Shown in pieces: positions 1-64,000 of a stretch of 64,000 nucleotides of DNA (position 1 is the first letter of the stretch; each line of letters opens with the position of its first letter). The notes beneath the pieces were generated by a model. It did not search any database and was not told the DNA's origin. It worked only from the letters and a program-made list of their open reading frames with translations. This stretch comes from Weissella tructae (GTDB lineage: Bacteria; Bacillota; Bacilli; Lactobacillales; Lactobacillaceae). The position numbers were made by a program, and so were the translations under genes. Where the stretch lies: the NCBI RefSeq assembly GCF_000732905.1, contig NZ_CP007588.1, positions 558,001 through 622,000 on the forward strand, given 5' to 3'.

Positions 1-674
1 TGATGATGCCTGACATGGGTGGAGTTGTTATTTTGGGGCTGATTTTACTTGCCATGTCATTTACAGCTGGAGTTAGTATCTTTTACCTGATTACAGTCGT
101 TGTGTTGATTATTGCGGTTCTTGTCTTTATTCCCTATGTGGTGCCGTTTTTCGAAAAAATTGGGTTTATGACCTATCAACTTGATCGATTTGAAGCATAC
201 ATTGACCCATGGTCAGTCGGTGATGGGGCAGGACACCAATTGATTAATTCATATTATGCGTTAAGTAATGGTGGATTCTTTGGACGTGGATTGGGAAACA
301 GTATTCAAAAATTAGGTTTGTTGCCTGAACCAAATACCGACTTTATCTTGGCCATTATTGGGGAAGAATTAGGTGCTGTCACTGTGATTGCATTATTGCT
401 ATTTATGGGAGCCATTGTTTTACGTTTTATGTGGTACGCCATTAACACGCACAATATGCAATATCGTTTAATTTTATTTGGTATTTCGGCGTACTTGATC
501 ATTCAAATCTTCATTAATTTGGGTGGTGTAACAGGTCTATTACCAATTACAGGGGTGACGTTCCCCTTAATCTCATATGGTGGATCATCATTGCTATCAT
601 GGGGGATTACATTTGGGCTTGCCTTCAATATTATTGGTAAGTTGCGTCAAGAAGCGTATCAACGAGGAGAGTAA
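1..674 (+). CDS. ftsW: FtsW/RodA family lipid II polymerase, C-terminal part
   Basis: This is the C-terminal 223 residues or so of a SEDS-family peptidoglycan glycosyltransferase; the 5' end lies before the window. SEDS proteins are polytopic membrane enzymes that polymerise lipid II with a partner class B PBP. Visible landmarks are the PDMG stretch at the left edge (the conserved Asp loop), PNTDFILAIIGEELG near visible residues 110-124, and the late GVTFPLISYGGSS loop near 184-196, all typical of FtsW/RodA/SpoVE. Several hydrophobic helices lie between them. It ends two bases before ylbG, suggesting one transcript. The neighbours ylbG, rsmD and coaD fit the ftsW locus of lactic acid bacteria, so I prefer FtsW to RodA, but the choice rests on context. 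Confidence 0.9.
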   Translation, partial: MMPDMGGVVILGLILLAMSFTAGVSIFYLITVVVLIIAVLVFIPYVVPFFEKIGFMTYQLDRFEAYIDPWSVGDGAGHQLINSYYALSNGGFFGRGLGNSIQKLGLLPEPNTDFILAIIGEELGAVTVIALLLFMGAIVLRFMWYAINTHNMQYRLILFGISAYLIIQIFINLGGVTGLLPITGVTFPLISYGGSSLLSWGITFGLAFNIIGKLRQEAYQRGE

Positions 675-676
675 AC

Positions 677-991
677 ATGCCGTTTGAAAAAACAGAACGA
701 CGCGCATTGATTGTATATTTGAAAAATGTACGTCAAGCCCGTCAATTACGTCGTTTTGGAATTGTTAATTACATTTCAGAAAAGATGAATTATGCGACCA
801 TCTATATGGATGAAAAAGATATCGCAACGAAAAAAGCGTTGATTGAACGATTGGGATTTGTGGATCGTGTTGTAGAATCAGAATGGCCTAATGTCGACAC
901 AACGGTCGGTGGTGAACGTGAACTCATCGACTTTACAGTTGTTGCGGACGAAGAATTAGCGCTAGAACCATCAGAAGACGAGGAATTATAA
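677..991 (+). CDS. ylbG: YlbG family protein (DUF2129)
   Basis: A 104-residue cytoplasmic protein of the YlbG/DUF2129 family. The family is small and widespread in Firmicutes, and its molecular role is unknown. The N-terminal part (about residues 1-80, with RRALIVYLKNVRQARQLRRF) is the conserved domain and the tail is strongly acidic (ending EPSEDEEL). The start is set by GGAGAG a few bases before ATG. The stop codon overlaps the rsmD start by one base (TAATG), so translational coupling with rsmD is likely. Confidence 0.9.
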   Translation: MPFEKTERRALIVYLKNVRQARQLRRFGIVNYISEKMNYATIYMDEKDIATKKALIERLGFVDRVVESEWPNVDTTVGGERELIDFTVVADEELALEPSEDEEL

Positions 992-1542
992 TGCGAATTG
1001 TAAGTGGTACATTTGGAGGTCGTCGTTTAAAGGCCGTTCCAGGTACAAAAACACGACCTACAACGGACAAAGTAAAGGAATCAATCTTTAATATGATTGG
1101 CCCTTATTTTGATGGTGGGCGTTCACTAGATCTTTATGCTGGATCTGGTGGGTTATCAATTGAAGGTGTATCTCGTGGAATTGACCATGCAGTCTTGGTA
1201 GATCGTCAATTTGATGCGATTAAAACCATTAAAGAAAACATTGAAGTTACAAAAGCAGCGGATCAATTTACCGTGATTAAAAGTCGTGCCGACCTTGCGA
1301 TTGAACGTTTGAGCGGTGGAGAGCCCTTTGACTTACTATATTTTGATCCGCCATATGCGAAACAAACAATTGCTGATGATGTTGCCAAGTTGGCTGAATA
1401 TGGATTGATTACGGAAGACGCTATTATTGTGGCAGAAACTGATCAAGTTGCTGATTTGCCAGATACATTATCTGGATTTACACAAATCAAGCAAAAAGAC
1501 TATGGCATTACAGTGATTACTATTTACCAAAGTGAGGCTTAA
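991..1542 (+). CDS. rsmD: 16S rRNA (guanine966-N2)-methyltransferase RsmD
   Basis: A 183-residue SAM-dependent methyltransferase that modifies G966 of 16S rRNA during 30S assembly. The SAM-binding motif I is LDLYAGSGGL at residues 46-55 and the catalytic motif IV is DPPY at 119-122, preceded by LLYF. Length is normal for the family. Its ATG overlaps the ylbG stop codon, and coaD follows after two bases. The rsmD-coaD pairing is very common in Firmicutes and supports the call. Confidence 0.96.
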   Translation: MRIVSGTFGGRRLKAVPGTKTRPTTDKVKESIFNMIGPYFDGGRSLDLYAGSGGLSIEGVSRGIDHAVLVDRQFDAIKTIKENIEVTKAADQFTVIKSRADLAIERLSGGEPFDLLYFDPPYAKQTIADDVAKLAEYGLITEDAIIVAETDQVADLPDTLSGFTQIKQKDYGITVITIYQSEA

Positions 1543-1544
1543 TT

Positions 1545-2018
1545 ATGACACGTGCATTGTTTCCTGGGAGCTTTGATCCTTTTACAAATGGACATTTGGA
1601 TATTGTGACACGTGCGGCTAAATTGTTTGATGAGGTTGTGATCGGTGTAGGTGTGAATACGAACAAGCGCGCATTATTCACAGATAATGAAAAACTCGCA
1701 ATGATTGAACAAGCCACCCAAGATTTAAACAATACATCTGTCGTTTTGATGGATGGATTAACAGCTAATTTTGCAGCTAAGATGAACACAAACGTTTTGA
1801 TTCGTGGTGTCCGTAATGAACAAGACTTTTTGTACGAACGGAACATCAGTGAAATGAACAAGCAATTAACGGGAATTGAAACGGTATTCTTGATGACAAG
1901 CCCGCAAAATCAAATGCTCTCTAGTAGTTTGATTAAGGAAGTGGCAAAGGCAGGTGGGAATGTCACTGACTTCTTGCCCGTTAATATTGCTGATGCTTTA
2001 CGTCAGAAATTAGGTTAA
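1545..2018 (+). CDS. coaD: Phosphopantetheine adenylyltransferase CoaD
   Basis: A 157-residue cytoplasmic enzyme that transfers AMP from ATP to 4'-phosphopantetheine, giving dephospho-CoA, the fourth step of CoA synthesis. The nucleotidyltransferase signature is at the N terminus: FPGSFDPFTNGH, with the TxGH motif as TNGH at residues 14-17. The C-terminal half carries RNEQDFLYE and the SSSLIKE segment expected of PPAT. It lies between rsmD and the sepM-like protease with gaps of two and three bases. CoaE, the next enzyme of the pathway, is also in this window (20615). Confidence 0.97.
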   Translation: MTRALFPGSFDPFTNGHLDIVTRAAKLFDEVVIGVGVNTNKRALFTDNEKLAMIEQATQDLNNTSVVLMDGLTANFAAKMNTNVLIRGVRNEQDFLYERNISEMNKQLTGIETVFLMTSPQNQMLSSSLIKEVAKAGGNVTDFLPVNIADALRQKLG

Positions 2019-2021
2019 GCC

Positions 2022-3071
2022 ATGCAAAGAATTAAAAACTTTTTTCAAAGAAATGCGCTGAAACTACTTTTTATCACCTTGATTACATTATTGATCAGTG
2101 TTGTGATGCCTTTACCGTTTTATTCAGAAGAGCCAGGTTCTGCACAAAATCTGACAGAGCACGTGGAAATTGCCAATAAAAATCCAGACGTAAGTGGGGA
2201 ATACTTGTTAACATCTGTTGGTATTCGCCAAGTTAATGTGTGGGGAATTGTAGATGCATGGTTTAACCCGCACAAGACAATTATCTCGGAAGCTGATGCT
2301 TTAGGCGGTTCAACGATGCAACAGGACCAAGCACTAAATGCGTTGTTTATGGCGTCATCGATCAACCAAGCGAAGGTGAATGCATACGAACGTGCAGATA
2401 TTGACTATACTCGTGTCTTTAACGGTATCTACGTATTAAATGTCCAAGCTGATTCAGAATTCTTAGATGTCTTATCACCAGGTGACACGATTACAAGTGT
2501 TGATGGAAAGACGTTTACTAGCACGCAAGAATTCCAAGACTACATTCGCTCTAAAGGCATTGGCGACGCCTTAACCATTGGGTTTGAACATAATGGTAAA
2601 GCAGAGACTGCTAAGCGCAAAACGATTCGTTTAGGTACGAAGGGTGAACTTGCTGGGATTGGAATTACGTTAACAGAAGATACTGAAATCAAAGGGCAAC
2701 CTGAAATTACAGCGGACTTAGGGGCTGTTGGTGGCCCATCTGGTGGTCTGATGTTAACGCTAGAAATGTATGATGCCATTACGGGGGCTGACCTCGCACG
2801 TGGTCGTGTGATTGCTGGAACAGGTACTATTGATCCTGATGGTAATGTCGGTGAAATTGGTGGGATGGATAAGAAAATTATTGCAGCGCGTGATGCTGGT
2901 GCAACAATCTTCTTCGCCCCATATGTGAAGCAAGATAAGAAATACCAAAAAGAAACAGGCAATACACAAACGAACTATGAAATTGCAAAAGAGACTGCGG
3001 CGGAATATGCACCTGATATGACCATTGTACCGGTGGAAACATTAGATGATGCGATTGCGTACTTAAGATAA
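2022..3071 (+). CDS. sepM: PDZ-Lon family membrane-anchored serine protease (SepM/YlbL type)
   Basis: A 349-residue protease with an N-terminal membrane anchor (hydrophobic residues about 14-32), a PDZ domain (about 125-205) and a C-terminal S16 Lon-type catalytic domain. The catalytic Ser is in GGPSGG (Ser240) and the Lys of the dyad is in GGMDKK (Lys285). Family members face outside the membrane; SepM of streptococci trims a competence pheromone. The substrate here is unknown, as no pheromone gene is visible nearby. It ends the ftsW-ylbG-rsmD-coaD cluster, which is its usual position in lactobacilli and bacilli. Confidence 0.92.
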   Translation: MQRIKNFFQRNALKLLFITLITLLISVVMPLPFYSEEPGSAQNLTEHVEIANKNPDVSGEYLLTSVGIRQVNVWGIVDAWFNPHKTIISEADALGGSTMQQDQALNALFMASSINQAKVNAYERADIDYTRVFNGIYVLNVQADSEFLDVLSPGDTITSVDGKTFTSTQEFQDYIRSKGIGDALTIGFEHNGKAETAKRKTIRLGTKGELAGIGITLTEDTEIKGQPEITADLGAVGGPSGGLMLTLEMYDAITGADLARGRVIAGTGTIDPDGNVGEIGGMDKKIIAARDAGATIFFAPYVKQDKKYQKETGNTQTNYEIAKETAAEYAPDMTIVPVETLDDAIAYLR

Positions 3072-3075
3072 GCAG

Positions 3076-3102
3076 TTGACATGAATTTTATATTTTGATA
3101 AT
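3076..3102 (+). promoter_or_regulatory. Promoter before the leader of the MFS gene
   Basis: TTGACA (3076-3081) and GATAAT (3097-3102) are separated by 15 bases, slightly short. Transcription from here would meet a terminator (3159-3194) before the MFS gene starts at 3236. Confidence 0.5.
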
Positions 3103-3158
3103 CTAGATACATTGATTTGTACAGATAGTATGTGTAAAACATGCCGAACCAAAAGGCG

Positions 3159-3194
3159 GGACACTACACCACACTGGTGTAGCGTCCTTTTTTT
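3159..3194 (+). terminator. Intrinsic terminator, possible attenuator
   Basis: A hairpin with stem GGAC..ACTACACC pairing with GGTGTAG..GTCC is followed by seven T. It can end the ftsW-sepM transcript. Because a promoter lies between sepM and this hairpin, it may also act inside the leader of the MFS gene. Confidence 0.75.
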
Positions 3195-3235
3195 ATGGTA
3201 AATATCTTAAATAATCTAGAAAGGAAATGTAGAAG

Positions 3236-4573
3236 ATGAATAAAAAAGAGTGGAATGTATTAGGGGCTGTGATTGCAGCTGGGTTAATGAGTTTTGGTGG
3301 TGTCTTAATTGAAACCGCAATGAACGTAACATTTCCCCATTTGATGCAAGAATTTAATACAGACGCAAGTGGTATCCAATGGGTAACAACAGGATATCTA
3401 CTAGCCATCGCGATTGTTGTACCAATTTCAGCTTACTTAATTCGAAACTTTTCTGTTCGTAACCTATTCTTGTTTGCGGAAGGTATGTTCTTAATTGGAC
3501 TAACGATGAATGCCTTTTCACCTGATATGACAGTCTTGTTGACAGGACGTATGTTACAGGGTGTGGGAACTGGAATCTCAATTCCATTGATGTTCCATAT
3601 TATTTTGACAAAGGCACCATTGCAAAAGCGTGGTGTTATGATGGGAATCGGAACGATGACAACATCAATTGCACCAGCGATTGGTCCTACGTACGGAGGT
3701 ATCTTACTAAGTACATTAGGATGGCGTAGTATCTTCTGGTTCTTGATCATTATCGTTATGGTTTCTTTGTTTATTGGTTTGAAGAGTATCCCAGCAGAAA
3801 CGGTTAAGCGCGATGAGAAGTTTAATTTTGTTGCCTTCTTAACATTAGCACTTGGATTATCAATGTTGTTGCTAGCAGTTGAACAAATGTCAGCTACATG
3901 GCTAATGATTAGTTTGGTATCTTTGGTTGGATTCTATTTTGCTAACCGTAAGCGTATGTTGTTGAACTTGGCGATTTTTAAGTTCCGTCAATTTGACATG
4001 TTGATGTACTCATTGTTGGTTTACCAAGCAATGTTCTTAGGCCTATCATTTATCTTACCTAACTACTTGCAAATGGCGATGAATGCAACATCAACGCAAG
4101 CAGGACTATTCATGTTCCCAGCTGCTGTGATCGGAACAATATTAGCGCCAGTTTCAGGTCGTTTACTTGACCGCATTGGGGCAAAGGGACCAATTACCGT
4201 TGGATTAACAATCGCTACGATTGCCACAGTATTAATGGCAGTGTTCTTCCAAAGCATGAACTTCTGGGTATTGATGTTCGCTCAAATGTTGATGATGGTC
4301 GGAATTGGATTGTCATACAGTAACTTGATGACTACGACACTAGGAAGTCTTCCTGAAGAATTGAAGGGTGACGGAAATAGTATTGTTAACACATTGCTAC
4401 AATTCGTGGCTGCTAGTGCAACTGCGATTGTGGCCCAAATTTTGGCCAGTGCCGTTGAAAATGACGCGGTAAATGGGGTTGTCGTCGGTGCGCAAGAAGG
4501 TGTTATCTTCTTGGCAACATTGATTGTTATCTCATGGTGTGTGTTTATGGTTGCGCGTCGTAAGATTGCCTAA
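3236..4573 (+). CDS. MFS multidrug efflux transporter, DHA2 (EmrB/QacA) type
   Basis: A 445-residue polytopic membrane protein. The N-terminal half carries features of drug:H+ antiporters: the motif-A-like loop after TM2 (RNFSVRNLFLF), LTGRMLQGVGTG in TM4 and the antiporter motif C as SIAPAIGPTYGG in TM5. About 12-14 hydrophobic segments can be counted. Such proteins export toxic organic compounds using the proton gradient; the substrate cannot be read from sequence. It is a single-gene unit between two terminators, with a good Shine-Dalgarno sequence (AAAGGAAATG) before ATG. Confidence 0.88.
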   Translation: MNKKEWNVLGAVIAAGLMSFGGVLIETAMNVTFPHLMQEFNTDASGIQWVTTGYLLAIAIVVPISAYLIRNFSVRNLFLFAEGMFLIGLTMNAFSPDMTVLLTGRMLQGVGTGISIPLMFHIILTKAPLQKRGVMMGIGTMTTSIAPAIGPTYGGILLSTLGWRSIFWFLIIIVMVSLFIGLKSIPAETVKRDEKFNFVAFLTLALGLSMLLLAVEQMSATWLMISLVSLVGFYFANRKRMLLNLAIFKFRQFDMLMYSLLVYQAMFLGLSFILPNYLQMAMNATSTQAGLFMFPAAVIGTILAPVSGRLLDRIGAKGPITVGLTIATIATVLMAVFFQSMNFWVLMFAQMLMMVGIGLSYSNLMTTTLGSLPEELKGDGNSIVNTLLQFVAASATAIVAQILASAVENDAVNGVVVGAQEGVIFLATLIVISWCVFMVARRKIA

Positions 4574-4588
4574 TAAAAACACTAAAAA

Positions 4589-4619
4589 GATCGCTGTGGA
4601 AACACGGCGGTCTTTTTTT
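4589..4619 (+). terminator. Intrinsic terminator after the MFS gene
   Basis: Hairpin GATCGCTGTG-GAAA-CACGGCGGTC followed by seven T. Confidence 0.85.
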
Positions 4620-4625
4620 ATGCTC

Positions 4626-4654
4626 TTTTCAAAACGGGTTTTAGAGCGTATAAT
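4626..4654 (+). promoter_or_regulatory. Promoter of dnaG-rpoD
   Basis: TTTTCA (4626-4631), a 17-base spacer and a perfect TATAAT (4649-4654), 34 bases before the dnaG start codon. Confidence 0.75.
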
Positions 4655-4687
4655 AGTAAGGACTGAAAAGAGCAAGGAGGTAGCGCA

Positions 4688-6550
4688 ATGGCAGGACGAA
4701 TTCCAGAAAACGTTGTCACGGAAATTCGGGAACGCGTTAATATTGTTGATGTGATTTCTCCATATGTTCAACTTAAAAAACAAGGACGGAATTTGTTTGG
4801 AAATTGTCCGTTTCATGAGGAACGAACACCTTCTTTTTCGGTAAACGAAGAGAAACAAATTTTTCATTGTTTTTCATGTGGTCGTGGGGGAAATGCATTT
4901 AGTTTCTTAATGGAATTAGAAAACCTTTCTTTCCCACAGGCGGTAGCCAAGGTGGCTCCGTTAGCAGACGTAACGCTTGATACGAGTTATCTGTCTGATG
5001 GAAAGACTGAAACAGTTGATCCACAAATCAAAGCCCTACGTGAATTGTATGCAGATGCAACAAAGCTCTATCATCATTTGTTGATTAATACAGCGAGTGG
5101 TGAAGATGCGCTGACGTATCTTCAAAATCGTGGGCTTGATGATCAAACAATTGATGCATTCATGCTTGGTTATGCACCAAAGAATGATGTCTTATTGGAA
5201 TATTTCCAAGGGAAGGGCATTGACTATCAATTGTTACGTGCATCAGAATTATTTGTCGAATGGGATGATGGTTCATTGCATGACCGATTTAATGATCGGA
5301 TTTTATTTACCATCCGTGACCAATCAGGCCACCCGATTGCTTTTTCTGGACGTCGCTTAACGCAAGATGATGACCAACCAAAGTATATCAACAGTCCTGA
5401 AAGTCCATTGTTTAATAAATCACGCGAGCTATTCAATCTTGATTTAGCCCAAAACGATATTAAACAAAGTAAACATGTCATCATGTTTGAAGGATTCATG
5501 GATGTGATTGCGGCATTTCAAGCTGGCGTTCGAAATGGGGTTGCCTCAATGGGAACCTCACTAACAGTTGAACAAGTACAGCGCTTAGACCGTATGGCCA
5601 ATCAGATTACGATTGCCTATGATGCTGACGCAGCTGGACAAAAAGCAACTAAACGTGCATTAGACTTGTTAAGTCAAAAAGGTAGTATGCAAGTAAGCGT
5701 TGCGCATATTCCAGATAACCAAGATCCTGATGAATATTTGCGTTCTCATGATGCAGCAGCATTCATGGACCTTATGACACATCACACAGAAGATCCGGTT
5801 TCATTTAATATGCGTTATCTGCGACATGAGCGTAATTTGACCAATCAGAACGATGTGTTTGCTTATATTAGTGATGTGTTGAACCTTTTGGCTCGTATTG
5901 ATTCAAAGGTTGTCCAAGACACGTATATGAATAAACTATCGCAAGAATTCAATATTAGTATTGAAGCCTTGCAAGAACAGATGCGTCCGTTCTTATTGCG
6001 AAAACGTGTCGATGAGGGCGCTTTTATTGAACCACCAGAAGAGGATGAGGATTTTGGTAATCCCGAAGCCAACTGGCAACCCTTGGTGGAACATAAAAAA
6101 GAAACGCCTACGCAGAAAGCCGAACAGATGCTGTTAGCGTGGATGTTACGAGATCCAGATGTCTGGTTAATGGTAACGCAAGATACTCGTTTTAGTTTTG
6201 CGGACGTTTCGTATGAGACCTTATACCAATTAACAACGGCATTCCGTGCACAAGGACACGCAACTGAAGCCATTGATATCCAGGTATTAATGGACTTTGT
6301 GCAAAAGCCAGATTTAAATCAAATCTTGGCCACGTTTAGTGCAATACCAGATGATCTGTTTCAAGATAAAAGTCATGTGACTGCATATATGCAAGTCATC
6401 ATGACTAATGAGCCTTTGGCTCAACGTATTACCAACATCAAACAACAATTAGCTGATGCTCATGCACGTCATGATCAGGCTTTAGAAGCACAATTAAGTG
6501 TGGAATTGATTACGGCACTTCGTGAACAACAGCTAGCCAAAAAAATGTAG
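4688..6550 (+). CDS. dnaG: DNA primase DnaG
   Basis: A 620-residue RNA primase for replication. The N-terminal zinc-binding domain has the CHC2 ligands Cys40, His43, Cys61 and Cys64. The TOPRIM catalytic core has the conserved Glu in MFEGFMD (Glu268) and the DxD in YDADAAG (312-314). The C-terminal part after about residue 440 is the helicase-binding region, poorly conserved as usual. The start is set by AGGAGG eight bases before ATG. It precedes rpoD by ten bases, the classical macromolecular synthesis operon order, here without rpsU. Confidence 0.98.
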
Positions 6551-6560
6551 GAGATCTTTC

Positions 6561-7694
6561 ATGACAGAAGAAAAAGCAAAAAACGTTGAGAACTTCTCAC
6601 AAGCGGACTTAGACAAGGCCGTTAAGAAGATTATTAAGGAATTCAAGAAAGATAAAGAAATCCGCGAAGATCTATTGGAAACAACTTTGCTAAATCCATT
6701 GAAGCTAGACGAAACACAAATTGAAGAAGTCTATGCTGAAATTGAATCATCAGGGATTTCAATCGTTGACGAAAAGGGTGAACCAACTGAACGTGCTTTG
6801 AAGAACCGTAAGACAGCATTGTCTGCGAAGGAATTGAAGCAAGCAGCGGACGCCCCAACTGGTATGAAGATTAATGACCCAGTACGTATGTACTTGAAGG
6901 AAATTGGTCGTGTTTCTCTTTTGACAGGGGAACAAGAAGTTCACTTGGCTGAACGTATCGAAGATGGTGACGAACTTGCTAAGCAAGAACTTGCCGAAGC
7001 CAACTTGCGTTTGGTTGTCTCAATTGCCAAGCGTTATGTTGGACGTGGAATGCAATTCTTGGACTTGATTCAAGAAGGTAACATGGGATTGATGAAGGCC
7101 GTTGAAAAGTTTGATTACCGTAAGGGATTCAAGTTCTCAACTTACGCCACTTGGTGGATTCGTCAAGCGATTACTCGTGCGATTGCTGACCAAGCGCGTA
7201 CAATTCGTATCCCTGTTCATATGGTTGAAACAATCAACAAGTTGATCCGTATCCAACGTAACTTGCTACAAGACTTGGGACGTGAACCAACACCTGAAGA
7301 AATTGGGGCCGAAATGGACATCCCAACAGAAAAGGTTCGTGACATCTTGAAGATTGCACAAGAACCAGTTTCATTGGAAACACCAATTGGTGAAGAGGAT
7401 GATTCACATTTGGGAGACTTTATTGAAGACAATGAAGCTATCTCACCAGCTGATTCTGCTGCATACGAAATGTTGAAGGTACAACTTGAATCTGTATTGG
7501 ATACACTTACACCACGTGAAGAACAAGTATTGCGTTTGCGTTTCGGTCTTGATGACGGACGTACGCGTACTTTGGAAGAAGTGGGTAAGGAATTTGGCGT
7601 GACACGTGAACGTATCCGTCAAATTGAAGCGAAGGCACTTCGTAAGCTACGCCATCCATCACGTTCAAAGCAATTGCGTGATTTCTTGGACTAA
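6561..7694 (+). CDS. rpoD: Primary sigma factor RpoD (SigA)
   Basis: The housekeeping sigma-70 factor, 377 residues. Region 1.1 is at the N terminus, region 1.2 near [12 protein letters not shown], and the -10 recognition region 2 holds [14 protein letters not shown] and [13 protein letters not shown]. Region 4.2 holds the -35 recognition helix ([20 protein letters not shown]) and the C terminus is SKQLRDFLD. Length and motifs are normal. It is cotranscribed with dnaG and closed by a terminator. Codon use is strongly biased (AAG, TTG, GAA), as expected for a well-expressed gene. Confidence 0.98.
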
Positions 7695-7721
7695 GATAGA
7701 ATAATAAATAATAAATAAGAA

Positions 7722-7748
7722 GAACCAGCCTCAGAGCTGGTCCTTTTT
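7722..7748 (+). terminator. Intrinsic terminator after rpoD
   Basis: Hairpin ACCAGC-CTCAGA-GCTGGT followed by CC and five T. Confidence 0.8.
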
Positions 7749-7783
7749 ATTAGGCGTCAATAATACGAGAAAGGAGCCTAAGA

Positions 7784-7861
7784 ATGTACGTAAAAAAACA
7801 ATTTATAGATTGTAGTTGGCCAGACTTCGGCTCCACTCGCTTCCATAATTCAAGACTCTAA
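7784..7861 (+). CDS. Candidate leader peptide before an MFS gene (25 residues)
   Basis: A 25-codon ORF encoding MYVKKQFIDCSWPDFGSTRF and five more residues (HNSRL). It has a near-ideal ribosome binding site (AAAGGAG, seven bases before ATG), unusual for a chance ORF this short. It lies between the rpoD terminator and the MFS gene at 7917, and its stop codon is followed directly by an inverted repeat (TATCGG-10 nt-CCGATA, 7868-7889). I recognise no homologue. The arrangement resembles regulatory leader peptides of efflux and ribosome-protection genes, but expression is not shown. Confidence 0.4.
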   Translation: MYVKKQFIDCSWPDFGSTRFHNSRL

Positions 7862-7916
7862 TCAGATTATCGGATAAATTATACCGATAGAATTGCATTA
7901 AGGAAGGACTTTATTT

Positions 7917-9140
7917 ATGAATGCAGAAGAAAGACAAGAGAAATTAGCGGACTTTAGTTGGCCCGTGCTACTTTCTAATTTCTTTTCCGTTTTTGGAGAA
8001 GGAGTATATCGTTTTGGACTAAATTGGTTCATTGTATCTACTTATGGTGATGCTCGCTTACTTGGTTGGCTAACCGCTTTTGGGTTTATTGTGTATCTAG
8101 CCAATGACATGTATGTTGGAGCCGTATTGGATCGTTTTGATCGAAAGAAAGTCTTAGTTGCGGCCGACTTATTCGGAGGAATTGGACTATTAATCTTGTC
8201 TATGTTCCTAAATCCGGATTCGCCGCAATTAGTCATCTTATTCGCGCTAACATTTATCATGAACGTAGATATCTCATATGCATATCCAGCTGGACGTGCG
8301 GTGTTACCAGATGTTATCAAGAGTCGTTCAATTCCTCGTTTCAATGCTTTCGTTAGTGCAGCGTTCTCTGCTGGACAAGCGGTTGGGCCATTGGTAGGTG
8401 GAATCTTGTTGCATTTGGAATGGATTAACTTGCAAAGCTTTATGATTTTGTACGGTATCATGGTTGTTTTGACAGCATTGATTAACATGGCCATCAAATC
8501 AGTTCCTGAAGAAAAGCCAGATAAGGAACCAGAACCATTTATTGAAAGTTTGATCGATGGTTATCGTTATGTGGCACGTAAGCCCAAGCTATTCGAATCA
8601 ATGTTGTTGACAGTTTGGGGGAATTTCTGTTTCGAAGGATTCATTATTTCGATGCCATTCTTGATTCAACGTGTTTATGGCGGTTCGGCAACGAATTACT
8701 CATCAGCGTTGACGGTTGCAGCGGTTTCTGGAATCGTTGCCGGTCTATTCTTGGCGCATAAGCCAACTTGGAACAAGATTAAGACATTATACTGGGACTT
8801 TTACCTACTAGGTGTCGTGTTCATTCTAGCGGCGTTTGTTAATACATTGTGGGCATTGGTAATTGTGATTATCGTGAACGGACTAATGCGTGCATCATTC
8901 GTTATTAAGATTAATACCGTGCGTCAAGAAGACAGTGCACCTGAATACTTAGGTCGTGTCTTTGGGATTTCATTCTTTGCGACTGATTTGTTTGTTCCAG
9001 TAATTACAATTACATTTGGATATGCAATTAGTGCATTGGGATCATGGATTCTATTGATTATCGGAATCATGTTACTAGCTGGATTTGCGGTGATTCGTCT
9101 TTACTGTCGTCATCGTGAAGAAAAGTTAGGATTAGTTTAA
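7917..9140 (+). CDS. MFS transporter, macrolide-efflux-like
   Basis: A 407-residue protein with about 12 transmembrane segments. The A-like loop DRFDRKK follows TM2, and TM5 contains AGQAVGPLVGG, resembling motif C of exporters. The overall form fits the MFS group that includes MefA-type macrolide exporters and related permeases. The substrate is unknown. It is a single-gene unit with AAGGAAGGA before the start and a terminator after it, and sits behind a short leader ORF (7784). Confidence 0.8.
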   Translation: MNAEERQEKLADFSWPVLLSNFFSVFGEGVYRFGLNWFIVSTYGDARLLGWLTAFGFIVYLANDMYVGAVLDRFDRKKVLVAADLFGGIGLLILSMFLNPDSPQLVILFALTFIMNVDISYAYPAGRAVLPDVIKSRSIPRFNAFVSAAFSAGQAVGPLVGGILLHLEWINLQSFMILYGIMVVLTALINMAIKSVPEEKPDKEPEPFIESLIDGYRYVARKPKLFESMLLTVWGNFCFEGFIISMPFLIQRVYGGSATNYSSALTVAAVSGIVAGLFLAHKPTWNKIKTLYWDFYLLGVVFILAAFVNTLWALVIVIIVNGLMRASFVIKINTVRQEDSAPEYLGRVFGISFFATDLFVPVITITFGYAISALGSWILLIIGIMLLAGFAVIRLYCRHREEKLGLV

Positions 9141-9151
9141 TAATAAACTTT

Positions 9152-9179
9152 AAAAACCACTCATCTGAGTGGTTTTTTT
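9152..9179 (+). terminator. Intrinsic terminator after the MFS gene
   Basis: Hairpin CCACTC-ATCT-GAGTGG, with A-rich and T-rich flanks and seven T. Confidence 0.88.
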
Positions 9180-9199
9180 GGTGTTCCCGTGTCTTTTCA

Positions 9200-9208
9200 T
9201 GGTAAAAT
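9200..9208 (+). promoter_or_regulatory. Extended -10 promoter of phoPR
   Basis: TGG followed by TAAAAT (9203-9208). It covers the upstream in-frame ATG at 9199, which supports the downstream start at 9241. Confidence 0.5.
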
Positions 9209-9240
9209 TGTCAGTAATCGAAACGTGTGGGAGAGATACC

Positions 9241-9951
9241 ATGACAAAAGTATTAGTTGTTGATGATGAACCAGCATTGGTAACACTCGCAACCTATAAT
9301 CTAGAGCAGGCCGGTTATACAGTAATTACCGCTAATGATGGTCGAAATCTAGTAGAAACTATTAAAACTGAACAAATTGACCTAGTCTTGTTAGACGTCA
9401 TGTTGCCATATAAAAGTGGTATTGAATTGCTACGTGAAATTCGCGCTGAGAAACTAACATTACCAGTGATATTAATTACGGCCTTAGACGCAGAAGTCGA
9501 CAAAATCGTTGGGCTTGAAATGGGCGCAGACGACTATGTTACGAAACCGTTTAGTCCACGTGAACTACTTGCGCGTATTAAAGCTGTTATGCGTCGTTTT
9601 GATGTAAGTCAAGAACAACAAGGCACAACTGACAACACGCAAGCATTTGGTTCATTAGCCATCAATTATGATCATCGATCAGCAACCAAGCATGGTGAAC
9701 ATGTTAAATTAACACCTAAAGAGTATGAATTACTGGTCTATTTAACAGCCAATGTTGGTCGTGTCCTGGAACGAGAAACAATTTTACATGGTGTCTGGGG
9801 ATATGACGCAGCTGGATCAGATACCCGTATGGTTGATATGCACATGTCACATTTACGCGATAAAATTGAAGACAATCCCAAGCAACCAGAATACTTAAGA
9901 ACAGTTCGTGGTATGGGATATCGCTTTGATTTACCTCATGTAACAAAGTAG
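9241..9951 (+). CDS. phoP: OmpR-family response regulator, PhoP-like
   Basis: A 236-residue response regulator. The receiver domain has acidic residues Asp8/Asp9, the phospho-acceptor Asp52 (LLDVMLP) and Lys102 (VTKPF). The C-terminal winged helix (about 145-232) has the LTPKEYELL and RTVRGMGYRF segments. I chose ATG 9241, after GGGAGAG, over an in-frame ATG at 9199 because the 9241 product starts with the normal MTKVLVVDDE. With the adjacent kinase it forms a PhoPR-like pair. Phosphate control is the family precedent; no phosphate transporter genes are in the window. Confidence 0.9.
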   Translation: MTKVLVVDDEPALVTLATYNLEQAGYTVITANDGRNLVETIKTEQIDLVLLDVMLPYKSGIELLREIRAEKLTLPVILITALDAEVDKIVGLEMGADDYVTKPFSPRELLARIKAVMRRFDVSQEQQGTTDNTQAFGSLAINYDHRSATKHGEHVKLTPKEYELLVYLTANVGRVLERETILHGVWGYDAAGSDTRMVDMHMSHLRDKIEDNPKQPEYLRTVRGMGYRFDLPHVTK

Positions 9952-9961
9952 GGGGATACTG

Positions 9962-11335
9962 ATGAAAAAAAGTATCTATCATTTTATTAGCGCCTTTGTT
10001 GTCTTTATCTTTCTAAGTCTGATGATGGGCTATGTGTATGGACTATATAACAGAAACTTCCACTTTGATTGGGGTTACCTCGTGTTATCTGGTCTGATTA
10101 TTAGCACCTTGTTTTTAATGTGGAATGCGTGGTTACGTTATCAACGTTCACAACATTTGAATGTGTTTATTCAAAAACTACAAGCGATGCAAACCAATCA
10201 ATTCTCTATGGGTCAAATTTTATTACGCCCAGAAGAAGAATTTGCACCGTTAGCCAATGCGTTGAATGCGGTGCAACAAAGTAATCAGCAACGTCTTGCC
10301 ATGTTACACCAACAATCACAAAAATTAGCTGCATTAGTGAATAATATGCCCTTAGGTGTGTTGCGAATTAATGACCAAAAGCAAATCGTTGAAATTAATA
10401 GTCTTGCCTATCAATTACTTCATCTAGAACGTAGAAGAGCAGTTGGACAACCTTTTAACAATGTTTTTAAAGTGCATAAATTAGTTACGCTGGTGAATCA
10501 GTCACTAACTACAGAAACCGATTCTCGTGAGCGTATCGCCATTGATGATCACTTATTAGACGTTTCAGTCGTGCATTACCAAACGAATCCACGTGAACAA
10601 AATGTGTTAATTCTGTTGTATGATGTAACGGAATTAACACAGATGCAAGAAATGCAGGCTGACTTTTTAGTTAACGCGTCCCATGAACTACGAACGCCCT
10701 TAACAGCATTATCAGGCTTCACGGAAACGTTATTAGCTGGAGCTAAGGATGATCCAGAAATCACAACACAATTCCTAGAAATTATGCAGGGCGAAGTGAA
10801 CCGATTAATTACCTTAGCAGAAGATATTTTGACACTATCTCGAATTCCAAAAAATACGATTGAAGGGCATGCCATTTATCTAAAAGACTTGGTTGATGAT
10901 GTTTTGATGCAACAGTCAAAATTATCAGAAGATTATCAAGTCACTTGTCATAATAATGTTGCAGATGACGTTCTTGTTTGGCAAGATGAACAAGATTTAC
11001 GTCGAATTTTACTCAATTTAGTGGTAAATGCGGTAAAATATAATCGACAAGGCGGGGACGTCAACATATCAGCTACCCAAGAAACAGACTTGTTGATGTT
11101 ACGTGTCACTGATACAGGAATCGGTATTCCTAGTGACCAACAAACTCGTATCTGGGAACGCTTTTATCGTGTTGATGAATCGCGTAACCAAACGATTCCA
11201 GGGACGGGGTTAGGACTATCCATTGTCTCTGATATCGTTAAAAATCGTTTTGGAACTGTTGATTTAACGAGTCAAGTCGGGGTTGGGACCAAAATAACGG
11301 TCACATTACCAACATTAAAACAAAAGAATGAATAA
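9962..11335 (+). CDS. phoR: Sensor histidine kinase, PhoR-like
   Basis: A 457-residue membrane kinase. Two N-terminal hydrophobic helices (about 8-28 and 38-56) are followed by a PAS-like region (about 120-225), then the dimerisation domain with His241 in NASHELRTPL. The ATPase domain has the N box (NAVKY), DTGIGIP and GTGLGLSIV. The short extracytoplasmic loop and PAS domain match Gram-positive PhoR. It starts ten bases after phoP and is its evident partner. A weak hairpin overlapping the stop codon may end the unit. Confidence 0.92.
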   Translation: MKKSIYHFISAFVVFIFLSLMMGYVYGLYNRNFHFDWGYLVLSGLIISTLFLMWNAWLRYQRSQHLNVFIQKLQAMQTNQFSMGQILLRPEEEFAPLANALNAVQQSNQQRLAMLHQQSQKLAALVNNMPLGVLRINDQKQIVEINSLAYQLLHLERRRAVGQPFNNVFKVHKLVTLVNQSLTTETDSRERIAIDDHLLDVSVVHYQTNPREQNVLILLYDVTELTQMQEMQADFLVNASHELRTPLTALSGFTETLLAGAKDDPEITTQFLEIMQGEVNRLITLAEDILTLSRIPKNTIEGHAIYLKDLVDDVLMQQSKLSEDYQVTCHNNVADDVLVWQDEQDLRRILLNLVVNAVKYNRQGGDVNISATQETDLLMLRVTDTGIGIPSDQQTRIWERFYRVDESRNQTIPGTGLGLSIVSDIVKNRFGTVDLTSQVGVGTKITVTLPTLKQKNE

Positions 11336-11345
11336 TCATTCTTTT
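11324..11345 (+). terminator. Weak terminator overlapping the phoR stop
   Basis: AGAATGA-ATAA-TCATTCT followed by TTT. The stem is AT-rich and overlaps the last phoR codons, so some readthrough into udk is plausible. Confidence 0.45.
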
Positions 11346-11389
11346 ATATATAAACTAAACCTAAAATTTTAAGCAAAAGAGGCAAAAAC

Positions 11390-12034
11390 ATGACTAAGAA
11401 GCGTCCCGTATTGATTGGAGTAACCGGTGGTTCAGGATCAGGAAAGACAACTGTAAGTAACAAAATTTTTGAAAAGCTTGCTGGTGAATCAGTTACCATG
11501 ATTCCGCAAGATGCTTACTATAACGACCAATCACACATGACAATGGATGAACGTAAGGCTGTGAATTATGACCATCCTGATTCTTTTGACACAGCATTGT
11601 TGTCAGAACACTTGGAACAATTGTTGGCGGGTAATGCAATTGAACAACCAACTTACGATTACAAGGACTATAACCGTGCTGCTGAAACGGTAACTGTAGA
11701 ACCAACAGATGTTATCATCGTGGAAGGTGTGCTGTTATTCGTTGAACCTGCTGTCCGTGACTTGTTGGACATTAAGATCTATGTGGATACTGATGATGAT
11801 CTTCGTTTCATTCGTCGTATGCAACGTGACTTCGTGGAACGTGGACGTTCTACTGAATCAGTGGTTGCACAGTACCTAGAAACAGTTAAGCCTATGTATC
11901 ACCAATTCGTTGAACCAACTAAGCGCTATGCCAACATCATTTTGCCTGATGGTGGTGCAAACCTAGTTGGAATTGGGATGATTGAAGCACAAATTCGTGC
12001 TATTTTAGACGGACATGAACTAGAACAAAATTAA
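11390..12034 (+). CDS. udk: Uridine kinase
   Basis: A 214-residue cytoplasmic kinase that phosphorylates uridine and cytidine with ATP or GTP in pyrimidine salvage. The P-loop is GGSGSGKTT at residues 13-21. Further family landmarks are NYDHPDSFD, the PTYDYKDYNR substrate region and IVEGVLLF. The length is typical of Udk. AAGAGG precedes the ATG. Confidence 0.96.
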   Translation: MTKKRPVLIGVTGGSGSGKTTVSNKIFEKLAGESVTMIPQDAYYNDQSHMTMDERKAVNYDHPDSFDTALLSEHLEQLLAGNAIEQPTYDYKDYNRAAETVTVEPTDVIIVEGVLLFVEPAVRDLLDIKIYVDTDDDLRFIRRMQRDFVERGRSTESVVAQYLETVKPMYHQFVEPTKRYANIILPDGGANLVGIGMIEAQIRAILDGHELEQN

Positions 12035-12043
12035 TCACAATAT

Positions 12044-12086
12044 AAACCTCTGTGTAGATTGAAGAATCTTGGCAGGGGTTTATTTT
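12044..12086 (+). terminator. Intrinsic terminator after udk
   Basis: Outer stem AAACCTCTG with CAGGGGTTT and inner stem AGATT with AATCT, followed by ATTTT. Confidence 0.65.
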
Positions 12087-12252
12087 GATCGTATAAGTTG
12101 ATTTAGAATAGGAAAAAAGAGTGGTTTTGATTGCATCTTGAAAAATAATGATTAATTTATCAGGAAGTTTATAGAAAAAATAGCTATATACCAACTAACA
12201 ACGCGCTTTTATGTTATTCTAGATATAAGTAAAGATACACAAGGAGACACAT

Positions 12253-12894
12253 ATGTTGATTGCAACTTATAACCAAGCTGGTATGGGGAATGTCTTGATG
12301 CTATTGACAGCACAAGCAAATGGTTCTGTTACCGCTGAACAACACGGTGACGTCGTTCGTTTGATTGATGCCCAAAACCAAGTCGTTGGATTCAATATCT
12401 TAAACGCTACAGAACATTTACAAGACTTAGCAGGTGCCGGACAAGTTCATTTGTCAGCAAGCCAAGTTGAAACATTAAACACATTGATTCAAGCAAATGA
12501 TTTTTCAGATGAATTAGTGGCTGATACAGATCCAAAGTTTGTTGTTGGGTATGTAGATAGCGTTACAACACATCCTGATTCTGATCATTTGCAAATTACG
12601 GACACACTTGTTGGTAATGATGAACATGTACAAATCGTATCTGGTTCACCAAACATGAAGGCCGGAATTACTGTTGTTGTTGCAAAAGTGGGAGCCATGA
12701 TGCCTTCTGGTCTTATTATTTGGCCTGGGGAACTTCGTGGAGAAGCATCTAATGGGATGATCGTTTCAGGACGAGAACTTGGATTGCCGAATGCACCACA
12801 ACAACCAGGTGCAATGATTTTACCAGATAATTTTGCACCAATCGGGACACCATTTGATCGTGAATCAGATGAAGCCCAAGCAATTTTTGACTAA
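12253..12894 (+). CDS. ytpR: YtpR family tRNA-binding domain protein
   Basis: A 213-residue protein with an N-terminal DUF4479-like region (about 1-85) and a C-terminal OB-fold tRNA-binding domain (about 95-200, starting FVVGYVDSVTTHPDSDHL and including GSPNMKAG). The domain resembles the N-terminal tRNA-binding domain of PheT, but there is no synthetase catalytic part. The biological role of YtpR is not settled. A good AAGGAG precedes the ATG. A hypothetical gene follows after 19 bases and is probably cotranscribed. Confidence 0.92.
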   Translation: MLIATYNQAGMGNVLMLLTAQANGSVTAEQHGDVVRLIDAQNQVVGFNILNATEHLQDLAGAGQVHLSASQVETLNTLIQANDFSDELVADTDPKFVVGYVDSVTTHPDSDHLQITDTLVGNDEHVQIVSGSPNMKAGITVVVAKVGAMMPSGLIIWPGELRGEASNGMIVSGRELGLPNAPQQPGAMILPDNFAPIGTPFDRESDEAQAIFD

Positions 12895-12913
12895 GCAGAT
12901 AGGGAGAAAGCGT

Positions 12914-13432
12914 ATGGCTGAACAACGACCAATTGTCTACTTTCAGCGACTAATGGGGAACTACGATCGACAAGTTGCGGAAATTATGAAGGCAAAGCGT
13001 GAATACCTAGTATTTGCGGATGATGAAGAAATCATTGAAGAAGCGCCGGTAGTAATGTCCGAACCTGTCATTGTAGAAGTATTAGTACCAAAGCAAATGG
13101 CAACGCCATTTAAGACACCAACAATTGTTGAACTTAATGCGCCACTTGATGAGGCTGAAGTTTTGGATACAGAAATGTCTGTTACTGAAGCAGAAGATAT
13201 GCATCAAGACATGATGGAACAACCCGTGGTTGAACCAATTGTCATGACGCCAACTCATCATGAGGAACCAAAAGCTGTTTCAACAAGCATGCCGGAAGCA
13301 ACACCAAAGGTAGAAGAGAAAAAGGTTGAAGAAACACCTAAAGCCAAGCCTATGACAGGTTTGGGATTGAACCTGGATTCTATCTTTAATGAAGAATTTT
13401 CGGCTGAACAAACAGGATATTTTGGTAAATAA
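12914..13432 (+). CDS. Hypothetical acidic protein, low complexity
   Basis: A 172-residue protein I cannot assign. Residues 1-40 (MAEQRPIVYFQRLMGNYDRQ at the start) look ordered. The middle is rich in Glu, Pro, Val and Thr and is probably disordered. The C terminus GLGLNLDSIFNEEFS is a compact motif that could be a docking peptide. There is no signal peptide or membrane segment. The start is set by GGGAGAAAG before ATG 12914; an in-frame ATG at 12833 would lie inside ytpR. It lies between ytpR and murC. Confidence 0.8.
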   Translation: MAEQRPIVYFQRLMGNYDRQVAEIMKAKREYLVFADDEEIIEEAPVVMSEPVIVEVLVPKQMATPFKTPTIVELNAPLDEAEVLDTEMSVTEAEDMHQDMMEQPVVEPIVMTPTHHEEPKAVSTSMPEATPKVEEKKVEETPKAKPMTGLGLNLDSIFNEEFSAEQTGYFGK

Positions 13433-13433
13433 G

Positions 13434-13461
13434 AAAAAGACTAGGTAACTAGTCTTTTTTT
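13434..13461 (+). terminator. Intrinsic terminator after the ytpR unit
   Basis: AAAAAGACTAG-GTAA-CTAGTC followed by seven T. Confidence 0.9.
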
Positions 13462-13514
13462 GTACGGAACAGCTTTTAAATGTTTATTAAAGGGTAATCA
13501 TTACGCTCTTTTTT

Positions 13515-13523
13515 TGCTAAAAT
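13515..13523 (+). promoter_or_regulatory. Extended -10 promoter of murC
   Basis: TGC directly followed by TAAAAT (13518-13523), about 44 bases before the murC ATG. Confidence 0.55.
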
Positions 13524-13566
13524 AGACATTACACGCATCACGAATTATAAATAGTGGAGAAAAATC

Positions 13567-14907
13567 ATGAACAAAGAAACAATGTACTATTTTATTGGGA
13601 TTAAAGGATCAGGAATGAGCTCACTTGCTCGTATCTTGCATGATCAAGGATACCAAGTATCAGGTTCAGACATCGATGAATACACATTTACACAAAAGCC
13701 ATTAGAAGAGGCGGGCATTGCTATTAAGTCATTTAATCCTGCTAACATTGAAGCTGGGATGACTGTTATTCGTGGAAACGCGTTTGAAGATGACCATATT
13801 GAAGTTGCGGCTGCGCTGGCACTAGGTGATGACATTACTTTGATGACATACCCTGAAGTTGTACAATCATTGATTGCACAATGCACTTCAATTGGAGTAG
13901 CCGGAGCACACGGTAAGACATCAACAACTGGATTATTGGCCCACGTACTGTCAGGAATCGCTCCGACATCATACTTGATTGGTGATGGAAGTGGTCGTGG
14001 TGTTCCAGATGCACGTTTCTTTGCTTTTGAAGCAGATGAATACCGTCGTCACTTTGAAGACTACCGCCCAGACTATGCCATTATGACAAACATTGACTTT
14101 GATCACCCTGACTACTTCTCAGGAATTGAAGATGTTCGTGCGGCATTCACTGATTTTGGAAATCATGTTAAGAAGGCTATTTTTGCTTGGGGAGACGATC
14201 CACATTTGCGTGAACTAGCCATTGATACACCAATGTATTTCTATGGAACAAACCCAGAAACAGATGACTTCTATGCGACAAACATTCGTCGTTCAACAAC
14301 TGGGTCATCATTTGATGCATACTACCGTGGTGAATTCTTAGGTAGTTACGAAGTGCCATTGTTTGGACAACACGGTGTGTTGAACTCATTGGCAGTGGTC
14401 GCCGTGGGTCATTTTGAAAAGATGGATCCTGAATTAGTTAAGCAAGAATTAGCGTCTTTTAAGGGTGTTAAGCGCCGCTTTACGGAAAAGCAAATTGGCC
14501 CCGTAACCGTCATTGATGATTACGCACACCACCCATCAGAAATCAAAGCAACAATTGACGCTGCTCGTCAAAAGTATCCTGATCGTAAGATTGTGTCAGT
14601 CTTCCAACCACACACATTCAGTCGCACAATTGCATACCAAAGTGAATTTGCGGAAACACTAGACTTATCAGATGATGTTTACCTAACAGAAATTTTTGCC
14701 TCTGCACGTGAAGAACGCGGAGATATTCAATCTCAAGACTTAGGTGACAAGATTAGTAAGTTCCGTGGTATCGTATCTCCAGAACATGTTTCTCCATTGT
14801 TGAAGCACGAAGATGGTGTCTTTGTCTTCATGGGAGCGGGGGACTTGCAAAACACTGAATTTGCGTTTGAAAAGTTACTAGCTAACACACAAAATAATTT
14901 ACAATAG
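13567..14907 (+). CDS. murC: UDP-N-acetylmuramate--L-alanine ligase MurC
   Basis: A 446-residue cytoplasmic ligase that adds L-Ala to UDP-MurNAc, the first peptide step of peptidoglycan synthesis. The N-terminal Rossmann motif is GIKGSGMSS (12-20). The ATP-binding loop is [10 protein letters not shown] and the central domain has [11 protein letters not shown]. The C-terminal ligase domain has [10 protein letters not shown] and FQPHTFSRT. All Mur ligase landmarks are present and the length is normal. It is a single-gene unit behind its own extended -10 promoter. Confidence 0.98.
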
Positions 14908-14934
14908 TTAAATTTGTGTTTTAACTAAGTTTCA

Positions 14935-14954
14935 CTTGCTATACTATTAGCAAG
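14935..14954 (+). promoter_or_regulatory. Inverted repeat over the -10 of the BI-1 gene
   Basis: CTTGCTA (14935-14941) and TAGCAAG (14948-14954) form a perfect 7-bp inverted repeat. The likely -10 hexamer TATACT (14940-14945) lies inside it. This is the geometry of a repressor operator. Confidence 0.4.
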
Positions 14955-14981
14955 AATTTGAATAGAAGTGAGGAATAATAT

Positions 14982-15686
14982 ATGGATAATTATGAAAACC
15001 CACGCGTTGTTAATCAAGACAGTGCGGGTCTAAATGCCTTCTTCCGTAAGGTATACACATACATGGGATTAGCGTTGTTAGTTACTTTTGTGACAGCCTA
15101 CATTGGTGTGACTGTTTTCCCACGTCAAATCGCAACAATCTTTAGTAGTCCAGCATCATCATTGGTAATGCTAGCTATCATGGTTGGGTTTGTGTTCTTG
15201 TTTAGTCGTAAAGTTATGACTAATCCAGGTGCCGCCTTTGGAATGTTGATGGGATTTGCCGTATTGAATGGTGCGACATTTGCCGTTATCGGAATGACTG
15301 TGGAAATGCCAACAATCATTTTTGCATTCTTGACAACAGTATTCTTGTTTGCTGGAATGGCTGCTTATGGTTTCTTAACAAAGAAGTCAATGGCATCATG
15401 GGGAAGCATTTTGTTCGGAGCAGTTATTGCTTTGATTATTGCGAACATCATTAACTTGTTCTTCTTTAACCAAACAATGTACCTTTTGGTATCAGTAATT
15501 GGTGTTGTCGTATTCGCGTTATACACAGCTTACGACATGAACATGTTGAAGAAGATGTATTATGAATATGGTAATGTTGATGCACGTACAACACAAGGAT
15601 TAGCCGTTTCTGGTGCTTTGTCATTGTACATGGATTTCATTAACCTATTCATCTACTTGATTCGTTTGTTCTCAAGTCGCGATTAA
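14982..15686 (+). CDS. Bax inhibitor-1/YccA family membrane protein
   Basis: A 234-residue protein with seven hydrophobic segments, typical of the BI-1 family (YccA in E. coli, YetJ in B. subtilis). The late AYDMNML stretch and the hydrophobic C-terminal helix fit the family pattern of Asp-containing TM6-TM7. Family members act as calcium leak channels or interact with FtsH; the role here is inferred only. GTGAGG-like pairing precedes the ATG and a terminator follows. Confidence 0.92.
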   Translation: MDNYENPRVVNQDSAGLNAFFRKVYTYMGLALLVTFVTAYIGVTVFPRQIATIFSSPASSLVMLAIMVGFVFLFSRKVMTNPGAAFGMLMGFAVLNGATFAVIGMTVEMPTIIFAFLTTVFLFAGMAAYGFLTKKSMASWGSILFGAVIALIIANIINLFFFNQTMYLLVSVIGVVVFALYTAYDMNMLKKMYYEYGNVDARTTQGLAVSGALSLYMDFINLFIYLIRLFSSRD

Positions 15687-15725
15687 AATCATCTAAATTA
15701 AGTAAACGAGATATTCTCGTGACCT

Positions 15726-15760
15726 AACCACTGAAGTATTCAACCTTCAGTGGTTTTTTT
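15726..15760 (+). terminator. Intrinsic terminator after the BI-1 gene
   Basis: ACCACTGAAG pairs with CTTCAGTGGT, followed by T7. Confidence 0.92.
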
Positions 15761-15841
15761 ATACCTTTTTATGAAAATCAGGAAATAGATGGGATTGTGT
15801 TAATGCAAATGGTCTTTTTTCGTTAAGCGAGTCGGGTTTTC

Positions 15842-15850
15842 TGTTATGAT
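15842..15850 (+). promoter_or_regulatory. Extended -10 promoter of polA
   Basis: TGT followed by TATGAT (15845-15850). It overlaps the in-frame ATG at 15846, which argues that translation begins further down, at 15897. Confidence 0.5.
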
Positions 15851-15896
15851 GGAAGTACCTAATAAAACTGATGTTAACATCAAGAAAGAGTGTATT

Positions 15897-18581
15897 ATGG
15901 CTAAACCAACCTTATTATTAATTGATGGAAATTCACTCGCATTCCGCGCATATTTTGCGTTGATTAATCAAGTTGAACGATTTGTCAGCCATACAGGGCT
16001 ACACACAAACGCTTTGGTCGGATTCAATAACTTACTAGACGGAATTGTTGATCCATTCCAACCAGATTTAGCTTTAGTTGCGTGGGACAAAGGAAAGACG
16101 ACTTTCCGTACTGAAAAGCTTGAATCATACAAAGGTACACGTGATTCAACGCCTACTGAATTAAGTGAACAATTCCCATATCTTCGTGAATTAGTTGAAT
16201 TACATGGTATCAAAAGCTATGAATTGGCTAATTACGAAGCCGACGATATTATCGGAACAACTGCTCGTATGGGAGAGGCCGCGGGTTACCATGTCACGAT
16301 TGTGACGGGGGACCGAGATTTAACGCAGTTAGTAACTGATAACTGTACTGTTTGGGTGACTAAAAAGGGAATTACTGAAATTGAAAAGTATGATCCTGCA
16401 CTAATCGCGGAAACATTTGATGGTTTAACAGCTGCCCAAATTATTGAACTTAAGGGACTACAAGGGGATACTTCCGACAATTATCCTGGTATCGCCGGAA
16501 TCGGTCCTAAGACAGCAATCAAATTAATGAAACAATTTAATACGATTCCTGAAATGTACGAACGCTTAGATGAATTAAAGCCTTCAAAGCAAAAAGAGAA
16601 GTTGATTGCTGGAGAGGCCGATGCCTTTTTGTCTCGCGAGCTAGCAACAATTTTGACAGATGCGCCCGTGGATTATGCACTAGAAGATTTGGCATATCGC
16701 GGACCTGATTACGTAAACATTGTGCCATTCTATGAACAACTAGATTTCAAACAACAATTAGCCAAGTTAGCTAGTCAAGGATACGTTGGGAATCAAGCAG
16801 ACGGACAAACACCTAGTACGCAAAAGATTGCTTATACAGAATTAACACATGACAACCTGGCAGATTTAAAGAAACTAACCCAGACAATTAGTGTTTTTGT
16901 TGAATTAGATGACGCTAACTATCACACTGCTGCGCCAGTTGGAATTGTGCTAGGAAATGATGATCAAGGTTACTTTGTTACTCGTGATATTAATTTGCTA
17001 ATTGAATCACCAGAAGCACAAGCTGTATTAGGGAATGAGCATATTCACAAGAATGTCTTTAACGCTAAAGCGACAATGATTACCTTGAATCGCGTAGGGT
17101 TACCATTAGCTGGATTACAATATGACTTACAATTGATGTCATATTTGACAGACACAAATGATAATTCAAGTGACCTTGGGTTACTTGCACAACAACATGA
17201 TTACTATGGCCTACAACCTGATGCGGAAGTATATGGAACTGGTGCTAAGTTTGAAATTCCATTAGATGATGATATCTTCTTTAATCATTTGGCACAAAAA
17301 GCCCATGTGTTAGGATTTGTACCTGAGAAGCTAGCGGAAGATCTAAAATCACGCGAACAATTCGATCTATATCAAGAAATGGAATTACCATTAACAACTG
17401 TATTAGCCAAGATGGAAATGACAGGAATTAAGGTCGATAGTAATTTACTTCTTGAAATGGGTAGCAAGTTAGTCGAACGTTTAGCTGAATTAGAACAAAC
17501 AATTTACGCACAAGCTGGTCATGAATTCAATGTACAATCACCAAAGCAATTAGGTGTCGTATTGTTTGAAGAAATGGGTTACACACCACTTAAGAAAACC
17601 AAAACGGGTTATTCAACAAGTGTAGAAGTACTTGAACAAATGGGTGATGTCCCAATTGTTGCGTCAATTTTAGCGTACCGTCAAATTGCGAAGATTAAGT
17701 CAACGTACATTGATGGATTGTTACGCGTGATTCATGGATCTGATTCAAAGGTTCATACGCACTACGAACAAGCCCTAACACAGACAGGACGTTTGGCTTC
17801 AAATGATCCTAATCTGCAAAACATTCCTGTTCGTGTAGAAGAAGGTCGCCAAATCCGTCAAGCCTTTACGGCTAGTCATGAAGATTGGGTCATTATGACC
17901 TTTGACTACTCTCAAATTGAATTGCGTGTGCTGGCGGCCATTACTGGTGATGAAAACATGCAAGCCGCCTTTAAGAGTGGTGAAGACATTCACGCAGATA
18001 CTGCTCGTCGTGTCTTCGGTTTGAAGGAAGATCAACCAGTTGATTCTGACATGCGTCGTAAGGCAAAAGCCGTTAACTTTGGAATTGTTTATGGGATTTC
18101 TGACTTTGGTCTAGCTAAAAACATTGGCGTATCACGCTATGAAGCCAAAGATATGATTGAAAAGTACTTTGAACAATATCCAGGTATCAAGCGCTGGATG
18201 GATGAAATCATTACATTTGCTCAGGAAAATGGATATGTGGAAACGTTGGCTCATCGTCGTCGTTACTTACCAGATATTAAAGCTAAGAATTTCAATATTC
18301 GTAGTTTCGCTGAACGTACTGCGATGAATTCACCAATTCAAGGATCAGCGGCGGATATCATTAAGATTGCGATGTTGAATGTCCAAAAGGCACTTGATGA
18401 ACAAGGTCTACAAGCAAAAATGTTACTACAAGTGCATGACGAATTGATTTTCGAAGCACCACAAGACGAAGTCGAATTACTACACAAATTGATTCCTGAA
18501 GTAATGGATTCTGCAATGGCATTAAGTGTCCCATTGAAGGTCTCTTCACACGAGGGTTCAAGTTGGTATGATGCCAAGTAA
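15897..18581 (+). CDS. polA: DNA polymerase I
   Basis: An 894-residue repair and Okazaki-fragment polymerase. The N-terminal 5'-3' exonuclease domain (about 1-290) has DGNSLAFRAYFAL, NYEADDIIGT, TGDRDLTQL and GIAGIGPKTA. The middle 3'-5' exonuclease-like domain lacks a clear DxE catalytic motif (VFVELDDANY), as in other Firmicutes PolA, so proofreading is probably absent. The polymerase domain has FDYSQIELRV, the finger helix RRKAKAVNFGIVYG and QVHDELIFE. I chose ATG 15897, which gives MAKPTLLLIDGN with GAAAGAG upstream, over the ATG at 15846 that lies in the promoter. Confidence 0.97.
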   Translation: MAKPTLLLIDGNSLAFRAYFALINQVERFVSHTGLHTNALVGFNNLLDGIVDPFQPDLALVAWDKGKTTFRTEKLESYKGTRDSTPTELSEQFPYLRELVELHGIKSYELANYEADDIIGTTARMGEAAGYHVTIVTGDRDLTQLVTDNCTVWVTKKGITEIEKYDPALIAETFDGLTAAQIIELKGLQGDTSDNYPGIAGIGPKTAIKLMKQFNTIPEMYERLDELKPSKQKEKLIAGEADAFLSRELATILTDAPVDYALEDLAYRGPDYVNIVPFYEQLDFKQQLAKLASQGYVGNQADGQTPSTQKIAYTELTHDNLADLKKLTQTISVFVELDDANYHTAAPVGIVLGNDDQGYFVTRDINLLIESPEAQAVLGNEHIHKNVFNAKATMITLNRVGLPLAGLQYDLQLMSYLTDTNDNSSDLGLLAQQHDYYGLQPDAEVYGTGAKFEIPLDDDIFFNHLAQKAHVLGFVPEKLAEDLKSREQFDLYQEMELPLTTVLAKMEMTGIKVDSNLLLEMGSKLVERLAELEQTIYAQAGHEFNVQSPKQLGVVLFEEMGYTPLKKTKTGYSTSVEVLEQMGDVPIVASILAYRQIAKIKSTYIDGLLRVIHGSDSKVHTHYEQALTQTGRLASNDPNLQNIPVRVEEGRQIRQAFTASHEDWVIMTFDYSQIELRVLAAITGDENMQAAFKSGEDIHADTARRVFGLKEDQPVDSDMRRKAKAVNFGIVYGISDFGLAKNIGVSRYEAKDMIEKYFEQYPGIKRWMDEIITFAQENGYVETLAHRRRYLPDIKAKNFNIRSFAERTAMNSPIQGSAADIIKIAMLNVQKALDEQGLQAKMLLQVHDELIFEAPQDEVELLHKLIPEVMDSAMALSVPLKVSSHEGSSWYDAK

Positions 18582-18608
18582 TTCGTAGTAGCTACAACAA
18601 ATAACTAA

Positions 18609-18648
18609 AAGGAGACTAGTTGAATACCATTTCAGCTAGTCTCTTTTT
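18609..18648 (+). terminator. Intrinsic terminator after polA
   Basis: GAGACTAG pairs with CTAGTCTC, with an inner TGAA/TTCA helix, followed by five T. Confidence 0.85.
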
Positions 18649-18759
18649 GTATATTATTGATACTTGCACTTCTTTTTCATAAGCGTTAAACTGTAGGTGT
18701 ACCTAATTGGTATATCCGAATACACTCGACGTATTACACAAACAGGGGGGACAAGTATT

Positions 18760-18966
18760 ATGGCTTTGAACGATAAAGTAGATGGACTAAAAGATCAAGC
18801 AACTGGTAAGGTAAAGGAAGTTTCCGGCGCAGTAACTGGTGATACTAAGACTGAACTAGAAGGTAAAGCAGAAGGGTTGCTTGGAAAAGCAAAGGATGCC
18901 TTTGGCGACGTAAAAGATGCCGCATCTGATGCAGTAGACGATGTAAAAAAGAAATTTGATAAGTAA
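18760..18966 (+). CDS. CsbD family stress-response protein
   Basis: A 68-residue hydrophilic protein of the CsbD/YjbJ family. It contains the typical KDQATGKVKEVSGAVTGD and AEGLLGKAKDAFGD segments (about 10-55) and a Lys-rich tail. The family is induced by general stress in many bacteria and its biochemical role is unclear. ATG 18760 gives the normal family N terminus (MALNDKV); upstream in-frame codons from 18697 would add residues unlike the family. A terminator follows. Confidence 0.92.
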   Translation: MALNDKVDGLKDQATGKVKEVSGAVTGDTKTELEGKAEGLLGKAKDAFGDVKDAASDAVDDVKKKFDK

Positions 18967-18975
18967 TAGTTATCT

Positions 18976-19004
18976 AGCTAACGATTAAATCGTTGGCTTT
19001 TTTT
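18976..19004 (+). terminator. Intrinsic terminator after the csbD-like gene
   Basis: AGCTAACGAT pairs with ATCGTTGGCT, followed by seven T. Confidence 0.88.
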
Positions 19005-19021
19005 ATTAGAAAAATAATCAC

Positions 19022-19056
19022 AAAAAAGCCCCATTCATGTAATTTGAATGGGGTTT
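19022..19056 (-). terminator. Terminator of the DUF898 gene
   Basis: Read on the - strand, CCCCATTCA pairs with TGAATGGGG and is followed by CTTTTTT. Confidence 0.85.
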
Positions 19057-19062
19057 CTGTCT

Positions 19063-19392
19063 TTAATTCAAAAAGGTTGTATGTTTTGCTTTCCAATCTT
19101 CTAGCTTAATACCAACCCAGAAGCCATAAATACCTAAAGTAATGATCATTAATAGCAACCACTTAATCCAGTGTCCAAATAAACCAACGGCACTCCCATT
19201 AAATTGCATCCGATGACCTTCGATGACAGTATGATTAATTTTCCAACCATATGTCATACATAGTGCCCAAGGATACAAAATACCCAACGAGATGATTGTG
19301 ACAAATGCACCTAGCAATGTCCAAAAAATTAAAGACAACAATCCGCCATCAAAAAAGGACTTACGTCCATATTTCATTTCTGGTCCCATCAT
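19063..19392 (-). CDS. DUF898/YjgN-like membrane protein
   Basis: A 109-residue protein with two hydrophobic helices (about 16-42 and 76-96), joined by WKINHTVIEGHRMQF and followed by GIYGFWVGIKLEDW. These are landmarks of the DUF898 family (YjgN type), whose function is unknown. The start is the first of two adjacent ATG codons, placed by AAAGGAGG five bases upstream. A longer reading to 19425 would begin upstream of the ribosome binding site. It is a single gene with its own terminator, opposite to its neighbours. Confidence 0.85.
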   Translation of the reverse strand: MMGPEMKYGRKSFFDGGLLSLIFWTLLGAFVTIISLGILYPWALCMTYGWKINHTVIEGHRMQFNGSAVGLFGHWIKWLLLMIITLGIYGFWVGIKLEDWKAKHTTFLN

Positions 19393-19433
19393 AAGAACCT
19401 CCTTTATGTCTGTTAGATAAAACATCGTCTCCT

Positions 19434-19463
19434 AGTATAAATCAATATCTCAATTTTTCACAA
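19434..19463 (-). promoter_or_regulatory. Promoter of the DUF898 gene
   Basis: On the - strand, TTGTGA (19463-19458), an 18-base spacer and TATACT (19439-19434). Confidence 0.6.
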
Positions 19464-19540
19464 CATCTGATAAACAGTTTCGATACTTCAGTAATTTTAG
19501 GATATTGGCTTTGTTTAAATCAAAACCACTTGCATAACTC

Positions 19541-19587
19541 AGCCCCCATCTAGATGGTTAATACACTAACTAGATAGGTGCTTTTTT
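19541..19587 (+). terminator. Intrinsic terminator with no assigned upstream gene
   Basis: AGC-CC-ATCTAG pairs with CTAGAT-GG-GCT, with two internal mismatches, followed by TTTTTT. The nearest upstream gene is on the other strand, so the transcript it ends is not identified; a small RNA is possible. Confidence 0.55.
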
Positions 19588-19636
19588 GTTGTTTAAAATT
19601 GGACGATAAGCAACCGCCTCAAGGCTTTAGAATCTG

Positions 19637-19645
19637 TGATATAAT
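19637..19645 (+). promoter_or_regulatory. Extended -10 promoter of the mutM operon
   Basis: TGA followed by a perfect TATAAT (19640-19645). Confidence 0.7.
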
Positions 19646-19778
19646 AAGCGATAAATGTCAGGTTATTCACGTAATAGATATCTACAATTAACTACTATTT
19701 ACAATAGTTAGTATGAAAGTTAGTACGAATTGAAAACAGGTATCAGAAACCCTGTTATATCAAGGAAAGGAGCATATC

Positions 19779-20615
19779 ATGCCGGAACTTCCAGAAGTGG
19801 AAACGGTCCGTCGCGGACTAAACCGCCTAGTTAAAGGTCAAACAATTGAATCAGTCGAGGTTCGATGGGATAAGACCATCTCGAATATGACACCAGAAGA
19901 ATTTGATGCAGAAATCGCAGGACGTACGATTGAAGTGGTAGAGCGTCGTGGAAAGTACTTGTTATTCAGATTATCTGGTAAGAAAACATTGGTTTCTCAT
20001 CTAAGAATGGAAGGTGCGTACTATACGATGCCTGCAGGAACTGAACCTGGTAAGCATGATTTAGTTACTTTCAAGTTAACAGATGATATTGATTTATTCT
20101 ATCGAGATACTCGTAAATTTGGTCGTATGGCTTTAGTGAATGATACAGATGTGATGTCTGTAGCAGGATTAGCTAAGATTGGTCCTGAGCCAACCGAAGA
20201 GGCGTTAGATTTAGAATACATGGTAACCATTTTTGGTAAATCAAGAACCGCCATTAAGCCATTTTTATTAGATCAAAGTAAAATTGCGGGTATTGGTAAC
20301 ATCTATGCCGATGAAGTTTTATGGCAAACGATGATACATCCGCTGACTAAAACTAATGACGTTACACCAACGGAACTAGCCGAACTTCGTCTTAATATTA
20401 TTAACGAAATGGCTCGTTCAATTGCTCACCATGGAACAACCGTTCACAGCTTTACAGACGCCTTCGGAGAAGCTGGTGAATTCCAAAATGAACTGGATGT
20501 TTATGGACGTCACGGTGAACCTTGTTTACGCTGTGGTACCGAATTAGTCAAAATTAAAGTCGCGCAACGTGGAACAACATTCTGTCCCAAGTGTCAAATT
20601 CAAAAGGAGCCATAA
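19779..20615 (+). CDS. mutM: Formamidopyrimidine-DNA glycosylase MutM (Fpg)
   Basis: A 278-residue base-excision repair enzyme that removes 8-oxoguanine and cuts the abasic site. The N terminus MPELPEVETV provides the catalytic Pro2 and Glu3. The helix-two-turn-helix includes KIAGIGNIYADE. The C-terminal zinc finger has two CxxC pairs, CLRC and CPKC. Length is standard. It heads an operon with coaE, dnaB and dnaI. Its stop overlaps the coaE start by one base. The usual firmicute order polA-mutM-coaE is kept, though here csbD and DUF898 lie between polA and mutM. Confidence 0.97.
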   Translation: MPELPEVETVRRGLNRLVKGQTIESVEVRWDKTISNMTPEEFDAEIAGRTIEVVERRGKYLLFRLSGKKTLVSHLRMEGAYYTMPAGTEPGKHDLVTFKLTDDIDLFYRDTRKFGRMALVNDTDVMSVAGLAKIGPEPTEEALDLEYMVTIFGKSRTAIKPFLLDQSKIAGIGNIYADEVLWQTMIHPLTKTNDVTPTELAELRLNIINEMARSIAHHGTTVHSFTDAFGEAGEFQNELDVYGRHGEPCLRCGTELVKIKVAQRGTTFCPKCQIQKEP

Positions 20616-21208
20616 TGTATAAGTTAGGCTTAACAGGCGGTATCGCAACAGGTAAATCAACCGTTGTATCCTATCTAAAGGAACAAAACATTCCTGTAAT
20701 TGATGCAGATGAAGTCGCACATGATTTACTAGCTAATGATGTAGCCTTATTGGCGGAATTACGTCATGCATTCGGTGATGACATTTTTATCGATGACATT
20801 TTATCACGACCTGCATTAGGTAAACGTGTTTTCGGTGACGAAGATGCATTACAAACATTGAATAGCATTACGCATCCACGTATCTATCAACGAATTGAAG
20901 ATTTAGGGACAAAGTCTGCAGAAACAGGGGCAAATTTAGTCGTATATGACATTCCTTTGTTATTGGAAACAACTCCGAAAATGCATTTTGATGGTATTAT
21001 GGTGGTTGCAATCGATACAAAGACCCAATTAAGCCGATTAATGGCCCGAAACAATCTTTCAAAAGAGGATGCACAAAAAAGAATTGCTGCACAAATGCCC
21101 ATTCAAGATAAAGTTGCGTTAGCTGACTTTGTCATTGATAATAGCGGCACACGCGCAGAAACCTACACTCAGGTTGCGCACGTTTTAACAACAATATCAA
21201 ATCAATAA
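20615..21208 (+). CDS. coaE: Dephospho-CoA kinase CoaE
   Basis: A 197-residue kinase that catalyses the last step of CoA synthesis, phosphorylating the ribose 3'-OH of dephospho-CoA. The P-loop is GGIATGKST at residues 8-16, followed by the DADEVAHDL substrate region and YDIPLLLE. ATG 20615 overlaps the mutM stop codon (TAATG) and follows AAGGAG, so it is preferred to the in-frame codon at 20591. Confidence 0.96.
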   Translation: MYKLGLTGGIATGKSTVVSYLKEQNIPVIDADEVAHDLLANDVALLAELRHAFGDDIFIDDILSRPALGKRVFGDEDALQTLNSITHPRIYQRIEDLGTKSAETGANLVVYDIPLLLETTPKMHFDGIMVVAIDTKTQLSRLMARNNLSKEDAQKRIAAQMPIQDKVALADFVIDNSGTRAETYTQVAHVLTTISNQ

Positions 21209-21232
21209 CCCACACATTAAGAGGAGGTCAGC

Positions 21233-22555
21233 ATGGTTGCTTTTGCTTTACACCAACGTTATCACTTACAGCACTCCGCTGACTTAACAACAGAACAAAT
21301 TACGGCATTAACCCAAGTTTATTTGCCAATTATTGGGCATGATGCCTTTGTTCTATACATGTACTGGCAAACATCGCCACATTCAACCGAATTACGTAAT
21401 CATACACAATTGATGAACATGACCAACCTAGGTTTAAAGACATTTGAAAACAGTCGTCATCAATTAGAAGGTTTGGGTCTAATCAAAACATATGAACAAC
21501 CGCTATCTGCAGAAACGCAATGGACATATGTCTTACAAAACCCCATGACTATGACACAATTCTTGTCTGATCGTCTGTTGACTAGTTTATTGACACATTA
21601 CATTGGGGAAGCCGCTGTTACACAACTCGTGACTACTGCGCAAATGCAAGCAGTGGAACCTGCGGGTAAAAATGTGTCACGTTCATTCTTTGATATTATT
21701 GGAGATAATGCATTCACACCATTAAGCCAAGCACCATTAGTACATCAACCAACACCAACGCTAACGAAAGTTAGTCAAAGTGACCAATTAGATCTAAAAT
21801 TAATGGCCCAAATGTTATCATCATTCTCTGTTTCAATGGCAGAATTGAAAGCAAAAGAGAGTGAGCTTTTAATTGAGAAAAAGCTATATGGTTTGACTGA
21901 TACGGACCTGGTTCGTTTAATTCAACAGCATGTAAATCTAGATAAGACAATTGATATTACTAATTTACGTAAAACGCTTCAAAAAACAGTCACGGCGCAA
22001 CAAAAGAAGCCATTACAACAACCATCACCGGCATCAACTTCTGGTAGTTCTGGCATTGAACAAGCAAAAACGACACCTAAAACAGCATCTGATATGTTGA
22101 TGCAACAAGTCCGTACCGCAAGTCCAATTACATTCTTACAAGCCTTAAGGCAACGTAATAATGGTTTCATTACAGACGCAGAAGTGAAGTTATTGAATGA
22201 TATTGCACAATTAAACACATTACCTAGTGAAGTGATTAATGTCCTCTTGTTTGAATTAACAGTCACACAAAAGAAGACGACCATTAATCGTAATTATATG
22301 CAGGCGATTGTCAATGATTGGGCACAAGCACAAATCAAAGATGCGCCGGCAGCTTTTGAGTATTTAAAAGCGCGTTCAAGTAAACAACGTGAACAAACAC
22401 AGAAACCTAAAACATACTACAATCAACCTAATCGCCGTCATGTTCAAGAACAACGACCTGATTGGGAGAAACAAACGGTTGCCAAAGTATCTAATGCAGA
22501 TAAAGAAGCCGCTGCAAAGTTATTAGCTGAATTCGGCAGCGAAACAAAGGAGTAA
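21233..22555 (+). CDS. dnaB: Replication initiation and membrane attachment protein DnaB
   Basis: A 440-residue firmicute primosome protein. With DnaD and DnaI it helps load the replicative helicase DnaC onto origin and restart DNA. The sequence has no enzymatic motif but shows the DnaB/DnaD type winged-helix start (about 15-110) and the late DDBH2-like segment (about 290-370, including RNNGFITDAEVKLLNDI). The Gln/Thr-rich stretch near 255-280 is a linker. Assignment is supported by direct coupling with dnaI, three bases downstream. GAGGAGG precedes the ATG. Confidence 0.93.
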   Translation: MVAFALHQRYHLQHSADLTTEQITALTQVYLPIIGHDAFVLYMYWQTSPHSTELRNHTQLMNMTNLGLKTFENSRHQLEGLGLIKTYEQPLSAETQWTYVLQNPMTMTQFLSDRLLTSLLTHYIGEAAVTQLVTTAQMQAVEPAGKNVSRSFFDIIGDNAFTPLSQAPLVHQPTPTLTKVSQSDQLDLKLMAQMLSSFSVSMAELKAKESELLIEKKLYGLTDTDLVRLIQQHVNLDKTIDITNLRKTLQKTVTAQQKKPLQQPSPASTSGSSGIEQAKTTPKTASDMLMQQVRTASPITFLQALRQRNNGFITDAEVKLLNDIAQLNTLPSEVINVLLFELTVTQKKTTINRNYMQAIVNDWAQAQIKDAPAAFEYLKARSSKQREQTQKPKTYYNQPNRRHVQEQRPDWEKQTVAKVSNADKEAAAKLLAEFGSETKE

Positions 22556-22558
22556 GAT

Positions 22559-23515
22559 ATGGGAGATCAACCGCAAGGACTTACAAGTATGGGTGACATG
22601 CTTAAAGAAATCATGGATCATCAAGGTCTAACAGGTCCATTCGCTGAAATTCAAAAAAGTGTACTGGATGATGTTGAAGTTCGGCAATTTTTGAATGAAC
22701 ACAATGATCAAATTGATGCAGATATGATTCGACGCGATTTTTCAGTACTTTTTGAATATGTCGACCAACGCGACCGTGCCAACAATGGGCAATTCGTGGT
22801 TCATCGTGGATATAAGCCAGTATTGGCTTTTAATGACCATCAAATCACGGTCTTGTATCAACCTGATGAAGAAAGTCTACAACAGCGTCAACATCAACAA
22901 ACGGCAAAGCTTGTGCAAACAGTGGCCATGTCTGACAAGATGGTCGCACGTGCCTCATTAACTGACTTTTCAATGGATGATGATGAACAAGCCTTAGCGG
23001 TCGTTGCGGTGATTAATTTTATTCGTCAATACGATCCTAAGTCACCAACTTACCAAAAAGGACTTTATATCCAAGGTCCTTATGGGGTTGGGAAGACACA
23101 TTTGATGGCTGCAATGGCTAATGCATTTGCACAAAAGAATGTTCCGGTAACATTAGTTCATTTTCCAAGCTTTATTAATGAATTAAAGGCAAGTTTTGAT
23201 AAACCAGGTATCAGTTTAACTGATCAATTAACAACCATTAAACAAGTGCCGATTCTAGTCATTGATGACATTGGCGCAGAATCATTGTCTGCTTGGAGTC
23301 GTGATGATATTTTAGCCGTTATCCTAGAATATCGTATGCAAAACGAACTCCCAACATTTTTCACATCTAATTTCTCAATGGATGCCTTAGAAAAAGATTT
23401 CTTGCCATTTTCAAAGGATGGTAAAGAACCTGTGAAGGCTGACCGTTTAATGCAACGTATCCGTTTCTTAGCCTCAGAAACACCGATGCATGGACAAAAT
23501 AAGCGTCTGTCATAA
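22559..23515 (+). CDS. dnaI: Primosomal helicase loader DnaI
   Basis: A 318-residue AAA+ protein that loads the replicative helicase. The N-terminal domain (about 1-135) binds helicase. The C-terminal ATPase has Walker A GPYGVGKT at 173-180, Walker B ILVIDDIGAE near 236 and the sensor region TFFTSNFS. It lies between dnaB and two YibE/F genes with one-base overlaps or short gaps, implying one operon. Confidence 0.95.
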   Translation: MGDQPQGLTSMGDMLKEIMDHQGLTGPFAEIQKSVLDDVEVRQFLNEHNDQIDADMIRRDFSVLFEYVDQRDRANNGQFVVHRGYKPVLAFNDHQITVLYQPDEESLQQRQHQQTAKLVQTVAMSDKMVARASLTDFSMDDDEQALAVVAVINFIRQYDPKSPTYQKGLYIQGPYGVGKTHLMAAMANAFAQKNVPVTLVHFPSFINELKASFDKPGISLTDQLTTIKQVPILVIDDIGAESLSAWSRDDILAVILEYRMQNELPTFFTSNFSMDALEKDFLPFSKDGKEPVKADRLMQRIRFLASETPMHGQNKRLS

Positions 23516-24615
23516 TGCAGCGCAAATCATTAACATTTTTGCGTCCCTGGCTGTTACTCTTACTTGTGACACTGGGGACGTTTGTGTTTTTAAAGCATGA
23601 TGCTTTTTTATACACACAACCCATTGCACAAGTTACTGATACCAAAATCACTGAGGCAAACGAAGTAAGTGACCAATTTGGTAATCAAGTTACTCAATCT
23701 AAACAAGCTGTGGCGGCAACCTTATTAAACGGTCCTGAAAAAGGACAGTCAATTTCATTGGAACATGAATTTGATACTTCAGGTGCACTGTATACAAAAC
23801 TACAACCAAAAGAACAATTGTTTGTCCTACATCGAGAAGGGCAAACATGGCAGGTACAAAATCTTAAACGTGATCATCTGTGGATCCCCATGTTGGTCTT
23901 TATTTTAGGAGCTATGTTTATTTTATTTGGTAAAAACAGCTATCGAATTGCCTTAGCTACATTAATGAACGTTTGTTTATTTATGTTTTTCTTGTTTTTG
24001 GACCTGAAATTGCCTAATCCTAACGTCTTTCAGGTGTTTATTGTCTTTGCATTAGGAGCAACCTTACTGACAACCGGAATTATTCTTGGTTTTAAAAGTA
24101 GAAGCGCTTGGATTATCAATCTAACGGTTATAACAACGAGTATTGTGACGATGGCACTATCATTTCTTGTTTTTTATCTGACTGGTCAAAAGGGCATTTA
24201 CTATGAACATATGGATTTTGTAACGCAAGATCCGGCTAGTTTATTTCTTGCGATGACATTGGTCGGATTACTTGGCGCTGTACTAGATGAAGCCACAGAT
24301 ATTACGGTGACGATTGACGCGTTACTTGAGGTCCGACCTGATATGAGTTGGCAAGCAATCGTTCAAGCTGGGCGAGAAGTAGGGCAAACCATCTTTGGGG
24401 CTTTAAATAATGTTTTGCTGTTGATATTTATCGCCGAACAAATCCCTCTAGCAGTCCTATACCTAAGAAACGGTAATTCCTGGGATTACACCTTTAAAGC
24501 AACATTGTCCCTTGGCTTTATTCAAACATTGATTAGTGCCATTGGTATCGTTATTACAGTACCCATTTGTCTAGGATTTATCTTATTATTCCGCCGTAAG
24601 AGAGGGGGACGCTAA
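23515..24615 (+). CDS. YibE/F family membrane protein (first)
   Basis: A 366-residue protein of the YibE/F family. It has an N-terminal signal-anchor helix (about 10-26), an extracytoplasmic part to about residue 122, then seven or so hydrophobic helices ending in RRKRGGR. The LGAVLDEATDITVTID segment is a family landmark. The function of YibE/F proteins is not established. The ATG overlaps the dnaI stop by one base and the next gene overlaps its stop, so the pair probably works as one unit. Confidence 0.85.
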   Translation: MQRKSLTFLRPWLLLLLVTLGTFVFLKHDAFLYTQPIAQVTDTKITEANEVSDQFGNQVTQSKQAVAATLLNGPEKGQSISLEHEFDTSGALYTKLQPKEQLFVLHREGQTWQVQNLKRDHLWIPMLVFILGAMFILFGKNSYRIALATLMNVCLFMFFLFLDLKLPNPNVFQVFIVFALGATLLTTGIILGFKSRSAWIINLTVITTSIVTMALSFLVFYLTGQKGIYYEHMDFVTQDPASLFLAMTLVGLLGAVLDEATDITVTIDALLEVRPDMSWQAIVQAGREVGQTIFGALNNVLLLIFIAEQIPLAVLYLRNGNSWDYTFKATLSLGFIQTLISAIGIVITVPICLGFILLFRRKRGGR

Positions 24616-25364
24616 TGACAGTTATGTTTGTACTAAGTGTTATTTTATTTGTGTTGATGTGGCTTATTGGCGGACTTAAAGGTTTGGGAGCGTTCTTTAG
24701 TTTAGGGATTAACATCCTGATACTAGTCGTGTTAACAACACTCTTAAGTTGGGGCTTTAATTTATATATTGTGGTCGGTTTAGGCGCTATTATGATTTTG
24801 ACGGTGACGATTATTAGTTCTGGGGCAGACGAAGATACTGCAACAACCGCAATGATTGTTAGTACCTTCATTATGATCATTTTAATCGTGTTGATTGTGC
24901 CAATCGTGACCTATACGAAAGCATTTGGTTTTGCGGGTGAACATGCATCGATGTTAGAAAGTTTGTCACTAACCATTCCGGTTAATTTCATGAACTTAAC
25001 CATCGCTGCAACATTATTGGCCACATTAGGTGCGATTTCTGAAGCAACGGTAGCCTTTGTTGCCGCAACACACATTATTTATCGTGATGCCCCTGGACAA
25101 AAATTTAACGAGCTATATCAAGCAAGTCAAAAAGCAGGAATTGCGATAGTCGGGACAGCACTAAATACTGTTCTATTTGGTTTCTTTGCAAGTTTCTTAG
25201 GAGCAGCACTCGTCTTTGCCAAACTACAATATAGCTTGGCAGAAATTATCAATGCTAAACTATTTGTAGCAACGATGTTGTCCGTTCTATTTGCTATTTT
25301 AGGAGTATTGCTCGTATTCCCAATCACATTAATCTGTTTTTATTATCAACGCCAAGATTCTTAG
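24615..25364 (+). CDS. YibE/F family membrane protein (second)
   Basis: A 249-residue polytopic protein, the companion of the preceding gene. It has about six to seven hydrophobic helices and the family segment TLGAISEATVAFVAA. Two tandem YibE/F genes after dnaI are common in lactic acid bacteria. The one-base overlap (TAATG) with the first gene implies coupling. No catalytic motif is visible and the substrate is unknown. Confidence 0.85.
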   Translation: MTVMFVLSVILFVLMWLIGGLKGLGAFFSLGINILILVVLTTLLSWGFNLYIVVGLGAIMILTVTIISSGADEDTATTAMIVSTFIMIILIVLIVPIVTYTKAFGFAGEHASMLESLSLTIPVNFMNLTIAATLLATLGAISEATVAFVAATHIIYRDAPGQKFNELYQASQKAGIAIVGTALNTVLFGFFASFLGAALVFAKLQYSLAEIINAKLFVATMLSVLFAILGVLLVFPITLICFYYQRQDS

Positions 25365-25405
25365 GTTAAAAGTCGTGAAACAGCGGTATATGACCGGTGA
25401 AAGTA

Positions 25406-25414
25406 TGCTAAAAT
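25406..25414 (+). promoter_or_regulatory. Extended -10 promoter of the ArlRS-like operon
   Basis: TGC followed by TAAAAT (25409-25414), about 52 bases before the regulator gene. Confidence 0.5.
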
Positions 25415-25466
25415 AAATGTGAATAAATGAATCTATAGGATTCAGAAGAAAGTTTAGGTAAATGAG

Positions 25467-26162
25467 ATGACCAATAACGTATTGATTATTGAAGATGAAG
25501 ATAACTTGGCACGCTTTGTAGAATTAGAACTACAACATGAAGGGTATGCCACGCAAATCAAAGACAATGGCCGCAGCGGGTTGGATGAAGCTCTTGCGAA
25601 TAACTATGATTTAATCTTGCTCGATTTGATGTTACCTGAACTAAGTGGGCTTGAGGTAGCACGTCGACTTCGTGAAGTGAAAAACACACCAATTATTATG
25701 ATGACCGCACGTGATTCTGTATTGGATCGTGTATCTGGTCTAGACTATGGGGCAGATGATTATGTTGTTAAGCCATTTGCCATTGAAGAATTATTGGCGC
25801 GTTCACGTGCATTACTACGTCGAATTGATATTGAGACGGTTGAACATGGTACAACTAAGAGCGTTGTGACATACCGTGACTTAACAATTGAAAAAGAAAA
25901 TCGTATTGTTCGTCGTGGCGATGAAATTATTAACTTAACAAAACGCGAATATGAACTGTTGTTGATTTTGATGGAGAATGTCAACGTTGTACAATCACGG
26001 GAAGAATTACTAAAGAATGTTTGGGGCTACGATGCTGATATTGAAACAAATGTCGTCGATGTTTACATTCGTTACTTGCGTAATAAGATTGATCAACCAG
26101 GCGCTGGACAAGTGTCTTACATTCAAACAGTTCGTGGGACTGGGTATGTTATGCGTCAGTAG
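25467..26162 (+). CDS. OmpR-family response regulator, ArlR/LisR/CsrR-like
   Basis: A 231-residue response regulator. The receiver has Glu9/Asp10, phospho-acceptor Asp53 (LLDLMLPELSG) and Lys in VVKPF. The C-terminal winged helix (about 135-228) has NLTKREYELL and QTVRGTGYVM. The EDEDNLARFVELEL start resembles ArlR, LisR and CsrR of low-GC Gram-positives. Targets cannot be read from the window. The kinase follows after 16 bases. Confidence 0.92.
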   Translation: MTNNVLIIEDEDNLARFVELELQHEGYATQIKDNGRSGLDEALANNYDLILLDLMLPELSGLEVARRLREVKNTPIIMMTARDSVLDRVSGLDYGADDYVVKPFAIEELLARSRALLRRIDIETVEHGTTKSVVTYRDLTIEKENRIVRRGDEIINLTKREYELLLILMENVNVVQSREELLKNVWGYDADIETNVVDVYIRYLRNKIDQPGAGQVSYIQTVRGTGYVMRQ

Positions 26163-26178
26163 ACGATAGGGAGAACTA

Positions 26179-27618
26179 ATGGCTATTTTAAAACCCATTA
26201 CAAAAAAAACACCTGACAATCAACCGATTTCCTTACAAAGGAAATGGACTTTTGGATCTATTGTCGGTGTTTTTTTTGTATTCATTACCTTTGCTTGGTT
26301 TTTAGTAATTGCATTTTCAAATCAATTAATCCAAACCGAAAAATCTAATCTAACGACATCAATGGGTACAGTTGTAACCGAATTACAGCATCTGAATACA
26401 TCAGACTTAACACTTAAAGATGTTGACCGTTTAAACGCAACGATGTCACCAGCGATGCAGCAAATCACCCGTGCAGATTATGAATATTCTGTTTATAACC
26501 AAGCGGGCGAACAAATTTTTCCAATAAATCCTGCCAAATATGATTTCCAGAAAAGTAAATCATTTAGTGTTCAAGAAACACGCCAGGGCAGTGAAACTCA
26601 TTTGATTGCAAAACAAGCGTTATACAATCAAGATGGTGAATTAATTGGATATCTCCAAGGTGTTAATACATTAGCAACTTTGCACGCCACCTTTAAACGT
26701 ATTTACTTAATTATTGTCGTCTCAATTGTTTTAGGCTTAATTTTGTTATCTATCTGGAATTACTGGTTGGTTAATTATCTTATTCAACCAGTTCGTGATA
26801 TGACTAATCTTGCTGATGAAATTCGGAATGATCCAAGCTCACCTAAACGTGTCACGATTACAACAAAGCACAATGATGAATTAACGGGATTAGCATCACT
26901 TTTGAATAGTATGTTAGACCAAATTCAAACATTCATCACCCAGCAACAACAATTCGTGGAAGACGTCTCTCATGAATTACGAACTCCTGTGGCAATTGTC
27001 AAAGGACATATGGAATTACTTAATCGTTGGGGAAAGGACGACCCTAAAATCTTAGCGGAATCTATTGAAGCATCGTTACAAGAAATTTCTCGTATGCAAG
27101 GCTTGATTCAAGAAATGCTAGATATGACACGTGCCGATCAAGTCGAGATTGCTTTTAAAAAGGAGCATACCGATCTACGACAAGTCGTAAAAGCGGTGTT
27201 CGGTAACTATCAAATGATTACACCGGACTTTACTTTTTATCTAGATGATGACTTGAATAAGCCAACTTTTGTAAATATGAGTCGCGATCACTTGGAACAA
27301 ATTTTGATTATTCTAACTGACAATGCGGTTAAGTATAGTCAAACACGCCATGAAATTCACTTTGCAATGTCTAAAAATGGCCATTTTGTAGAAGTTGCTA
27401 TTCAAGACTTTGGTGAGGGACTTTCTACTGAAGATGCGAAGCACGTCTTTGATCGTTTTTACCGTGTTGACAAAGCGCGTTCACGTAAGCAAGGTGGAAA
27501 TGGCCTAGGCTTAAGTATTGCGCAGAAATTAGTTGAAGGTTACGGTGGTGAAATTTGGTTAGAATCAGCATTAGGTGAAGGTTCTATTTTCCATTTGAAA
27601 TTACCTATTAACAAATAA
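26179..27618 (+). CDS. Sensor histidine kinase, ArlS/LisK-like
   Basis: A 479-residue membrane kinase. Two transmembrane helices (about 28-48 and 175-195) flank an extracytoplasmic domain of about 125 residues. A HAMP domain (about 198-250) is followed by the His-containing DVSHELRTPV (His265) and an ATPase domain with DNAVKYS, DFGEGLS and GGNGLGLSIAQ. It is the clear partner of the preceding regulator. ArlS/LisK relatives respond to envelope stress; the signal here is unknown. Confidence 0.92.
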   Translation: MAILKPITKKTPDNQPISLQRKWTFGSIVGVFFVFITFAWFLVIAFSNQLIQTEKSNLTTSMGTVVTELQHLNTSDLTLKDVDRLNATMSPAMQQITRADYEYSVYNQAGEQIFPINPAKYDFQKSKSFSVQETRQGSETHLIAKQALYNQDGELIGYLQGVNTLATLHATFKRIYLIIVVSIVLGLILLSIWNYWLVNYLIQPVRDMTNLADEIRNDPSSPKRVTITTKHNDELTGLASLLNSMLDQIQTFITQQQQFVEDVSHELRTPVAIVKGHMELLNRWGKDDPKILAESIEASLQEISRMQGLIQEMLDMTRADQVEIAFKKEHTDLRQVVKAVFGNYQMITPDFTFYLDDDLNKPTFVNMSRDHLEQILIILTDNAVKYSQTRHEIHFAMSKNGHFVEVAIQDFGEGLSTEDAKHVFDRFYRVDKARSRKQGGNGLGLSIAQKLVEGYGGEIWLESALGEGSIFHLKLPINK

Positions 27619-27635
27619 AATAAGGAAGTAATATT

Positions 27636-28640
27636 ATGATTATTCGCCACGCAATCTTACACATTATCGATAAAGATTCTGGTAACTTAATTGCATCGCA
27701 AGACGAGATGTCTTTAGATACACCTACCGTTCATGATTATTTGGCTGGTATCATTAACAAATTTGACCAAGGTGATTTCAAGCCTGGGCAATTAACGGAT
27801 GCTGATTACTTGGGCCAGATGGTCAACGCGGATAGTGATGTATCGTTTGTAGAACGTTCTACGCAATTAGCTGAAAAATTATTCGCCATTATTGCTGCAA
27901 GTCCAGATGTGCCGGCCGGTGATCTATTCTTCGTTGAATACGCTGAAGGGCAAGATGATTTTTTCGCCATTCTAAAAATGAACTTGGCACCGCACTATAC
28001 TCACATGGTTGATTATCGTGAAAACGATCTCGTTAACCAAGTTATTTTAAACCAAGCGATTTTGCCGGATCCTACACAACGTGTTCAAGAAGGGGTCGTT
28101 GTTAACTTGATGACTGGTGAATTCCAATTAATCGAAAAACAATACATCATCGATGGGCATCGTGTGAATTATTTCTCTGAGAAATTCTTAGAAGTGGAAC
28201 CAGCAGAATCTACAAAGGACAATATCAAAACAATTAAACAAACCGTTAAAAAGGTTGCGAACAAATTTGATATTCCTGAGCACGAAGCATTTTCTAAGAC
28301 ACAAGATGCTATTTTAGAAAGTATGCATGATAATAACGGTGACGTTCGTACCTCAGATATTGCAGATGCGGTTTTCTCTGGTAATGTTGCCGCAAAAGAA
28401 GCGTATACTGAAATTGCGACAGATAAGTCACTAGATGATACATTTACTGTGCCAAACCAACAAGCATATGAAAAGAAGTACCAAGTACAACGCTTTAAAT
28501 TAGATTCTGGTATTGAAATTGCTATTCCAGCTGATATTTATCAGGATAAAAATAAAATCGAATTTATTAATAATCCTGATGGTAGTATGTCACTTGTTAT
28601 CAAGGATATCGAATCAATTATTAATAAATTTACATCATAA
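27636..28640 (+). CDS. Nucleoid-associated protein, NA37 family
   Basis: A 334-residue protein matching the 37-kDa nucleoid-associated (NdpA/YejK-type) family in its start IIRHAILHIIDK and in the FFVEYAEGQDDFFAILKM region. Family members bind DNA; the role in lactic acid bacteria is not defined. There is no membrane segment. It follows the ArlS-like gene after 17 bases with AAGGAAG before the ATG, so it is probably the third gene of that operon. The family call rests on overall pattern, not on a catalytic motif. Confidence 0.75.
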   Translation: MIIRHAILHIIDKDSGNLIASQDEMSLDTPTVHDYLAGIINKFDQGDFKPGQLTDADYLGQMVNADSDVSFVERSTQLAEKLFAIIAASPDVPAGDLFFVEYAEGQDDFFAILKMNLAPHYTHMVDYRENDLVNQVILNQAILPDPTQRVQEGVVVNLMTGEFQLIEKQYIIDGHRVNYFSEKFLEVEPAESTKDNIKTIKQTVKKVANKFDIPEHEAFSKTQDAILESMHDNNGDVRTSDIADAVFSGNVAAKEAYTEIATDKSLDDTFTVPNQQAYEKKYQVQRFKLDSGIEIAIPADIYQDKNKIEFINNPDGSMSLVIKDIESIINKFTS

Positions 28641-28658
28641 TGTACGTGTAATGTACAT

Positions 28659-28686
28659 TGTCGTCTTTATCGAAAAACTGTATACT
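28659..28686 (+). promoter_or_regulatory. Promoter of the amino acid permease gene
   Basis: TTGTCG (28659-28664), a 16-base spacer and TATACT (28681-28686). Confidence 0.55.
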
Positions 28687-28719
28687 TAATAAGTTAAGTT
28701 TTTAAATAGGAGAGTAGTA

Positions 28720-30204
28720 ATGGATAATAAAAAGATTCATCTTGGCGCCTTAGTCATGATGATGTTTACAACCATTTTTGGTTTCGCAAATGGACCTGTT
28801 GCATTTATGCAAATGGGATATGCGGCCATTATTTGGTACGTCTTGGGAGCTGTATTCTTCTTCTTGCCTACATCAATGATGTACGCTGAGTTTGGATCAT
28901 CTTTTAAGGATGAAAAGGGTGGTATTTACTCTTGGATGGAACGTTCATTAGGTAAGAAGATTGCCTTTATCGCGACATTCATTGGTCTTGCTGCCTGGTT
29001 TGTTTGGATGATTAACATCTCACAAAAAGTGTGGATTCCATTCTCAACAATCTTTGCAGGAAAAGATACTACACAAACTTGGTCAATCTTAGGATTGTCT
29101 GGGACACAAACAGTTGGAATTCTTGCGGTATTGTTTATCGCCGCAGTGGCATTCTTTGTTACACGTGGTGTACAAGGAATTTCTCGTATTTCTTCTCTTG
29201 GTGGAATGTTCGTCATGGGTATGAACATCATCTTGGTTGTTGTGTCTGTAATCGTTTTGTTTGCGAATGGTGGGCAATTTGCTGAACCAATCGTCGCAGA
29301 ATCATTCATCGTCCCACAAAACCCAGCTTTCCAATCACCAATGCAATTGATTTCATTTGCGTTGTATGCAGTATTCGCATATGCTGGTTTGGAACAAATG
29401 GGTGGGCTAATGCCTGACATTGATAAGGCTGAAAAGACTTATCCTCGTGCCGCATTGATTGCTACAACAGTTATTGGTATCGGTTATGCTGCATCAATCT
29501 TACTATGGGGTGTTACAACAAACTGGTTGAATCTTTCAAATCTAGATTCAGCTAACCTAGGTAACGTCACATATGTATTGATGAACAACTTAGGGGTTGA
29601 ACTAGGGCATGCCGTTGGTTTGTCAGCTAGCGCTGCTATTACACTTGGTGCTTGGTTCGCACGTTTTGCTGGACTAGGTATGTTCATGGCCTATGTTGGA
29701 TCATTCTTTGTTCTAACATACTCACCATTGAAGTCATTTATCTTAGGTTCTCCTAAGGAAATTTGGCCTAAGTCAGTGACTCGTCTAAACAAGAACGGGG
29801 TACCACAAGTAGCGGTTTGGATCCAAGCAGCACTTGTTATCGTGTTTGTTCTTGCCATTTCATTCGGTGGACAAAACGCCGGACAACTATACTTGATTAT
29901 GACTAACATGGGTAATGTTTCATCAACACTTCCATACGTGTTCTTGGTAGCAGCATTCCCATTGTTCAAGCGTCTAAGTGACGTTGAACGTCCATTCGTA
30001 TTCTTCAAGTCACACACATCAACACTTATTGTGACATTGTTAGTTGAAGCTTTGATTGTGACATCAATCGTTATGACAGTTGTGCCATTGTTTGTAAATG
30101 GTGATTACTTCAACGCTATCTGGACAATTATCGGACCAATTTTCTTTGCTATCTTGGCCTGGTCTTTGTATACACGTGCTGAACGTAAGTACGGTAAGTT
30201 ATAA
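28720..30204 (+). CDS. APC superfamily amino acid permease, YjeM/GadC-like
   Basis: A 494-residue protein with about 12 transmembrane segments. The N-terminal helix has TTIFGFANGPVAF, equivalent to the substrate-binding unwound segment of APC carriers. The TM3-TM6 region has FGSSFKDEKGGIYSW and SFALYAVFAYAGLEQMGG. This pattern fits the glutamate:GABA antiporter/YjeM branch. The substrate is not known; no decarboxylase gene is adjacent, so an acid-resistance role is not supported by context. Codon use suggests good expression. Confidence 0.85.
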   Translation: MDNKKIHLGALVMMMFTTIFGFANGPVAFMQMGYAAIIWYVLGAVFFFLPTSMMYAEFGSSFKDEKGGIYSWMERSLGKKIAFIATFIGLAAWFVWMINISQKVWIPFSTIFAGKDTTQTWSILGLSGTQTVGILAVLFIAAVAFFVTRGVQGISRISSLGGMFVMGMNIILVVVSVIVLFANGGQFAEPIVAESFIVPQNPAFQSPMQLISFALYAVFAYAGLEQMGGLMPDIDKAEKTYPRAALIATTVIGIGYAASILLWGVTTNWLNLSNLDSANLGNVTYVLMNNLGVELGHAVGLSASAAITLGAWFARFAGLGMFMAYVGSFFVLTYSPLKSFILGSPKEIWPKSVTRLNKNGVPQVAVWIQAALVIVFVLAISFGGQNAGQLYLIMTNMGNVSSTLPYVFLVAAFPLFKRLSDVERPFVFFKSHTSTLIVTLLVEALIVTSIVMTVVPLFVNGDYFNAIWTIIGPIFFAILAWSLYTRAERKYGKL

Positions 30205-30218
30205 AAATAATGCATGTT

Positions 30219-30257
30219 AAAAAAGCTCCTAGAGATACTAATCTCTGGGAGCTTTTT
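30219..30257 (+). terminator. Bidirectional terminator between the permease and the LytTR regulator
   Basis: AAAAAGCTCC.AGAGAT-ACTA-ATCTCT.GGAGC is followed by five T. An A-run precedes the stem, so the hairpin can also end the convergent - strand transcript. Confidence 0.88.
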
Positions 30258-30291
30258 CGTTATACAGATGATGGACTGGTATCTTCGCGCG

Positions 30292-31008
30292 CTAAAAATA
30301 TTTTAATGAGCGGAATGATATTGGGCACGTTTGATTGTTAATCATGGTGATCATTCTATTCTTTTTATCGATTGTAGCAATATTTTTACGGTTCACAACA
30401 TACGACGCATGACATTTTAAAAAGTCGGGGTTTAATTCCTCAAACTCTGAAATTTTGCCATAAAATGTGAGTAACCCCTGTAACGTGTGCAGTTTAATCT
30501 TATGCGCAACAGGAGCGGTTTCAAAAAAAAGGATGTCTTTATGGAATACCTTTTTGGTAATTGTTCCAATCTTAATCGTCATAAATGTTTCGTTAGCAGT
30601 GTTTGATTTATCCCGTTTTTCCAATTCTGCTAAGCAGGCGAAGATTTCTGTTCGCATCTCTGGGACAGTCGATTTTGCAATGAAATCAAATGCTTCAACT
30701 TTGTATTTAAAGGTAATTGGTGTCAATTCAGCATGTGTCGTTATAAAGATGATTTTACCGTCAGAATCATGTGTTCTTATTTGTGAGGCTAGTTCGATCC
30801 CATTAATATCCGCATTTAAATCAATGTCTAAGAAGTAAATATAGTCCGAAGATGGGGCCAATTGTACCTGTTTTAATATATCTGAATACGAAGTTGAAGC
30901 ACATATGATTTGCGCATTAAACTCAGATTGGTTTAAATACTCAGTAATTAGTTGTTTTATGATGTCGAGATGAATCGCATTATCTTCACATATCAAAATT
31001 TGTTTCAT
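30292..31008 (-). CDS. LytTR-family response regulator (AgrA-like)
   Basis: A 238-residue regulator. The receiver domain has ICEDN (Glu8, Asp9) and phospho-acceptor Asp61 in YFLDIDL. The LytTR DNA-binding domain covers about 135-238, with ILFFETAPVAHKIKLHT and the FLKCHASYVVNRKNI segment. AgrA-type regulators bind paired 9-bp sites near target promoters. The start is ATG 31008, after GGAGAAC; it overlaps the kinase gene by 23 bases. No agrB, agrD or other peptide gene is adjacent, so the inducing signal is unknown. Confidence 0.9.
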   Translation of the reverse strand: MKQILICEDNAIHLDIIKQLITEYLNQSEFNAQIICASTSYSDILKQVQLAPSSDYIYFLDIDLNADINGIELASQIRTHDSDGKIIFITTHAELTPITFKYKVEAFDFIAKSTVPEMRTEIFACLAELEKRDKSNTANETFMTIKIGTITKKVFHKDILFFETAPVAHKIKLHTLQGLLTFYGKISEFEELNPDFLKCHASYVVNRKNIATIDKKNRMITMINNQTCPISFRSLKYF

Positions 31009-32344
31009 GATGTTCTCCAGTATCAGTGACGACAATCAATGTTTGCGTAAATACTTGCTGCACAATCGTTGTGTCTAAAAACATGTTAGGGGAATTTTCA
31101 ATAATATCTTGTAAATTGCTTAGACCGTAACCTCTATGAGATCCTTTCGTTGAATACGCCATTCGTATCAATTCATGAACAGGTGGGGTATTCTTTGAAC
31201 AGGAATTGGAAATCTCAAAAATAAGGTTATTCTCTTTTTCAATGATTGCAATTGTAAGCATGCCACCAGAGATGTTGTCTAATTCTTCTAAAGCATTGTC
31301 TAAAATAATTCCCATACATCGTGTAATGGTCGTACTATTGACCGTTCTTATTGTAATATCTTCTGGAATTTCAATTCTAAGTTGAATGTTATCAGCCAAA
31401 TGTAACAACTTCACTAACAAGACATTTTTCACATCATTGTTTTCTATATGATGTAATTGAATTAAATGTGGGCGCATTTTTTCATTTGTCATGTCTGTAG
31501 CGGCTCGAATATCCGAAAGGTACTGCTTAGCATCTGAAATGTCATTGTTGCGAATTAGTTCGGCTAATACGAGTAAATTATTCTCATAATCATGTTGCAG
31601 TTTTCGAATATCTCTATAACTATGTTCCATCTCAGCAACATATCGTTGATTTGCCTGCGCAATATCTTGTTGCTTTTGCAAGGTTTGTGCATGACGCAAA
31701 TCATCGTCATACTTCTTAAGTATCTTGTAACTCAAGAATATGAGAACGAAAACCACAACAGTACTCACTAAAATTTCTAAATAGGTTAGTTTATCGCCGA
31801 ATTTTAAATAGTCTGCTGGGAGTTTAATTGTCAGTAAGAAGAGTATGACAATTGCAAATAGCGTATTACCAATGCGGTTGTCAAACACATACGTATCTAA
31901 TCTAAATGATTTTATAAGCCAAACAGATACTGCAGTTATTAAAGTAAAGAGACTAAATTGCAAGAGGTCAACATGTGCAAGAAGCGAGCTTATCAACACA
32001 TTATCGCTTTGATAGGTCAACATGGTTGGCACAATATCTCTATACATTAAATCCTGCAAAAATACAGGGCCTAATAAACATAGCCCGGCTAGTAACATCG
32101 CATTTTGAAAAGACAGTCTACTAATTTTAAACGACATGGTTAACATGACGACAATGCTAACCATGATCATCATATCCATAAATAGATGAATACGCATAGA
32201 GTGTACGAACAATGTATTGACGCCCAAGTATGCGCCTAGTACACTAAACATCGCTGTTATACTGCATAGCTGCTTCTTATCCATATAAGTGTAGTTACTA
32301 ATTAACCACAAGATGTAAACTTCGAAAAGTGTTAATAAATTCAT
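30986..32344 (-). CDS. AgrC-like sensor histidine kinase (GHKL ATPase)
   Basis: A 452-residue kinase with about six hydrophobic segments in residues 1-205, a coiled linker, the phospho-acceptor region with KLQHDYENN (His251) and a GHKL ATPase ending with KGSHRGYGLSNLQDI. This layout matches peptide-sensing AgrC/ComD/PlnB kinases. I chose ATG 32344 because AAGGA lies eleven bases upstream; an in-frame ATG at 32356 would have its ribosome binding site directly against it. Its partner regulator overlaps the 3' end. It is divergent from a D,D-carboxypeptidase gene. Confidence 0.88.
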   Translation of the reverse strand: MNLLTLFEVYILWLISNYTYMDKKQLCSITAMFSVLGAYLGVNTLFVHSMRIHLFMDMMIMVSIVVMLTMSFKISRLSFQNAMLLAGLCLLGPVFLQDLMYRDIVPTMLTYQSDNVLISSLLAHVDLLQFSLFTLITAVSVWLIKSFRLDTYVFDNRIGNTLFAIVILFLLTIKLPADYLKFGDKLTYLEILVSTVVVFVLIFLSYKILKKYDDDLRHAQTLQKQQDIAQANQRYVAEMEHSYRDIRKLQHDYENNLLVLAELIRNNDISDAKQYLSDIRAATDMTNEKMRPHLIQLHHIENNDVKNVLLVKLLHLADNIQLRIEIPEDITIRTVNSTTITRCMGIILDNALEELDNISGGMLTIAIIEKENNLIFEISNSCSKNTPPVHELIRMAYSTKGSHRGYGLSNLQDIIENSPNMFLDTTIVQQVFTQTLIVVTDTGEHHETNFDM

Positions 32345-32432
32345 TAATATAGCCATCCTTAAGCACGAAAATAAAATAGTATCGACGAGTACGATAGAAA
32401 TGTAGACGTTTATGACATCGTATATTTAAGTA

Positions 32433-32469
32433 TCTGTAATACCCCTTATAGTAAATAGGGTATTACAGA
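32433..32469. promoter_or_regulatory. 12-bp perfect inverted repeat in a divergent promoter region
   Basis: TCTGTAATACCC (32433-32444) and GGGTATTACAGA (32458-32469) are perfect inverted copies separated by 13 bases. The spacer contains TATAGT (32447-32452), a likely + strand -10 hexamer. The site lies between the AgrC-like kinase (-) and the carboxypeptidase (+) and looks like an operator for one or both. Confidence 0.6.
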
Positions 32470-32496
32470 GATAAACGATTGCAGGAGAAATTATAA

Positions 32497-33426
32497 ATGT
32501 CCAAGAAAAACATAGCAACTATTATTGTAGGTATCGTCATTTTATGGGTATGTTCAATTTTAGCCTATACACTAAGTTACACAAGCGAGCCTTCAAATAC
32601 GGAAAAACAAACATCAGCATTAGTGGATCCTAAAACACGTTCCAAAAATTGGATTGCTGTTGATGCTCAAACAGGCGACATACTTGGGCAACAAAACGAC
32701 AATAAAAAAGTGCCCATTGCATCATTAGTGAAAATTCTCGTTGCCTATACTGTATTAACTGAAATCGAAAATAAGCATGTTAAGCTAACCGATACCGCGA
32801 CTTTAAGCCAATACGGTCATGCGATTTCTCAAGATATACAACTTACCAATGCACCCATGGCACTCAATGAGTCATATACTATTGAGGAATTATTAAACAT
32901 CATGATGACTAGTTCCGCTAATAATGCGGCAATCACCTTGAGTGAACGTGTCGCAGGGTCAGAAAAAGAGTTTATGGTTTTAATGGAGAAGAACTTGGCA
33001 CATATGGGCATTACTAATTATGTTTTGAAAAACGTAACAGGTCTGGATGCAACATCTATTCCAGATACGTTTAATGATTCAAGTGGCACAAATTTATTTA
33101 CTTCAAACGACCTAAGTATCATGACACAAAAACTCATCAATCAATTTCCAGACATTTTAAAGATAACATCACAACCAAGTGTCGTATTCAATCATGCACA
33201 GATTAATAACACAAACCAATTTATTACGGGAGATAGTCCACAACCAAATGGTTGGCATATTCGTGGACTTAAAACAGGGACTAGCGCTTCCGCTGGCTTT
33301 GGTCTTGTAACTGTTGGTACATCCAATGTGACGAAAAATCCAATCATTGTTATTGTGCTAGATGCAAAGACCGATGATATTCGGTACGATGACACAACGT
33401 TAATTTTTGACAGCATCACAGGATAA
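32497..33426 (+). CDS. Serine-type D-Ala-D-Ala carboxypeptidase (S11), membrane anchored
   Basis: A 309-residue penicillin-binding-protein-fold enzyme with an N-terminal signal anchor (about 6-27). The active-site motifs are SLVK (Ser76, Lys79), SAN (140-142) and KTG (259-261), all in normal order and spacing. S11 enzymes remove the terminal D-Ala of peptidoglycan pentapeptides. The C-terminal beta domain of full DacA proteins is missing, so this is a short form. A divergent AgrC-like kinase gene shares its upstream region. GCAGGAGAA precedes the ATG. Confidence 0.9.
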   Translation: MSKKNIATIIVGIVILWVCSILAYTLSYTSEPSNTEKQTSALVDPKTRSKNWIAVDAQTGDILGQQNDNKKVPIASLVKILVAYTVLTEIENKHVKLTDTATLSQYGHAISQDIQLTNAPMALNESYTIEELLNIMMTSSANNAAITLSERVAGSEKEFMVLMEKNLAHMGITNYVLKNVTGLDATSIPDTFNDSSGTNLFTSNDLSIMTQKLINQFPDILKITSQPSVVFNHAQINNTNQFITGDSPQPNGWHIRGLKTGTSASAGFGLVTVGTSNVTKNPIIVIVLDAKTDDIRYDDTTLIFDSITG

Positions 33427-33461
33427 TTAAATCTGTTTCTCATAGTATATGCACGTTGGCT

Positions 33462-33493
33462 AACGACATCCTTAAACAGGGGTGTCGTTTTAT
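33462..33493 (+). terminator. Terminator after the carboxypeptidase gene
   Basis: AACGACA.CC pairs with GG.TGTCGTT, followed by TTAT; the T-run is short. Confidence 0.6.
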
Positions 33494-33591
33494 GTATTGG
33501 TGATTAAATTGTATATCTCTACGTCTGAAGTTTATGTGTATGAACATTTAATTTTTCATATTGCAAGAATGGGTTACAAACTTTAAATAAG

Positions 33592-33600
33592 TGGTATAAT
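33592..33600 (+). promoter_or_regulatory. Extended -10 promoter of the PLP enzyme gene
   Basis: TGG followed by a perfect TATAAT (33595-33600), with TTACAA upstream at a 15-base spacing. The leader is about 83 bases; I see no SAM or T-box riboswitch in it. Confidence 0.7.
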
Positions 33601-33689
33601 TAAACGCATATCTAACAGGTTATCAGCAAGGCATGAACAAATGTCCATTGTGATTACTTGAATCAACATCATAAATAAGGAGCTTTCTC

Positions 33690-34838
33690 ATGAAATTTGA
33701 AACAAATGCGATTCATGCTGGAATCCAAACAGACGGGGCAACAGGAGCAGTTGTGCCACCAATTTATCAAACATCAACATACAAGCAAGCGGAACTGGGA
33801 GGTACACCAGAATACGAATACACTCGTGGTGAAAACCCAACGCGTTTTGCAGTTGAATCAGTGATGGCTGCTTTAGAAGGGGGCCAATATGGCTTTGCCT
33901 TTTCATCAGGAATGGCTGCCATTCATGCTGTTATGTCTGCGTCTTTGAAGCAAAATGATCACTTGGTAATCGGAAACGATGTTTACGGTGGAACTTTCCG
34001 TTTGGTGACTCGCATTCTAACAGAATTGGGTATTGCATACACTGCGGTCGATACAGCAGACACAGACGCCGTACTAGCTGCATTACGTCCAGAAACAAAG
34101 ATGGTCTTCCTAGAAACACCATCAAACCCATTGCTACATGTAACGGACATTCAAGCAATTTCTTCAGCAGTGAAGGCTGTCAATGAAGAAATTGTAATTG
34201 CGGTTGATAACACGTTTGCATCACCTTACAACCAACAACCATTGGCACTTGGTGCTGATATCTCAGTTGCCTCAGGAACCAAGTATCTAGGTGGACATTC
34301 TGACGTCGTGTCTGGTTTTGTTGTTGTTAAGGACAGTGACTTAGCCGACGGTATTAAGTTCATTCAAATGTCTGTTGGTGCGGTTCTTTCACCACAAGAA
34401 TCATTCTTAGTTCAACGTTCGCTAAAGACTTTGGCATTGCGTGTTGAACGTCATAATGAGAATGCACAAGTATTGGCTGAATTCTTGAATAACCATGAAA
34501 AGGTGGCCAAGGTATACTACCCAGGTCTTCCTGGTACGCCTGATTATGAAATTGCGCGTAAGCAAATGTCTGGGTTCGGTGGAATGATTTCAATTGAACT
34601 ACAAGAAGGCCTATCAACGAAGTCATTTGTTGAAGGATTGGAAGTCTTCACGCTGGCTGAATCACTTGGTGGCGTAGAATCATTGATCGAAGTTCCTGCG
34701 GTTATGACACATGCTTCAATTCCACGTGAGATTCGTTTAGAAAACGGTATTTCAGATGAATTAGTGCGTATTTCTGTTGGTATTGAACACATTGATGACT
34801 TACAACATGATTTAGCGGTTGCATTGGACAATTTATAA
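33690..34838 (+). CDS. Cystathionine gamma-synthase/lyase family PLP enzyme
   Basis: A 382-residue PLP-dependent enzyme of sulfur amino acid metabolism. The PLP Lys is in SGTKYLGGHSD (Lys198). Other landmarks are YTRGENPTR, FSSGMAAIHAV and LETPSNP. MetB (synthase), MetC/PatB-type lyase and Mgl share these, so the exact reaction cannot be settled here. No other methionine or cysteine gene is adjacent. A strong extended -10 promoter and a terminator frame it as a single-gene unit. Confidence 0.9.
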   Translation: MKFETNAIHAGIQTDGATGAVVPPIYQTSTYKQAELGGTPEYEYTRGENPTRFAVESVMAALEGGQYGFAFSSGMAAIHAVMSASLKQNDHLVIGNDVYGGTFRLVTRILTELGIAYTAVDTADTDAVLAALRPETKMVFLETPSNPLLHVTDIQAISSAVKAVNEEIVIAVDNTFASPYNQQPLALGADISVASGTKYLGGHSDVVSGFVVVKDSDLADGIKFIQMSVGAVLSPQESFLVQRSLKTLALRVERHNENAQVLAEFLNNHEKVAKVYYPGLPGTPDYEIARKQMSGFGGMISIELQEGLSTKSFVEGLEVFTLAESLGGVESLIEVPAVMTHASIPREIRLENGISDELVRISVGIEHIDDLQHDLAVALDNL

Positions 34839-34851
34839 AAATATTTTTATA

Positions 34852-34883
34852 AAAAAGCACTCCAAAAAATGGGGTGTTTTTTT
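34852..34883 (+). terminator. Terminator after the PLP enzyme gene
   Basis: GCACTCC pairs with GGGGTGT, with an A-rich loop and a seven-T tail. Confidence 0.8.
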
Positions 34884-35065
34884 AATGCCATTTTTACAAA
34901 GATGGTAGAATATATCAAAAATGAAATGTCATTTATAAAATGGTATAGGTCTAAACGTCATTTTTATTTTTCTTTTGTGGACAATTAATGTCCATTTATC
35001 ATCAAATTGCCAGAAAATGAATATTTCATGCTGTATCTATGAAAAGGTATGCGGGGGAATTTGAA

Positions 35066-35105
35066 TAATAAAAGACCCCTCAGTGAACTTCACTAAGAGG
35101 TCTTT
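35066..35105 (-). terminator. Terminator of the repeat-protein gene
   Basis: On the - strand, AGACC.CT.AGTGAA pairs with TTCACTGAG.GGTCT, followed by TTTATT. Confidence 0.8.
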
Positions 35106-35112
35106 ATTGGAT

Positions 35113-35586
35113 TTACTTCAAGTTATCCTTAATTGTATCTACACGTTCTTCAACACGGTCTTCCAAGTTGTCTTTACGTTCATCAATACGATCGTCTAGA
35201 TCTTCAAACCGTTCTTCAACCTTATCCTTGCGTTCGTGAAGACGGTCTTCCAAGTTGTCCTTACGTTCATCAATACGGTCATCTAGATTGTCAAACCGTT
35301 CTTCAACCTTATCCTTGCGTTCGTGAAGACGGTCTTCCAAGTTGTCCTTACGTTCGTCAATACGGTCGTCTAGGTCTTCAAAGCGTTCTTCAACCTTATC
35401 CTTGCGTTCATGTAGGCGATCTTCTAGGTTATCCTTACGATCGTGGATACGATCTTCCAAGTTATCAAAGCGATCTTCAATGCGATCTTCTAGGTCCTCG
35501 AAACGGTCTTCGATTTGATGTCCCAATTCCTTACCCTTTTTCTTGGTAGCCTTGAACTTGTTCTTCAACTTATCTGTAAATGACAT
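35113..35586 (-). CDS. Highly charged 29-residue-repeat coiled-coil protein
   Basis: A 157-residue protein made almost entirely of Glu, Asp, Arg and Lys with spaced Leu/Ile/Val/Phe. After a basic N terminus (MSFTDKLKNKFKATKKKG), units of ERKDNLEDRLHERKDKVEER plus nine more residues repeat, giving a 29-residue period (87 bp in the DNA, measured between copies at 35211, 35298 and 35385). The hydrophobic spacing (4, 7, 4, 3, 4, 7) predicts a long amphipathic helix or coiled coil. No signal peptide is visible. I do not know its function; small charged stress proteins are the nearest analogy. AAGGAGAC precedes the ATG. Confidence 0.85.
   Translation of the reverse strand: MSFTDKLKNKFKATKKKGKELGHQIEDRFEDLEDRIEDRFDNLEDRIHDRKDNLEDRLHERKDKVEERFEDLDDRIDERKDNLEDRLHERKDKVEERFDNLDDRIDERKDNLEDRLHERKDKVEERFEDLDDRIDERKDNLEDRVEERVDTIKDNLK
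35211..35471. repeat. 87-bp tandem repeats inside a coding sequence
   Basis: About three near-identical 87-bp units lie head to tail. The marker GTTCTTCAACCTTATCCTTG starts at 35211 and 35298, and the first bases recur at 35385. Differences between units are mostly synonymous. Such units can change in number by recombination or slippage. Confidence 0.85.
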
Positions 35587-36012
35587 AATACTGTCTCCTT
35601 AATATGTATTAATAGAAAGTATAATATTTCTACTATAAGCTAACATGTTACGTGATTTGTTAATATTTGTCCATTAATGTTACTAAAGGGTGGTATAGTT
35701 GTGTAAATATGCGCGTTTAAATACAAAATATTGCGGTATAATAGCACCATAGGTTCATGTACGTAGGGTATCGTGTAACAAGTATATGTACATTCTTAAG
35801 ATACATGTAAGGTATTTATGGCCAATAACGTCTACATATCTTATATAGCATTTATTGATGTGGCATACTTCGTGGTATAGGCGTGAATAACACTAAATCT
35901 GCACAAATTATACCATCGCAAAAATACATATTTTCTAAAACATTAGACTTGATTACAAAAAGACAATACATATATTTAAATATGTTTTTATACATTTAAG
36001 GAAGAGGGTAAT
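35587..36012. other. Long AT-rich intergenic region before the DUF606 gene
   Basis: It contains several promoter-like -10 sequences: TATACT on the - strand for the repeat-protein gene (35623-35618), TATAAT at 35737-35742, and two TGGTATAG extended forms near 35691 and 35874. It also holds a 20-codon ORF (35818-35880). No terminator and no recognised RNA were seen. Confidence 0.5.
35818..35880 (+). CDS. Possible small hydrophobic peptide (20 residues)
   Basis: The ORF encodes MANNVYISYIAFIDVAYFVV. TAAGG lies seven bases before ATG and a TATAAT promoter element (35737-35742) lies upstream. The peptide is almost wholly hydrophobic. It could be a membrane microprotein or a chance ORF in AT-rich DNA; length and weak context keep the confidence low. 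Confidence 0.2.
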   Translation: MANNVYISYIAFIDVAYFVV

Positions 36013-36939
36013 ATGTTTTCATTCGTCTTATTAGCATTTATTTCTGGGCTATTATTGTCTAATCAAAGCCCCATTAACGCGCGTTTAGGTAGAGGGTTAG
36101 GATCACCATTTATTGCGGCATCATTTTCGTTTACAATCGGGACTATTTTCTTAGGAATTGTCACGTTCATCCAAACGAATACTTTATTCCCGAGCATCCA
36201 ATTCATTAGCCAACAACCTGCATGGATTTGGTTAGGGGGGCTATTAGGATGTATTTACCTGACATCTAACATTTTATTGTTCCCTCGAATTGGAGCCGTT
36301 AAAACGGTCGTCTTGCCTATTTTGGGACAGATCATTATGGGGATTGCTATAGATACCTTCGGGTGGTTTGGTGCCACAAGTTCAACCTTTAACGTGCTCC
36401 AGGCGGTAGGGGTAGGAATCATGTTTACAGGTATTTTATTAACCGTCACAGTTGGTAACAACGGATTTCAATCACAACAAACGACTAATGTCACCACTAT
36501 TTTGTGGATGATTTGGGCCGTTATTATTGGGATGGTATCTGCCATGCAACAAGCTATCAATGGTCATCTTGGTACATTATTACACTCATCTGTTCAAGCT
36601 GCCTTCATGTCATTTGGTATCGGGATGGTACTGATTGTGTCGGTGACACTATTCTTAACCCGACATAACTATCCCTCAAAAGACATGTTCCTTAAGGTTG
36701 AACCTTGGGCTTTCACTGGTGGAATTTTAGGGGCGTTGTTTGTCCTAACAACCGTTATCAGTGTCCCGGCGATTGGGACTGGATTAACGATTATGATGGC
36801 GTTAATTGGACAGGTTGTTGGTTCAATATTGGTTCAACAATTCGGGCTTTGGAAATCAAAACAAACAAGTGTCCAACTCAAACAAATTCTGGGTATTTTA
36901 ATTATGGTCGTAGGTATCGTATTAATTAAGTTCCTATAA
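36013..36939 (+). CDS. DMT-superfamily membrane protein with two DUF606 (YdcZ) domains
   Basis: A 308-residue protein with ten hydrophobic segments arranged as two similar halves of five (about 1-145 and 160-308). Each half starts with a segment like SGLLLSNQSPINARLG or GMVSAMQQAINGHLG, the signature of the DUF606/YdcZ family. The family belongs to the drug/metabolite transporter superfamily and its substrates are largely unknown. AAGGAAGAGGG precedes the ATG and a strong terminator follows. Confidence 0.88.
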   Translation: MFSFVLLAFISGLLLSNQSPINARLGRGLGSPFIAASFSFTIGTIFLGIVTFIQTNTLFPSIQFISQQPAWIWLGGLLGCIYLTSNILLFPRIGAVKTVVLPILGQIIMGIAIDTFGWFGATSSTFNVLQAVGVGIMFTGILLTVTVGNNGFQSQQTTNVTTILWMIWAVIIGMVSAMQQAINGHLGTLLHSSVQAAFMSFGIGMVLIVSVTLFLTRHNYPSKDMFLKVEPWAFTGGILGALFVLTTVISVPAIGTGLTIMMALIGQVVGSILVQQFGLWKSKQTSVQLKQILGILIMVVGIVLIKFL

Positions 36940-36948
36940 ACTGTTATC

Positions 36949-36988
36949 AAAAAGAGGCAAAGCACAGATGTGCTTTGCCTCTTTTTTT
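36949..36988 (+). terminator. Strong terminator after the DUF606 gene
   Basis: AAAGAGGCAAAGCACA pairs perfectly with TGTGCTTTGCCTCTTT around a two-base loop, with a seven-T tail. Its symmetry allows action in both directions. Confidence 0.93.
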
Positions 36989-37168
36989 CGTAAATATAAA
37001 ACGTATTTTATTTTTTATAAAACAAACACTTTCCAATGAAATAGAGCCTTATAAGCCATACATTTCAAATAAAGTAAAGAGTAGTAATTAATGTTTAGAG
37101 TTGTACAATTATATGTATAGACTACTTAGTAAAAATGATCTATTATTTGGATTTTGGGAGGGATTTAT

Positions 37169-37933
37169 GTGAACACAACACTAGCATTAAACGCTTCAGA
37201 AACGACCAAAATTTTGAATTTTTGTAGTGATGTTGGTTTGCTATTACTTGAAAGTGGGGCAGAAACATTTCGAGTCGAAGAAACAGTTGAACGTATTGGT
37301 ACTGCAGCAAATTTGCCCATATCTTGCTATTCAACCATGACCTCTATTTTTATTTCTGTCCAACATACAAGCCAAACATTATTAGTGAAAACAACATTTG
37401 GAAGTTATGATTTGCAGAAAGTTGATCAGATTAATCAGTTATCACGGGATTTCGAAGCTGGGAATATTTCTTTTGAAACCTTTGCTCAGGCTGTCCATGA
37501 TTTACATCAAACGTCAGAACCATTTCCTTTGTATCTACAAATGTTAGGGGCTGGGTTAGTCGCAATCGCACCAATGTTTGTGTTTAAAGCCGCCTGGACG
37601 GATTTAGCCTTAAGTTTCTTTATTGGGATTTCCGGATTCTTAGGTAGTAAATACATTACAAAATTAGGCTCTGTGCCATACTTGAGTGAAATATTTGGTG
37701 GTTTTGTAGTGGGGATATTAGGATTATTAGCGGTTAAATATGGCGTTGGAATCAATTCATACACCATTATTGTAAGTGCAATTATGCCGTTAGTACCTGG
37801 AGTCGCTATTACAAACGCGATTCGAGAGATTATTGCGAATGAGATTGTTTCCGGTATCGTCCGGCTAACGAATGCCATTCTTGTTGCGGGGGCCATTAGT
37901 TTTGGGATACTTTTGGCTGTTGAATTAATCTAA
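37169..37933 (+). CDS. Threonine/serine exporter, ThrE N-terminal type
   Basis: A 254-residue protein matching the PF06738 half of ThrE. A soluble N-terminal part (about 1-120, including LLLESGAETFRVEETVERI) is followed by about five transmembrane helices. A GTG start at 37169 is chosen because GGGAGGG lies six bases upstream; the only nearby ATG runs straight into a stop. The second ThrE half follows 15 bases later, so the pair encodes a split exporter. The family exports L-threonine and L-serine; this substrate is inferred. Confidence 0.87.
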   Translation: MNTTLALNASETTKILNFCSDVGLLLLESGAETFRVEETVERIGTAANLPISCYSTMTSIFISVQHTSQTLLVKTTFGSYDLQKVDQINQLSRDFEAGNISFETFAQAVHDLHQTSEPFPLYLQMLGAGLVAIAPMFVFKAAWTDLALSFFIGISGFLGSKYITKLGSVPYLSEIFGGFVVGILGLLAVKYGVGINSYTIIVSAIMPLVPGVAITNAIREIIANEIVSGIVRLTNAILVAGAISFGILLAVELI

Positions 37934-37948
37934 GGATGGGTGAACAGT

Positions 37949-38419
37949 ATGTCAATTAACGTGTTTATCATTGAATTATTGTTTGGATTTCTATCATCCT
38001 TAGGATTTGGACTCATCACTAATATTCCACGACGTATTTTACTTGCTGCGGGATTTACCGGTGCGATGTCGTGGGGTGCGTACTATATATTTAGCTTATT
38101 TACCGCATACCAAGTGGTGTGGCCGAATTTATTAGCAACAACGATTATCGGATTCTTAGGTAATTATTTCGCCCATCGCCTAAAAACACCGGCGACGATG
38201 ATTTATATTCCTAGTTTAGTTTCACTAGTTCCTGGTGGTTTAGCAGCCGTCGGACTCCAAAACTTTACAACTGGTCATAGTGCACAAGCAAGTGAGCAAT
38301 TACTAGTTGTACTATTAACAGCCGTCGCCTTAGCTGCTGGTTTCATCGTGGGGGAAACTTTGTTTAAGATGGCGTTGTCCGTTGTGCATAAATTACCTTA
38401 TAACTTCCATCATAAGTAA
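37949..38419 (+). CDS. Threonine/serine exporter, second subunit (ThrE_2 type)
   Basis: A 156-residue protein with four to five hydrophobic helices, matching the PF12821 C-terminal half of ThrE. The IYIPSLVSLVPGGLA segment is a family landmark. ATG 37949 is preferred to GTG 37940, which would sit only three bases after AAGGA. It must act with the preceding subunit. The split two-gene form is common in Firmicutes. Confidence 0.87.
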   Translation: MSINVFIIELLFGFLSSLGFGLITNIPRRILLAAGFTGAMSWGAYYIFSLFTAYQVVWPNLLATTIIGFLGNYFAHRLKTPATMIYIPSLVSLVPGGLAAVGLQNFTTGHSAQASEQLLVVLLTAVALAAGFIVGETLFKMALSVVHKLPYNFHHK

Positions 38420-38474
38420 CTTTTACTAAGAGCATCTATAACCGTTATTTTATTATTCAGGAGGATTATCAATC

Positions 38475-39647
38475 ATGACAGTTATTAATACAGAAGAGCG
38501 TTTAGCAATTTTAGGCGACTTAGTCGCTATTAAGTCAGTAAACAATAATGAAACTGAAGTTGCACAATATCTTGCGGATTTGCTTGAGAAACATGGAATC
38601 TCATCTAAGCTTGTTCCTATTAGTGAGAACCGTGCTAATTTAGTCGCTGAAATTGGTTCGGGAGAACCAGTCGTTGCTGTGACTGGTCATATGGATGTTG
38701 TTGATCCTGGGAATTTAGATGCATGGGATACAGATCCGTTTAAGATGGTTGAAAAGGATGGAAATCTTTACGGCCGTGGAACTGATGACATGAAGGCCGG
38801 GTTAAGTGCACTTGTTATTTCAATGATTGAATTGCACGCAGAAGGTAAGCCAACTACTGGAACCATTCGTTTGTTAGCCACAGTTGGAGAGGAAGTCGGG
38901 GAAAGTGGGTCTCACGCCTTTTACCAACAAGGTTATATGAAGGATGCTAGCGCACTGTTAGTTGCGGAACCATCTGGTTACAATATTGCGCATGCGCAAA
39001 AGGGATCAATGGACCTTAAGCTCGTATCTAAAGGAATCACTGTGCATAGTTCGCTACCTGAACTCGGTTATAATGCCATCAATTCATTAATTAGCATTCT
39101 AAATGAAGCAAATCTTTCATTTAGTGATCCAAAGAATCCAACGAGCCCATTGTTTGGGCCAATGGCCTTTAATGTCGATGTTTTGCAAGGTGGGACACAA
39201 GTGAATTCAATTCCCGATTTCGCTGAAGCTGAAATCAATGTCCGCACTGTCCCAGAATACAATAATGACATGGTTCTTGCAGAATTAAACAAGATCATTG
39301 CGGCATACAATACAGCCCATGCGACTGACGCGGTCCCTGAACCAGTTACCCTAGAAATTCTAATGAACGAACCACCTGTTCAAGCACCAAACGATACCAA
39401 CATCATCAAACAATCACAAAAAATTGCCAAGACATATGCTAAGGCAGATATTCCAGTGATGACGATTGCTGGTATTACTGATGCCTCTAACCTAGTACGT
39501 GACAAGGATACAGATTTCCCATTCCTTGTGTTCGGACCTGGTGATGCAACACAAGCGCACGTTATCAACGAACATGTTGGTAAGGATATGTACCTAAACT
39601 TTATTGAAATTTATATTGAACTATTCTCAACTCTTTTAACCGACTAA
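38475..39647 (+). CDS. M20 family metallopeptidase/deacylase (ArgE/DapE type)
   Basis: A 390-residue zinc-dependent hydrolase. Metal ligands and catalytic residues are visible: GHMDVVD (His72, Asp74), RGTDDMK (Asp104 as bridging ligand) and GEE (Glu139/Glu140). A dimerisation domain lies at about 175-290. It could be a succinyl-diaminopimelate desuccinylase, acetylornithine deacetylase or dipeptidase; no dap or arg gene lies nearby, so I leave it at family level. CAGGAGG precedes the ATG. Confidence 0.88.
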   Translation: MTVINTEERLAILGDLVAIKSVNNNETEVAQYLADLLEKHGISSKLVPISENRANLVAEIGSGEPVVAVTGHMDVVDPGNLDAWDTDPFKMVEKDGNLYGRGTDDMKAGLSALVISMIELHAEGKPTTGTIRLLATVGEEVGESGSHAFYQQGYMKDASALLVAEPSGYNIAHAQKGSMDLKLVSKGITVHSSLPELGYNAINSLISILNEANLSFSDPKNPTSPLFGPMAFNVDVLQGGTQVNSIPDFAEAEINVRTVPEYNNDMVLAELNKIIAAYNTAHATDAVPEPVTLEILMNEPPVQAPNDTNIIKQSQKIAKTYAKADIPVMTIAGITDASNLVRDKDTDFPFLVFGPGDATQAHVINEHVGKDMYLNFIEIYIELFSTLLTD

Positions 39648-39673
39648 TGTCAACCAAGTAGGAGGAACAGTGT

Positions 39674-40699
39674 ATGTGTACAGGGATTAGAGTAACGGCA
39701 AACAATGGGGATATTTTTTGGGGTCGTACCATGGATTTAGCCATTGGCATGTTCGGTGAAGATGCTGATGCAGGGCGTCAATTTCCTTCAAGTATTGTCA
39801 CTTATCCAAAAGGAATTGAAATAAAGGGGACCATTGACACGTGGCAATCTAAACATGCCGTGATTGGAATGGGAATCGACGATACACGAATTATGTATGA
39901 TGGTGTGAACGATGTCGGATTAGCTGGTGATGTACAAGTGTTGATGGAATGTTCTCATGATTCACAAGCTAATATTACTGGTCGTGGTCAAAAACCTGTT
40001 ACTGGGGAAGAATTCGTCACATTTATTCTGAGTCAATATGAAACAGTTCAAGAAATTCGCGACATGATTCATAGCGTAGCCTTAAGTGATGATACTGTGA
40101 CTGTTCAAGATATGCAGTTAAGTATGCCGCTTCATTATTCATTTATTGATGAAAGTGGTGACGGCATCGTCCTGGAACCTATTCATGACGGTAGTTTTGT
40201 GGTTCATGACTTTATGGGAACTATGACAAATAGTCCAACCTATGATTGGCATTTAATGAACTTAAACAATTATATTGGTATGGGTACAATTGATTTAAAT
40301 CAATCGCATACATTGAATGACAAATTTACTTTTACACCAATTGAAACAGGAACTGGATATAGCATGTTTGGTATGCCTGGTGATTATACTTCCGTTTCGC
40401 GATTCGTCAGAGCGGCCTTTATCAGTAATAATTTAGATAGTTTTACAGCCGATAAAGGTATCAATGCACTATATACTGCATTCCGTTCAGTTATTGTCCC
40501 ACGTGGATTAGAACATCCTAATGCGAAAACAACTATTACCGATTACACACGCTATTGGTCTGGTTACGATATTACTAACCGTACTGTATACGTTCAAACC
40601 GGTGAAGCACTCACTATTTTTAGTAAAACAATTGACCCAAACTTAACTCAAATCACCTATACACCTGTTCCAACACAAGACCAACCAACACCGTTATAA
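39674..40699 (+). CDS. Choloylglycine hydrolase family protein (BSH/penicillin V acylase-like)
   Basis: A 341-residue Ntn-type linear amide C-N hydrolase. Met1 is followed directly by Cys2, the nucleophile exposed after Met removal, and then GIRVTANNGDIFWGRTMD, the standard N terminus. Further landmarks are MSMFG-like YSMFGMPGDYTSVSRF and NRTVYVQ near the end. Members hydrolyse conjugated bile salts, penicillin V or N-acyl homoserine lactones; the substrate cannot be assigned by eye. AGGAGG precedes the ATG. Confidence 0.9.
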   Translation: MCTGIRVTANNGDIFWGRTMDLAIGMFGEDADAGRQFPSSIVTYPKGIEIKGTIDTWQSKHAVIGMGIDDTRIMYDGVNDVGLAGDVQVLMECSHDSQANITGRGQKPVTGEEFVTFILSQYETVQEIRDMIHSVALSDDTVTVQDMQLSMPLHYSFIDESGDGIVLEPIHDGSFVVHDFMGTMTNSPTYDWHLMNLNNYIGMGTIDLNQSHTLNDKFTFTPIETGTGYSMFGMPGDYTSVSRFVRAAFISNNLDSFTADKGINALYTAFRSVIVPRGLEHPNAKTTITDYTRYWSGYDITNRTVYVQTGEALTIFSKTIDPNLTQITYTPVPTQDQPTPL

Positions 40700-40715
40700 T
40701 CGTTTAACTCATATT

Positions 40716-40752
40716 TAAAACCCAACTTACGCCATGTAGGTTGGGTTTTTGT
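40716..40752 (+). terminator. Terminator after the choloylglycine hydrolase gene
   Basis: ACCCAACTTAC pairs with GTAGGTTGGGT, followed by TTTT. Confidence 0.87.
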
Positions 40753-40779
40753 TTGTGTAAAAATTCTGATATTTAAGAC

Positions 40780-40811
40780 TTGATATCGTTAATATGTACA
40801 TATGATATAAT
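40780..40811 (+). promoter_or_regulatory. Promoter of the ABC-F leader
   Basis: TTGATA (40780-40785) lies upstream of TGA followed by a perfect TATAAT (40806-40811). The 20-base spacing is long, but the extended -10 can compensate. Confidence 0.6.
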
Positions 40812-40844
40812 AAATGCCTAGAAACATTAAAGAAGGTGATACCA

Positions 40845-40862
40845 ATGAAGATGACAATCTAA
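40845..40862 (+). CDS. Five-codon leader ORF of the ABC-F gene
   Basis: The ORF encodes MKMTI. It is preceded by GAAGGTGAT, an 8-of-9 match to the perfect complement of the 16S 3' end. The stop codon overlaps the 5' foot of the hairpin at 40861-40902. Very short leader ORFs of this kind control ABC-F resistance genes by drug-induced ribosome stalling. Function here is inferred from position. Confidence 0.55.
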   Translation: MKMTI

Positions 40863-40902
40863 AATTTCTATGCAAACCTGCTTAGCAGGTGTCATACATT
40901 TT
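40861..40902 (+). promoter_or_regulatory. Leader hairpin before the ABC-F ribosome binding site
   Basis: The inner stem is ACCTGC-TTA-GCAGGT (40876-40890). The outer helices are TATG/CATA (40869-40872 with 40893-40896) and AAAAT/ATTTT (40861-40865 with 40898-40902). The structure ends exactly before GGAGG (40903-40907). Confidence 0.55.
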
Positions 40903-40911
40903 GGAGGAACT

Positions 40912-42414
40912 ATGTCGAACATAACCATTAAAAACATGTCATTTGCGTATGATGGCAATGATCATATTTTTAATCAAGTGAATTTAAATTTGGATTCATC
41001 TTGGAGATTAGGTCTAATTGGCCGCAATGGGCGTGGAAAAACAACGCTACTAAATATTTTACAAAACAAATTACCTTACAATGGATCTATTGAATCCAAT
41101 GTGAACTTTAAATACTTCCCACAAACAATCAACGACCCTAATATAGATGTTACTTCACTTTTAGTCGCTAATGTCTCAATTTCAGATCATTGGCAAGTTG
41201 ATAGGGAGCTTTCCTATTTAGGGATAGATTTTGATGATATCGCTAATCGTACATTTTCTACCTTATCCGGAGGTGAGCAAACAAAGCTGTTATTAGCGAT
41301 GACCTTCATAGATGATCAGTCATTTATCTTATTAGATGAACCAACTAATCATTTAGACGCTCAAACACGTCAGCAAATTATCCAGTACCTAAACCGCAAG
41401 TCTGGCTTTATTGTGGTAAGCCACGACCGATCATTACTCAATACGGTCATTGACCATGTGGTTGCGATTGAGCAGACACAATTACGTTTGTATCGTGGTA
41501 ATTTTGAAATCTATGAACAAGAAAAAGCAGCACGAGATCAATCAGAATTAGCGGAAAATAGCCGATTAAAACATGACATTCAACGTCTGTCTGAGACAGC
41601 GCGTGAAAAAGCGCAATGGAGTCAAAATCGTGAAAAAAGTAAACTAGGTAGTCGGACAGAATTTAATAGTAAAAACCGGGGTGATAAGGGTTTTGAAGGC
41701 GCACGTGCAGCAAGAACAATGAAAAAGGCGAAATCATTGGTTAATCGTAAAAATGATGAGATTGCGCATAAAGAAACTTTGTTACAGGATATCGAAACCG
41801 CGGACGTTCTAAGCATGAAACCTTTAAACTCACCACATCAAACCTTATTGTCATTTGACGCCTTTAGTGTTCAATACACAGAAAATCCTCTTTTTGAACC
41901 ACTATCATTTACACTTAAACAAGGGGATATCGTTGCATTGACTGGTAATAATGGGGTTGGAAAATCTTCTATTATTCAAGCATTAAAAAATCAAAACGCT
42001 GTCGATTATACCGGAACTATTCACATTGCTAGTCAGCTTAAAATCAGTTACGTGAAGCAAGATACCTCTCATTTAACAGGTACTTTACGTGAATTTAGTA
42101 CGAACCATGATGTGTCATATGACGAATTGCTTGGTATGCTTTATAAATTAGGTGTTCCACGTCAAGTCTTCACACAACGGATAGAAGATATGAGTGAGGG
42201 GCAGCGTAAACGTGTTGAATTGGCCAAGTCATTAATTACACCCGCACACGTATTTATTTGGGATGAACCATTGAATTATTTGGATGTATTTAATCAAGAA
42301 CAAATTCAGCAGCTCATCTTGACCGCGAAACCAACCTTATTATTGATTGAACATGATCAAACTTTCTTACGGGCTATTCAAGCAAAACAAATTGCATTAA
42401 TCCCTAACCAGTAA
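40912..42414 (+). CDS. ABC-F ribosome-protection protein, Lsa/Vga-like
   Basis: A 500-residue cytoplasmic protein with two ABC ATPase domains and no membrane segment. Domain 1 has GRNGRGKTT (37-45), LSGGEQTK and LLDEPTNHLD. Domain 2 has TGNNGVGKSS, MSEGQRKR and IWDEPLNYLD. The linker between them (about 190-300) is charged and includes the antibiotic-resistance-domain position. The start ITIKNMSFAYDG and GLIGRNGRGKTTLL resemble Lsa(A)-type proteins acting on lincosamides, streptogramins A and pleuromutilins. ATG 40912 is set by GGAGG; the upstream in-frame ATG 40870 lies in the leader hairpin. Confidence 0.88.
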   Translation: MSNITIKNMSFAYDGNDHIFNQVNLNLDSSWRLGLIGRNGRGKTTLLNILQNKLPYNGSIESNVNFKYFPQTINDPNIDVTSLLVANVSISDHWQVDRELSYLGIDFDDIANRTFSTLSGGEQTKLLLAMTFIDDQSFILLDEPTNHLDAQTRQQIIQYLNRKSGFIVVSHDRSLLNTVIDHVVAIEQTQLRLYRGNFEIYEQEKAARDQSELAENSRLKHDIQRLSETAREKAQWSQNREKSKLGSRTEFNSKNRGDKGFEGARAARTMKKAKSLVNRKNDEIAHKETLLQDIETADVLSMKPLNSPHQTLLSFDAFSVQYTENPLFEPLSFTLKQGDIVALTGNNGVGKSSIIQALKNQNAVDYTGTIHIASQLKISYVKQDTSHLTGTLREFSTNHDVSYDELLGMLYKLGVPRQVFTQRIEDMSEGQRKRVELAKSLITPAHVFIWDEPLNYLDVFNQEQIQQLILTAKPTLLLIEHDQTFLRAIQAKQIALIPNQ

Positions 42415-42439
42415 CACGAACACTAACAAGATTGATACG

Positions 42440-42476
42440 AAAAAGCTCACCATAAATATTTATGGTGAGCTTTTTT
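42440..42476 (+). terminator. Terminator after the ABC-F gene
   Basis: AAAAGCTCACCATAAA pairs with TTTATGGTGAGCTTTT around TAT, with six T. Confidence 0.92.
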
Positions 42477-42518
42477 ACATACATCCCTAAAAGCGTAAAT
42501 TGTCCAAAAAGTACGATA

Positions 42519-42546
42519 ACGTTTTTTTAATTAACGAAAAAAACGT
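42519..42546. promoter_or_regulatory. 10-bp inverted repeat upstream of the WxL gene
   Basis: ACGTTTTTTT and AAAAAAACGT are separated by eight bases. It lies about 95 bases before the WxL start codon and could be an operator or simply an AT-rich hairpin. Confidence 0.3.
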
Positions 42547-42639
42547 GTAATCACACTTACAAAACATAAATTAGAATATGAATTAGGCATTAATTGTATT
42601 GCCATAAATTTTTATTGCATCACATGGAGGGTTTTAAAT

Positions 42640-43365
42640 ATGAATACTAAGGTATTACTAGCAAGTGGGACTATTCTTGCAGTTTTGGCTGGGGGCGCAG
42701 CCGTTCAAGCATCAGCGGCAGAAGTTTCAGCAACAACATCACACAACTTGGTAACGTTTATCGCTGGGGACGATTCAACGGGACCAGTTGATCCTACTGA
42801 TCCTACACATCCGGTTGACCCTGAAGATCCAGAAAATCCAGGTACTGGTAACAAGGGACCTTTGTCATTGGACTACGTAACAAACTTTAAGTTTGGAACA
42901 CACAAGATTTCTGGACAAAACCAATCTTACGCCGCTAAGAATGTTAAGTCATACATTCAACTTAGTGACACACGTGGTACAAGTGCTGGTTGGACTTTGA
43001 AGGCCACACCTGGAGAATTCAAGTCAGCAGCTGGAGATGTCCTAAAGGGAGCAACTGTTTCACTTGGTAAGGGAAACATGATCACTGCTGGAGACGCTAA
43101 GGCACCCGAAGCAGTCGCTACAGCATTAACTGCTGGAGAATCAAGCACAGTTATCAAGGCCGCTAAGGGTACTGGTGAAGGAACATGGGTTGACCAATTG
43201 TTCGACAAATCTGTTACACGTGATGACGCACCAAAGGAAGACCTTGGAGCAAACGAAGTTGTAAAGTTGAATGTTGTTGGTGGAACAGCCAAGGCAACAA
43301 GCTATACAAGTGATGTGAAGTGGTCTTTGGAAGATACACCAATGGATGACGCACCAGAGGCATAA
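42640..43365 (+). CDS. WxL domain surface protein
   Basis: A 241-residue secreted protein. Residues 1-27 form a signal peptide (hydrophobic core LLASGTILAVLAGGAAV, cut after ASA). A Pro/Asp-rich linker (PVDPTDPTHPVDPEDPENPG) joins it to a WxL domain (about 75-240). Both WxL motifs are present: GWTLKA near residue 117 and KWSLED near 228. WxL proteins bind peptidoglycan non-covalently. It heads a locus with a DUF916 protein and a larger WxL protein, the standard Csc-like arrangement. Codon bias suggests high expression. Confidence 0.93.
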   Translation: MNTKVLLASGTILAVLAGGAAVQASAAEVSATTSHNLVTFIAGDDSTGPVDPTDPTHPVDPEDPENPGTGNKGPLSLDYVTNFKFGTHKISGQNQSYAAKNVKSYIQLSDTRGTSAGWTLKATPGEFKSAAGDVLKGATVSLGKGNMITAGDAKAPEAVATALTAGESSTVIKAAKGTGEGTWVDQLFDKSVTRDDAPKEDLGANEVVKLNVVGGTAKATSYTSDVKWSLEDTPMDDAPEA

Positions 43366-43422
43366 TCACCGAAATCGTTATATTTAGAGTAATTTTATAA
43401 AAACTAACAATTTATGATTAAC

Positions 43423-43466
43423 AAAAGCCTCCTAACGCCTTATTTGTGCAGTTCAGGAGGCTTTTT
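43423..43466 (+). terminator. Terminator between the WxL and DUF916 genes
   Basis: AAAAGCCTCCT pairs with AGGAGGCTTTTT across a 21-base loop. It probably lets the first WxL gene be transcribed more than the genes after it. Confidence 0.8.
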
Positions 43467-43489
43467 AAATTTTAAGAAAGGAGTCTATT

Positions 43490-44518
43490 TTGAAAACAAC
43501 ATATGCTCGTATTATTCCGTTTGCCATTAGTCTTTTAGTAGGGATTTCTACTATGCCCATGATTAACGCTGACGACGCAACATCAAAAGGTATGGACTTT
43601 GGTGTTCGTGCTGTTAAGCAAGACAATCAAATGTCAGATCATACTTATTTTGATTTATCTATGAAAGATGGACAAAAACAGACACTACCTGTTGAAATTT
43701 CGAATGCCAGTGACGACGAAATGAAAGTAAAGGTAACCGTTGTTGACGCAACAACAACATCTATTGGTGATGTACAATATTTGACTACCAATGATTATGA
43801 TAAAGCCAAAGGACATCGTTTAACTGATATTGTTGAAAAAACAAATCAAACAATTACGATCCCAAAAAATGACACTGTTACTGTTAACATCATGGTTAAT
43901 TCACCAAAGAAAATGTATGGCAATATTTTAGGTGGTATTCAAGTTGAAAAGGTTATGCCTGAAAATGCACAATCAGAATCTGATGACGAAGGGATTAGTG
44001 TTCGAAATTCATATTCATATGTTATTGGAACACAGTTACACTACAAAAATTTACCCAAGGATCAATTTGATTTTTCTCTTGGAGAAATTGGTTTAACTAA
44101 AGTGAACTATCGTAAAAAACTTTCTGTTGATATCAACAATGACAATCAGAAAATGATTAGCAAAGCCAAAACTGAAGTGAAAGTATCCAATGTCCGTAAG
44201 GATGGTAGTGTGACAGATCCAATTCTGAAAGACACCATCAAATCCGGTAGTTTTGCGCCCATGAGCACACTTCACATGCCACTTGACCCAGATAAAATCA
44301 AGGTTGGGGATTACCAAATTGATGTTACGATCACGCAAGGCAAGCAAAAGAAACATCTCGTCAAGAAATTCCATATTTCTACTGAAGATGAAAAAGCTGC
44401 AGAAAAGGATAGTGTCAAAGACAGTAATATTAATTGGGGAGTCTTAGCAACAATTCTTGTTATTTCACTTGGCGTGTTTGGATTTATTATTTGGGAATTA
44501 AAATATAAATCACGCTAA
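43490..44518 (+). CDS. WxL protein-interacting anchor protein (DUF916/DUF3324)
   Basis: A 342-residue protein with a signal peptide (about 1-27), an extracytoplasmic DUF916 domain (about 35-155) with the typical YFDLSMKDGQKQTLPVEISN, a DUF3324 domain (about 160-300) and a C-terminal membrane helix (about 314-334) followed by basic residues. Family members display WxL proteins at the membrane face. The start is TTG: AAAGGAG lies six bases upstream, and no ATG fits. The third gene of the locus follows after 28 bases. Confidence 0.9.
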   Translation: MKTTYARIIPFAISLLVGISTMPMINADDATSKGMDFGVRAVKQDNQMSDHTYFDLSMKDGQKQTLPVEISNASDDEMKVKVTVVDATTTSIGDVQYLTTNDYDKAKGHRLTDIVEKTNQTITIPKNDTVTVNIMVNSPKKMYGNILGGIQVEKVMPENAQSESDDEGISVRNSYSYVIGTQLHYKNLPKDQFDFSLGEIGLTKVNYRKKLSVDINNDNQKMISKAKTEVKVSNVRKDGSVTDPILKDTIKSGSFAPMSTLHMPLDPDKIKVGDYQIDVTITQGKQKKHLVKKFHISTEDEKAAEKDSVKDSNINWGVLATILVISLGVFGFIIWELKYKSR

Positions 44519-44546
44519 TGTATGACAGTAGAGGGGGAATGATAAG

Positions 44547-46211
44547 ATGATTCAAAGTAAATATATGATCCGATTAGTATCTGGATTAATTGTTGGACTT
44601 TCGTCATTAATCTTGATTGTACAATCCATCAATGCTGCGGATACACAGGCACAACGCCAAGCTACATCACAGGTCAAAACAAGCGAAGACAGTTCATCTA
44701 CTACGGCCATATCTGAGTCAAAAGATGTACCAACAAACAAAGAACCATCCGAAAAAACTAGCTCAGTAAGAGAACTCAAACAGACAATAGCTGAACCAAG
44801 GAAATCTGAGTTTCCTGCAGAACCGTCAGGTGATGGGTATAGCTTTTTAGGATTTAGTGTATTTGCTGGTTTTGTACATCAACCTCAAAGCCAGAACGTA
44901 TTAATGTCCGATAGGTCTGTTGATATAGAAGCACGTTTGGCCCCTAGTCACGTCCTGAATGGTTTCTTTTCTACAAAAGAAAATTGGGAACTATACATGT
45001 CTTCTGATGGTACGAATTATAAAAAGGTTGATTCAAGAAGTACTTCCAGTCTTGCGTTTTTTACACAAACCTATGACAGAAATTTAACTTATTCAAAATT
45101 AGGTATTAAGACAACAGGAACTTACTACTTCCAATTTAAAGTCAAAACGCCGATTGCTCTTGGTCTAGGGTCATACCATACTTTCTATAGTGATCCATTT
45201 ACGATTAACGTCGTAAAAGATGAAATTACAGCTGTAGGTATTTCCATTGACCAAGGTTCACAAGGGGAAATGCTTAAAAACGATGAAAAAGACTTCTCTG
45301 CTACACTAAATCCAACAACTTCCACAGATAAGATTACTTGGGCCAGTTCAGATGACTCAGTTGCCAGTGTTGATGCTAAAACAGGTACCGTAAAAGCACA
45401 CAAAAAAGGATTTACGGCAATTTCAGCCATCGCTAAAAACCGTGCTGGGACAACTGATGCAACTGTGGCATATGGTTTAACGGTTACCGGAGGATTGGAC
45501 GATGTGACTGTTGATGAAGGGGATCCAGCTATTTTTGTCATTAGAGGATTACAAACAGATGTGACGTACGAAACAACTTGGTATCGTCAAAAAGGAAATG
45601 TACAAGATCCTAAGAAAGATGAAGTGCTAACCGCAAATGATGAGCATACCGTTAATACACATAATATGAAAATCATGAATCCAACAATGGCGTTAAATGG
45701 GTCACAATATTATGCAGGAATCCAAGCGTTTGTTTCAGCCGAAGACGAACATGGAAATGTCAGCAACACACCAGCTGGCGATCCATTCTTCACTGATACA
45801 GCTACCTTACACGTTAACCCGGTTCCACCTAAGTTTGTTGCAGTAGGTGACTTTGATTTTGGAAGTATCAAAATAAAAGGAAGCGATCGGAGTAAGCATT
45901 ATCCAAAAAATCAAAATATCATCATTAAAAATGCGGGGCATAAAGACTGGACCGTTATGGGTCGTCAAAAGACGCTCTTGAAAGATTCCGCGGGTACTGT
46001 TATTCCGATGTATTTCCAAAATCAAGCATTAACTTCTGACTACATGCATATTGGCACTAATAAAGACGACCACGTCATACATGGGGTCGATACTGACATA
46101 TTGTCATATAAGTCGAACGAAGGTTTCAGTCTATCTATGCCCGAAAAAATCATCGCTGGCCATTATGAATCTGAAATGCAATGGCAATTAGCAGACGTTC
46201 CCAGCCAATAA
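44547..46211 (+). CDS. Large WxL protein with a Big2 domain
   Basis: A 554-residue secreted protein. A signal peptide (about 1-32) is followed by a Ser/Thr/Glu-rich linker to about residue 90, an unassigned region, a bacterial Ig-like Big2 domain (about 228-312, with TWASSDDSVASVDAKTGTV) and a C-terminal WxL domain (about 425-554). The second WxL motif is MQWQLADV at the end; the first is degenerate (DWTVMG, Val in place of Leu). Together with the two preceding genes it probably forms a cell-surface complex used in adhesion or polysaccharide binding. Confidence 0.88.
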   Translation: MIQSKYMIRLVSGLIVGLSSLILIVQSINAADTQAQRQATSQVKTSEDSSSTTAISESKDVPTNKEPSEKTSSVRELKQTIAEPRKSEFPAEPSGDGYSFLGFSVFAGFVHQPQSQNVLMSDRSVDIEARLAPSHVLNGFFSTKENWELYMSSDGTNYKKVDSRSTSSLAFFTQTYDRNLTYSKLGIKTTGTYYFQFKVKTPIALGLGSYHTFYSDPFTINVVKDEITAVGISIDQGSQGEMLKNDEKDFSATLNPTTSTDKITWASSDDSVASVDAKTGTVKAHKKGFTAISAIAKNRAGTTDATVAYGLTVTGGLDDVTVDEGDPAIFVIRGLQTDVTYETTWYRQKGNVQDPKKDEVLTANDEHTVNTHNMKIMNPTMALNGSQYYAGIQAFVSAEDEHGNVSNTPAGDPFFTDTATLHVNPVPPKFVAVGDFDFGSIKIKGSDRSKHYPKNQNIIIKNAGHKDWTVMGRQKTLLKDSAGTVIPMYFQNQALTSDYMHIGTNKDDHVIHGVDTDILSYKSNEGFSLSMPEKIIAGHYESEMQWQLADVPSQ

Positions 46212-46235
46212 CATGCTAATTTCTTACGTTAGTAT

Positions 46236-46244
46236 GGTATAGTT
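46236..46244 (+). promoter_or_regulatory. Extended -10 promoter of the Mga-like regulator
   Basis: TGG followed by TATAGT (46239-46244). Just upstream, CATGCTAA and TTAGTATG form an imperfect inverted repeat that could be an operator. Confidence 0.5.
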
Positions 46245-46312
46245 GGGGCTTACACACAGCTAATGGTTATTTTCGTCTAAATTGTACCTTTGTGAGAAAG
46301 TAGGACATAAAT

Positions 46313-47782
46313 ATGTGGCTATTGAGTACCCGAGATAACCGTAGCATCAGAGTGCAAAATTATCTTGTATCCAATCCTGGAAGAATCGTTACTCTGTCAG
46401 CTGCGGCAATTGAGCTCAATATCTCAAAATATAATATACAACGTGACTTAGAAGCCTTAAATGACATCTATCTCACACAATTTCAAAACGATATTCCTAG
46501 TTTCGAATTTTCATCTGATCACAAAAGTATTCGTATTTCAAAAATACAGATGATACATGTTGAACAGTTGAAACGAGAATTGTTACAACACTCAACAAAA
46601 ATGATGCTGCTTAATTCGTTCTTTTTAGAAGAATATAAGACAGCAGACGCAATATTACACGATATTAATATCAGTTATACGCTTTTACGTAAATATATCC
46701 GAGATATGAACGATTATCTCGCACAATCAGATATTTTAATATCAAATAACTTTACCTTGATTGGTGACGAATTAAATATTCGTCGACTGATGTTTGAAAC
46801 ATATTATTTGTACTATGATCTTGATGAATCTGTTTTACAGACATATTATCTAACCACTGTTTCAGATTTTCAGGAACATTTACCTGACGATATCAAAAAA
46901 TCACCAACGCGTATTAAAACGTATCGCATTATGCGAATTATTTGGTTTTTACGCATTCGAAATAAGCATTCACTTTCAACAAACATTAATTTTATTGATT
47001 TTTCTAAGTTAGAAAAAGTAGATAACTACAGTTATTTACTAGCCATCAAAAATTATGATTTGTTGAACGTAAACTTACCTCCAGAACAACGTGATTTAGA
47101 AATTGAGTATGGACTATTTGTCAGCATAGTGATGGGCGGGGTTAGGATTCCAGATCTATCCCAAGCGCTTGTTCCACATATGCAAGAACGATTAGCACAA
47201 ATTTCAAACGTTATTCAAGATGAATTTACGCTGATTTTCAGGAAAGAACTGGAAGTCGAAGAATTAAATGCAATCATGCAGCAATTATTAATCAGTAATA
47301 TCCAATTGGTGATGATGCATCGAACAATTATTCAACATCCAATGTATAAATCAGCCGATTTATTACTATATTCTGTTTCACATGAATTGTCTTTGAATAT
47401 TGGTGAACGTTTATCTGTATTATGTAATATCAGTATTGCAGAACTAGAAAAATCTCTGTTAATTGAATATATGACTGTCTTTCATCATTTTATTATTGAA
47501 ACACAAGGTAAATATCTACCTAACATTAATATTGTGATTGATATGATCGACATGCCCAATTTGAAAGATGAAACACAACGCATTCTAGAAGAATATGTCT
47601 TATTTAAAATTAACGTTGTCGACAATGACACGTCCGAAAACATAGATATTATCATTTCCGATATACCGCTATTAGATAAAGGCACAACCAATATCGTCTG
47701 GCGAGGATTACCGGATTATGATGATTTATTTAGTTTTCATAAAATCGCTGGTCTCATGATTCGTGACAAACTGCGTACGTGA
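46313..47782 (+). CDS. Mga-like transcriptional regulator
   Basis: A 489-residue regulator. An N-terminal winged helix (about 8-65) has AAIELNISKYNIQRDLEAL, a second HTH lies at about 75-130, PRD-like helical regions cover about 165-380, and a C-terminal EIIB-like fold covers about 395-485. This is the layout of Mga and AtxA. Such proteins activate surface protein genes, so control of the WxL locus immediately upstream is a natural guess. The PRD histidines usually phosphorylated by the PTS are not obvious to me. GAGAAAG lies before the ATG. Confidence 0.82.
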   Translation: MWLLSTRDNRSIRVQNYLVSNPGRIVTLSAAAIELNISKYNIQRDLEALNDIYLTQFQNDIPSFEFSSDHKSIRISKIQMIHVEQLKRELLQHSTKMMLLNSFFLEEYKTADAILHDINISYTLLRKYIRDMNDYLAQSDILISNNFTLIGDELNIRRLMFETYYLYYDLDESVLQTYYLTTVSDFQEHLPDDIKKSPTRIKTYRIMRIIWFLRIRNKHSLSTNINFIDFSKLEKVDNYSYLLAIKNYDLLNVNLPPEQRDLEIEYGLFVSIVMGGVRIPDLSQALVPHMQERLAQISNVIQDEFTLIFRKELEVEELNAIMQQLLISNIQLVMMHRTIIQHPMYKSADLLLYSVSHELSLNIGERLSVLCNISIAELEKSLLIEYMTVFHHFIIETQGKYLPNINIVIDMIDMPNLKDETQRILEEYVLFKINVVDNDTSENIDIIISDIPLLDKGTTNIVWRGLPDYDDLFSFHKIAGLMIRDKLRT

Positions 47783-47826
47783 TCAATTGACACAAAAAAC
47801 TATTTAAAATTAGGAGACCATGCTCC

Positions 47827-48003
47827 ATGGGAGAGAAATTACTACAATTACGTATTTCAGAAGACGTCAAAAACAAATGTGACGCCGTTTTTTCTGACCA
47901 AGGTGTGACCATTCAAGGGGCCATTAAAATTATGTTGACCCAGGTCGCTAACACTGGAAATTCACCATTCGATGGTATTTTTGAATCTAAGATTGGTAAA
48001 TAA
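47827..48003 (+). CDS. Short RelB/DinJ-like ribbon-helix-helix protein (copy 1)
   Basis: A 58-residue protein starting MGEKLLQLRISEDVKNKCDA, with the pattern of the RelB/DinJ antitoxin family: a beta strand (LLQLRIS), two helices and the terminal PFD motif (SPFDGIFESK). It ends where DinJ proteins would begin their toxin-binding C-terminal segment, so only the DNA-binding dimer part remains. No toxin gene lies next to it. Two relatives are at 48956 and 62598; copies 1 and 2 share about 30 of 52 aligned residues. AGGAG lies ten bases before this ATG. An earlier ATG at 47820 is in another frame and hits a stop after 20 codons. Confidence 0.72.
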   Translation: MGEKLLQLRISEDVKNKCDAVFSDQGVTIQGAIKIMLTQVANTGNSPFDGIFESKIGK

Positions 48004-48013
48004 CTTTTTATAC

Positions 48014-48041
48014 GAGGCATACAATTATGTGTGCCTTTTTT
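48014..48041 (+). terminator. Terminator after the RHH gene copy 1
   Basis: AGGCATACA pairs with TGTGTGCCT, followed by five more T. Confidence 0.82.
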
Positions 48042-48147
48042 AGTATCGAAAAATCGAAATCACTCTGACAGTTATCTGTACATCACGCAATAAGTGGTAG
48101 ACTAATAAAGTATTGTTGATTCGTCGTTACATGAGGAGGAAATGATT

Positions 48148-48579
48148 ATGTGGTTTTTAAAAAAAGCAACTGACATGGACCAAACAATGTTATTAACGGT
48201 CATGGCTGCACGTGTCTCAGTCTTTGTTGTTGAACAGAAATGTTATTATCAAGAAATTGATACTGATGATTTTTCAGCATTACATTTAATGATGCTGACA
48301 GAAGAAGGCGAATTACAAGCCTATGCTAGGATCATCGACAAAGGGGACTTTATCACCTTTGGTCGTGTCTTAGTATTACCGGAATGGCGTCATACCGGGT
48401 TAGGTAAGTCTCTGGTAGAAGAAACCATCAATCAAATCAAAACATTGTATCCATCTCGAAAAATAAAAATTGAAGCACAAGCATATTTAGTGCGTTTTTA
48501 CACAAATTTTGGATTCGTTGCGACTTCTGACATTTACGACATTGATAATATCCCTCATATTGATATGTCCTTAACTTAA
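48148..48579 (+). CDS. GNAT family acetyltransferase, ElaA-like
   Basis: A 143-residue N-acyltransferase. The N-terminal MAARVSVFVVEQKCYYQEID and the acetyl-CoA-binding GRVLVLPEWRHTGLGKSLVEE (shown in part here: RHTGLGKSLVEE) match the ElaA branch of GNAT enzymes. Substrate unknown. ATG 48148 lies eight bases after AGGAGG; the ATG at 48142 is only two bases from it. A terminator follows. Confidence 0.87.
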   Translation: MWFLKKATDMDQTMLLTVMAARVSVFVVEQKCYYQEIDTDDFSALHLMMLTEEGELQAYARIIDKGDFITFGRVLVLPEWRHTGLGKSLVEETINQIKTLYPSRKIKIEAQAYLVRFYTNFGFVATSDIYDIDNIPHIDMSLT

Positions 48580-48586
48580 TAAATTT

Positions 48587-48623
48587 AAAAAATGGTATAG
48601 CATTTCATGTTATACCATTTTTA
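48587..48623 (+). terminator. Terminator after the GNAT gene
   Basis: AAAAATGGTATA pairs with TATACCATTTTT around a central loop, followed by ATAT. The stem is AT-rich. Confidence 0.75.
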
Positions 48624-48930
48624 TATAGATGTATGATCCCAAAAAACAAGACCATGTCATGAGGTATAGGTTGTCAATTAGTCTACAAACACCTGTACAC
48701 CTTGATTATCCGCTGTAAACAGCTTATATCGGTATACCTTAAAAACCCTTTAAATCAACAAGTAAAACCTTTTACTTGTTTAAATAGTTGAAATCAGTTC
48801 AATTATGTCATGTGTGCGTAAATACTTAAATTTTAAGGTGATACTTTTAAAACAAAAGCGCGGATATCATCGAAATCACATTGCGTAACCCCTGTACTGA
48901 GCATATAATGTAATGACATAAACAATTAAT

Positions 48931-48939
48931 TGGTATAGT
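48931..48939 (+). promoter_or_regulatory. Extended -10 before RHH copy 2
   Basis: TGG followed by TATAGT (48934-48939). The predicted transcription start would fall at or next to the GGGAG ribosome binding site, giving a very short 5' leader. Confidence 0.4.
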
Positions 48940-48955
48940 AAAAAGGGAGATTGAT

Positions 48956-49135
48956 ATGGCTGAACCTAAAGAAAAATTGATTCAATTACGAATCGAAACA
49001 GACGTGAAAGATCGTTGTGAAGAATTGTTTCATGCACAAGGATTAACAATTCAAGGAGCGATTAAAATGATGCTAACGCAAGTATCTCATACTGGCGAAA
49101 CACCATTTGACAATCTATTTTCAGGGAAGCAATAA
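48956..49135 (+). CDS. Short RelB/DinJ-like ribbon-helix-helix protein (copy 2)
   Basis: A 59-residue protein beginning MAEPKEKLIQLRIETDVKDR and ending TPFDNLFSGKQ. Like copies 1 and 3, it keeps the RHH DNA-binding fold and the PFD motif of DinJ/RelB and lacks the C-terminal toxin-binding tail. GGGAG lies seven bases before the ATG. It is monocistronic, closed by a 21-bp hairpin terminator, and faces the convergent abiF gene. A role as a small DNA-binding regulator is more likely than as a toxin-antitoxin partner. Confidence 0.75.
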   Translation: MAEPKEKLIQLRIETDVKDRCEELFHAQGLTIQGAIKMMLTQVSHTGETPFDNLFSGKQ

Positions 49136-49156
49136 ATTTTTCCTTGTCTAAAACTA

Positions 49157-49210
49157 TTAATCATAAGAAAAGACCTTCCATTTTTGTGAAAGGTCTTTTC
49201 TTATGATTAA
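49157..49210. terminator. 21-bp perfect hairpin between RHH copy 2 and abiF
   Basis: The arms 49157-49177 (TTAATCATAAGAAAAGACCT plus T) and 49190-49210 are perfect complements around a 12-base loop. Runs of T and A on both arms make it a likely bidirectional terminator for the two convergent genes. It is the longest perfect stem in the window, equal with the one at 60740. Confidence 0.8.
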
Positions 49211-49340
49211 TGATTATATGACCGAGCGTTCATTATAGAGGCATCGGAATATCTTACTGTTTAATTTGTCCTAGTAACACGATACTTAAATAAAATGTAG
49301 TCTGATAGCGTATTTACCGCCGAATAACATGCTCTTTTAC

Positions 49341-50318
49341 TTACAATTCTGACGAATGTAACTCCATTTCATCTAGAATGAACGGTAAATGGGCGGGGGC
49401 TTTTGTGCCATATAACCTAAGCATTTCCGTAATACCAGTACTCAGAAGGATACTTGGAGTGATATTTCGCCACATTGACAATGCTGCCATTAAAAACTTT
49501 AAATTAGAACCATGGTTCTTCTTTTTAGACACTGATGTCTTGGAAACCTCCGCACGATTATACAGATATGCGCTGTATGTGAAGTTTGCTTCTGGAAAAT
49601 AATTATACATTCGTCCACCATGAGCGGCACGATTTCTAAATTTATTCATAAGCTCCAGGGTCTCGTGAAATATAGTCACTAATTCTTGATAGGGTAGTTG
49701 GTTAATTAATTCATTACCGTATAATCGGCTAATAAGTAATTTCTTGTCTTCAGAGTTAAGCAGTGTAATTGCCATTTTGAGTTGTCCAAAAGTTGTTCCT
49801 TTGACCAAAATCCAAGGTGGCGTATTTCCGTATTTAGTTTTGTAATGTTTGTAAGGATCATAATTCTTATATGTTATTGATGTCATTTCTTTGAACAGTC
49901 TATCTCGTTCAGTATAGTACTTTCGGTCGGGTTTCTGTTGCCACTCGGGTAGTAGTCGTCCCGCATTAAAAACATTGTTGTTCATATACGATGAAAATTG
50001 TTCAGAGTGTTGCTCACCTAAGACGTATGCGAAATTTTGACGTAAAATACTTTCCGCAGCATCTAATCCCCCTAAGATAACATTACGAATTCGTGTATCG
50101 AAGAAATAAAGACTATATATATCTTCAAAAGTTGTTTCCGCTTTAAATATGTCCGGGTCACAACTTTCTAAAAATGTAGATTTATATCCATTGATGATTT
50201 CATAATATCCAAAAGAGCTCAACAGCTCCATAGCGCCGGGCTCATCTTTAAAGACTAATCCACGTTGTTTCAATATATTCATTTGTTCTATTAGTGAAGC
50301 GAATGGTTTTGATTCCAT
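49341..50318 (-). CDS. abiF: AbiF-type abortive infection protein (Abi_2, HEPN ribonuclease fold)
   Basis: A 325-residue protein of the Abi_2/AbiD-AbiF family. N-terminal landmarks are FASLIEQMNILKQRG and LLSSFGYYEIINGYK, followed by FEDIYSLYFFDTRIRN. The probable active site is the HEPN motif Rx4H in KFRNRAAHGGR (Arg228, His233). AbiF proteins stop phage infection in lactococci and related bacteria; recent work describes them as RNA-regulated toxins and relatives of Cas13. ATG 50318 is set by GGAGG six bases upstream. A structured RNA ending in a terminator lies directly before that ribosome binding site. No second protein gene is in the unit. Confidence 0.9.
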   Translation of the reverse strand: MESKPFASLIEQMNILKQRGLVFKDEPGAMELLSSFGYYEIINGYKSTFLESCDPDIFKAETTFEDIYSLYFFDTRIRNVILGGLDAAESILRQNFAYVLGEQHSEQFSSYMNNNVFNAGRLLPEWQQKPDRKYYTERDRLFKEMTSITYKNYDPYKHYKTKYGNTPPWILVKGTTFGQLKMAITLLNSEDKKLLISRLYGNELINQLPYQELVTIFHETLELMNKFRNRAAHGGRMYNYFPEANFTYSAYLYNRAEVSKTSVSKKKNHGSNLKFLMAALSMWRNITPSILLSTGITEMLRLYGTKAPAHLPFILDEMELHSSEL

Positions 50319-50338
50319 CAATATCCTCCAGAAAACGC

Positions 50339-50368
50339 AAAAACCCGACAGATTTTCATCTGCCGGGT
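50339..50368 (-). terminator. Terminator at the end of the abiF-associated RNA
   Basis: The 11-position stem has one mismatch and a GAAA tetraloop, followed by T4. It lies ten bases before the abiF Shine-Dalgarno sequence, so abiF mRNA probably arises by readthrough. Confidence 0.85.
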
Positions 50369-50420
50369 CTAAGTTGGTCTGTACCGACCATTTAATAGGT
50401 TGTAATCATCTTACAACAAA
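50339..50420 (-). ncRNA. abiF-associated structured RNA, candidate RNA antitoxin
   Basis: Read 5' to 3' on the - strand, three hairpins follow one another: GTTGTAA-GATGA-TTACAAC (50417-50399), TGGTC-GGTACA-GACCA (50390-50375) and the terminator ACCCGGCAGAT-GAAA-ATCTGTCGGGT plus TTTT (50368-50339). Nine bases of linker separate RNA end and the abiF GGAGG. Conserved RNAs upstream of abiF genes are known from comparative genomics (the abiF RNA motif) and have been reported to act as antitoxins. The exact 5' end and promoter are not resolved; I found no convincing -35/-10 pair. Confidence 0.72.
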
Positions 50421-50832
50421 ATTATTCCCAGCGTCAAGTTTACACAAATTGTCTCATGTCAGGTATTTTGATATTTATATCTCCACAAACACAATGAAGC
50501 ATGCTCGATTCGAATTCACTATACGCGGTGCATTTTAATGATGTTTCATACATGTTGCGGCAAACATTAGCCGTACGTAAATGAATTAGCCTTTAATCCA
50601 TTTAGTTCCTGGTTGAGATGTTGGCGAAGGCTTGTCTATGATGATTACATCATATCAGGTTAAATCTAATTAACGGAATTGAAGATTACATTAGATGTAA
50701 TGATTCAATGGATCCGTCTTTTGTGCAGACAGTACGCTTAAATACTCCCTTTTAGAACAACGAAAGAGTGTGCAATGTGATAAAATACTATTAATTCTGC
50801 TGTTGAATCGGCTTTGGGAATAAGGAGAAAGC
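50421..50832. other. Intergenic region between the abiF RNA and topB
   Basis: It must contain the - strand promoter of the abiF RNA, near 50425-50470, and contains the + strand extended -10 of topB (TGA-TAAAAT, 50778-50786). A small inverted repeat TTACAT-TAG-ATGTAA lies near 50688. No ORF with a ribosome binding site was seen. Confidence 0.5.
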
Positions 50833-52899
50833 ATGCGGTATTTAATTATTACGGAAAAGCCCAGCGCTCGCAAAAATTTTGAAAAAGCCTTAGGCGGTAA
50901 AAAAGGACATTTTCTAGATTTTGACTACGAATTAACCAATCTTCGTGGCCATGTGATGCAATTGAACGCGCCTGAAAAACAAGTTTCCAAAGAATTAAGT
51001 GAACAAATTTCTAACTGGGGATTAGAATATTTACCTTGGGATTTAACACAATTTAATTGGACAAATACATATATTAAATCTAAAAATTTACGTACCGGAA
51101 AAATTGAATCCACAAAATCATTAATTGATGATTTGAAGAAACAGGCGCAGGGTATGGATGCACTTGTTATCGCGACGGATACGGATCCATCTGGAGAAGG
51201 TGAACTCCTAGCTTGGGAAGCTATCTTTGCCATGGGATGGAAAGGTAAAGTCTTACGTCTTAATTTCATGGACGAATCTGCCAAAAGTCTACAAAAAGCG
51301 TTTGGGCAGCTACGAGACGTCAGCGACCCGATGCAAGATGGAGATTTATTGAAGGGTATGGCCCGGAGTCGCTGGGACTTTGCATCCATGCAATTAACGC
51401 GAATCGCGACTAAAAGCGCGGAACAAAATGGGTACAAAATTTTGTCCCGCCAAGGACGTCTGAAATCAGCCATGATTTACAAGGTATACCAACAAGAGCA
51501 GGCGATTAAAAACTACACGCGTGTACCATTCTTTGAAGCACGCTATAAAGACGACAAGGATAATGTGTACGCACGCGATATCAAAGCCTTGAATGATCGT
51601 TCGTTTCGTCATTTAAATTTGACTGATGCTCATAAAGAAATTGCGCAAGGCATTTATCCTGAAGTTGGAACACCACAAATAACTTCTGATAAAGAAAAGC
51701 GTCAGGCGCCACCTAAGCTACTTGATTTGTCTTCTTTGTCCGCGATTCTAGCGAAAGAAGGCTTCAAAGCCAAGGAAGTCTTAGCAACCTATCAAAAAAT
51801 GTATGAAGCACAGATTGTATCGTATCCTCGTACAGAAGATCGCACAATTACAACTGAACAATTTACGGAAATGTTACCAATAGTTGACCAGATTGCAAAT
51901 CTTGTTGCCGTTGATCCAAGCTTATTAAGCGTCCGAACACCACGAAAGACACATGTTAAAGATGAAGGCGCACACGGGGCTAATCGCCCAGGACTTGTTG
52001 TCCCTGTAAACTTAGATGCGTTGCAAAAATTTGGTCCTTCTGCATCACGGATATATCAAGTTTTGGCTAAAAACTTTTTGGCCATGTTTGCCGCAGATTA
52101 TATCTACCGTCAAATTCACGCTAACATTGCTGAAGCACCAATTTTCACGACCACAATTAACCTACCTCTTCAGATGAATTGGAAGTTGGTATACACAGAC
52201 GCAGACGACCAAAATACTGATATAAATGAAAAGGGAATCGGAACACGTGCCACAATATTTGTACATGAAGGACAAAATCCCAAGCCACAACAACCTACTT
52301 GGCAATGGCTTAAAACCTTTCTTGAGAAATACAATATTGGTACTGGAGCGACTCGTACATCTACATTCTCAGAACTTTCGAACGGAAAAAATGCTTACTT
52401 TATTGATACTAAAGGAAAAATTGCCTTAACAGAAGAAGGGCGAATTTCGGCATATTTAGTACAAGGAACGTATATCGCAAATCCATCTATCACGAAGCGA
52501 GTTTTTGATATTTTCCAAGAAGTAGGCCGTCATGAAACAACCATTGATGCCGCAATGAATTCAATTGTCTTAACCGTTCAAAATGATATGCCCATTATTT
52601 TGAACAATGCCCTGGGGCTCGCGAACGAATTTGAACCACCTAAGAAGAAAACGGCTAAACGACCTAAAAAGAAAGACAAATTAACAGGGATTTTCGTGCC
52701 GACAGGTAAGGAAGTTTCTTTTAATACGAAATGGGGAAGCCATACCTTTACCGAGCATGAAGTATCAGACTTACTATCTGGAAAAGAAATCGATGTGCAC
52801 GGCACTGGTAAGAAAGGGGCTTATACGTATCGCGGTAAGCTGACATCGTTCACATATAAAGGTAAGAAAACCTTTGGTTTTAAAGGTAACTTTGTTTAA
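50833..52899 (+). CDS. topB: Type IA DNA topoisomerase III
   Basis: A 688-residue topoisomerase. The N-terminal TOPRIM domain has Glu8 (ITEKPSA) and the DTD triad at 116-118 (ATDTDPSGEGE). The active-site Tyr is Tyr331 in IVSYPRTEDR. The C-terminal tail (about 615-688) is basic (PPKKKTAKRPKKKDK) and has no zinc fingers, unlike TopA. TopB enzymes resolve single-stranded or replication intermediates and are frequent on plasmids and integrative elements as well as chromosomes. AAGGAG precedes the ATG. Its accessory neighbours suggest a mobile origin, which is not proven. Confidence 0.94.
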   Translation: MRYLIITEKPSARKNFEKALGGKKGHFLDFDYELTNLRGHVMQLNAPEKQVSKELSEQISNWGLEYLPWDLTQFNWTNTYIKSKNLRTGKIESTKSLIDDLKKQAQGMDALVIATDTDPSGEGELLAWEAIFAMGWKGKVLRLNFMDESAKSLQKAFGQLRDVSDPMQDGDLLKGMARSRWDFASMQLTRIATKSAEQNGYKILSRQGRLKSAMIYKVYQQEQAIKNYTRVPFFEARYKDDKDNVYARDIKALNDRSFRHLNLTDAHKEIAQGIYPEVGTPQITSDKEKRQAPPKLLDLSSLSAILAKEGFKAKEVLATYQKMYEAQIVSYPRTEDRTITTEQFTEMLPIVDQIANLVAVDPSLLSVRTPRKTHVKDEGAHGANRPGLVVPVNLDALQKFGPSASRIYQVLAKNFLAMFAADYIYRQIHANIAEAPIFTTTINLPLQMNWKLVYTDADDQNTDINEKGIGTRATIFVHEGQNPKPQQPTWQWLKTFLEKYNIGTGATRTSTFSELSNGKNAYFIDTKGKIALTEEGRISAYLVQGTYIANPSITKRVFDIFQEVGRHETTIDAAMNSIVLTVQNDMPIILNNALGLANEFEPPKKKTAKRPKKKDKLTGIFVPTGKEVSFNTKWGSHTFTEHEVSDLLSGKEIDVHGTGKKGAYTYRGKLTSFTYKGKKTFGFKGNFV

Positions 52900-52989
52900 G
52901 GCCTGATGATATATTCAGTAAAAACATTTAATATAGTACGAATTATATCTAGCTTGTGAAAAATCCACGTATAATCTTGAGTTATAACC

Positions 52990-53018
52990 TTGTAAACTTT
53001 TTATGAAAGCGTTATCAT
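52990..53018 (+). promoter_or_regulatory. Promoter of the lactate oxidase gene
   Basis: TTGTAA (52990-52995), a 17-base spacer and TATCAT (53013-53018). The -10 is inside the cre site. Confidence 0.65.
53003..53018 (+). promoter_or_regulatory. cre site (CcpA operator) over the lactate oxidase -10
   Basis: ATGAAAGCGTTATCAT matches the cre consensus WTGNAANCGNWWNCAW at every position. CcpA binding here would block the promoter when preferred sugars are present. Confidence 0.8.
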
Positions 53019-53060
53019 TGTGTTATCAGGGACGTTTATGAGAATATAGGGGATATAAAT

Positions 53061-54158
53061 ATGACATACATTGCAAGCGAACTAGAAGGACCAATTTCAT
53101 TTGTGAACACCACAGACCTTGAAAAAGGCGCAGAAAAAATTATTCCAACCGGTGGATTCGGTTACATTAATAGTGGTGCGGGTGATTTAATCACCCTACG
53201 TGAAAACGAAACTGCGTTCGAACACGTTAAGATTGAACCTGGTGTACTGAAAAACGTCGAAAATCCGGACACTTCATTGGTATTTGATGGCATGACATTA
53301 ACTGCGCCAATTATTATGGCGCCAGTAGCCGCGCATGGATTAGCTCACGTTCAAGGTGAAGTTGCATCTGCTGCTGGGGTTGCACGTTTTGGTACGATTT
53401 ACACGGCGTCATCATTTGCTAGTAAGTCACTAGAAGACATGCGTGAAGCGGCTGGTCCAGATGCACCACAATTCTTCCAATTCTACATGTCAAAAGATAA
53501 TGCGATTAATGATCAAATTATCGCAGCGGCGGAAGCAAGTGGCGCACGTGCCATTGTATTGACTGCTGATGCGACAGTAGGTGGTAATCGTGAAGCTGAC
53601 AAGCGTAATGGGTTCACATTCCCATTGGCTATGCCAATCGTACAAGCCTACCAAAGTGGGGTTGGACAAACGATGGATGCTGTATACAAGTCAGCAAAGC
53701 AAAAGCTAAGTCCTGATGATGTATCATACATTACATCACGTACTGACTTACCAGTGTACGTAAAAGGAGTTCAAAATCCGAATGATGTAGAGCCTATCTT
53801 AGCTGCCGGTGCAGGTGGAATTTGGGTGTCAAACCACGGGGGACGACAACTAGATGGTGGTCCCGCAGCATTTGATTCATTACGCCGAATTGCGGATGTC
53901 GTGGACCATCGTGTCCCAATCGTATTCGATAGTGGTGTCCGTCGTGGACAACATGTCTTTAAAGCATTAGCATCAGGGGCAGATCTAATCGCTCTTGGTC
54001 GTCCAGTTATTTATGGTCTAGCACTAGGTGGTAGTGTCGGTGTTGAACAAGTATTTAACTTCTTCCAAAACGAACTACAATTAGTCATGCAATTAGCTGG
54101 TACACAAACGATTGACGATGTTAAAAACTTTGAGTTACTACCAAATAAATACATGTAA
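53061..54158 (+). CDS. FMN-dependent alpha-hydroxy acid oxidase (L-lactate oxidase type)
   Basis: A 365-residue TIM-barrel flavoenzyme that oxidises L-lactate to pyruvate, giving H2O2 with oxygen. The catalytic His is in VSNHGGRQLDGG (His259), and the FMN phosphate region is FDSGVRRGQHVFKAL. Substrate and FMN contacts are seen in IMAPVAAHGLAH and LTADATVGGNREADKRNGF (19 residues). Family relatives include lactate monooxygenase and glycolate oxidase; length and start fit LctO of lactic acid bacteria. A cre site over its promoter implies use when sugar is low. Confidence 0.9.
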   Translation: MTYIASELEGPISFVNTTDLEKGAEKIIPTGGFGYINSGAGDLITLRENETAFEHVKIEPGVLKNVENPDTSLVFDGMTLTAPIIMAPVAAHGLAHVQGEVASAAGVARFGTIYTASSFASKSLEDMREAAGPDAPQFFQFYMSKDNAINDQIIAAAEASGARAIVLTADATVGGNREADKRNGFTFPLAMPIVQAYQSGVGQTMDAVYKSAKQKLSPDDVSYITSRTDLPVYVKGVQNPNDVEPILAAGAGGIWVSNHGGRQLDGGPAAFDSLRRIADVVDHRVPIVFDSGVRRGQHVFKALASGADLIALGRPVIYGLALGGSVGVEQVFNFFQNELQLVMQLAGTQTIDDVKNFELLPNKYM

Positions 54159-54167
54159 TTTTGATTC

Positions 54168-54199
54168 AATGCCTCTAAGTTTATATTAGGGGCATTTTT
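54168..54199 (+). terminator. Terminator after the lactate oxidase gene
   Basis: ATGCCTCTAA pairs with TTAGGGGCAT, followed by TTTT. Confidence 0.85.
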
Positions 54200-54233
54200 A
54201 GAATTCATACAGCCTGAAATTCAGGGGGATAGC

Positions 54234-54737
54234 TTGAAAAAATCAGTTAAAGTCGCTTTACTTATGAGCACTGTGTTACTTATCATAATTTGTAGTATTG
54301 CTGGGGCATTCTTATTCGATAATGTTAAACGATCCAATTCTCAAGAAAACAATTCAGGTATCCAATCAACAAATATAACACTTCATGCGGATGATACTAG
54401 TAGTACAGGCGCACACAACACAGCGTCAACAAATGATTTGTCGGTGGAATCATCTACCTCTAAACAAAATATTTCTAACAATGGGGCTACAAACAAAATG
54501 GCCGATGTTAATTTTGATAGAACAAATCAGACAGAAGCAGCACGTCTAGCTAAAGCATATTATCAACGTATTGGTCAAGATGGCGATACGCTAGTCTACA
54601 ATGGCTATCTTATAGATGATGGTCCTAATTATGAAGTTAGAGTGTCTGATGTGGAAATACAAAAATCAGGCGGCTCTGGGACTGTTGATTTGTTACAAGT
54701 AGACAAAAACAACAATGTTATCCATGTAAATAATTAG
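54234..54737 (+). CDS. Membrane-anchored hypothetical protein
   Basis: A 167-residue protein with an N-terminal signal anchor (about 7-28), a Ser/Thr/Asn-rich linker (about 33-90) and a small C-terminal domain (about 97-167, starting TNQTEAARLAKAYYQRIGQD). The linker looks like a cell-wall spacer; no Cys lipobox or LPXTG signal is visible, so it stays attached through its N-terminal helix. The start is TTG after CAGGGGG. I do not recognise the domain. A palindromic terminator follows. Confidence 0.75.
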   Translation: MKKSVKVALLMSTVLLIIICSIAGAFLFDNVKRSNSQENNSGIQSTNITLHADDTSSTGAHNTASTNDLSVESSTSKQNISNNGATNKMADVNFDRTNQTEAARLAKAYYQRIGQDGDTLVYNGYLIDDGPNYEVRVSDVEIQKSGGSGTVDLLQVDKNNNVIHVNN

Positions 54738-54771
54738 AAAAAGACACTAGTACTAAGTACTAGTGTCTTTT
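54737..54771. terminator. Bidirectional terminator between convergent genes
   Basis: AAAAGACACTAGTAC pairs perfectly with GTACTAGTGTCTTTT around TAA. It can serve the anchored protein (+) and the phosphoesterase (-). Confidence 0.9.
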
Positions 54772-54785
54772 ATATTATCGAGCGT

Positions 54786-55631
54786 CTAAGTTTTGCTTGC
54801 TAGAATACGTTTAAAATCATCATTATAAGTACCCGCTGCATTAATCTCGCTGAGTAATTTTTTATCTTGCGTCGGACTAATCCCGTGAACTAATAATCTA
54901 TTATATAAATCTAGATACGGAACATGTTCACTTTCTGCTTTAGTATATTCATCCATTAGATTATATGCTACTTTTCTGAATGTAATATTTTGAATTCCTA
55001 TATCGTCGATTTCTAAGATAGTGTATTGCGCGCGTCGATCTTGATTAAGCGTAGGATGCTTAAAAAATGGTTCTCCTACTGAACCAGGATTAAGAACGAC
55101 TTGATCATTATGTGTATATCGTAATAATTGATGGTGAGTGTGCGCATAGATTGCGACATCAATTTCATCGTTTTCAAATAAGTATTCAAAGTTTTCACTG
55201 GCAGCGAAAGGTAATAAATTCGGACCGCCATTACTATCAATCTCATTGTGTGTTAACGTCAAATTGATGTTATTGACCGTTTTATTTAAATGGATAGGAG
55301 CCTGTCGGATTTTTTCTATATATTTAGCGTTTAATTTTTGAGACAAATAATAGGCGAGATGTCCCATATAAACATCTGAGGGGTCGTTCACATCGTAATT
55401 GTTTGGATTATCAAGTATTTTTAGAAACACATCATCCCAATTACCTCGTAAGAACACTGTTGTATTAATTTCATCCAACATTTCAAATAAGACATTTCCT
55501 GCTGGTCCTGGTAACAATAAATCACCTAAAAACCATGTCTCTGATATATTTTCTAATTTAATATCATTAACCACACTTTTCAAGGCAGTATAATTGCCAT
55601 GTATGTCTGAAATCAACGCAATTTTCGTCAT
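54786..55631 (-). CDS. Metallophosphoesterase
   Basis: A 281-residue calcineurin-like phosphoesterase. The metal-binding motifs are DIHGN (Asp9, His11), GDLLLPGP and RGNWDD, with a later YAHTHHQ and NPGSVGEP. These cover all five blocks of the superfamily. The substrate (nucleotide, phosphodiester or protein) is unknown. AGGAGG precedes the ATG. A cre-like sequence lies about 70 bases upstream. Confidence 0.88.
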   Translation of the reverse strand: MTKIALISDIHGNYTALKSVVNDIKLENISETWFLGDLLLPGPAGNVLFEMLDEINTTVFLRGNWDDVFLKILDNPNNYDVNDPSDVYMGHLAYYLSQKLNAKYIEKIRQAPIHLNKTVNNINLTLTHNEIDSNGGPNLLPFAASENFEYLFENDEIDVAIYAHTHHQLLRYTHNDQVVLNPGSVGEPFFKHPTLNQDRRAQYTILEIDDIGIQNITFRKVAYNLMDEYTKAESEHVPYLDLYNRLLVHGISPTQDKKLLSEINAAGTYNDDFKRILASKT

Positions 55632-55700
55632 ATTATTTGCCTCCTATGAATTCTCATTAAGTAGCATGTTCTATCCCATAATATAACTTCTTAGTTCGAC

Positions 55701-55714
55701 TGTAAACGATTACA
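55701..55714. promoter_or_regulatory. cre-like site between the phosphoesterase and the Y-family polymerase
   Basis: TGTAAACGATTACA matches the 14-base cre core TGNAANCGNWWNCA, though the flanking bases are C rather than A/T. It could act on the phosphoesterase (-) or the polymerase gene (+). Confidence 0.45.
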
Positions 55715-55868
55715 CTGATGGTGCAATTTCATTAAACATGTACGCGTATCTGTTGAGCGTATTAATCGTTATGATACCTAGCTGAACACTCCCGAATAAG
55801 GCGTTTTTCTTTACAGGCGTCATTCGTTAAGTTAAACTTAATTATAAACAAACTAAGGAGGCCTAACC

Positions 55869-57185
55869 ATGAACCCAACAGAAAAAGAAATACGCCGAAA
55901 AATCATGGTTATTGATTCTAAAAGTTTTTATGCAAGTTGTGAATGTCTGGCATTAGGTCTTAATCCGTTGAAAGCAATGCTCGTTGTCATGAGTACTGCA
56001 GATAATGCAGGTAGTGGGCTAGTTTTAGCATCATCACCTATGGCGAAAAGACTACTGGGTATCTCAAATGTCACACGAAAACGTGATGTCCCTAATGATA
56101 CGCGGCTTATTATTGTTCAACCGCGTATGAACTATTACATTCAAATGAACAAGAAAATAAATGATGTGTTTCGTGAGTTTGTGGCAGACGAAGACTTGAA
56201 TATGTATTCCATTGACGAAACTATCTTAGATTTCACGAGTTCCTGGAAATATCTAACATCCAAGTATGGGGCTGATATCACTATGAGTAAACTAGCACGT
56301 ATTATTCAATTAGAGGTTCGTCATAGATTAGGTTTTTACCTAACAGTTGGGATTGGCGATAATCCTGCAATGGCTAAAATGGCACTAGATATAACAGCTA
56401 AACACAACCATAGTTTGATAGGCGAATGGCACTTTGAAGAACTACCTGACGTACTTTGGCCAATCACAAAATTTGAAGATGTTTGGAGTATTGGTCAGAA
56501 GACCGCTGAAAAGTTAAACGCTATGAATATTCATAGTATGTACGATTTGGCACACACTAGTCCATATGTACTCAAGGAAAAGTTTGGCGTTAGGGGAGAA
56601 GAACTATTTGCTTTGGCATGGGGTGTGGATCGCAGCATTGTATCGCATAAGTACAGTCCAAAAGATAGTAGTATTTCTAATAGCCAGGTATTGCCTCATG
56701 ATTACAATAAAATACCTGAGATTAAGAATGTCATTCGTGAAATTGGCGAACAAGTTGCTGCACGTTTACGCGCCAAACATAAGATAACAAGTGTAGTTGC
56801 TTTGGGTATTGGTTCTTCCATGACCGAAAGTAAACCCGGGTTTCATCTGCAAATGAAGATTGATGGTACCAATCAGTCTAGCAAAATTGTTAATGCTTTG
56901 TGGACGTTATTTGATAGACATTATGAGGGACAAATAATTCGTCATATAAGTGTCTCGGTTAGTAAATTAACAGACGATATAGGGTCTCAATTAGACTTAT
57001 TTATCCCCGTAGAACATGATATTAAGCAACAGAATTTAGATGAAGTTGTTGATTCATTACGGCACAAATACGGAACAACCGCCATTGTCAAATCAAGTTC
57101 AAAGATTGATGGTGGTACCATGATTGACCGAGCTGGATTAGTCGCTGGTCATCGAGGAGGACAGGCTTATGGCACAAATACTTGA
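55869..57185 (+). CDS. Y-family DNA polymerase, UmuC/ImpB type
   Basis: A 438-residue translesion polymerase. The catalytic acidic residues are in MVIDSKSFYASCE (Asp16) and MYSIDETILDFT (Asp and Glu of SIDE). Then come the little-finger region (about 260-380) and a C-terminal tail with QLDLF, a likely beta-clamp-binding motif. The form matches UvrX/YqjW-like enzymes often found on plasmids and prophages. AAGGAGG precedes the ATG. A YolD-like gene overlaps its 3' end by 17 bases. I saw no LexA-type SOS box upstream. Confidence 0.92.
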   Translation: MNPTEKEIRRKIMVIDSKSFYASCECLALGLNPLKAMLVVMSTADNAGSGLVLASSPMAKRLLGISNVTRKRDVPNDTRLIIVQPRMNYYIQMNKKINDVFREFVADEDLNMYSIDETILDFTSSWKYLTSKYGADITMSKLARIIQLEVRHRLGFYLTVGIGDNPAMAKMALDITAKHNHSLIGEWHFEELPDVLWPITKFEDVWSIGQKTAEKLNAMNIHSMYDLAHTSPYVLKEKFGVRGEELFALAWGVDRSIVSHKYSPKDSSISNSQVLPHDYNKIPEIKNVIREIGEQVAARLRAKHKITSVVALGIGSSMTESKPGFHLQMKIDGTNQSSKIVNALWTLFDRHYEGQIIRHISVSVSKLTDDIGSQLDLFIPVEHDIKQQNLDEVVDSLRHKYGTTAIVKSSSKIDGGTMIDRAGLVAGHRGGQAYGTNT

Positions 57186-57555
57186 AGAAGATATTTACAC
57201 AGTAGCAAAACGCTTCTTCGAACAAGATTATCATGATCGTGGTATGCTGAAATGGCAAGGTTATCATCTATCAGACCACACAGAAGATGTGGCCAAGTAC
57301 ACTGCAAACGACGCTCAAATTTCGGCCCAAAAGCTCAAAGACAAACAATCACTTGAAATAATCGGCTCTCTTCTAAAAACGGCTTACGAATCAAACTTAG
57401 AGTTAACTATCCAATTAGCAACACAAGATGACACTGGCGTTACGAGTGAACTCGTAACTGGTAAGTTATTAGGATATACAGACCTAAATACTGTCTTAGT
57501 TAATAATCTAGAAATACAAATTGATCAAATTAACTTTGTTAAGGTTGGAACTTAA
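57169..57555 (+). CDS. YolD-like family protein
   Basis: A 128-residue protein of the YolD-like family, which regularly accompanies Y-family polymerases in Firmicutes and may be functionally analogous to UmuD. The first half (about 15-45, DYHDRGMLKWQGYHLSDHTED) is the family signature. GAGGAGG precedes the ATG inside the end of the polymerase gene, so the two are translationally linked. Confidence 0.85.
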   Translation: MAQILEEDIYTVAKRFFEQDYHDRGMLKWQGYHLSDHTEDVAKYTANDAQISAQKLKDKQSLEIIGSLLKTAYESNLELTIQLATQDDTGVTSELVTGKLLGYTDLNTVLVNNLEIQIDQINFVKVGT

Positions 57556-57671
57556 GTAACTGTGCTTAGTTCGTAAATTAGCTATATAAACAACGAAGGA
57601 TTGTTGATTATCGAGTCTTTCGTTTAAAAGGGGCAGTACACATAATAAAGAGATACATCAAGATATATAAT

Positions 57672-57680
57672 TGGTACAAT
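57672..57680 (+). promoter_or_regulatory. Extended -10 promoter of the Fic gene
   Basis: A TGG-TACAAT element lies in TTGGTACAATG near 57671-57681, about 40 bases before the start codon. Confidence 0.45.
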
Positions 57681-57716
57681 GTAGCGACAATAAATAAGGT
57701 ATAGGGAGAGAAACTC

Positions 57717-58541
57717 ATGAACAAGTATAATTTTGATACTCCCTCTGAGGAGATGTTATTTAAGAATGCAATACCTCAGATTCTGCACAATGGCGCGCAA
57801 TTTGAAAATCTCTCTCTAACAATTTTACAAACAGAACAAATTGTAAACAATGATGTACTTACAAGTGTGAAGGGATCAGATGTTGAAACAATGCGTAATA
57901 TGCTTCGAGGGGCTCAATATATTCTAGCTAATTATGCGAATTTTGACTTTGATAACTTGAAGAAATTGCATAGTATTGTTGGACAAAATGAAGTATTGTG
58001 TGCAGGGGAATTACGTATTGGTTTAGGTGGTGTGAATACTAAGCGTGGATTGTTCACGCCTGACACCGTGGATGAACTACAAGATCGCTCACGATTTGAA
58101 TCCCTGGTTAATCGTCAAGATTTACCAGCCCAAACACGAGCATCAGAATTATTTAGTTACCTTTCACGTGCTCAACTATTTGACGATACTAATAAGCGCA
58201 CAGCGCTACTTGCAGCAAATGTCCCTCTACTTAAAGAAGGTTCAGGGGTGTTTTATATTCCCGAACCTGCTATGGAGAATACATTGAATTTAATGAGTGA
58301 TTTCTATCATTCAAACGATAATCGTTTACTTGTTGCAGTACTAGATGACGTTGCTGTGTCAGATTACGATGGTAAGACATTTTATGCTCCAGAACATCAA
58401 TTTTATGGCTATGGTGAAGAATACCGTAAGCATATTAATACCTTCAAAGGATTCGGTCCTAAAGGATTGCTAGGAAAAGAAACGGTTCAATTTTTGATGA
58501 AGCCTATTCACAACATGTATGAAGAACATGGTCTAAAATAA
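57717..58541 (+). CDS. Fic/Doc family protein with altered active-site motif
   Basis: A 274-residue Fic-fold protein. The N-terminal helix has LQTEQIVNND, similar to the region before Fic cores. The Fic loop is AQLFDDTNKRTALL, close to the Doc form HxFxDxNKR, but the catalytic His is replaced by Gln153. Phe155, Asp157, Asn159, Lys160 and Arg161 are kept. Fic proteins transfer AMP, phosphate or other groups to proteins; Doc phosphorylates EF-Tu. Without His, normal catalysis is doubtful. GGGAGAG precedes the ATG, and no antitoxin gene is adjacent. Confidence 0.82.
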   Translation: MNKYNFDTPSEEMLFKNAIPQILHNGAQFENLSLTILQTEQIVNNDVLTSVKGSDVETMRNMLRGAQYILANYANFDFDNLKKLHSIVGQNEVLCAGELRIGLGGVNTKRGLFTPDTVDELQDRSRFESLVNRQDLPAQTRASELFSYLSRAQLFDDTNKRTALLAANVPLLKEGSGVFYIPEPAMENTLNLMSDFYHSNDNRLLVAVLDDVAVSDYDGKTFYAPEHQFYGYGEEYRKHINTFKGFGPKGLLGKETVQFLMKPIHNMYEEHGLK

Positions 58542-58597
58542 TAATCAACTTAAAACAGAGTCCATCAATGTTTTTCTCATTAAAATGCCATTTAACA

Positions 58598-58627
58598 TTG
58601 TTTCTCATACAGTGAATAGCTTATACT
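58598..58627 (+). promoter_or_regulatory. Promoter of the C69 dipeptidase gene
   Basis: TTGTTT (58598-58603), an 18-base spacer and TATACT (58622-58627). It overlaps an in-frame upstream ATG (58585), supporting the start at 58657. Confidence 0.6.
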
Positions 58628-58656
58628 GGGAGAACCTAACTCAGGGGGGAAAACAA

Positions 58657-60087
58657 ATGAACGTAGATGATTATAAACAACATAAAAAAACCTGTACCAC
58701 TTTGCTCGTAGGGAAAGAAATAAGTGTAGACGGATCAACATTAATTGCTCGCAATGAGGACGGGGGAGAACAACCAAACCCACAAAAATTCGTAGTCATT
58801 CCTGAATATACCAGTAAAACAGAATATGTATCCAAGTTAAACAATGTACGTATACCATTATCAGGAAAAGCATTGCGTCATACTGCTACGCCCGATGCGG
58901 ATGATTCTTTTGGTATATGGGAAGCAGCAGGGATTAATTCAGAAAATGTTGCGATGACAGCTACAGAAACAAGTACCACAAATGAAAAAATCTTAATGTT
59001 AGACCCTCTGGTACCTGATGGTATTGGTGAAACAGATATTACGGCGATTGTCTTACCCTACATCAACACAGCACGAGAAGGTGTTCTGCGTTTAGGGGAA
59101 TTGTTAGAAAGACACGGAACATATGAATCTAATGGACTAGCATTTTCAGATGAAAATGAAATTTGGTACATGGAAACGATTGGTGGACACCATTGGGTAG
59201 CTATGAAAATACCAAATAATGCAGTGGTGATTGCCCCAAATCAATTTAATATCGATTGGTTTAATTTTAATTCTAAAAATTCACTGTATTCAAACGATAT
59301 GATTTCCTTTATACAAGAAAATCAATTAGCATCAATTCCCAAATCAGGACTGTTAAACTTAAGACCAATTTTTGGTAGTGATACCGACAAAGATCGTGTC
59401 TATAATACACCACGTACCTGGTTTGGGCAGGCATACTTTTTAGGGCATGACGTCTTAGCTAATCGTACCGACGATTCACAGCGCATGGATTTACCTTTTT
59501 TGATATATCCGGAACAAAAGGTGAGTGTTCAAGACGTAAAATATGTATTGAGCTCTTATTACCAAGATACCAAGTATAATCCATATTTACATCCTCATGA
59601 TTTACCAAAATATCGTCCAATTGGTATTAATAGAAATCAAGAGACGCACATTCTTCAAATTAGGAATAATGTCCCTAAAATGATAGCCGGAGTACATTGG
59701 CTAGCCTACGGTCCAAATACATTTAATGCATTAACGCCATTTTATGCCAATGTAGACATAACACCAGAGAGTTTTTCAAATACCACAGAACAGTATGATT
59801 CGACAAATAGTTACTGGTTAAATAGAACCGTTGCAATTATTGGTGATCAAAATTTTGATTTGTATAAAGATATGGTTCAAGACTTTGAAAATAATATCTT
59901 TCAAAAGAACCTAGCACTTCAACAAGATACGGATAAAGCGGTTATTTCAGGTATAGACCCAATTAACTTGTCTCATAAAAACGAAGAAATGGCCCACAAT
60001 TACATGAATGCGACGAATCAATTGTTAGGGAAAATGATAAACCTAGGAACTGCCAACATGACGCTTCGTTTTCCGTTAGACGATTAA
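58657..60087 (+). CDS. pepD: C69 family dipeptidase (PepD type)
   Basis: A 476-residue Ntn-fold peptidase that cleaves dipeptides in the cytoplasm. The nucleophile is probably Cys13 (KKTCTTLLVGKE), followed by STLIARNEDGG, the standard PepDA start. GIWEAAGINSENVAMTATET and SDENEIWYMETIGGHHW (17 residues) are further landmarks. In this family a short propeptide may be removed to expose the Cys. ATG 58657 is set by AGGGGGG. It is a single gene with its own promoter. Confidence 0.9.
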   Translation: MNVDDYKQHKKTCTTLLVGKEISVDGSTLIARNEDGGEQPNPQKFVVIPEYTSKTEYVSKLNNVRIPLSGKALRHTATPDADDSFGIWEAAGINSENVAMTATETSTTNEKILMLDPLVPDGIGETDITAIVLPYINTAREGVLRLGELLERHGTYESNGLAFSDENEIWYMETIGGHHWVAMKIPNNAVVIAPNQFNIDWFNFNSKNSLYSNDMISFIQENQLASIPKSGLLNLRPIFGSDTDKDRVYNTPRTWFGQAYFLGHDVLANRTDDSQRMDLPFLIYPEQKVSVQDVKYVLSSYYQDTKYNPYLHPHDLPKYRPIGINRNQETHILQIRNNVPKMIAGVHWLAYGPNTFNALTPFYANVDITPESFSNTTEQYDSTNSYWLNRTVAIIGDQNFDLYKDMVQDFENNIFQKNLALQQDTDKAVISGIDPINLSHKNEEMAHNYMNATNQLLGKMINLGTANMTLRFPLDD

Positions 60088-60214
60088 TAATCTCAGCAAC
60101 CTTAGGTCATTCAATAGTTTATTCTACATAAGTGATAATCTCTAAACAGCAATCTGCCCGAAACTGTAATATTAAAAGCATAGAAGTGATAGAGAACGAC
60201 GTTACTAATTCGTG

Positions 60215-60702
60215 ACATGTTTGTAATCTATCGTTTCTGTGCTTTTTCTTAGTTATGGGACAAAAAGAAAAAGCCGTTATACGGTGATATTACCAATCAA
60301 AAAACAGACTTCAGCGGGTATGATTCATGCTATTGAGTTATTTTTATCTGAATATCAAAATTATGTACAATCGCTTACGTTTGATAATGGTTCAGAGTTT
60401 ATTTCGTGGCAATTTTTAGAGTGTATTCAAGTGAAATACGGTAAAAAACGTATTTTGCGCACCCATATTCACCACATGAACGTGGCACGAATGAACAACG
60501 TAACAAACTTATAAGAGTATATGCGGGTTATTCTGATTATGATGAAATGACATCTAATGATTGTCATGAAATCACTGAGAAACTTAATCATAAACCTATG
60601 GTACAGGCTTTAAATGGTAAAACACCATACAAGGTTTATCGTAGTGAAACGTTACGTTGGAATCGCCGATATAAGACGAAGTTGAATTATGAACGTCAAT
60701 AA
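60215..60702 (+). pseudogene. Remnant of an IS30-family transposase
   Basis: The 3' part of an IS30-like DDE transposase remains. The first frame (about 60236-60440) encodes KRKSRYTVILPIKKQTSAGM and SLTFDNGSEF, the catalytic Asp block. After a frame change near 60440-60450, another frame encodes HPYSPHERGTNEQRNKLIRV and, near the end, NGKTPYKVY and LNYERQ, with stop at 60700-60702. The N-terminal HTH part is missing and the reading frame is broken, so it is inactive. Terminal inverted repeats were not found. Confidence 0.85.
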
Positions 60703-60739
60703 CGACAAGTTAATTTAAATACGCTTAGAAAGTAATGTT

Positions 60740-60786
60740 AAAACACCCCTTAATTAGACTCTGGTAGTCTAATTAAGGGGTGTTTT
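60740..60786. repeat. 21-bp perfect hairpin, copy A
   Basis: The arms AAAACACCCCTTAATTAGAC plus T (60740-60760) and 60766-60786 are perfectly complementary around CTGGT, followed by more T. It can terminate transcription. A near copy lies at 61720-61764. Confidence 0.85.
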
Positions 60787-60958
60787 TGTCCATATATAAT
60801 TATTAGAATATTATGGGTATAATCATTAGAATATTATGACAAAATATGAATAAGTTGATTATAGTCCTTAAATATGGCCTTGAATATGTTTCTTATCTGT
60901 ATAATAAAATGAGTATGTTCAATACATAATTATTTTGAAATAGGAGCGTGAATTATTT

Positions 60959-61660
60959 ATGCAAACAGTTGGACGTTTTGTAAAATGCGGTCTTTGGATC
61001 ATTGTTAGTATGGTGTTGTTTGGAATGATCGATTCAGTTGGAAACGAATTGGTACCAATGGTTACCTCTGATTTGATGGGACTACCTAAGAATGGATTTA
61101 TTTCTATCTTAGTGATGATTGTAGCTGTATTAGGGGTTGCCTTTTTAGTTGCTAAGGTGGTTATCTTTGCCATTCGTAAGGCAAATCCTGCATTTAAGGT
61201 ATTAGAACCGTTTACTTTCACAGATGGTAAGTGGATTGTGTTAGGATATGCGCTATTCTCAATTTTGAACATTTTATTTTCAAAATTAGTGGTATCAGGA
61301 TCATCTTCAGCAAACCAACAAGCTGTTGAATCAGTGTTTAATACCGGCACATTCGGCATTGTATTTATGGCTGTTTCAGCTGTTATTGTTGCCCCAATCC
61401 TTGAAGAATTGATTTTCCGAGGATTGATTTTTAACTATTTGACACCAACGATTCGCTGGTGGGGAAGCTGCTTGCTTTCGGGAGCAGTTTTTGCTTATAT
61501 TCACGTCATGGTCGATTTTAGCTTTATCACATTTACACCATACTTTATTATCGGAACAGTATTAGGATTCATTTACTACAAGACTGGAAAGATTCAATAC
61601 GCAATTGGTGCACATATGCTAAGTAACGCAATTAGTGTTGCTACATTGTTATTACGCTAA
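60959..61660 (+). CDS. CPBP family intramembrane metalloprotease
   Basis: A 233-residue protein with about eight hydrophobic segments. The CPBP (Abi/CAAX protease-like) motifs are EELIFRG (Glu149, Glu150, Arg154) and the His in YIHVMVDF (His182). In lactic acid bacteria such proteins often give immunity to bacteriocins, but no bacteriocin gene is adjacent. TAGGAG lies before the ATG. It lies exactly between two copies of the same hairpin (60740 and 61720). Confidence 0.9.
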   Translation: MQTVGRFVKCGLWIIVSMVLFGMIDSVGNELVPMVTSDLMGLPKNGFISILVMIVAVLGVAFLVAKVVIFAIRKANPAFKVLEPFTFTDGKWIVLGYALFSILNILFSKLVVSGSSSANQQAVESVFNTGTFGIVFMAVSAVIVAPILEELIFRGLIFNYLTPTIRWWGSCLLSGAVFAYIHVMVDFSFITFTPYFIIGTVLGFIYYKTGKIQYAIGAHMLSNAISVATLLLR

Positions 61661-61719
61661 ATTTTTTGATGTACTCAATAGATAATTAATTAAAGAACGC
61701 ATATGGATTTCATAATCGA

Positions 61720-61764
61720 AAACGCCCTTAACTGGACTCTTGTAGTCTAATTAAGGGTGTTTTT
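61720..61764. repeat. Hairpin, copy B
   Basis: AAACGCCCTTAACTGGACT pairs with AGTCTAATTAAGGGTGTTT around CTTGT, with a few G-U or mismatched positions. The 3' arm is nearly the same as that of copy A. It can terminate the CPBP transcript. Confidence 0.8.
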
Positions 61765-61926
61765 GACTATAACTATAAATAATGGCACGTAGTCGGTGCA
61801 GATCCGTGCACATGAGATATGTTACTACGACAAGTTGTTTTTTATTGTGTATTGTGGCTAAACATATTAAGTTTATTGAACCAAAAGAGAAAAAGCGTGC
61901 CCCCTTTGAAAGTGAATGTTATTTTG

Positions 61927-61955
61927 TTTGTCTTTTCGTTTCAATCACGTATAAT
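61927..61955 (+). promoter_or_regulatory. Promoter of the frameshifted gene and RHH copy 3
   Basis: TTTGTC (61927-61932), a 17-base spacer and TATAAT (61950-61955). Confidence 0.55.
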
Positions 61956-62090
61956 TCCTTCTAATTTTAAATATAAATACATGTAGCAACGCTTAAATGC
62001 TGTCTATTGATCATTATGTGTGTATACAAAAAACAATCTGATAAGCAAAGACAACAAAGTTAATGTAGCAACCATAAAGGAGAAAAAGTC

Positions 62091-62605
62091 ATGAAGCTGA
62101 TTAGTTACTTAGAAACACACGGTACTGGAGTAGAGCGCTTTAAAGATGCTGAAGTTGTAACAAACGAACAACTTATGGTTGTACCATCCATTGATAATTA
62201 AATGATGGTGAAAAAATTGCTCATCATTATCAGACAAATCTAAAGGAAGTGTCTTCAACATCACATCCTGAATTTTTGAATTTAGCATATGATGAACGAC
62301 TGGTTCAAGCATATTTAAATGACTCTATTAGCGTTTTGACCGTCACTGATGTATTCCAGGAGGATATGTTAGATGAAAATGGAGTGAGAGTTGTGAACAC
62401 TAATTTCAAAAGGTCTGACATGCTGTATCTAACGGAGATTTGTTTAAAAACATATGAATTAAACAATCCTGATACACGCATACGTTTGGAGAAAAATCGT
62501 CAGTATTACATGAAGACAGGTGAACACATGCAAGGCCGTAGAATCAATATTATTAATGTACGTGATACAACTCATGAATTATATGGAGAAAAAACAAATG
62601 ACTAA
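62091..62605 (+). pseudogene. Unknown gene interrupted by a one-base frameshift
   Basis: AAAGGAG precedes ATG 62091, which opens MKLISYLETHGTGVERFKDA and stops at 62201. A second frame is open from about 62198 (LNDGEKIAHHYQTNLKEV) to 62605 and ends HELYGEKTND. Adding one base near 62198 would join them into one protein of about 171 residues. The last eight bases overlap the start of RHH copy 3, so the two genes form an operon. I do not recognise the family. It may be a decayed gene, a sequencing error or a case of -1 frameshifting. Confidence 0.65.
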
Positions 62606-62783
62606 AAAGACAGAAACCACGGAAAAATTATTGCAAGTACGCGTTGAAGACACCGTTACGGACAGGTGTGACAAATTGTTTGCAGCTAGAGGTATCACAA
62701 CACAAAATGCTATTCGCATGTTACTAGCACAAGTTGCAAACAGTGGGGAAACCCCATTTGACAACCTATTTACATCAAAATAA
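62598..62783 (+). CDS. Short RelB/DinJ-like ribbon-helix-helix protein (copy 3)
   Basis: A 61-residue protein starting MTKKTETTEKLLQVRVEDTV and ending TPFDNLFTSK. It has the same RHH core and truncated end as copies 1 and 2. Its ATG overlaps the preceding frameshifted gene by eight bases, with GGAGAAAA upstream. If the upstream gene were a toxin, this would be a reversed toxin-antitoxin order; there is no sequence evidence for that activity. A bidirectional terminator follows. Confidence 0.75.
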   Translation: MTKKTETTEKLLQVRVEDTVTDRCDKLFAARGITTQNAIRMLLAQVANSGETPFDNLFTSK

Positions 62784-62791
62784 ACATAATA

Positions 62792-62828
62792 GAAAAAGCC
62801 ATTAAAGAAAATCTTTAATGGCTTTTTT
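62792..62828. terminator. Bidirectional terminator
   Basis: AAAAAGCCATTAAAG pairs with CTTTAATGGCTTTTT around AAAAT. It lies between convergent genes and suits both. Confidence 0.9.
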
Positions 62829-62833
62829 GTTAG

Positions 62834-64000
62834 TTAAAATGGCTTAGTGCTTCCATCTTCAATCGCGTCTTCAATGGAATCGTACAACGAATGAATGTTC
62901 ATAAATTGATTGTTCATTTCATAAAATTGTTGTTGCATTAACTCTTGAGAAACAGTCCAGTGTTGATTAGCTTTTTCAAACACAGGTAATTGGTTGAAGC
63001 TTTCTTCTTGAATGACTGTCAAATATCCTTGTAATTGCCATAGATAATCGCTAAATGTACTGTGCATGACGCCGTATTGACCAGAATCTGATCCAAAAGA
63101 ATGACTGTACGTTGCTCGTGCTAAATCTATATGCTTCTTATGAGGGTTCAAGCCCTTTTCAAATAATTCTGTCATTCGTTGAACTTGTCCGGGTCTATTT
63201 GGGTCTACGGCACGAGAGTCCATTGTTGCAATCAACTTACCGTATAATCCGGCCAAAAAATCACTAGCCTGCAATCCAGGATATTCTTTTGAATCTAGGT
63301 TTTCCTGAATATCTGAAAATCCATTCTGGTGTAATCCTTCAGCTGGAGCGTCGTCATCTAATAATATTGTAATGGAATCTTTGGCTTCTTTTGCGGCTGA
63401 TAAATCACCATTTAAAAACAAGTCTTCCAAAACGAATAAATCAAGTCCATAAGCTAATTGGTCCGTAGGAAAAGGATACGAAACTAATGATATATTTTCT
63501 GTTCTAAAAATTTTCGCAGTATCGCGAATTATTTTTATCAATGTTCTATACATATCTACTTGTCTTGTAGTACGTGAGTGCCCTTGATATTTTTGAACCA
63601 CACGAGAAAGTTGCATTTTTAAGGTATTTAGCAAATCAGCAGTGCTTAAATCAGCATCATTAAGTGCCTTAGTTAGATCACCACCGAAGTATTTGTCTTC
63701 TGTACGTAAAAATTTTGTGATGGTGTATAAGAGTGGGTAAGGATTAAGATTGTGTCTATCAAGATAATAAAACCAATTTTTAAGTTTAGCAGCAATAAAC
63801 ACTTCACTCTTATCAAATGCACTTAATTGAAATGTAGAATGAGTATCATCTAGTAATTGAAATAAATCTAAATAGAACTGCGCAGCTGCGGTTTTGATAT
63901 CAGCAAGTGTAGTAACATTTTTTAGAAGAGTTAGTGATTTTAATTCTTTAGCTTGTGCGCTACGTTGATTGGCATAGTAATCATCTACCATCTTTTGGAA
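62834..64000 (-). CDS. Possible DUF3800-family protein, N terminus outside the window
   Basis: At least 388 residues are encoded, and the frame stays open to the window edge (FQKMVDDYYANQRSAQ), so the true start is probably beyond 64000. The protein is hydrophilic and mostly helical, with no membrane segment. The segment SLVSYPFPTDQ and the later YPGLQASDFLAGLYGK resemble the C-terminal part of DUF3800 proteins, an RNase H-like family often near defence and mobile genes. The expected N-terminal Asp motif cannot be checked. The assignment is tentative. Confidence 0.45.
   Translation of the reverse strand, partial: FQKMVDDYYANQRSAQAKELKSLTLLKNVTTLADIKTAAAQFYLDLFQLLDDTHSTFQLSAFDKSEVFIAAKLKNWFYYLDRHNLNPYPLLYTITKFLRTEDKYFGGDLTKALNDADLSTADLLNTLKMQLSRVVQKYQGHSRTTRQVDMYRTLIKIIRDTAKIFRTENISLVSYPFPTDQLAYGLDLFVLEDLFLNGDLSAAKEAKDSITILLDDDAPAEGLHQNGFSDIQENLDSKEYPGLQASDFLAGLYGKLIATMDSRAVDPNRPGQVQRMTELFEKGLNPHKKHIDLARATYSHSFGSDSGQYGVMHSTFSDYLWQLQGYLTVIQEESFNQLPVFEKANQHWTVSQELMQQQFYEMNNQFMNIHSLYDSIEDAIEDGSTKPF

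Follow-up and report, generated by a model that had tools for sequence, protein, structure and literature searches.

The window, by which we mean the whole 64,000-nucleotide stretch of the Weissella tructae genome that was analysed, codes on its forward strand for an ABC-F protein of 500 residues preceded by a short leader. The best NCBIfam model for this protein is Lsa (NF000167; 647.3 bits over residues 1–496), and among solved chains Lsa(A) comes nearest (7nhk, E 4.5e-153). As the score stays below the curated Lsa cut-off (750 bits) but passes that of the broader ribo_prot_ABC_F model (445.9 against 380 bits), we call the gene Lsa-type (ARE3) rather than assigning it to a named lsa allele. 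An earlier note, made from the DNA letters alone, had described it as Lsa/Vga-type; the best model and the structural match bear this out on the Lsa side, and its product is a putative ribosome protection protein. The available text of PMC8196190 names pleuromutilins, lincosamides and streptogramin A as the drugs from which Lsa-type proteins protect. The features of the locus are as follows:

40717–40749, forward strand: terminator-like hairpin 3′ of a choloylglycine-hydrolase-like gene, separating that gene from the lsa unit
40803–40811, forward strand: extended −10 promoter element TGATATAAT, read directly, with no recognisable −35
40831–40840, forward strand: Shine–Dalgarno (SD) sequence of the leader ORF, AGAAGGTGAT, with a 7-nt exact match (AGGTGAT)
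40845–40862, forward strand: leader ORF MKMTI-stop, ATGAAGATGACAATCTAA, five codons, preceded by the SD
40858–40905, forward strand: predicted SD-sequestering hairpin with helices of 8, 4 and 6 bp
40858–40865/40898–40905, forward strand: hairpin foot, 8 bp, in which UCUAAAAU pairs with AUUUUGGA
40869–40872/40893–40896, forward strand: middle helix, 4 bp
40876–40881/40885–40890, forward strand: apical stem, 6 bp
40903–40907, forward strand: SD (GGAGG) of the ABC-F gene, its GGA lying within the hairpin foot
40912–42414, forward strand: Lsa-type ABC-F ribosome protection gene, 500 aa, named from NCBIfam models and the Lsa(A) structure match

The leader (40780–40912) largely has the anatomy proposed in the earlier note. 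Its five-codon ORF and the SD before it are read at the positions listed, and the hairpin has the three helices described and reaches the ABC-F SD, with a slightly larger extent (40858–40905 rather than 40861–40902). The promoter claim stands in part: the extended −10 element is present, and a comparable site (TG-A-TATACT) is found in the closest relative recovered, a second species of the genus (G021) with an ABC-F protein 69% identical to that of the window; the −35 is not recognisable, and the element is absent from the list of a consensus scan that demands one. The strand UCUAAAAU runs from the end of codon 5 through the stop into the bases that follow, and the leader stop (40860–40862) is paired with 40901–40903 in the predicted foot, in keeping with the overlap noted earlier. 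This pairing would thus clamp the GGA at the start of the ABC-F SD (GGAGG). In isolation the hairpin is predicted to fold at −15.9 kcal/mol (z −3.82), with none of 200 shuffles doing as well; the complete 111-nt leader does not stand out from its shuffles (z −1.44; equalled by 20 of 200). Among the 31 SD-bearing gene starts in the window (ORFs of at least 100 aa on both strands), this is the only one with an ATG-initiated mini-ORF of 2–8 codons having an SD match of at least 5 within 150 nt. Rfam, at gathering score, returned no match in the window and none to the leader in 18 related loci.

The comparison with G021 shows that this compact leader is real and conserved. There, a five-codon mini-ORF (MKNVI) occupies −67 to −49 relative to the gene, exactly as in the window, with the same 49-nt spacer to the gene, and the two leaders align without gaps at 52 of 70 identical nucleotides; the conservation in relatives that the earlier note had suggested checking is therefore found, with the layout recurring in register. 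The length of the ORF, its start, Lys2 and its spacing are all kept, and codons 3–4 differ at five nucleotides with neither a stop nor a frameshift. Given the divergence of these two codons, position looks more constrained than peptide in the compact leader. The apical stem shows two double compensatory changes (A-U to G-C and C-G to U-A) and no broken pair; when at least four random substitutions were simulated in this stem, all six pairs survived in just 859 of 99,361 cases. The foot is identical but for its innermost pair; G021 breaks 3 of the 18 pairs drawn, and its middle helix is shifted. Sliding the pairing register by 1–3 nt lowers the paired cells from 91.7% to 30.6–63.9%, and the G021 hairpin alone folds with a z of −4.32. 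A shuffle of the 3′ letters was matched in 111 of 500 trials, a test that is uninformative with two rows. Thus, the covariation in this alignment offers good but thin support, coming as it does from one species pair.

These observations bear on whether the short ORF and the hairpin are a functionless coincidence, or whether the region instead codes for an N-terminal extension of the ABC-F protein from the ATG at 40870. The frame from 40870 to 42414 is indeed open in the window. However, no SD precedes this ATG there, the corresponding stretch of G021 has an in-frame TAA, and such a mini-ORF precedes a single one of the 31 gene starts. We rejected the extension on the strength of the TAA and regard this whole reading as having hardly any chance of being correct.

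Short-leader-ORF attenuation of the Lsa-type gene is well supported by the anatomy, by the layout conserved in G021 and by the leader ORFs of relatives described below. The earlier note had proposed attenuation by a leader ORF and hairpin; this is upheld, with the qualifications that the leader is not an isolated one and that transcription and translation, which the note had not separated, can be told apart by an anatomy that fits translation only. We consider it probable that the leader is a compact, translation-only attenuator. Pleuromutilins, lincosamides and streptogramin A halt ribosomes during initiation or immediately thereafter. Transcription would start near 40818 and run through into the gene, since there is no U-tract terminator in between. 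When drug is absent, ribosomes would quickly complete the five codons and leave, allowing the hairpin to form, with its foot (UCU of codon 5 and the stop) holding the GGA of the ABC-F SD. A pleuromutilin, lincosamide or streptogramin A would arrest the ribosome on the leader start codon, and the front edge of that ribosome, 16 nt downstream at 40860, would cover exactly the three nucleotides that hold the GGA. With the clamp covered, the SD would be freed and the ABC-F protein made. That a start-codon-arrested ribosome would strip the clamp so precisely might explain why the length of the leader ORF, rather than its peptide, has been kept. The transcription start, the drug arrest, the opening, the induction, and the descent from a long TTG-leader transcription attenuator discussed below are steps that we infer.

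We modelled the opening of the SD by masking the footprint of a start-codon-stalled ribosome in 24 settings (two species, two 5′ ends and six 3′ ends). The predicted cost of freeing the SD drops in all 24, clearly in most. For the window leader taken from −95 with up to 18 nt of the gene, it falls from 2.4–3.5 to 0.2–1.5 kcal/mol (for instance from 2.41 to 0.19 and from 3.51 to 1.48); with 25 nt of the gene it falls from 3.69 to 3.23, and with 40 nt from 6.17 to 3.89 kcal/mol. The mixed result for the window arises from UUUUGG, which can re-pair inside the gene. In G021 with 25 nt of the gene, the fall is larger than in the window (5.23 to 1.94 kcal/mol). Overall, the thermodynamic support for opening from these models is mixed. 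The predicted weakness of the opening in the window once the downstream coding sequence is included would suit a constitutive low-expression leader, in which the hairpin does no more than lower translation and the mini-ORF either is translated but senses no drug or is a relic. We think this rather unlikely, as the length, start, Lys2 and spacing of the ORF have persisted in G021 despite the five changed nucleotides in codons 3–4, and as leader ORFs are recurrent before lsa-type genes.

The translation-only attenuator that we favour has clear parallels among described systems. The earlier note's statement that short leader ORFs control several ABC-F genes agrees with the available text of PMC10201436, which gives the uORFs as MR[I/M] for CplR, MIN for VmlR and MK[L/Q] for VmlR2. 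The Clostridioides difficile cplR leader (uORF MRI) resembles the window in its tiny uORF and in a hairpin that sequesters the ABC-F SD; it differs in being a 212-nt leader with a real terminator, whereas in the window a U-tract terminator is missing and the uORF runs directly into the SD hairpin (PMC10201436, available text, for cplR). In cplR, according to the authors, the transcription and translation layers act together, and in a poly-U mutant translational attenuation alone still represses without drug and remains drug-dependent (same source). The window leader would in effect be a natural counterpart of this mutant in which the path between leader and SD is shorter. In Bacillus subtilis, the vmlR leader (uORF MIN) likewise combines a very short uORF with an SD-sequestering element and a protein of the lincosamide/pleuromutilin/streptogramin A type; its arrest is at the start codon, with a 30S toeprint at +16 past the A of the start codon, a position that corresponds to 40860 in the window (PMC9226507, available text). 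Unlike the window, where none of these was seen, it is a 219-nt leader with four stem-loops, pauses, an antiterminator and a terminator (PMC9226507). The TiaA and Are5sc uORFs also stall ribosomes at the start codon, going by the available text of PMC12421871. The analogy with vmlR and cplR makes drug induction of the window leader likely.

In the classical translational attenuators of erm(C) and cat, the SD is hidden in a hairpin, which opens when a ribosome stalls on the leader. Their leaders are longer, and the arrest occurs during elongation and depends on both peptide and drug; in the window, by comparison, five codons would suffice for a start-codon arrest.

To place the leader among those of other lsa-type genes, we surveyed 108 such genes (397 family genomes searched, 203 with a match, part of these fetched) for an SD-preceded M-[K/R]-(0–3 codons)-stop between −330 and −50. 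Such a mini-ORF was found in 67 of the 108 leaders; 100 shuffled sets gave 3.6 on average and never more than 8. Among the TTG-started forms, the most frequent are MKN (23), MRN (12), MKI (7), MRI (6), MKF (6) and the two-codon MK (6). The remaining 41 leaders have no M-K/R mini-ORF by this criterion, and some of them carry other tiny TTG ORFs. Only the window genome (G000) and G021 have the mini-ORF at −67, the next nearest being at −144. The window leader thus looks like a compact derivative within a family of mostly TTG-initiated mini-ORFs (M-K/R-x-stop) that precede lsa-type genes.

Could the nascent MKMTI peptide itself be required for a context-specific arrest, as in macrolide leaders? 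A Lys or Arg at codon 2 is common to the 67 leaders, although Lys/Arg was part of the search pattern, and leader identity affected the lincomycin induction of vmlR (PMC10201436, available text). Against this, codons 3–4 of G021 are unrelated to those of the window, and the conservation from codon 5 to the stop is accounted for by the hairpin pairing; on these grounds, the sequence beyond M-K is probably not the sensing element, and we consider a peptide-specific arrest quite improbable.

Across the wider set of loci (L003–L030, L033–L110 and L115–L124), a TTG-initiated ORF of two to five codons (M-K/R-x-stop) is widespread in long leaders. Eight of these leaders (L026, L048, L054, L060, L070, L071, L075 and L076) have a two-codon TTG-Lys-stop with an SD, which is among the shortest possible leader ORFs. 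In the 400 nt scanned upstream of the plasmid-borne lsa(E) (L111), there is no M-K/R mini-ORF.

A protein tree of 47 of the 48 full-gene loci (one was removed by a length filter) groups G000 with G021 (support 100/100) and joins this pair with four loci from the same genus, L003–L006 (99/99). Like the window, L003–L006 have a leader that begins with an SD and M-K-N, a hairpin immediately 5′ of the ABC-F SD and a gene of the same family. They differ in their TTG start, their three codons, the 157–173 nt that separate uORF from gene, an antiterminator alternative and a U-tract terminator. In the predicted attenuator fold, TTGAAGAATTAA and the bases following it pair with a downstream strand, which carries TCTGCAATT or a close variant and can alternatively pair with the 3′ arm of the terminator; the alternative (antiterminator) duplexes are predicted at −11.0 to −14.6 kcal/mol. 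The terminators, which contain a bulge in L004 and L005, lead through 7–8 T directly into the ABC-F GGAGG. As modelled, the L003–L006 leader is a transcription attenuator with its terminator directly adjoining the ABC-F SD.

This raises the alternative that the window leader, too, works mainly by transcription termination, the hairpin and CATACATTTT forming a weak terminator whose folding a stalled ribosome would prevent. Most described ABC-F leaders act at transcription, going by the available text of PMC12421871 and PMC10201436, and the hairpin of L003–L006, of similar sequence, has its T-run just before the SD. Furthermore, the G021 hairpin passes a lax terminator scan, though it is flagged weakly, a result that reflects the four T that follow later. 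In the window, however, the scan flagged no terminator between the uORF and the gene; its hairpin is followed by only four T, starting after an eight-nucleotide gap from the apical stem, and the basal stem uses them up. Nor is there a sequence between the window uORF and the hairpin able to form an antiterminator. We therefore judge termination an unlikely main mode.

We also compared the compact leaders with those of the sister clade. When the G021 uORF region was aligned to the L003–L006 leaders, 0, 2, 3 and 26 of 500 shuffles were as good; for the window uORF alone, the similarity to the long leaders is not significant (43–198 of 500). The hairpins align with the L003–L006 terminators such that 3–13 (window) and 25–60 (G021) of 500 shuffles do as well, figures inflated by the shared T-run and SD. 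These alignments are suggestive of descent by compaction from a long leader, with the hairpin deriving from its terminator, which is the simplest story but an unproven one. More broadly, and as a tentative proposal that falls somewhat short of being probable, the ancestral sensor of lsa-type genes in lactic acid bacteria and enterococci, including lsa(A) of Enterococcus faecalis, might have been a TTG mini-ORF of two to five codons (M-K/R-x-stop) within a transcription attenuator. The window lineage would then have been naturally converted to translation-only control: the P1/antiterminator region and the terminator U-tract would have been lost, and the mini-ORF, now next to the hairpin, would have grown to five codons, just enough for a ribosome arrested at the start codon to reach the SD clamp. 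If true, a related species pair would show a drug-responsive RNA switch moving from stopping transcription to blocking translation, and the leader of about 95 nt would isolate start-codon-arrest sensing from terminators and pauses. Short uORFs before ABC-F genes were already known; what is new is the TTG mini-ORF background, together with the proposed natural conversion. The available text of the literature searched contained no MKMTI or MKN leader for lsa-type genes, no translation-only leader before such a gene and no TTG mini-ORF.

The TTG mini-ORF pattern also suggests a testable correction to the leader assignment of lsa(A), an intrinsic resistance gene. The LsaA uORF in print is MAGN, as a prediction (PMC10201436, available text). 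In genome G438 (L115; leader on the minus strand), the gene product shares 99% identity with the solved Lsa(A) chain across 202 aa. Here, MAGN lies at −325, upstream of a good promoter match (TTGACA-17-TAAATT) at −247, and an SD-preceded TTG-AAA-ATT-TAA lies at −183. Nine further leaders from the same family of genomes have a TTG-initiated MKN at −195 to −207. From these positions, the printed MAGN assignment may be wrong. In the ten leaders (L115–L124), a two-codon reading, GTG-CGT/CAT-TGA, overlaps the TTG mini-ORF, with the SD at a shorter spacing, and may be the one used instead.

Some further features of the gene neighborhoods were also recorded. Directly 3′ of the lsa-type gene, the window (42640–47782) codes for a WxL-type surface protein, further secreted-looking proteins and an AcpB/EbpR/MafR-like regulator. 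Similar-looking transporter-like ORFs of 308 aa, compared by eye, occur near the lsa-type gene at 36013–36939 of the window and at L002:3137–4063; they lie on opposite sides of the gene in the window and in G021, pointing to a partial, rearranged synteny. In G021, downstream of the lsa-type gene and the transporter-like gene, L002:4163–4358 (forward strand) matches the Listeria sRNA rli28 in Rfam (51.2 bits; gathering score 45).
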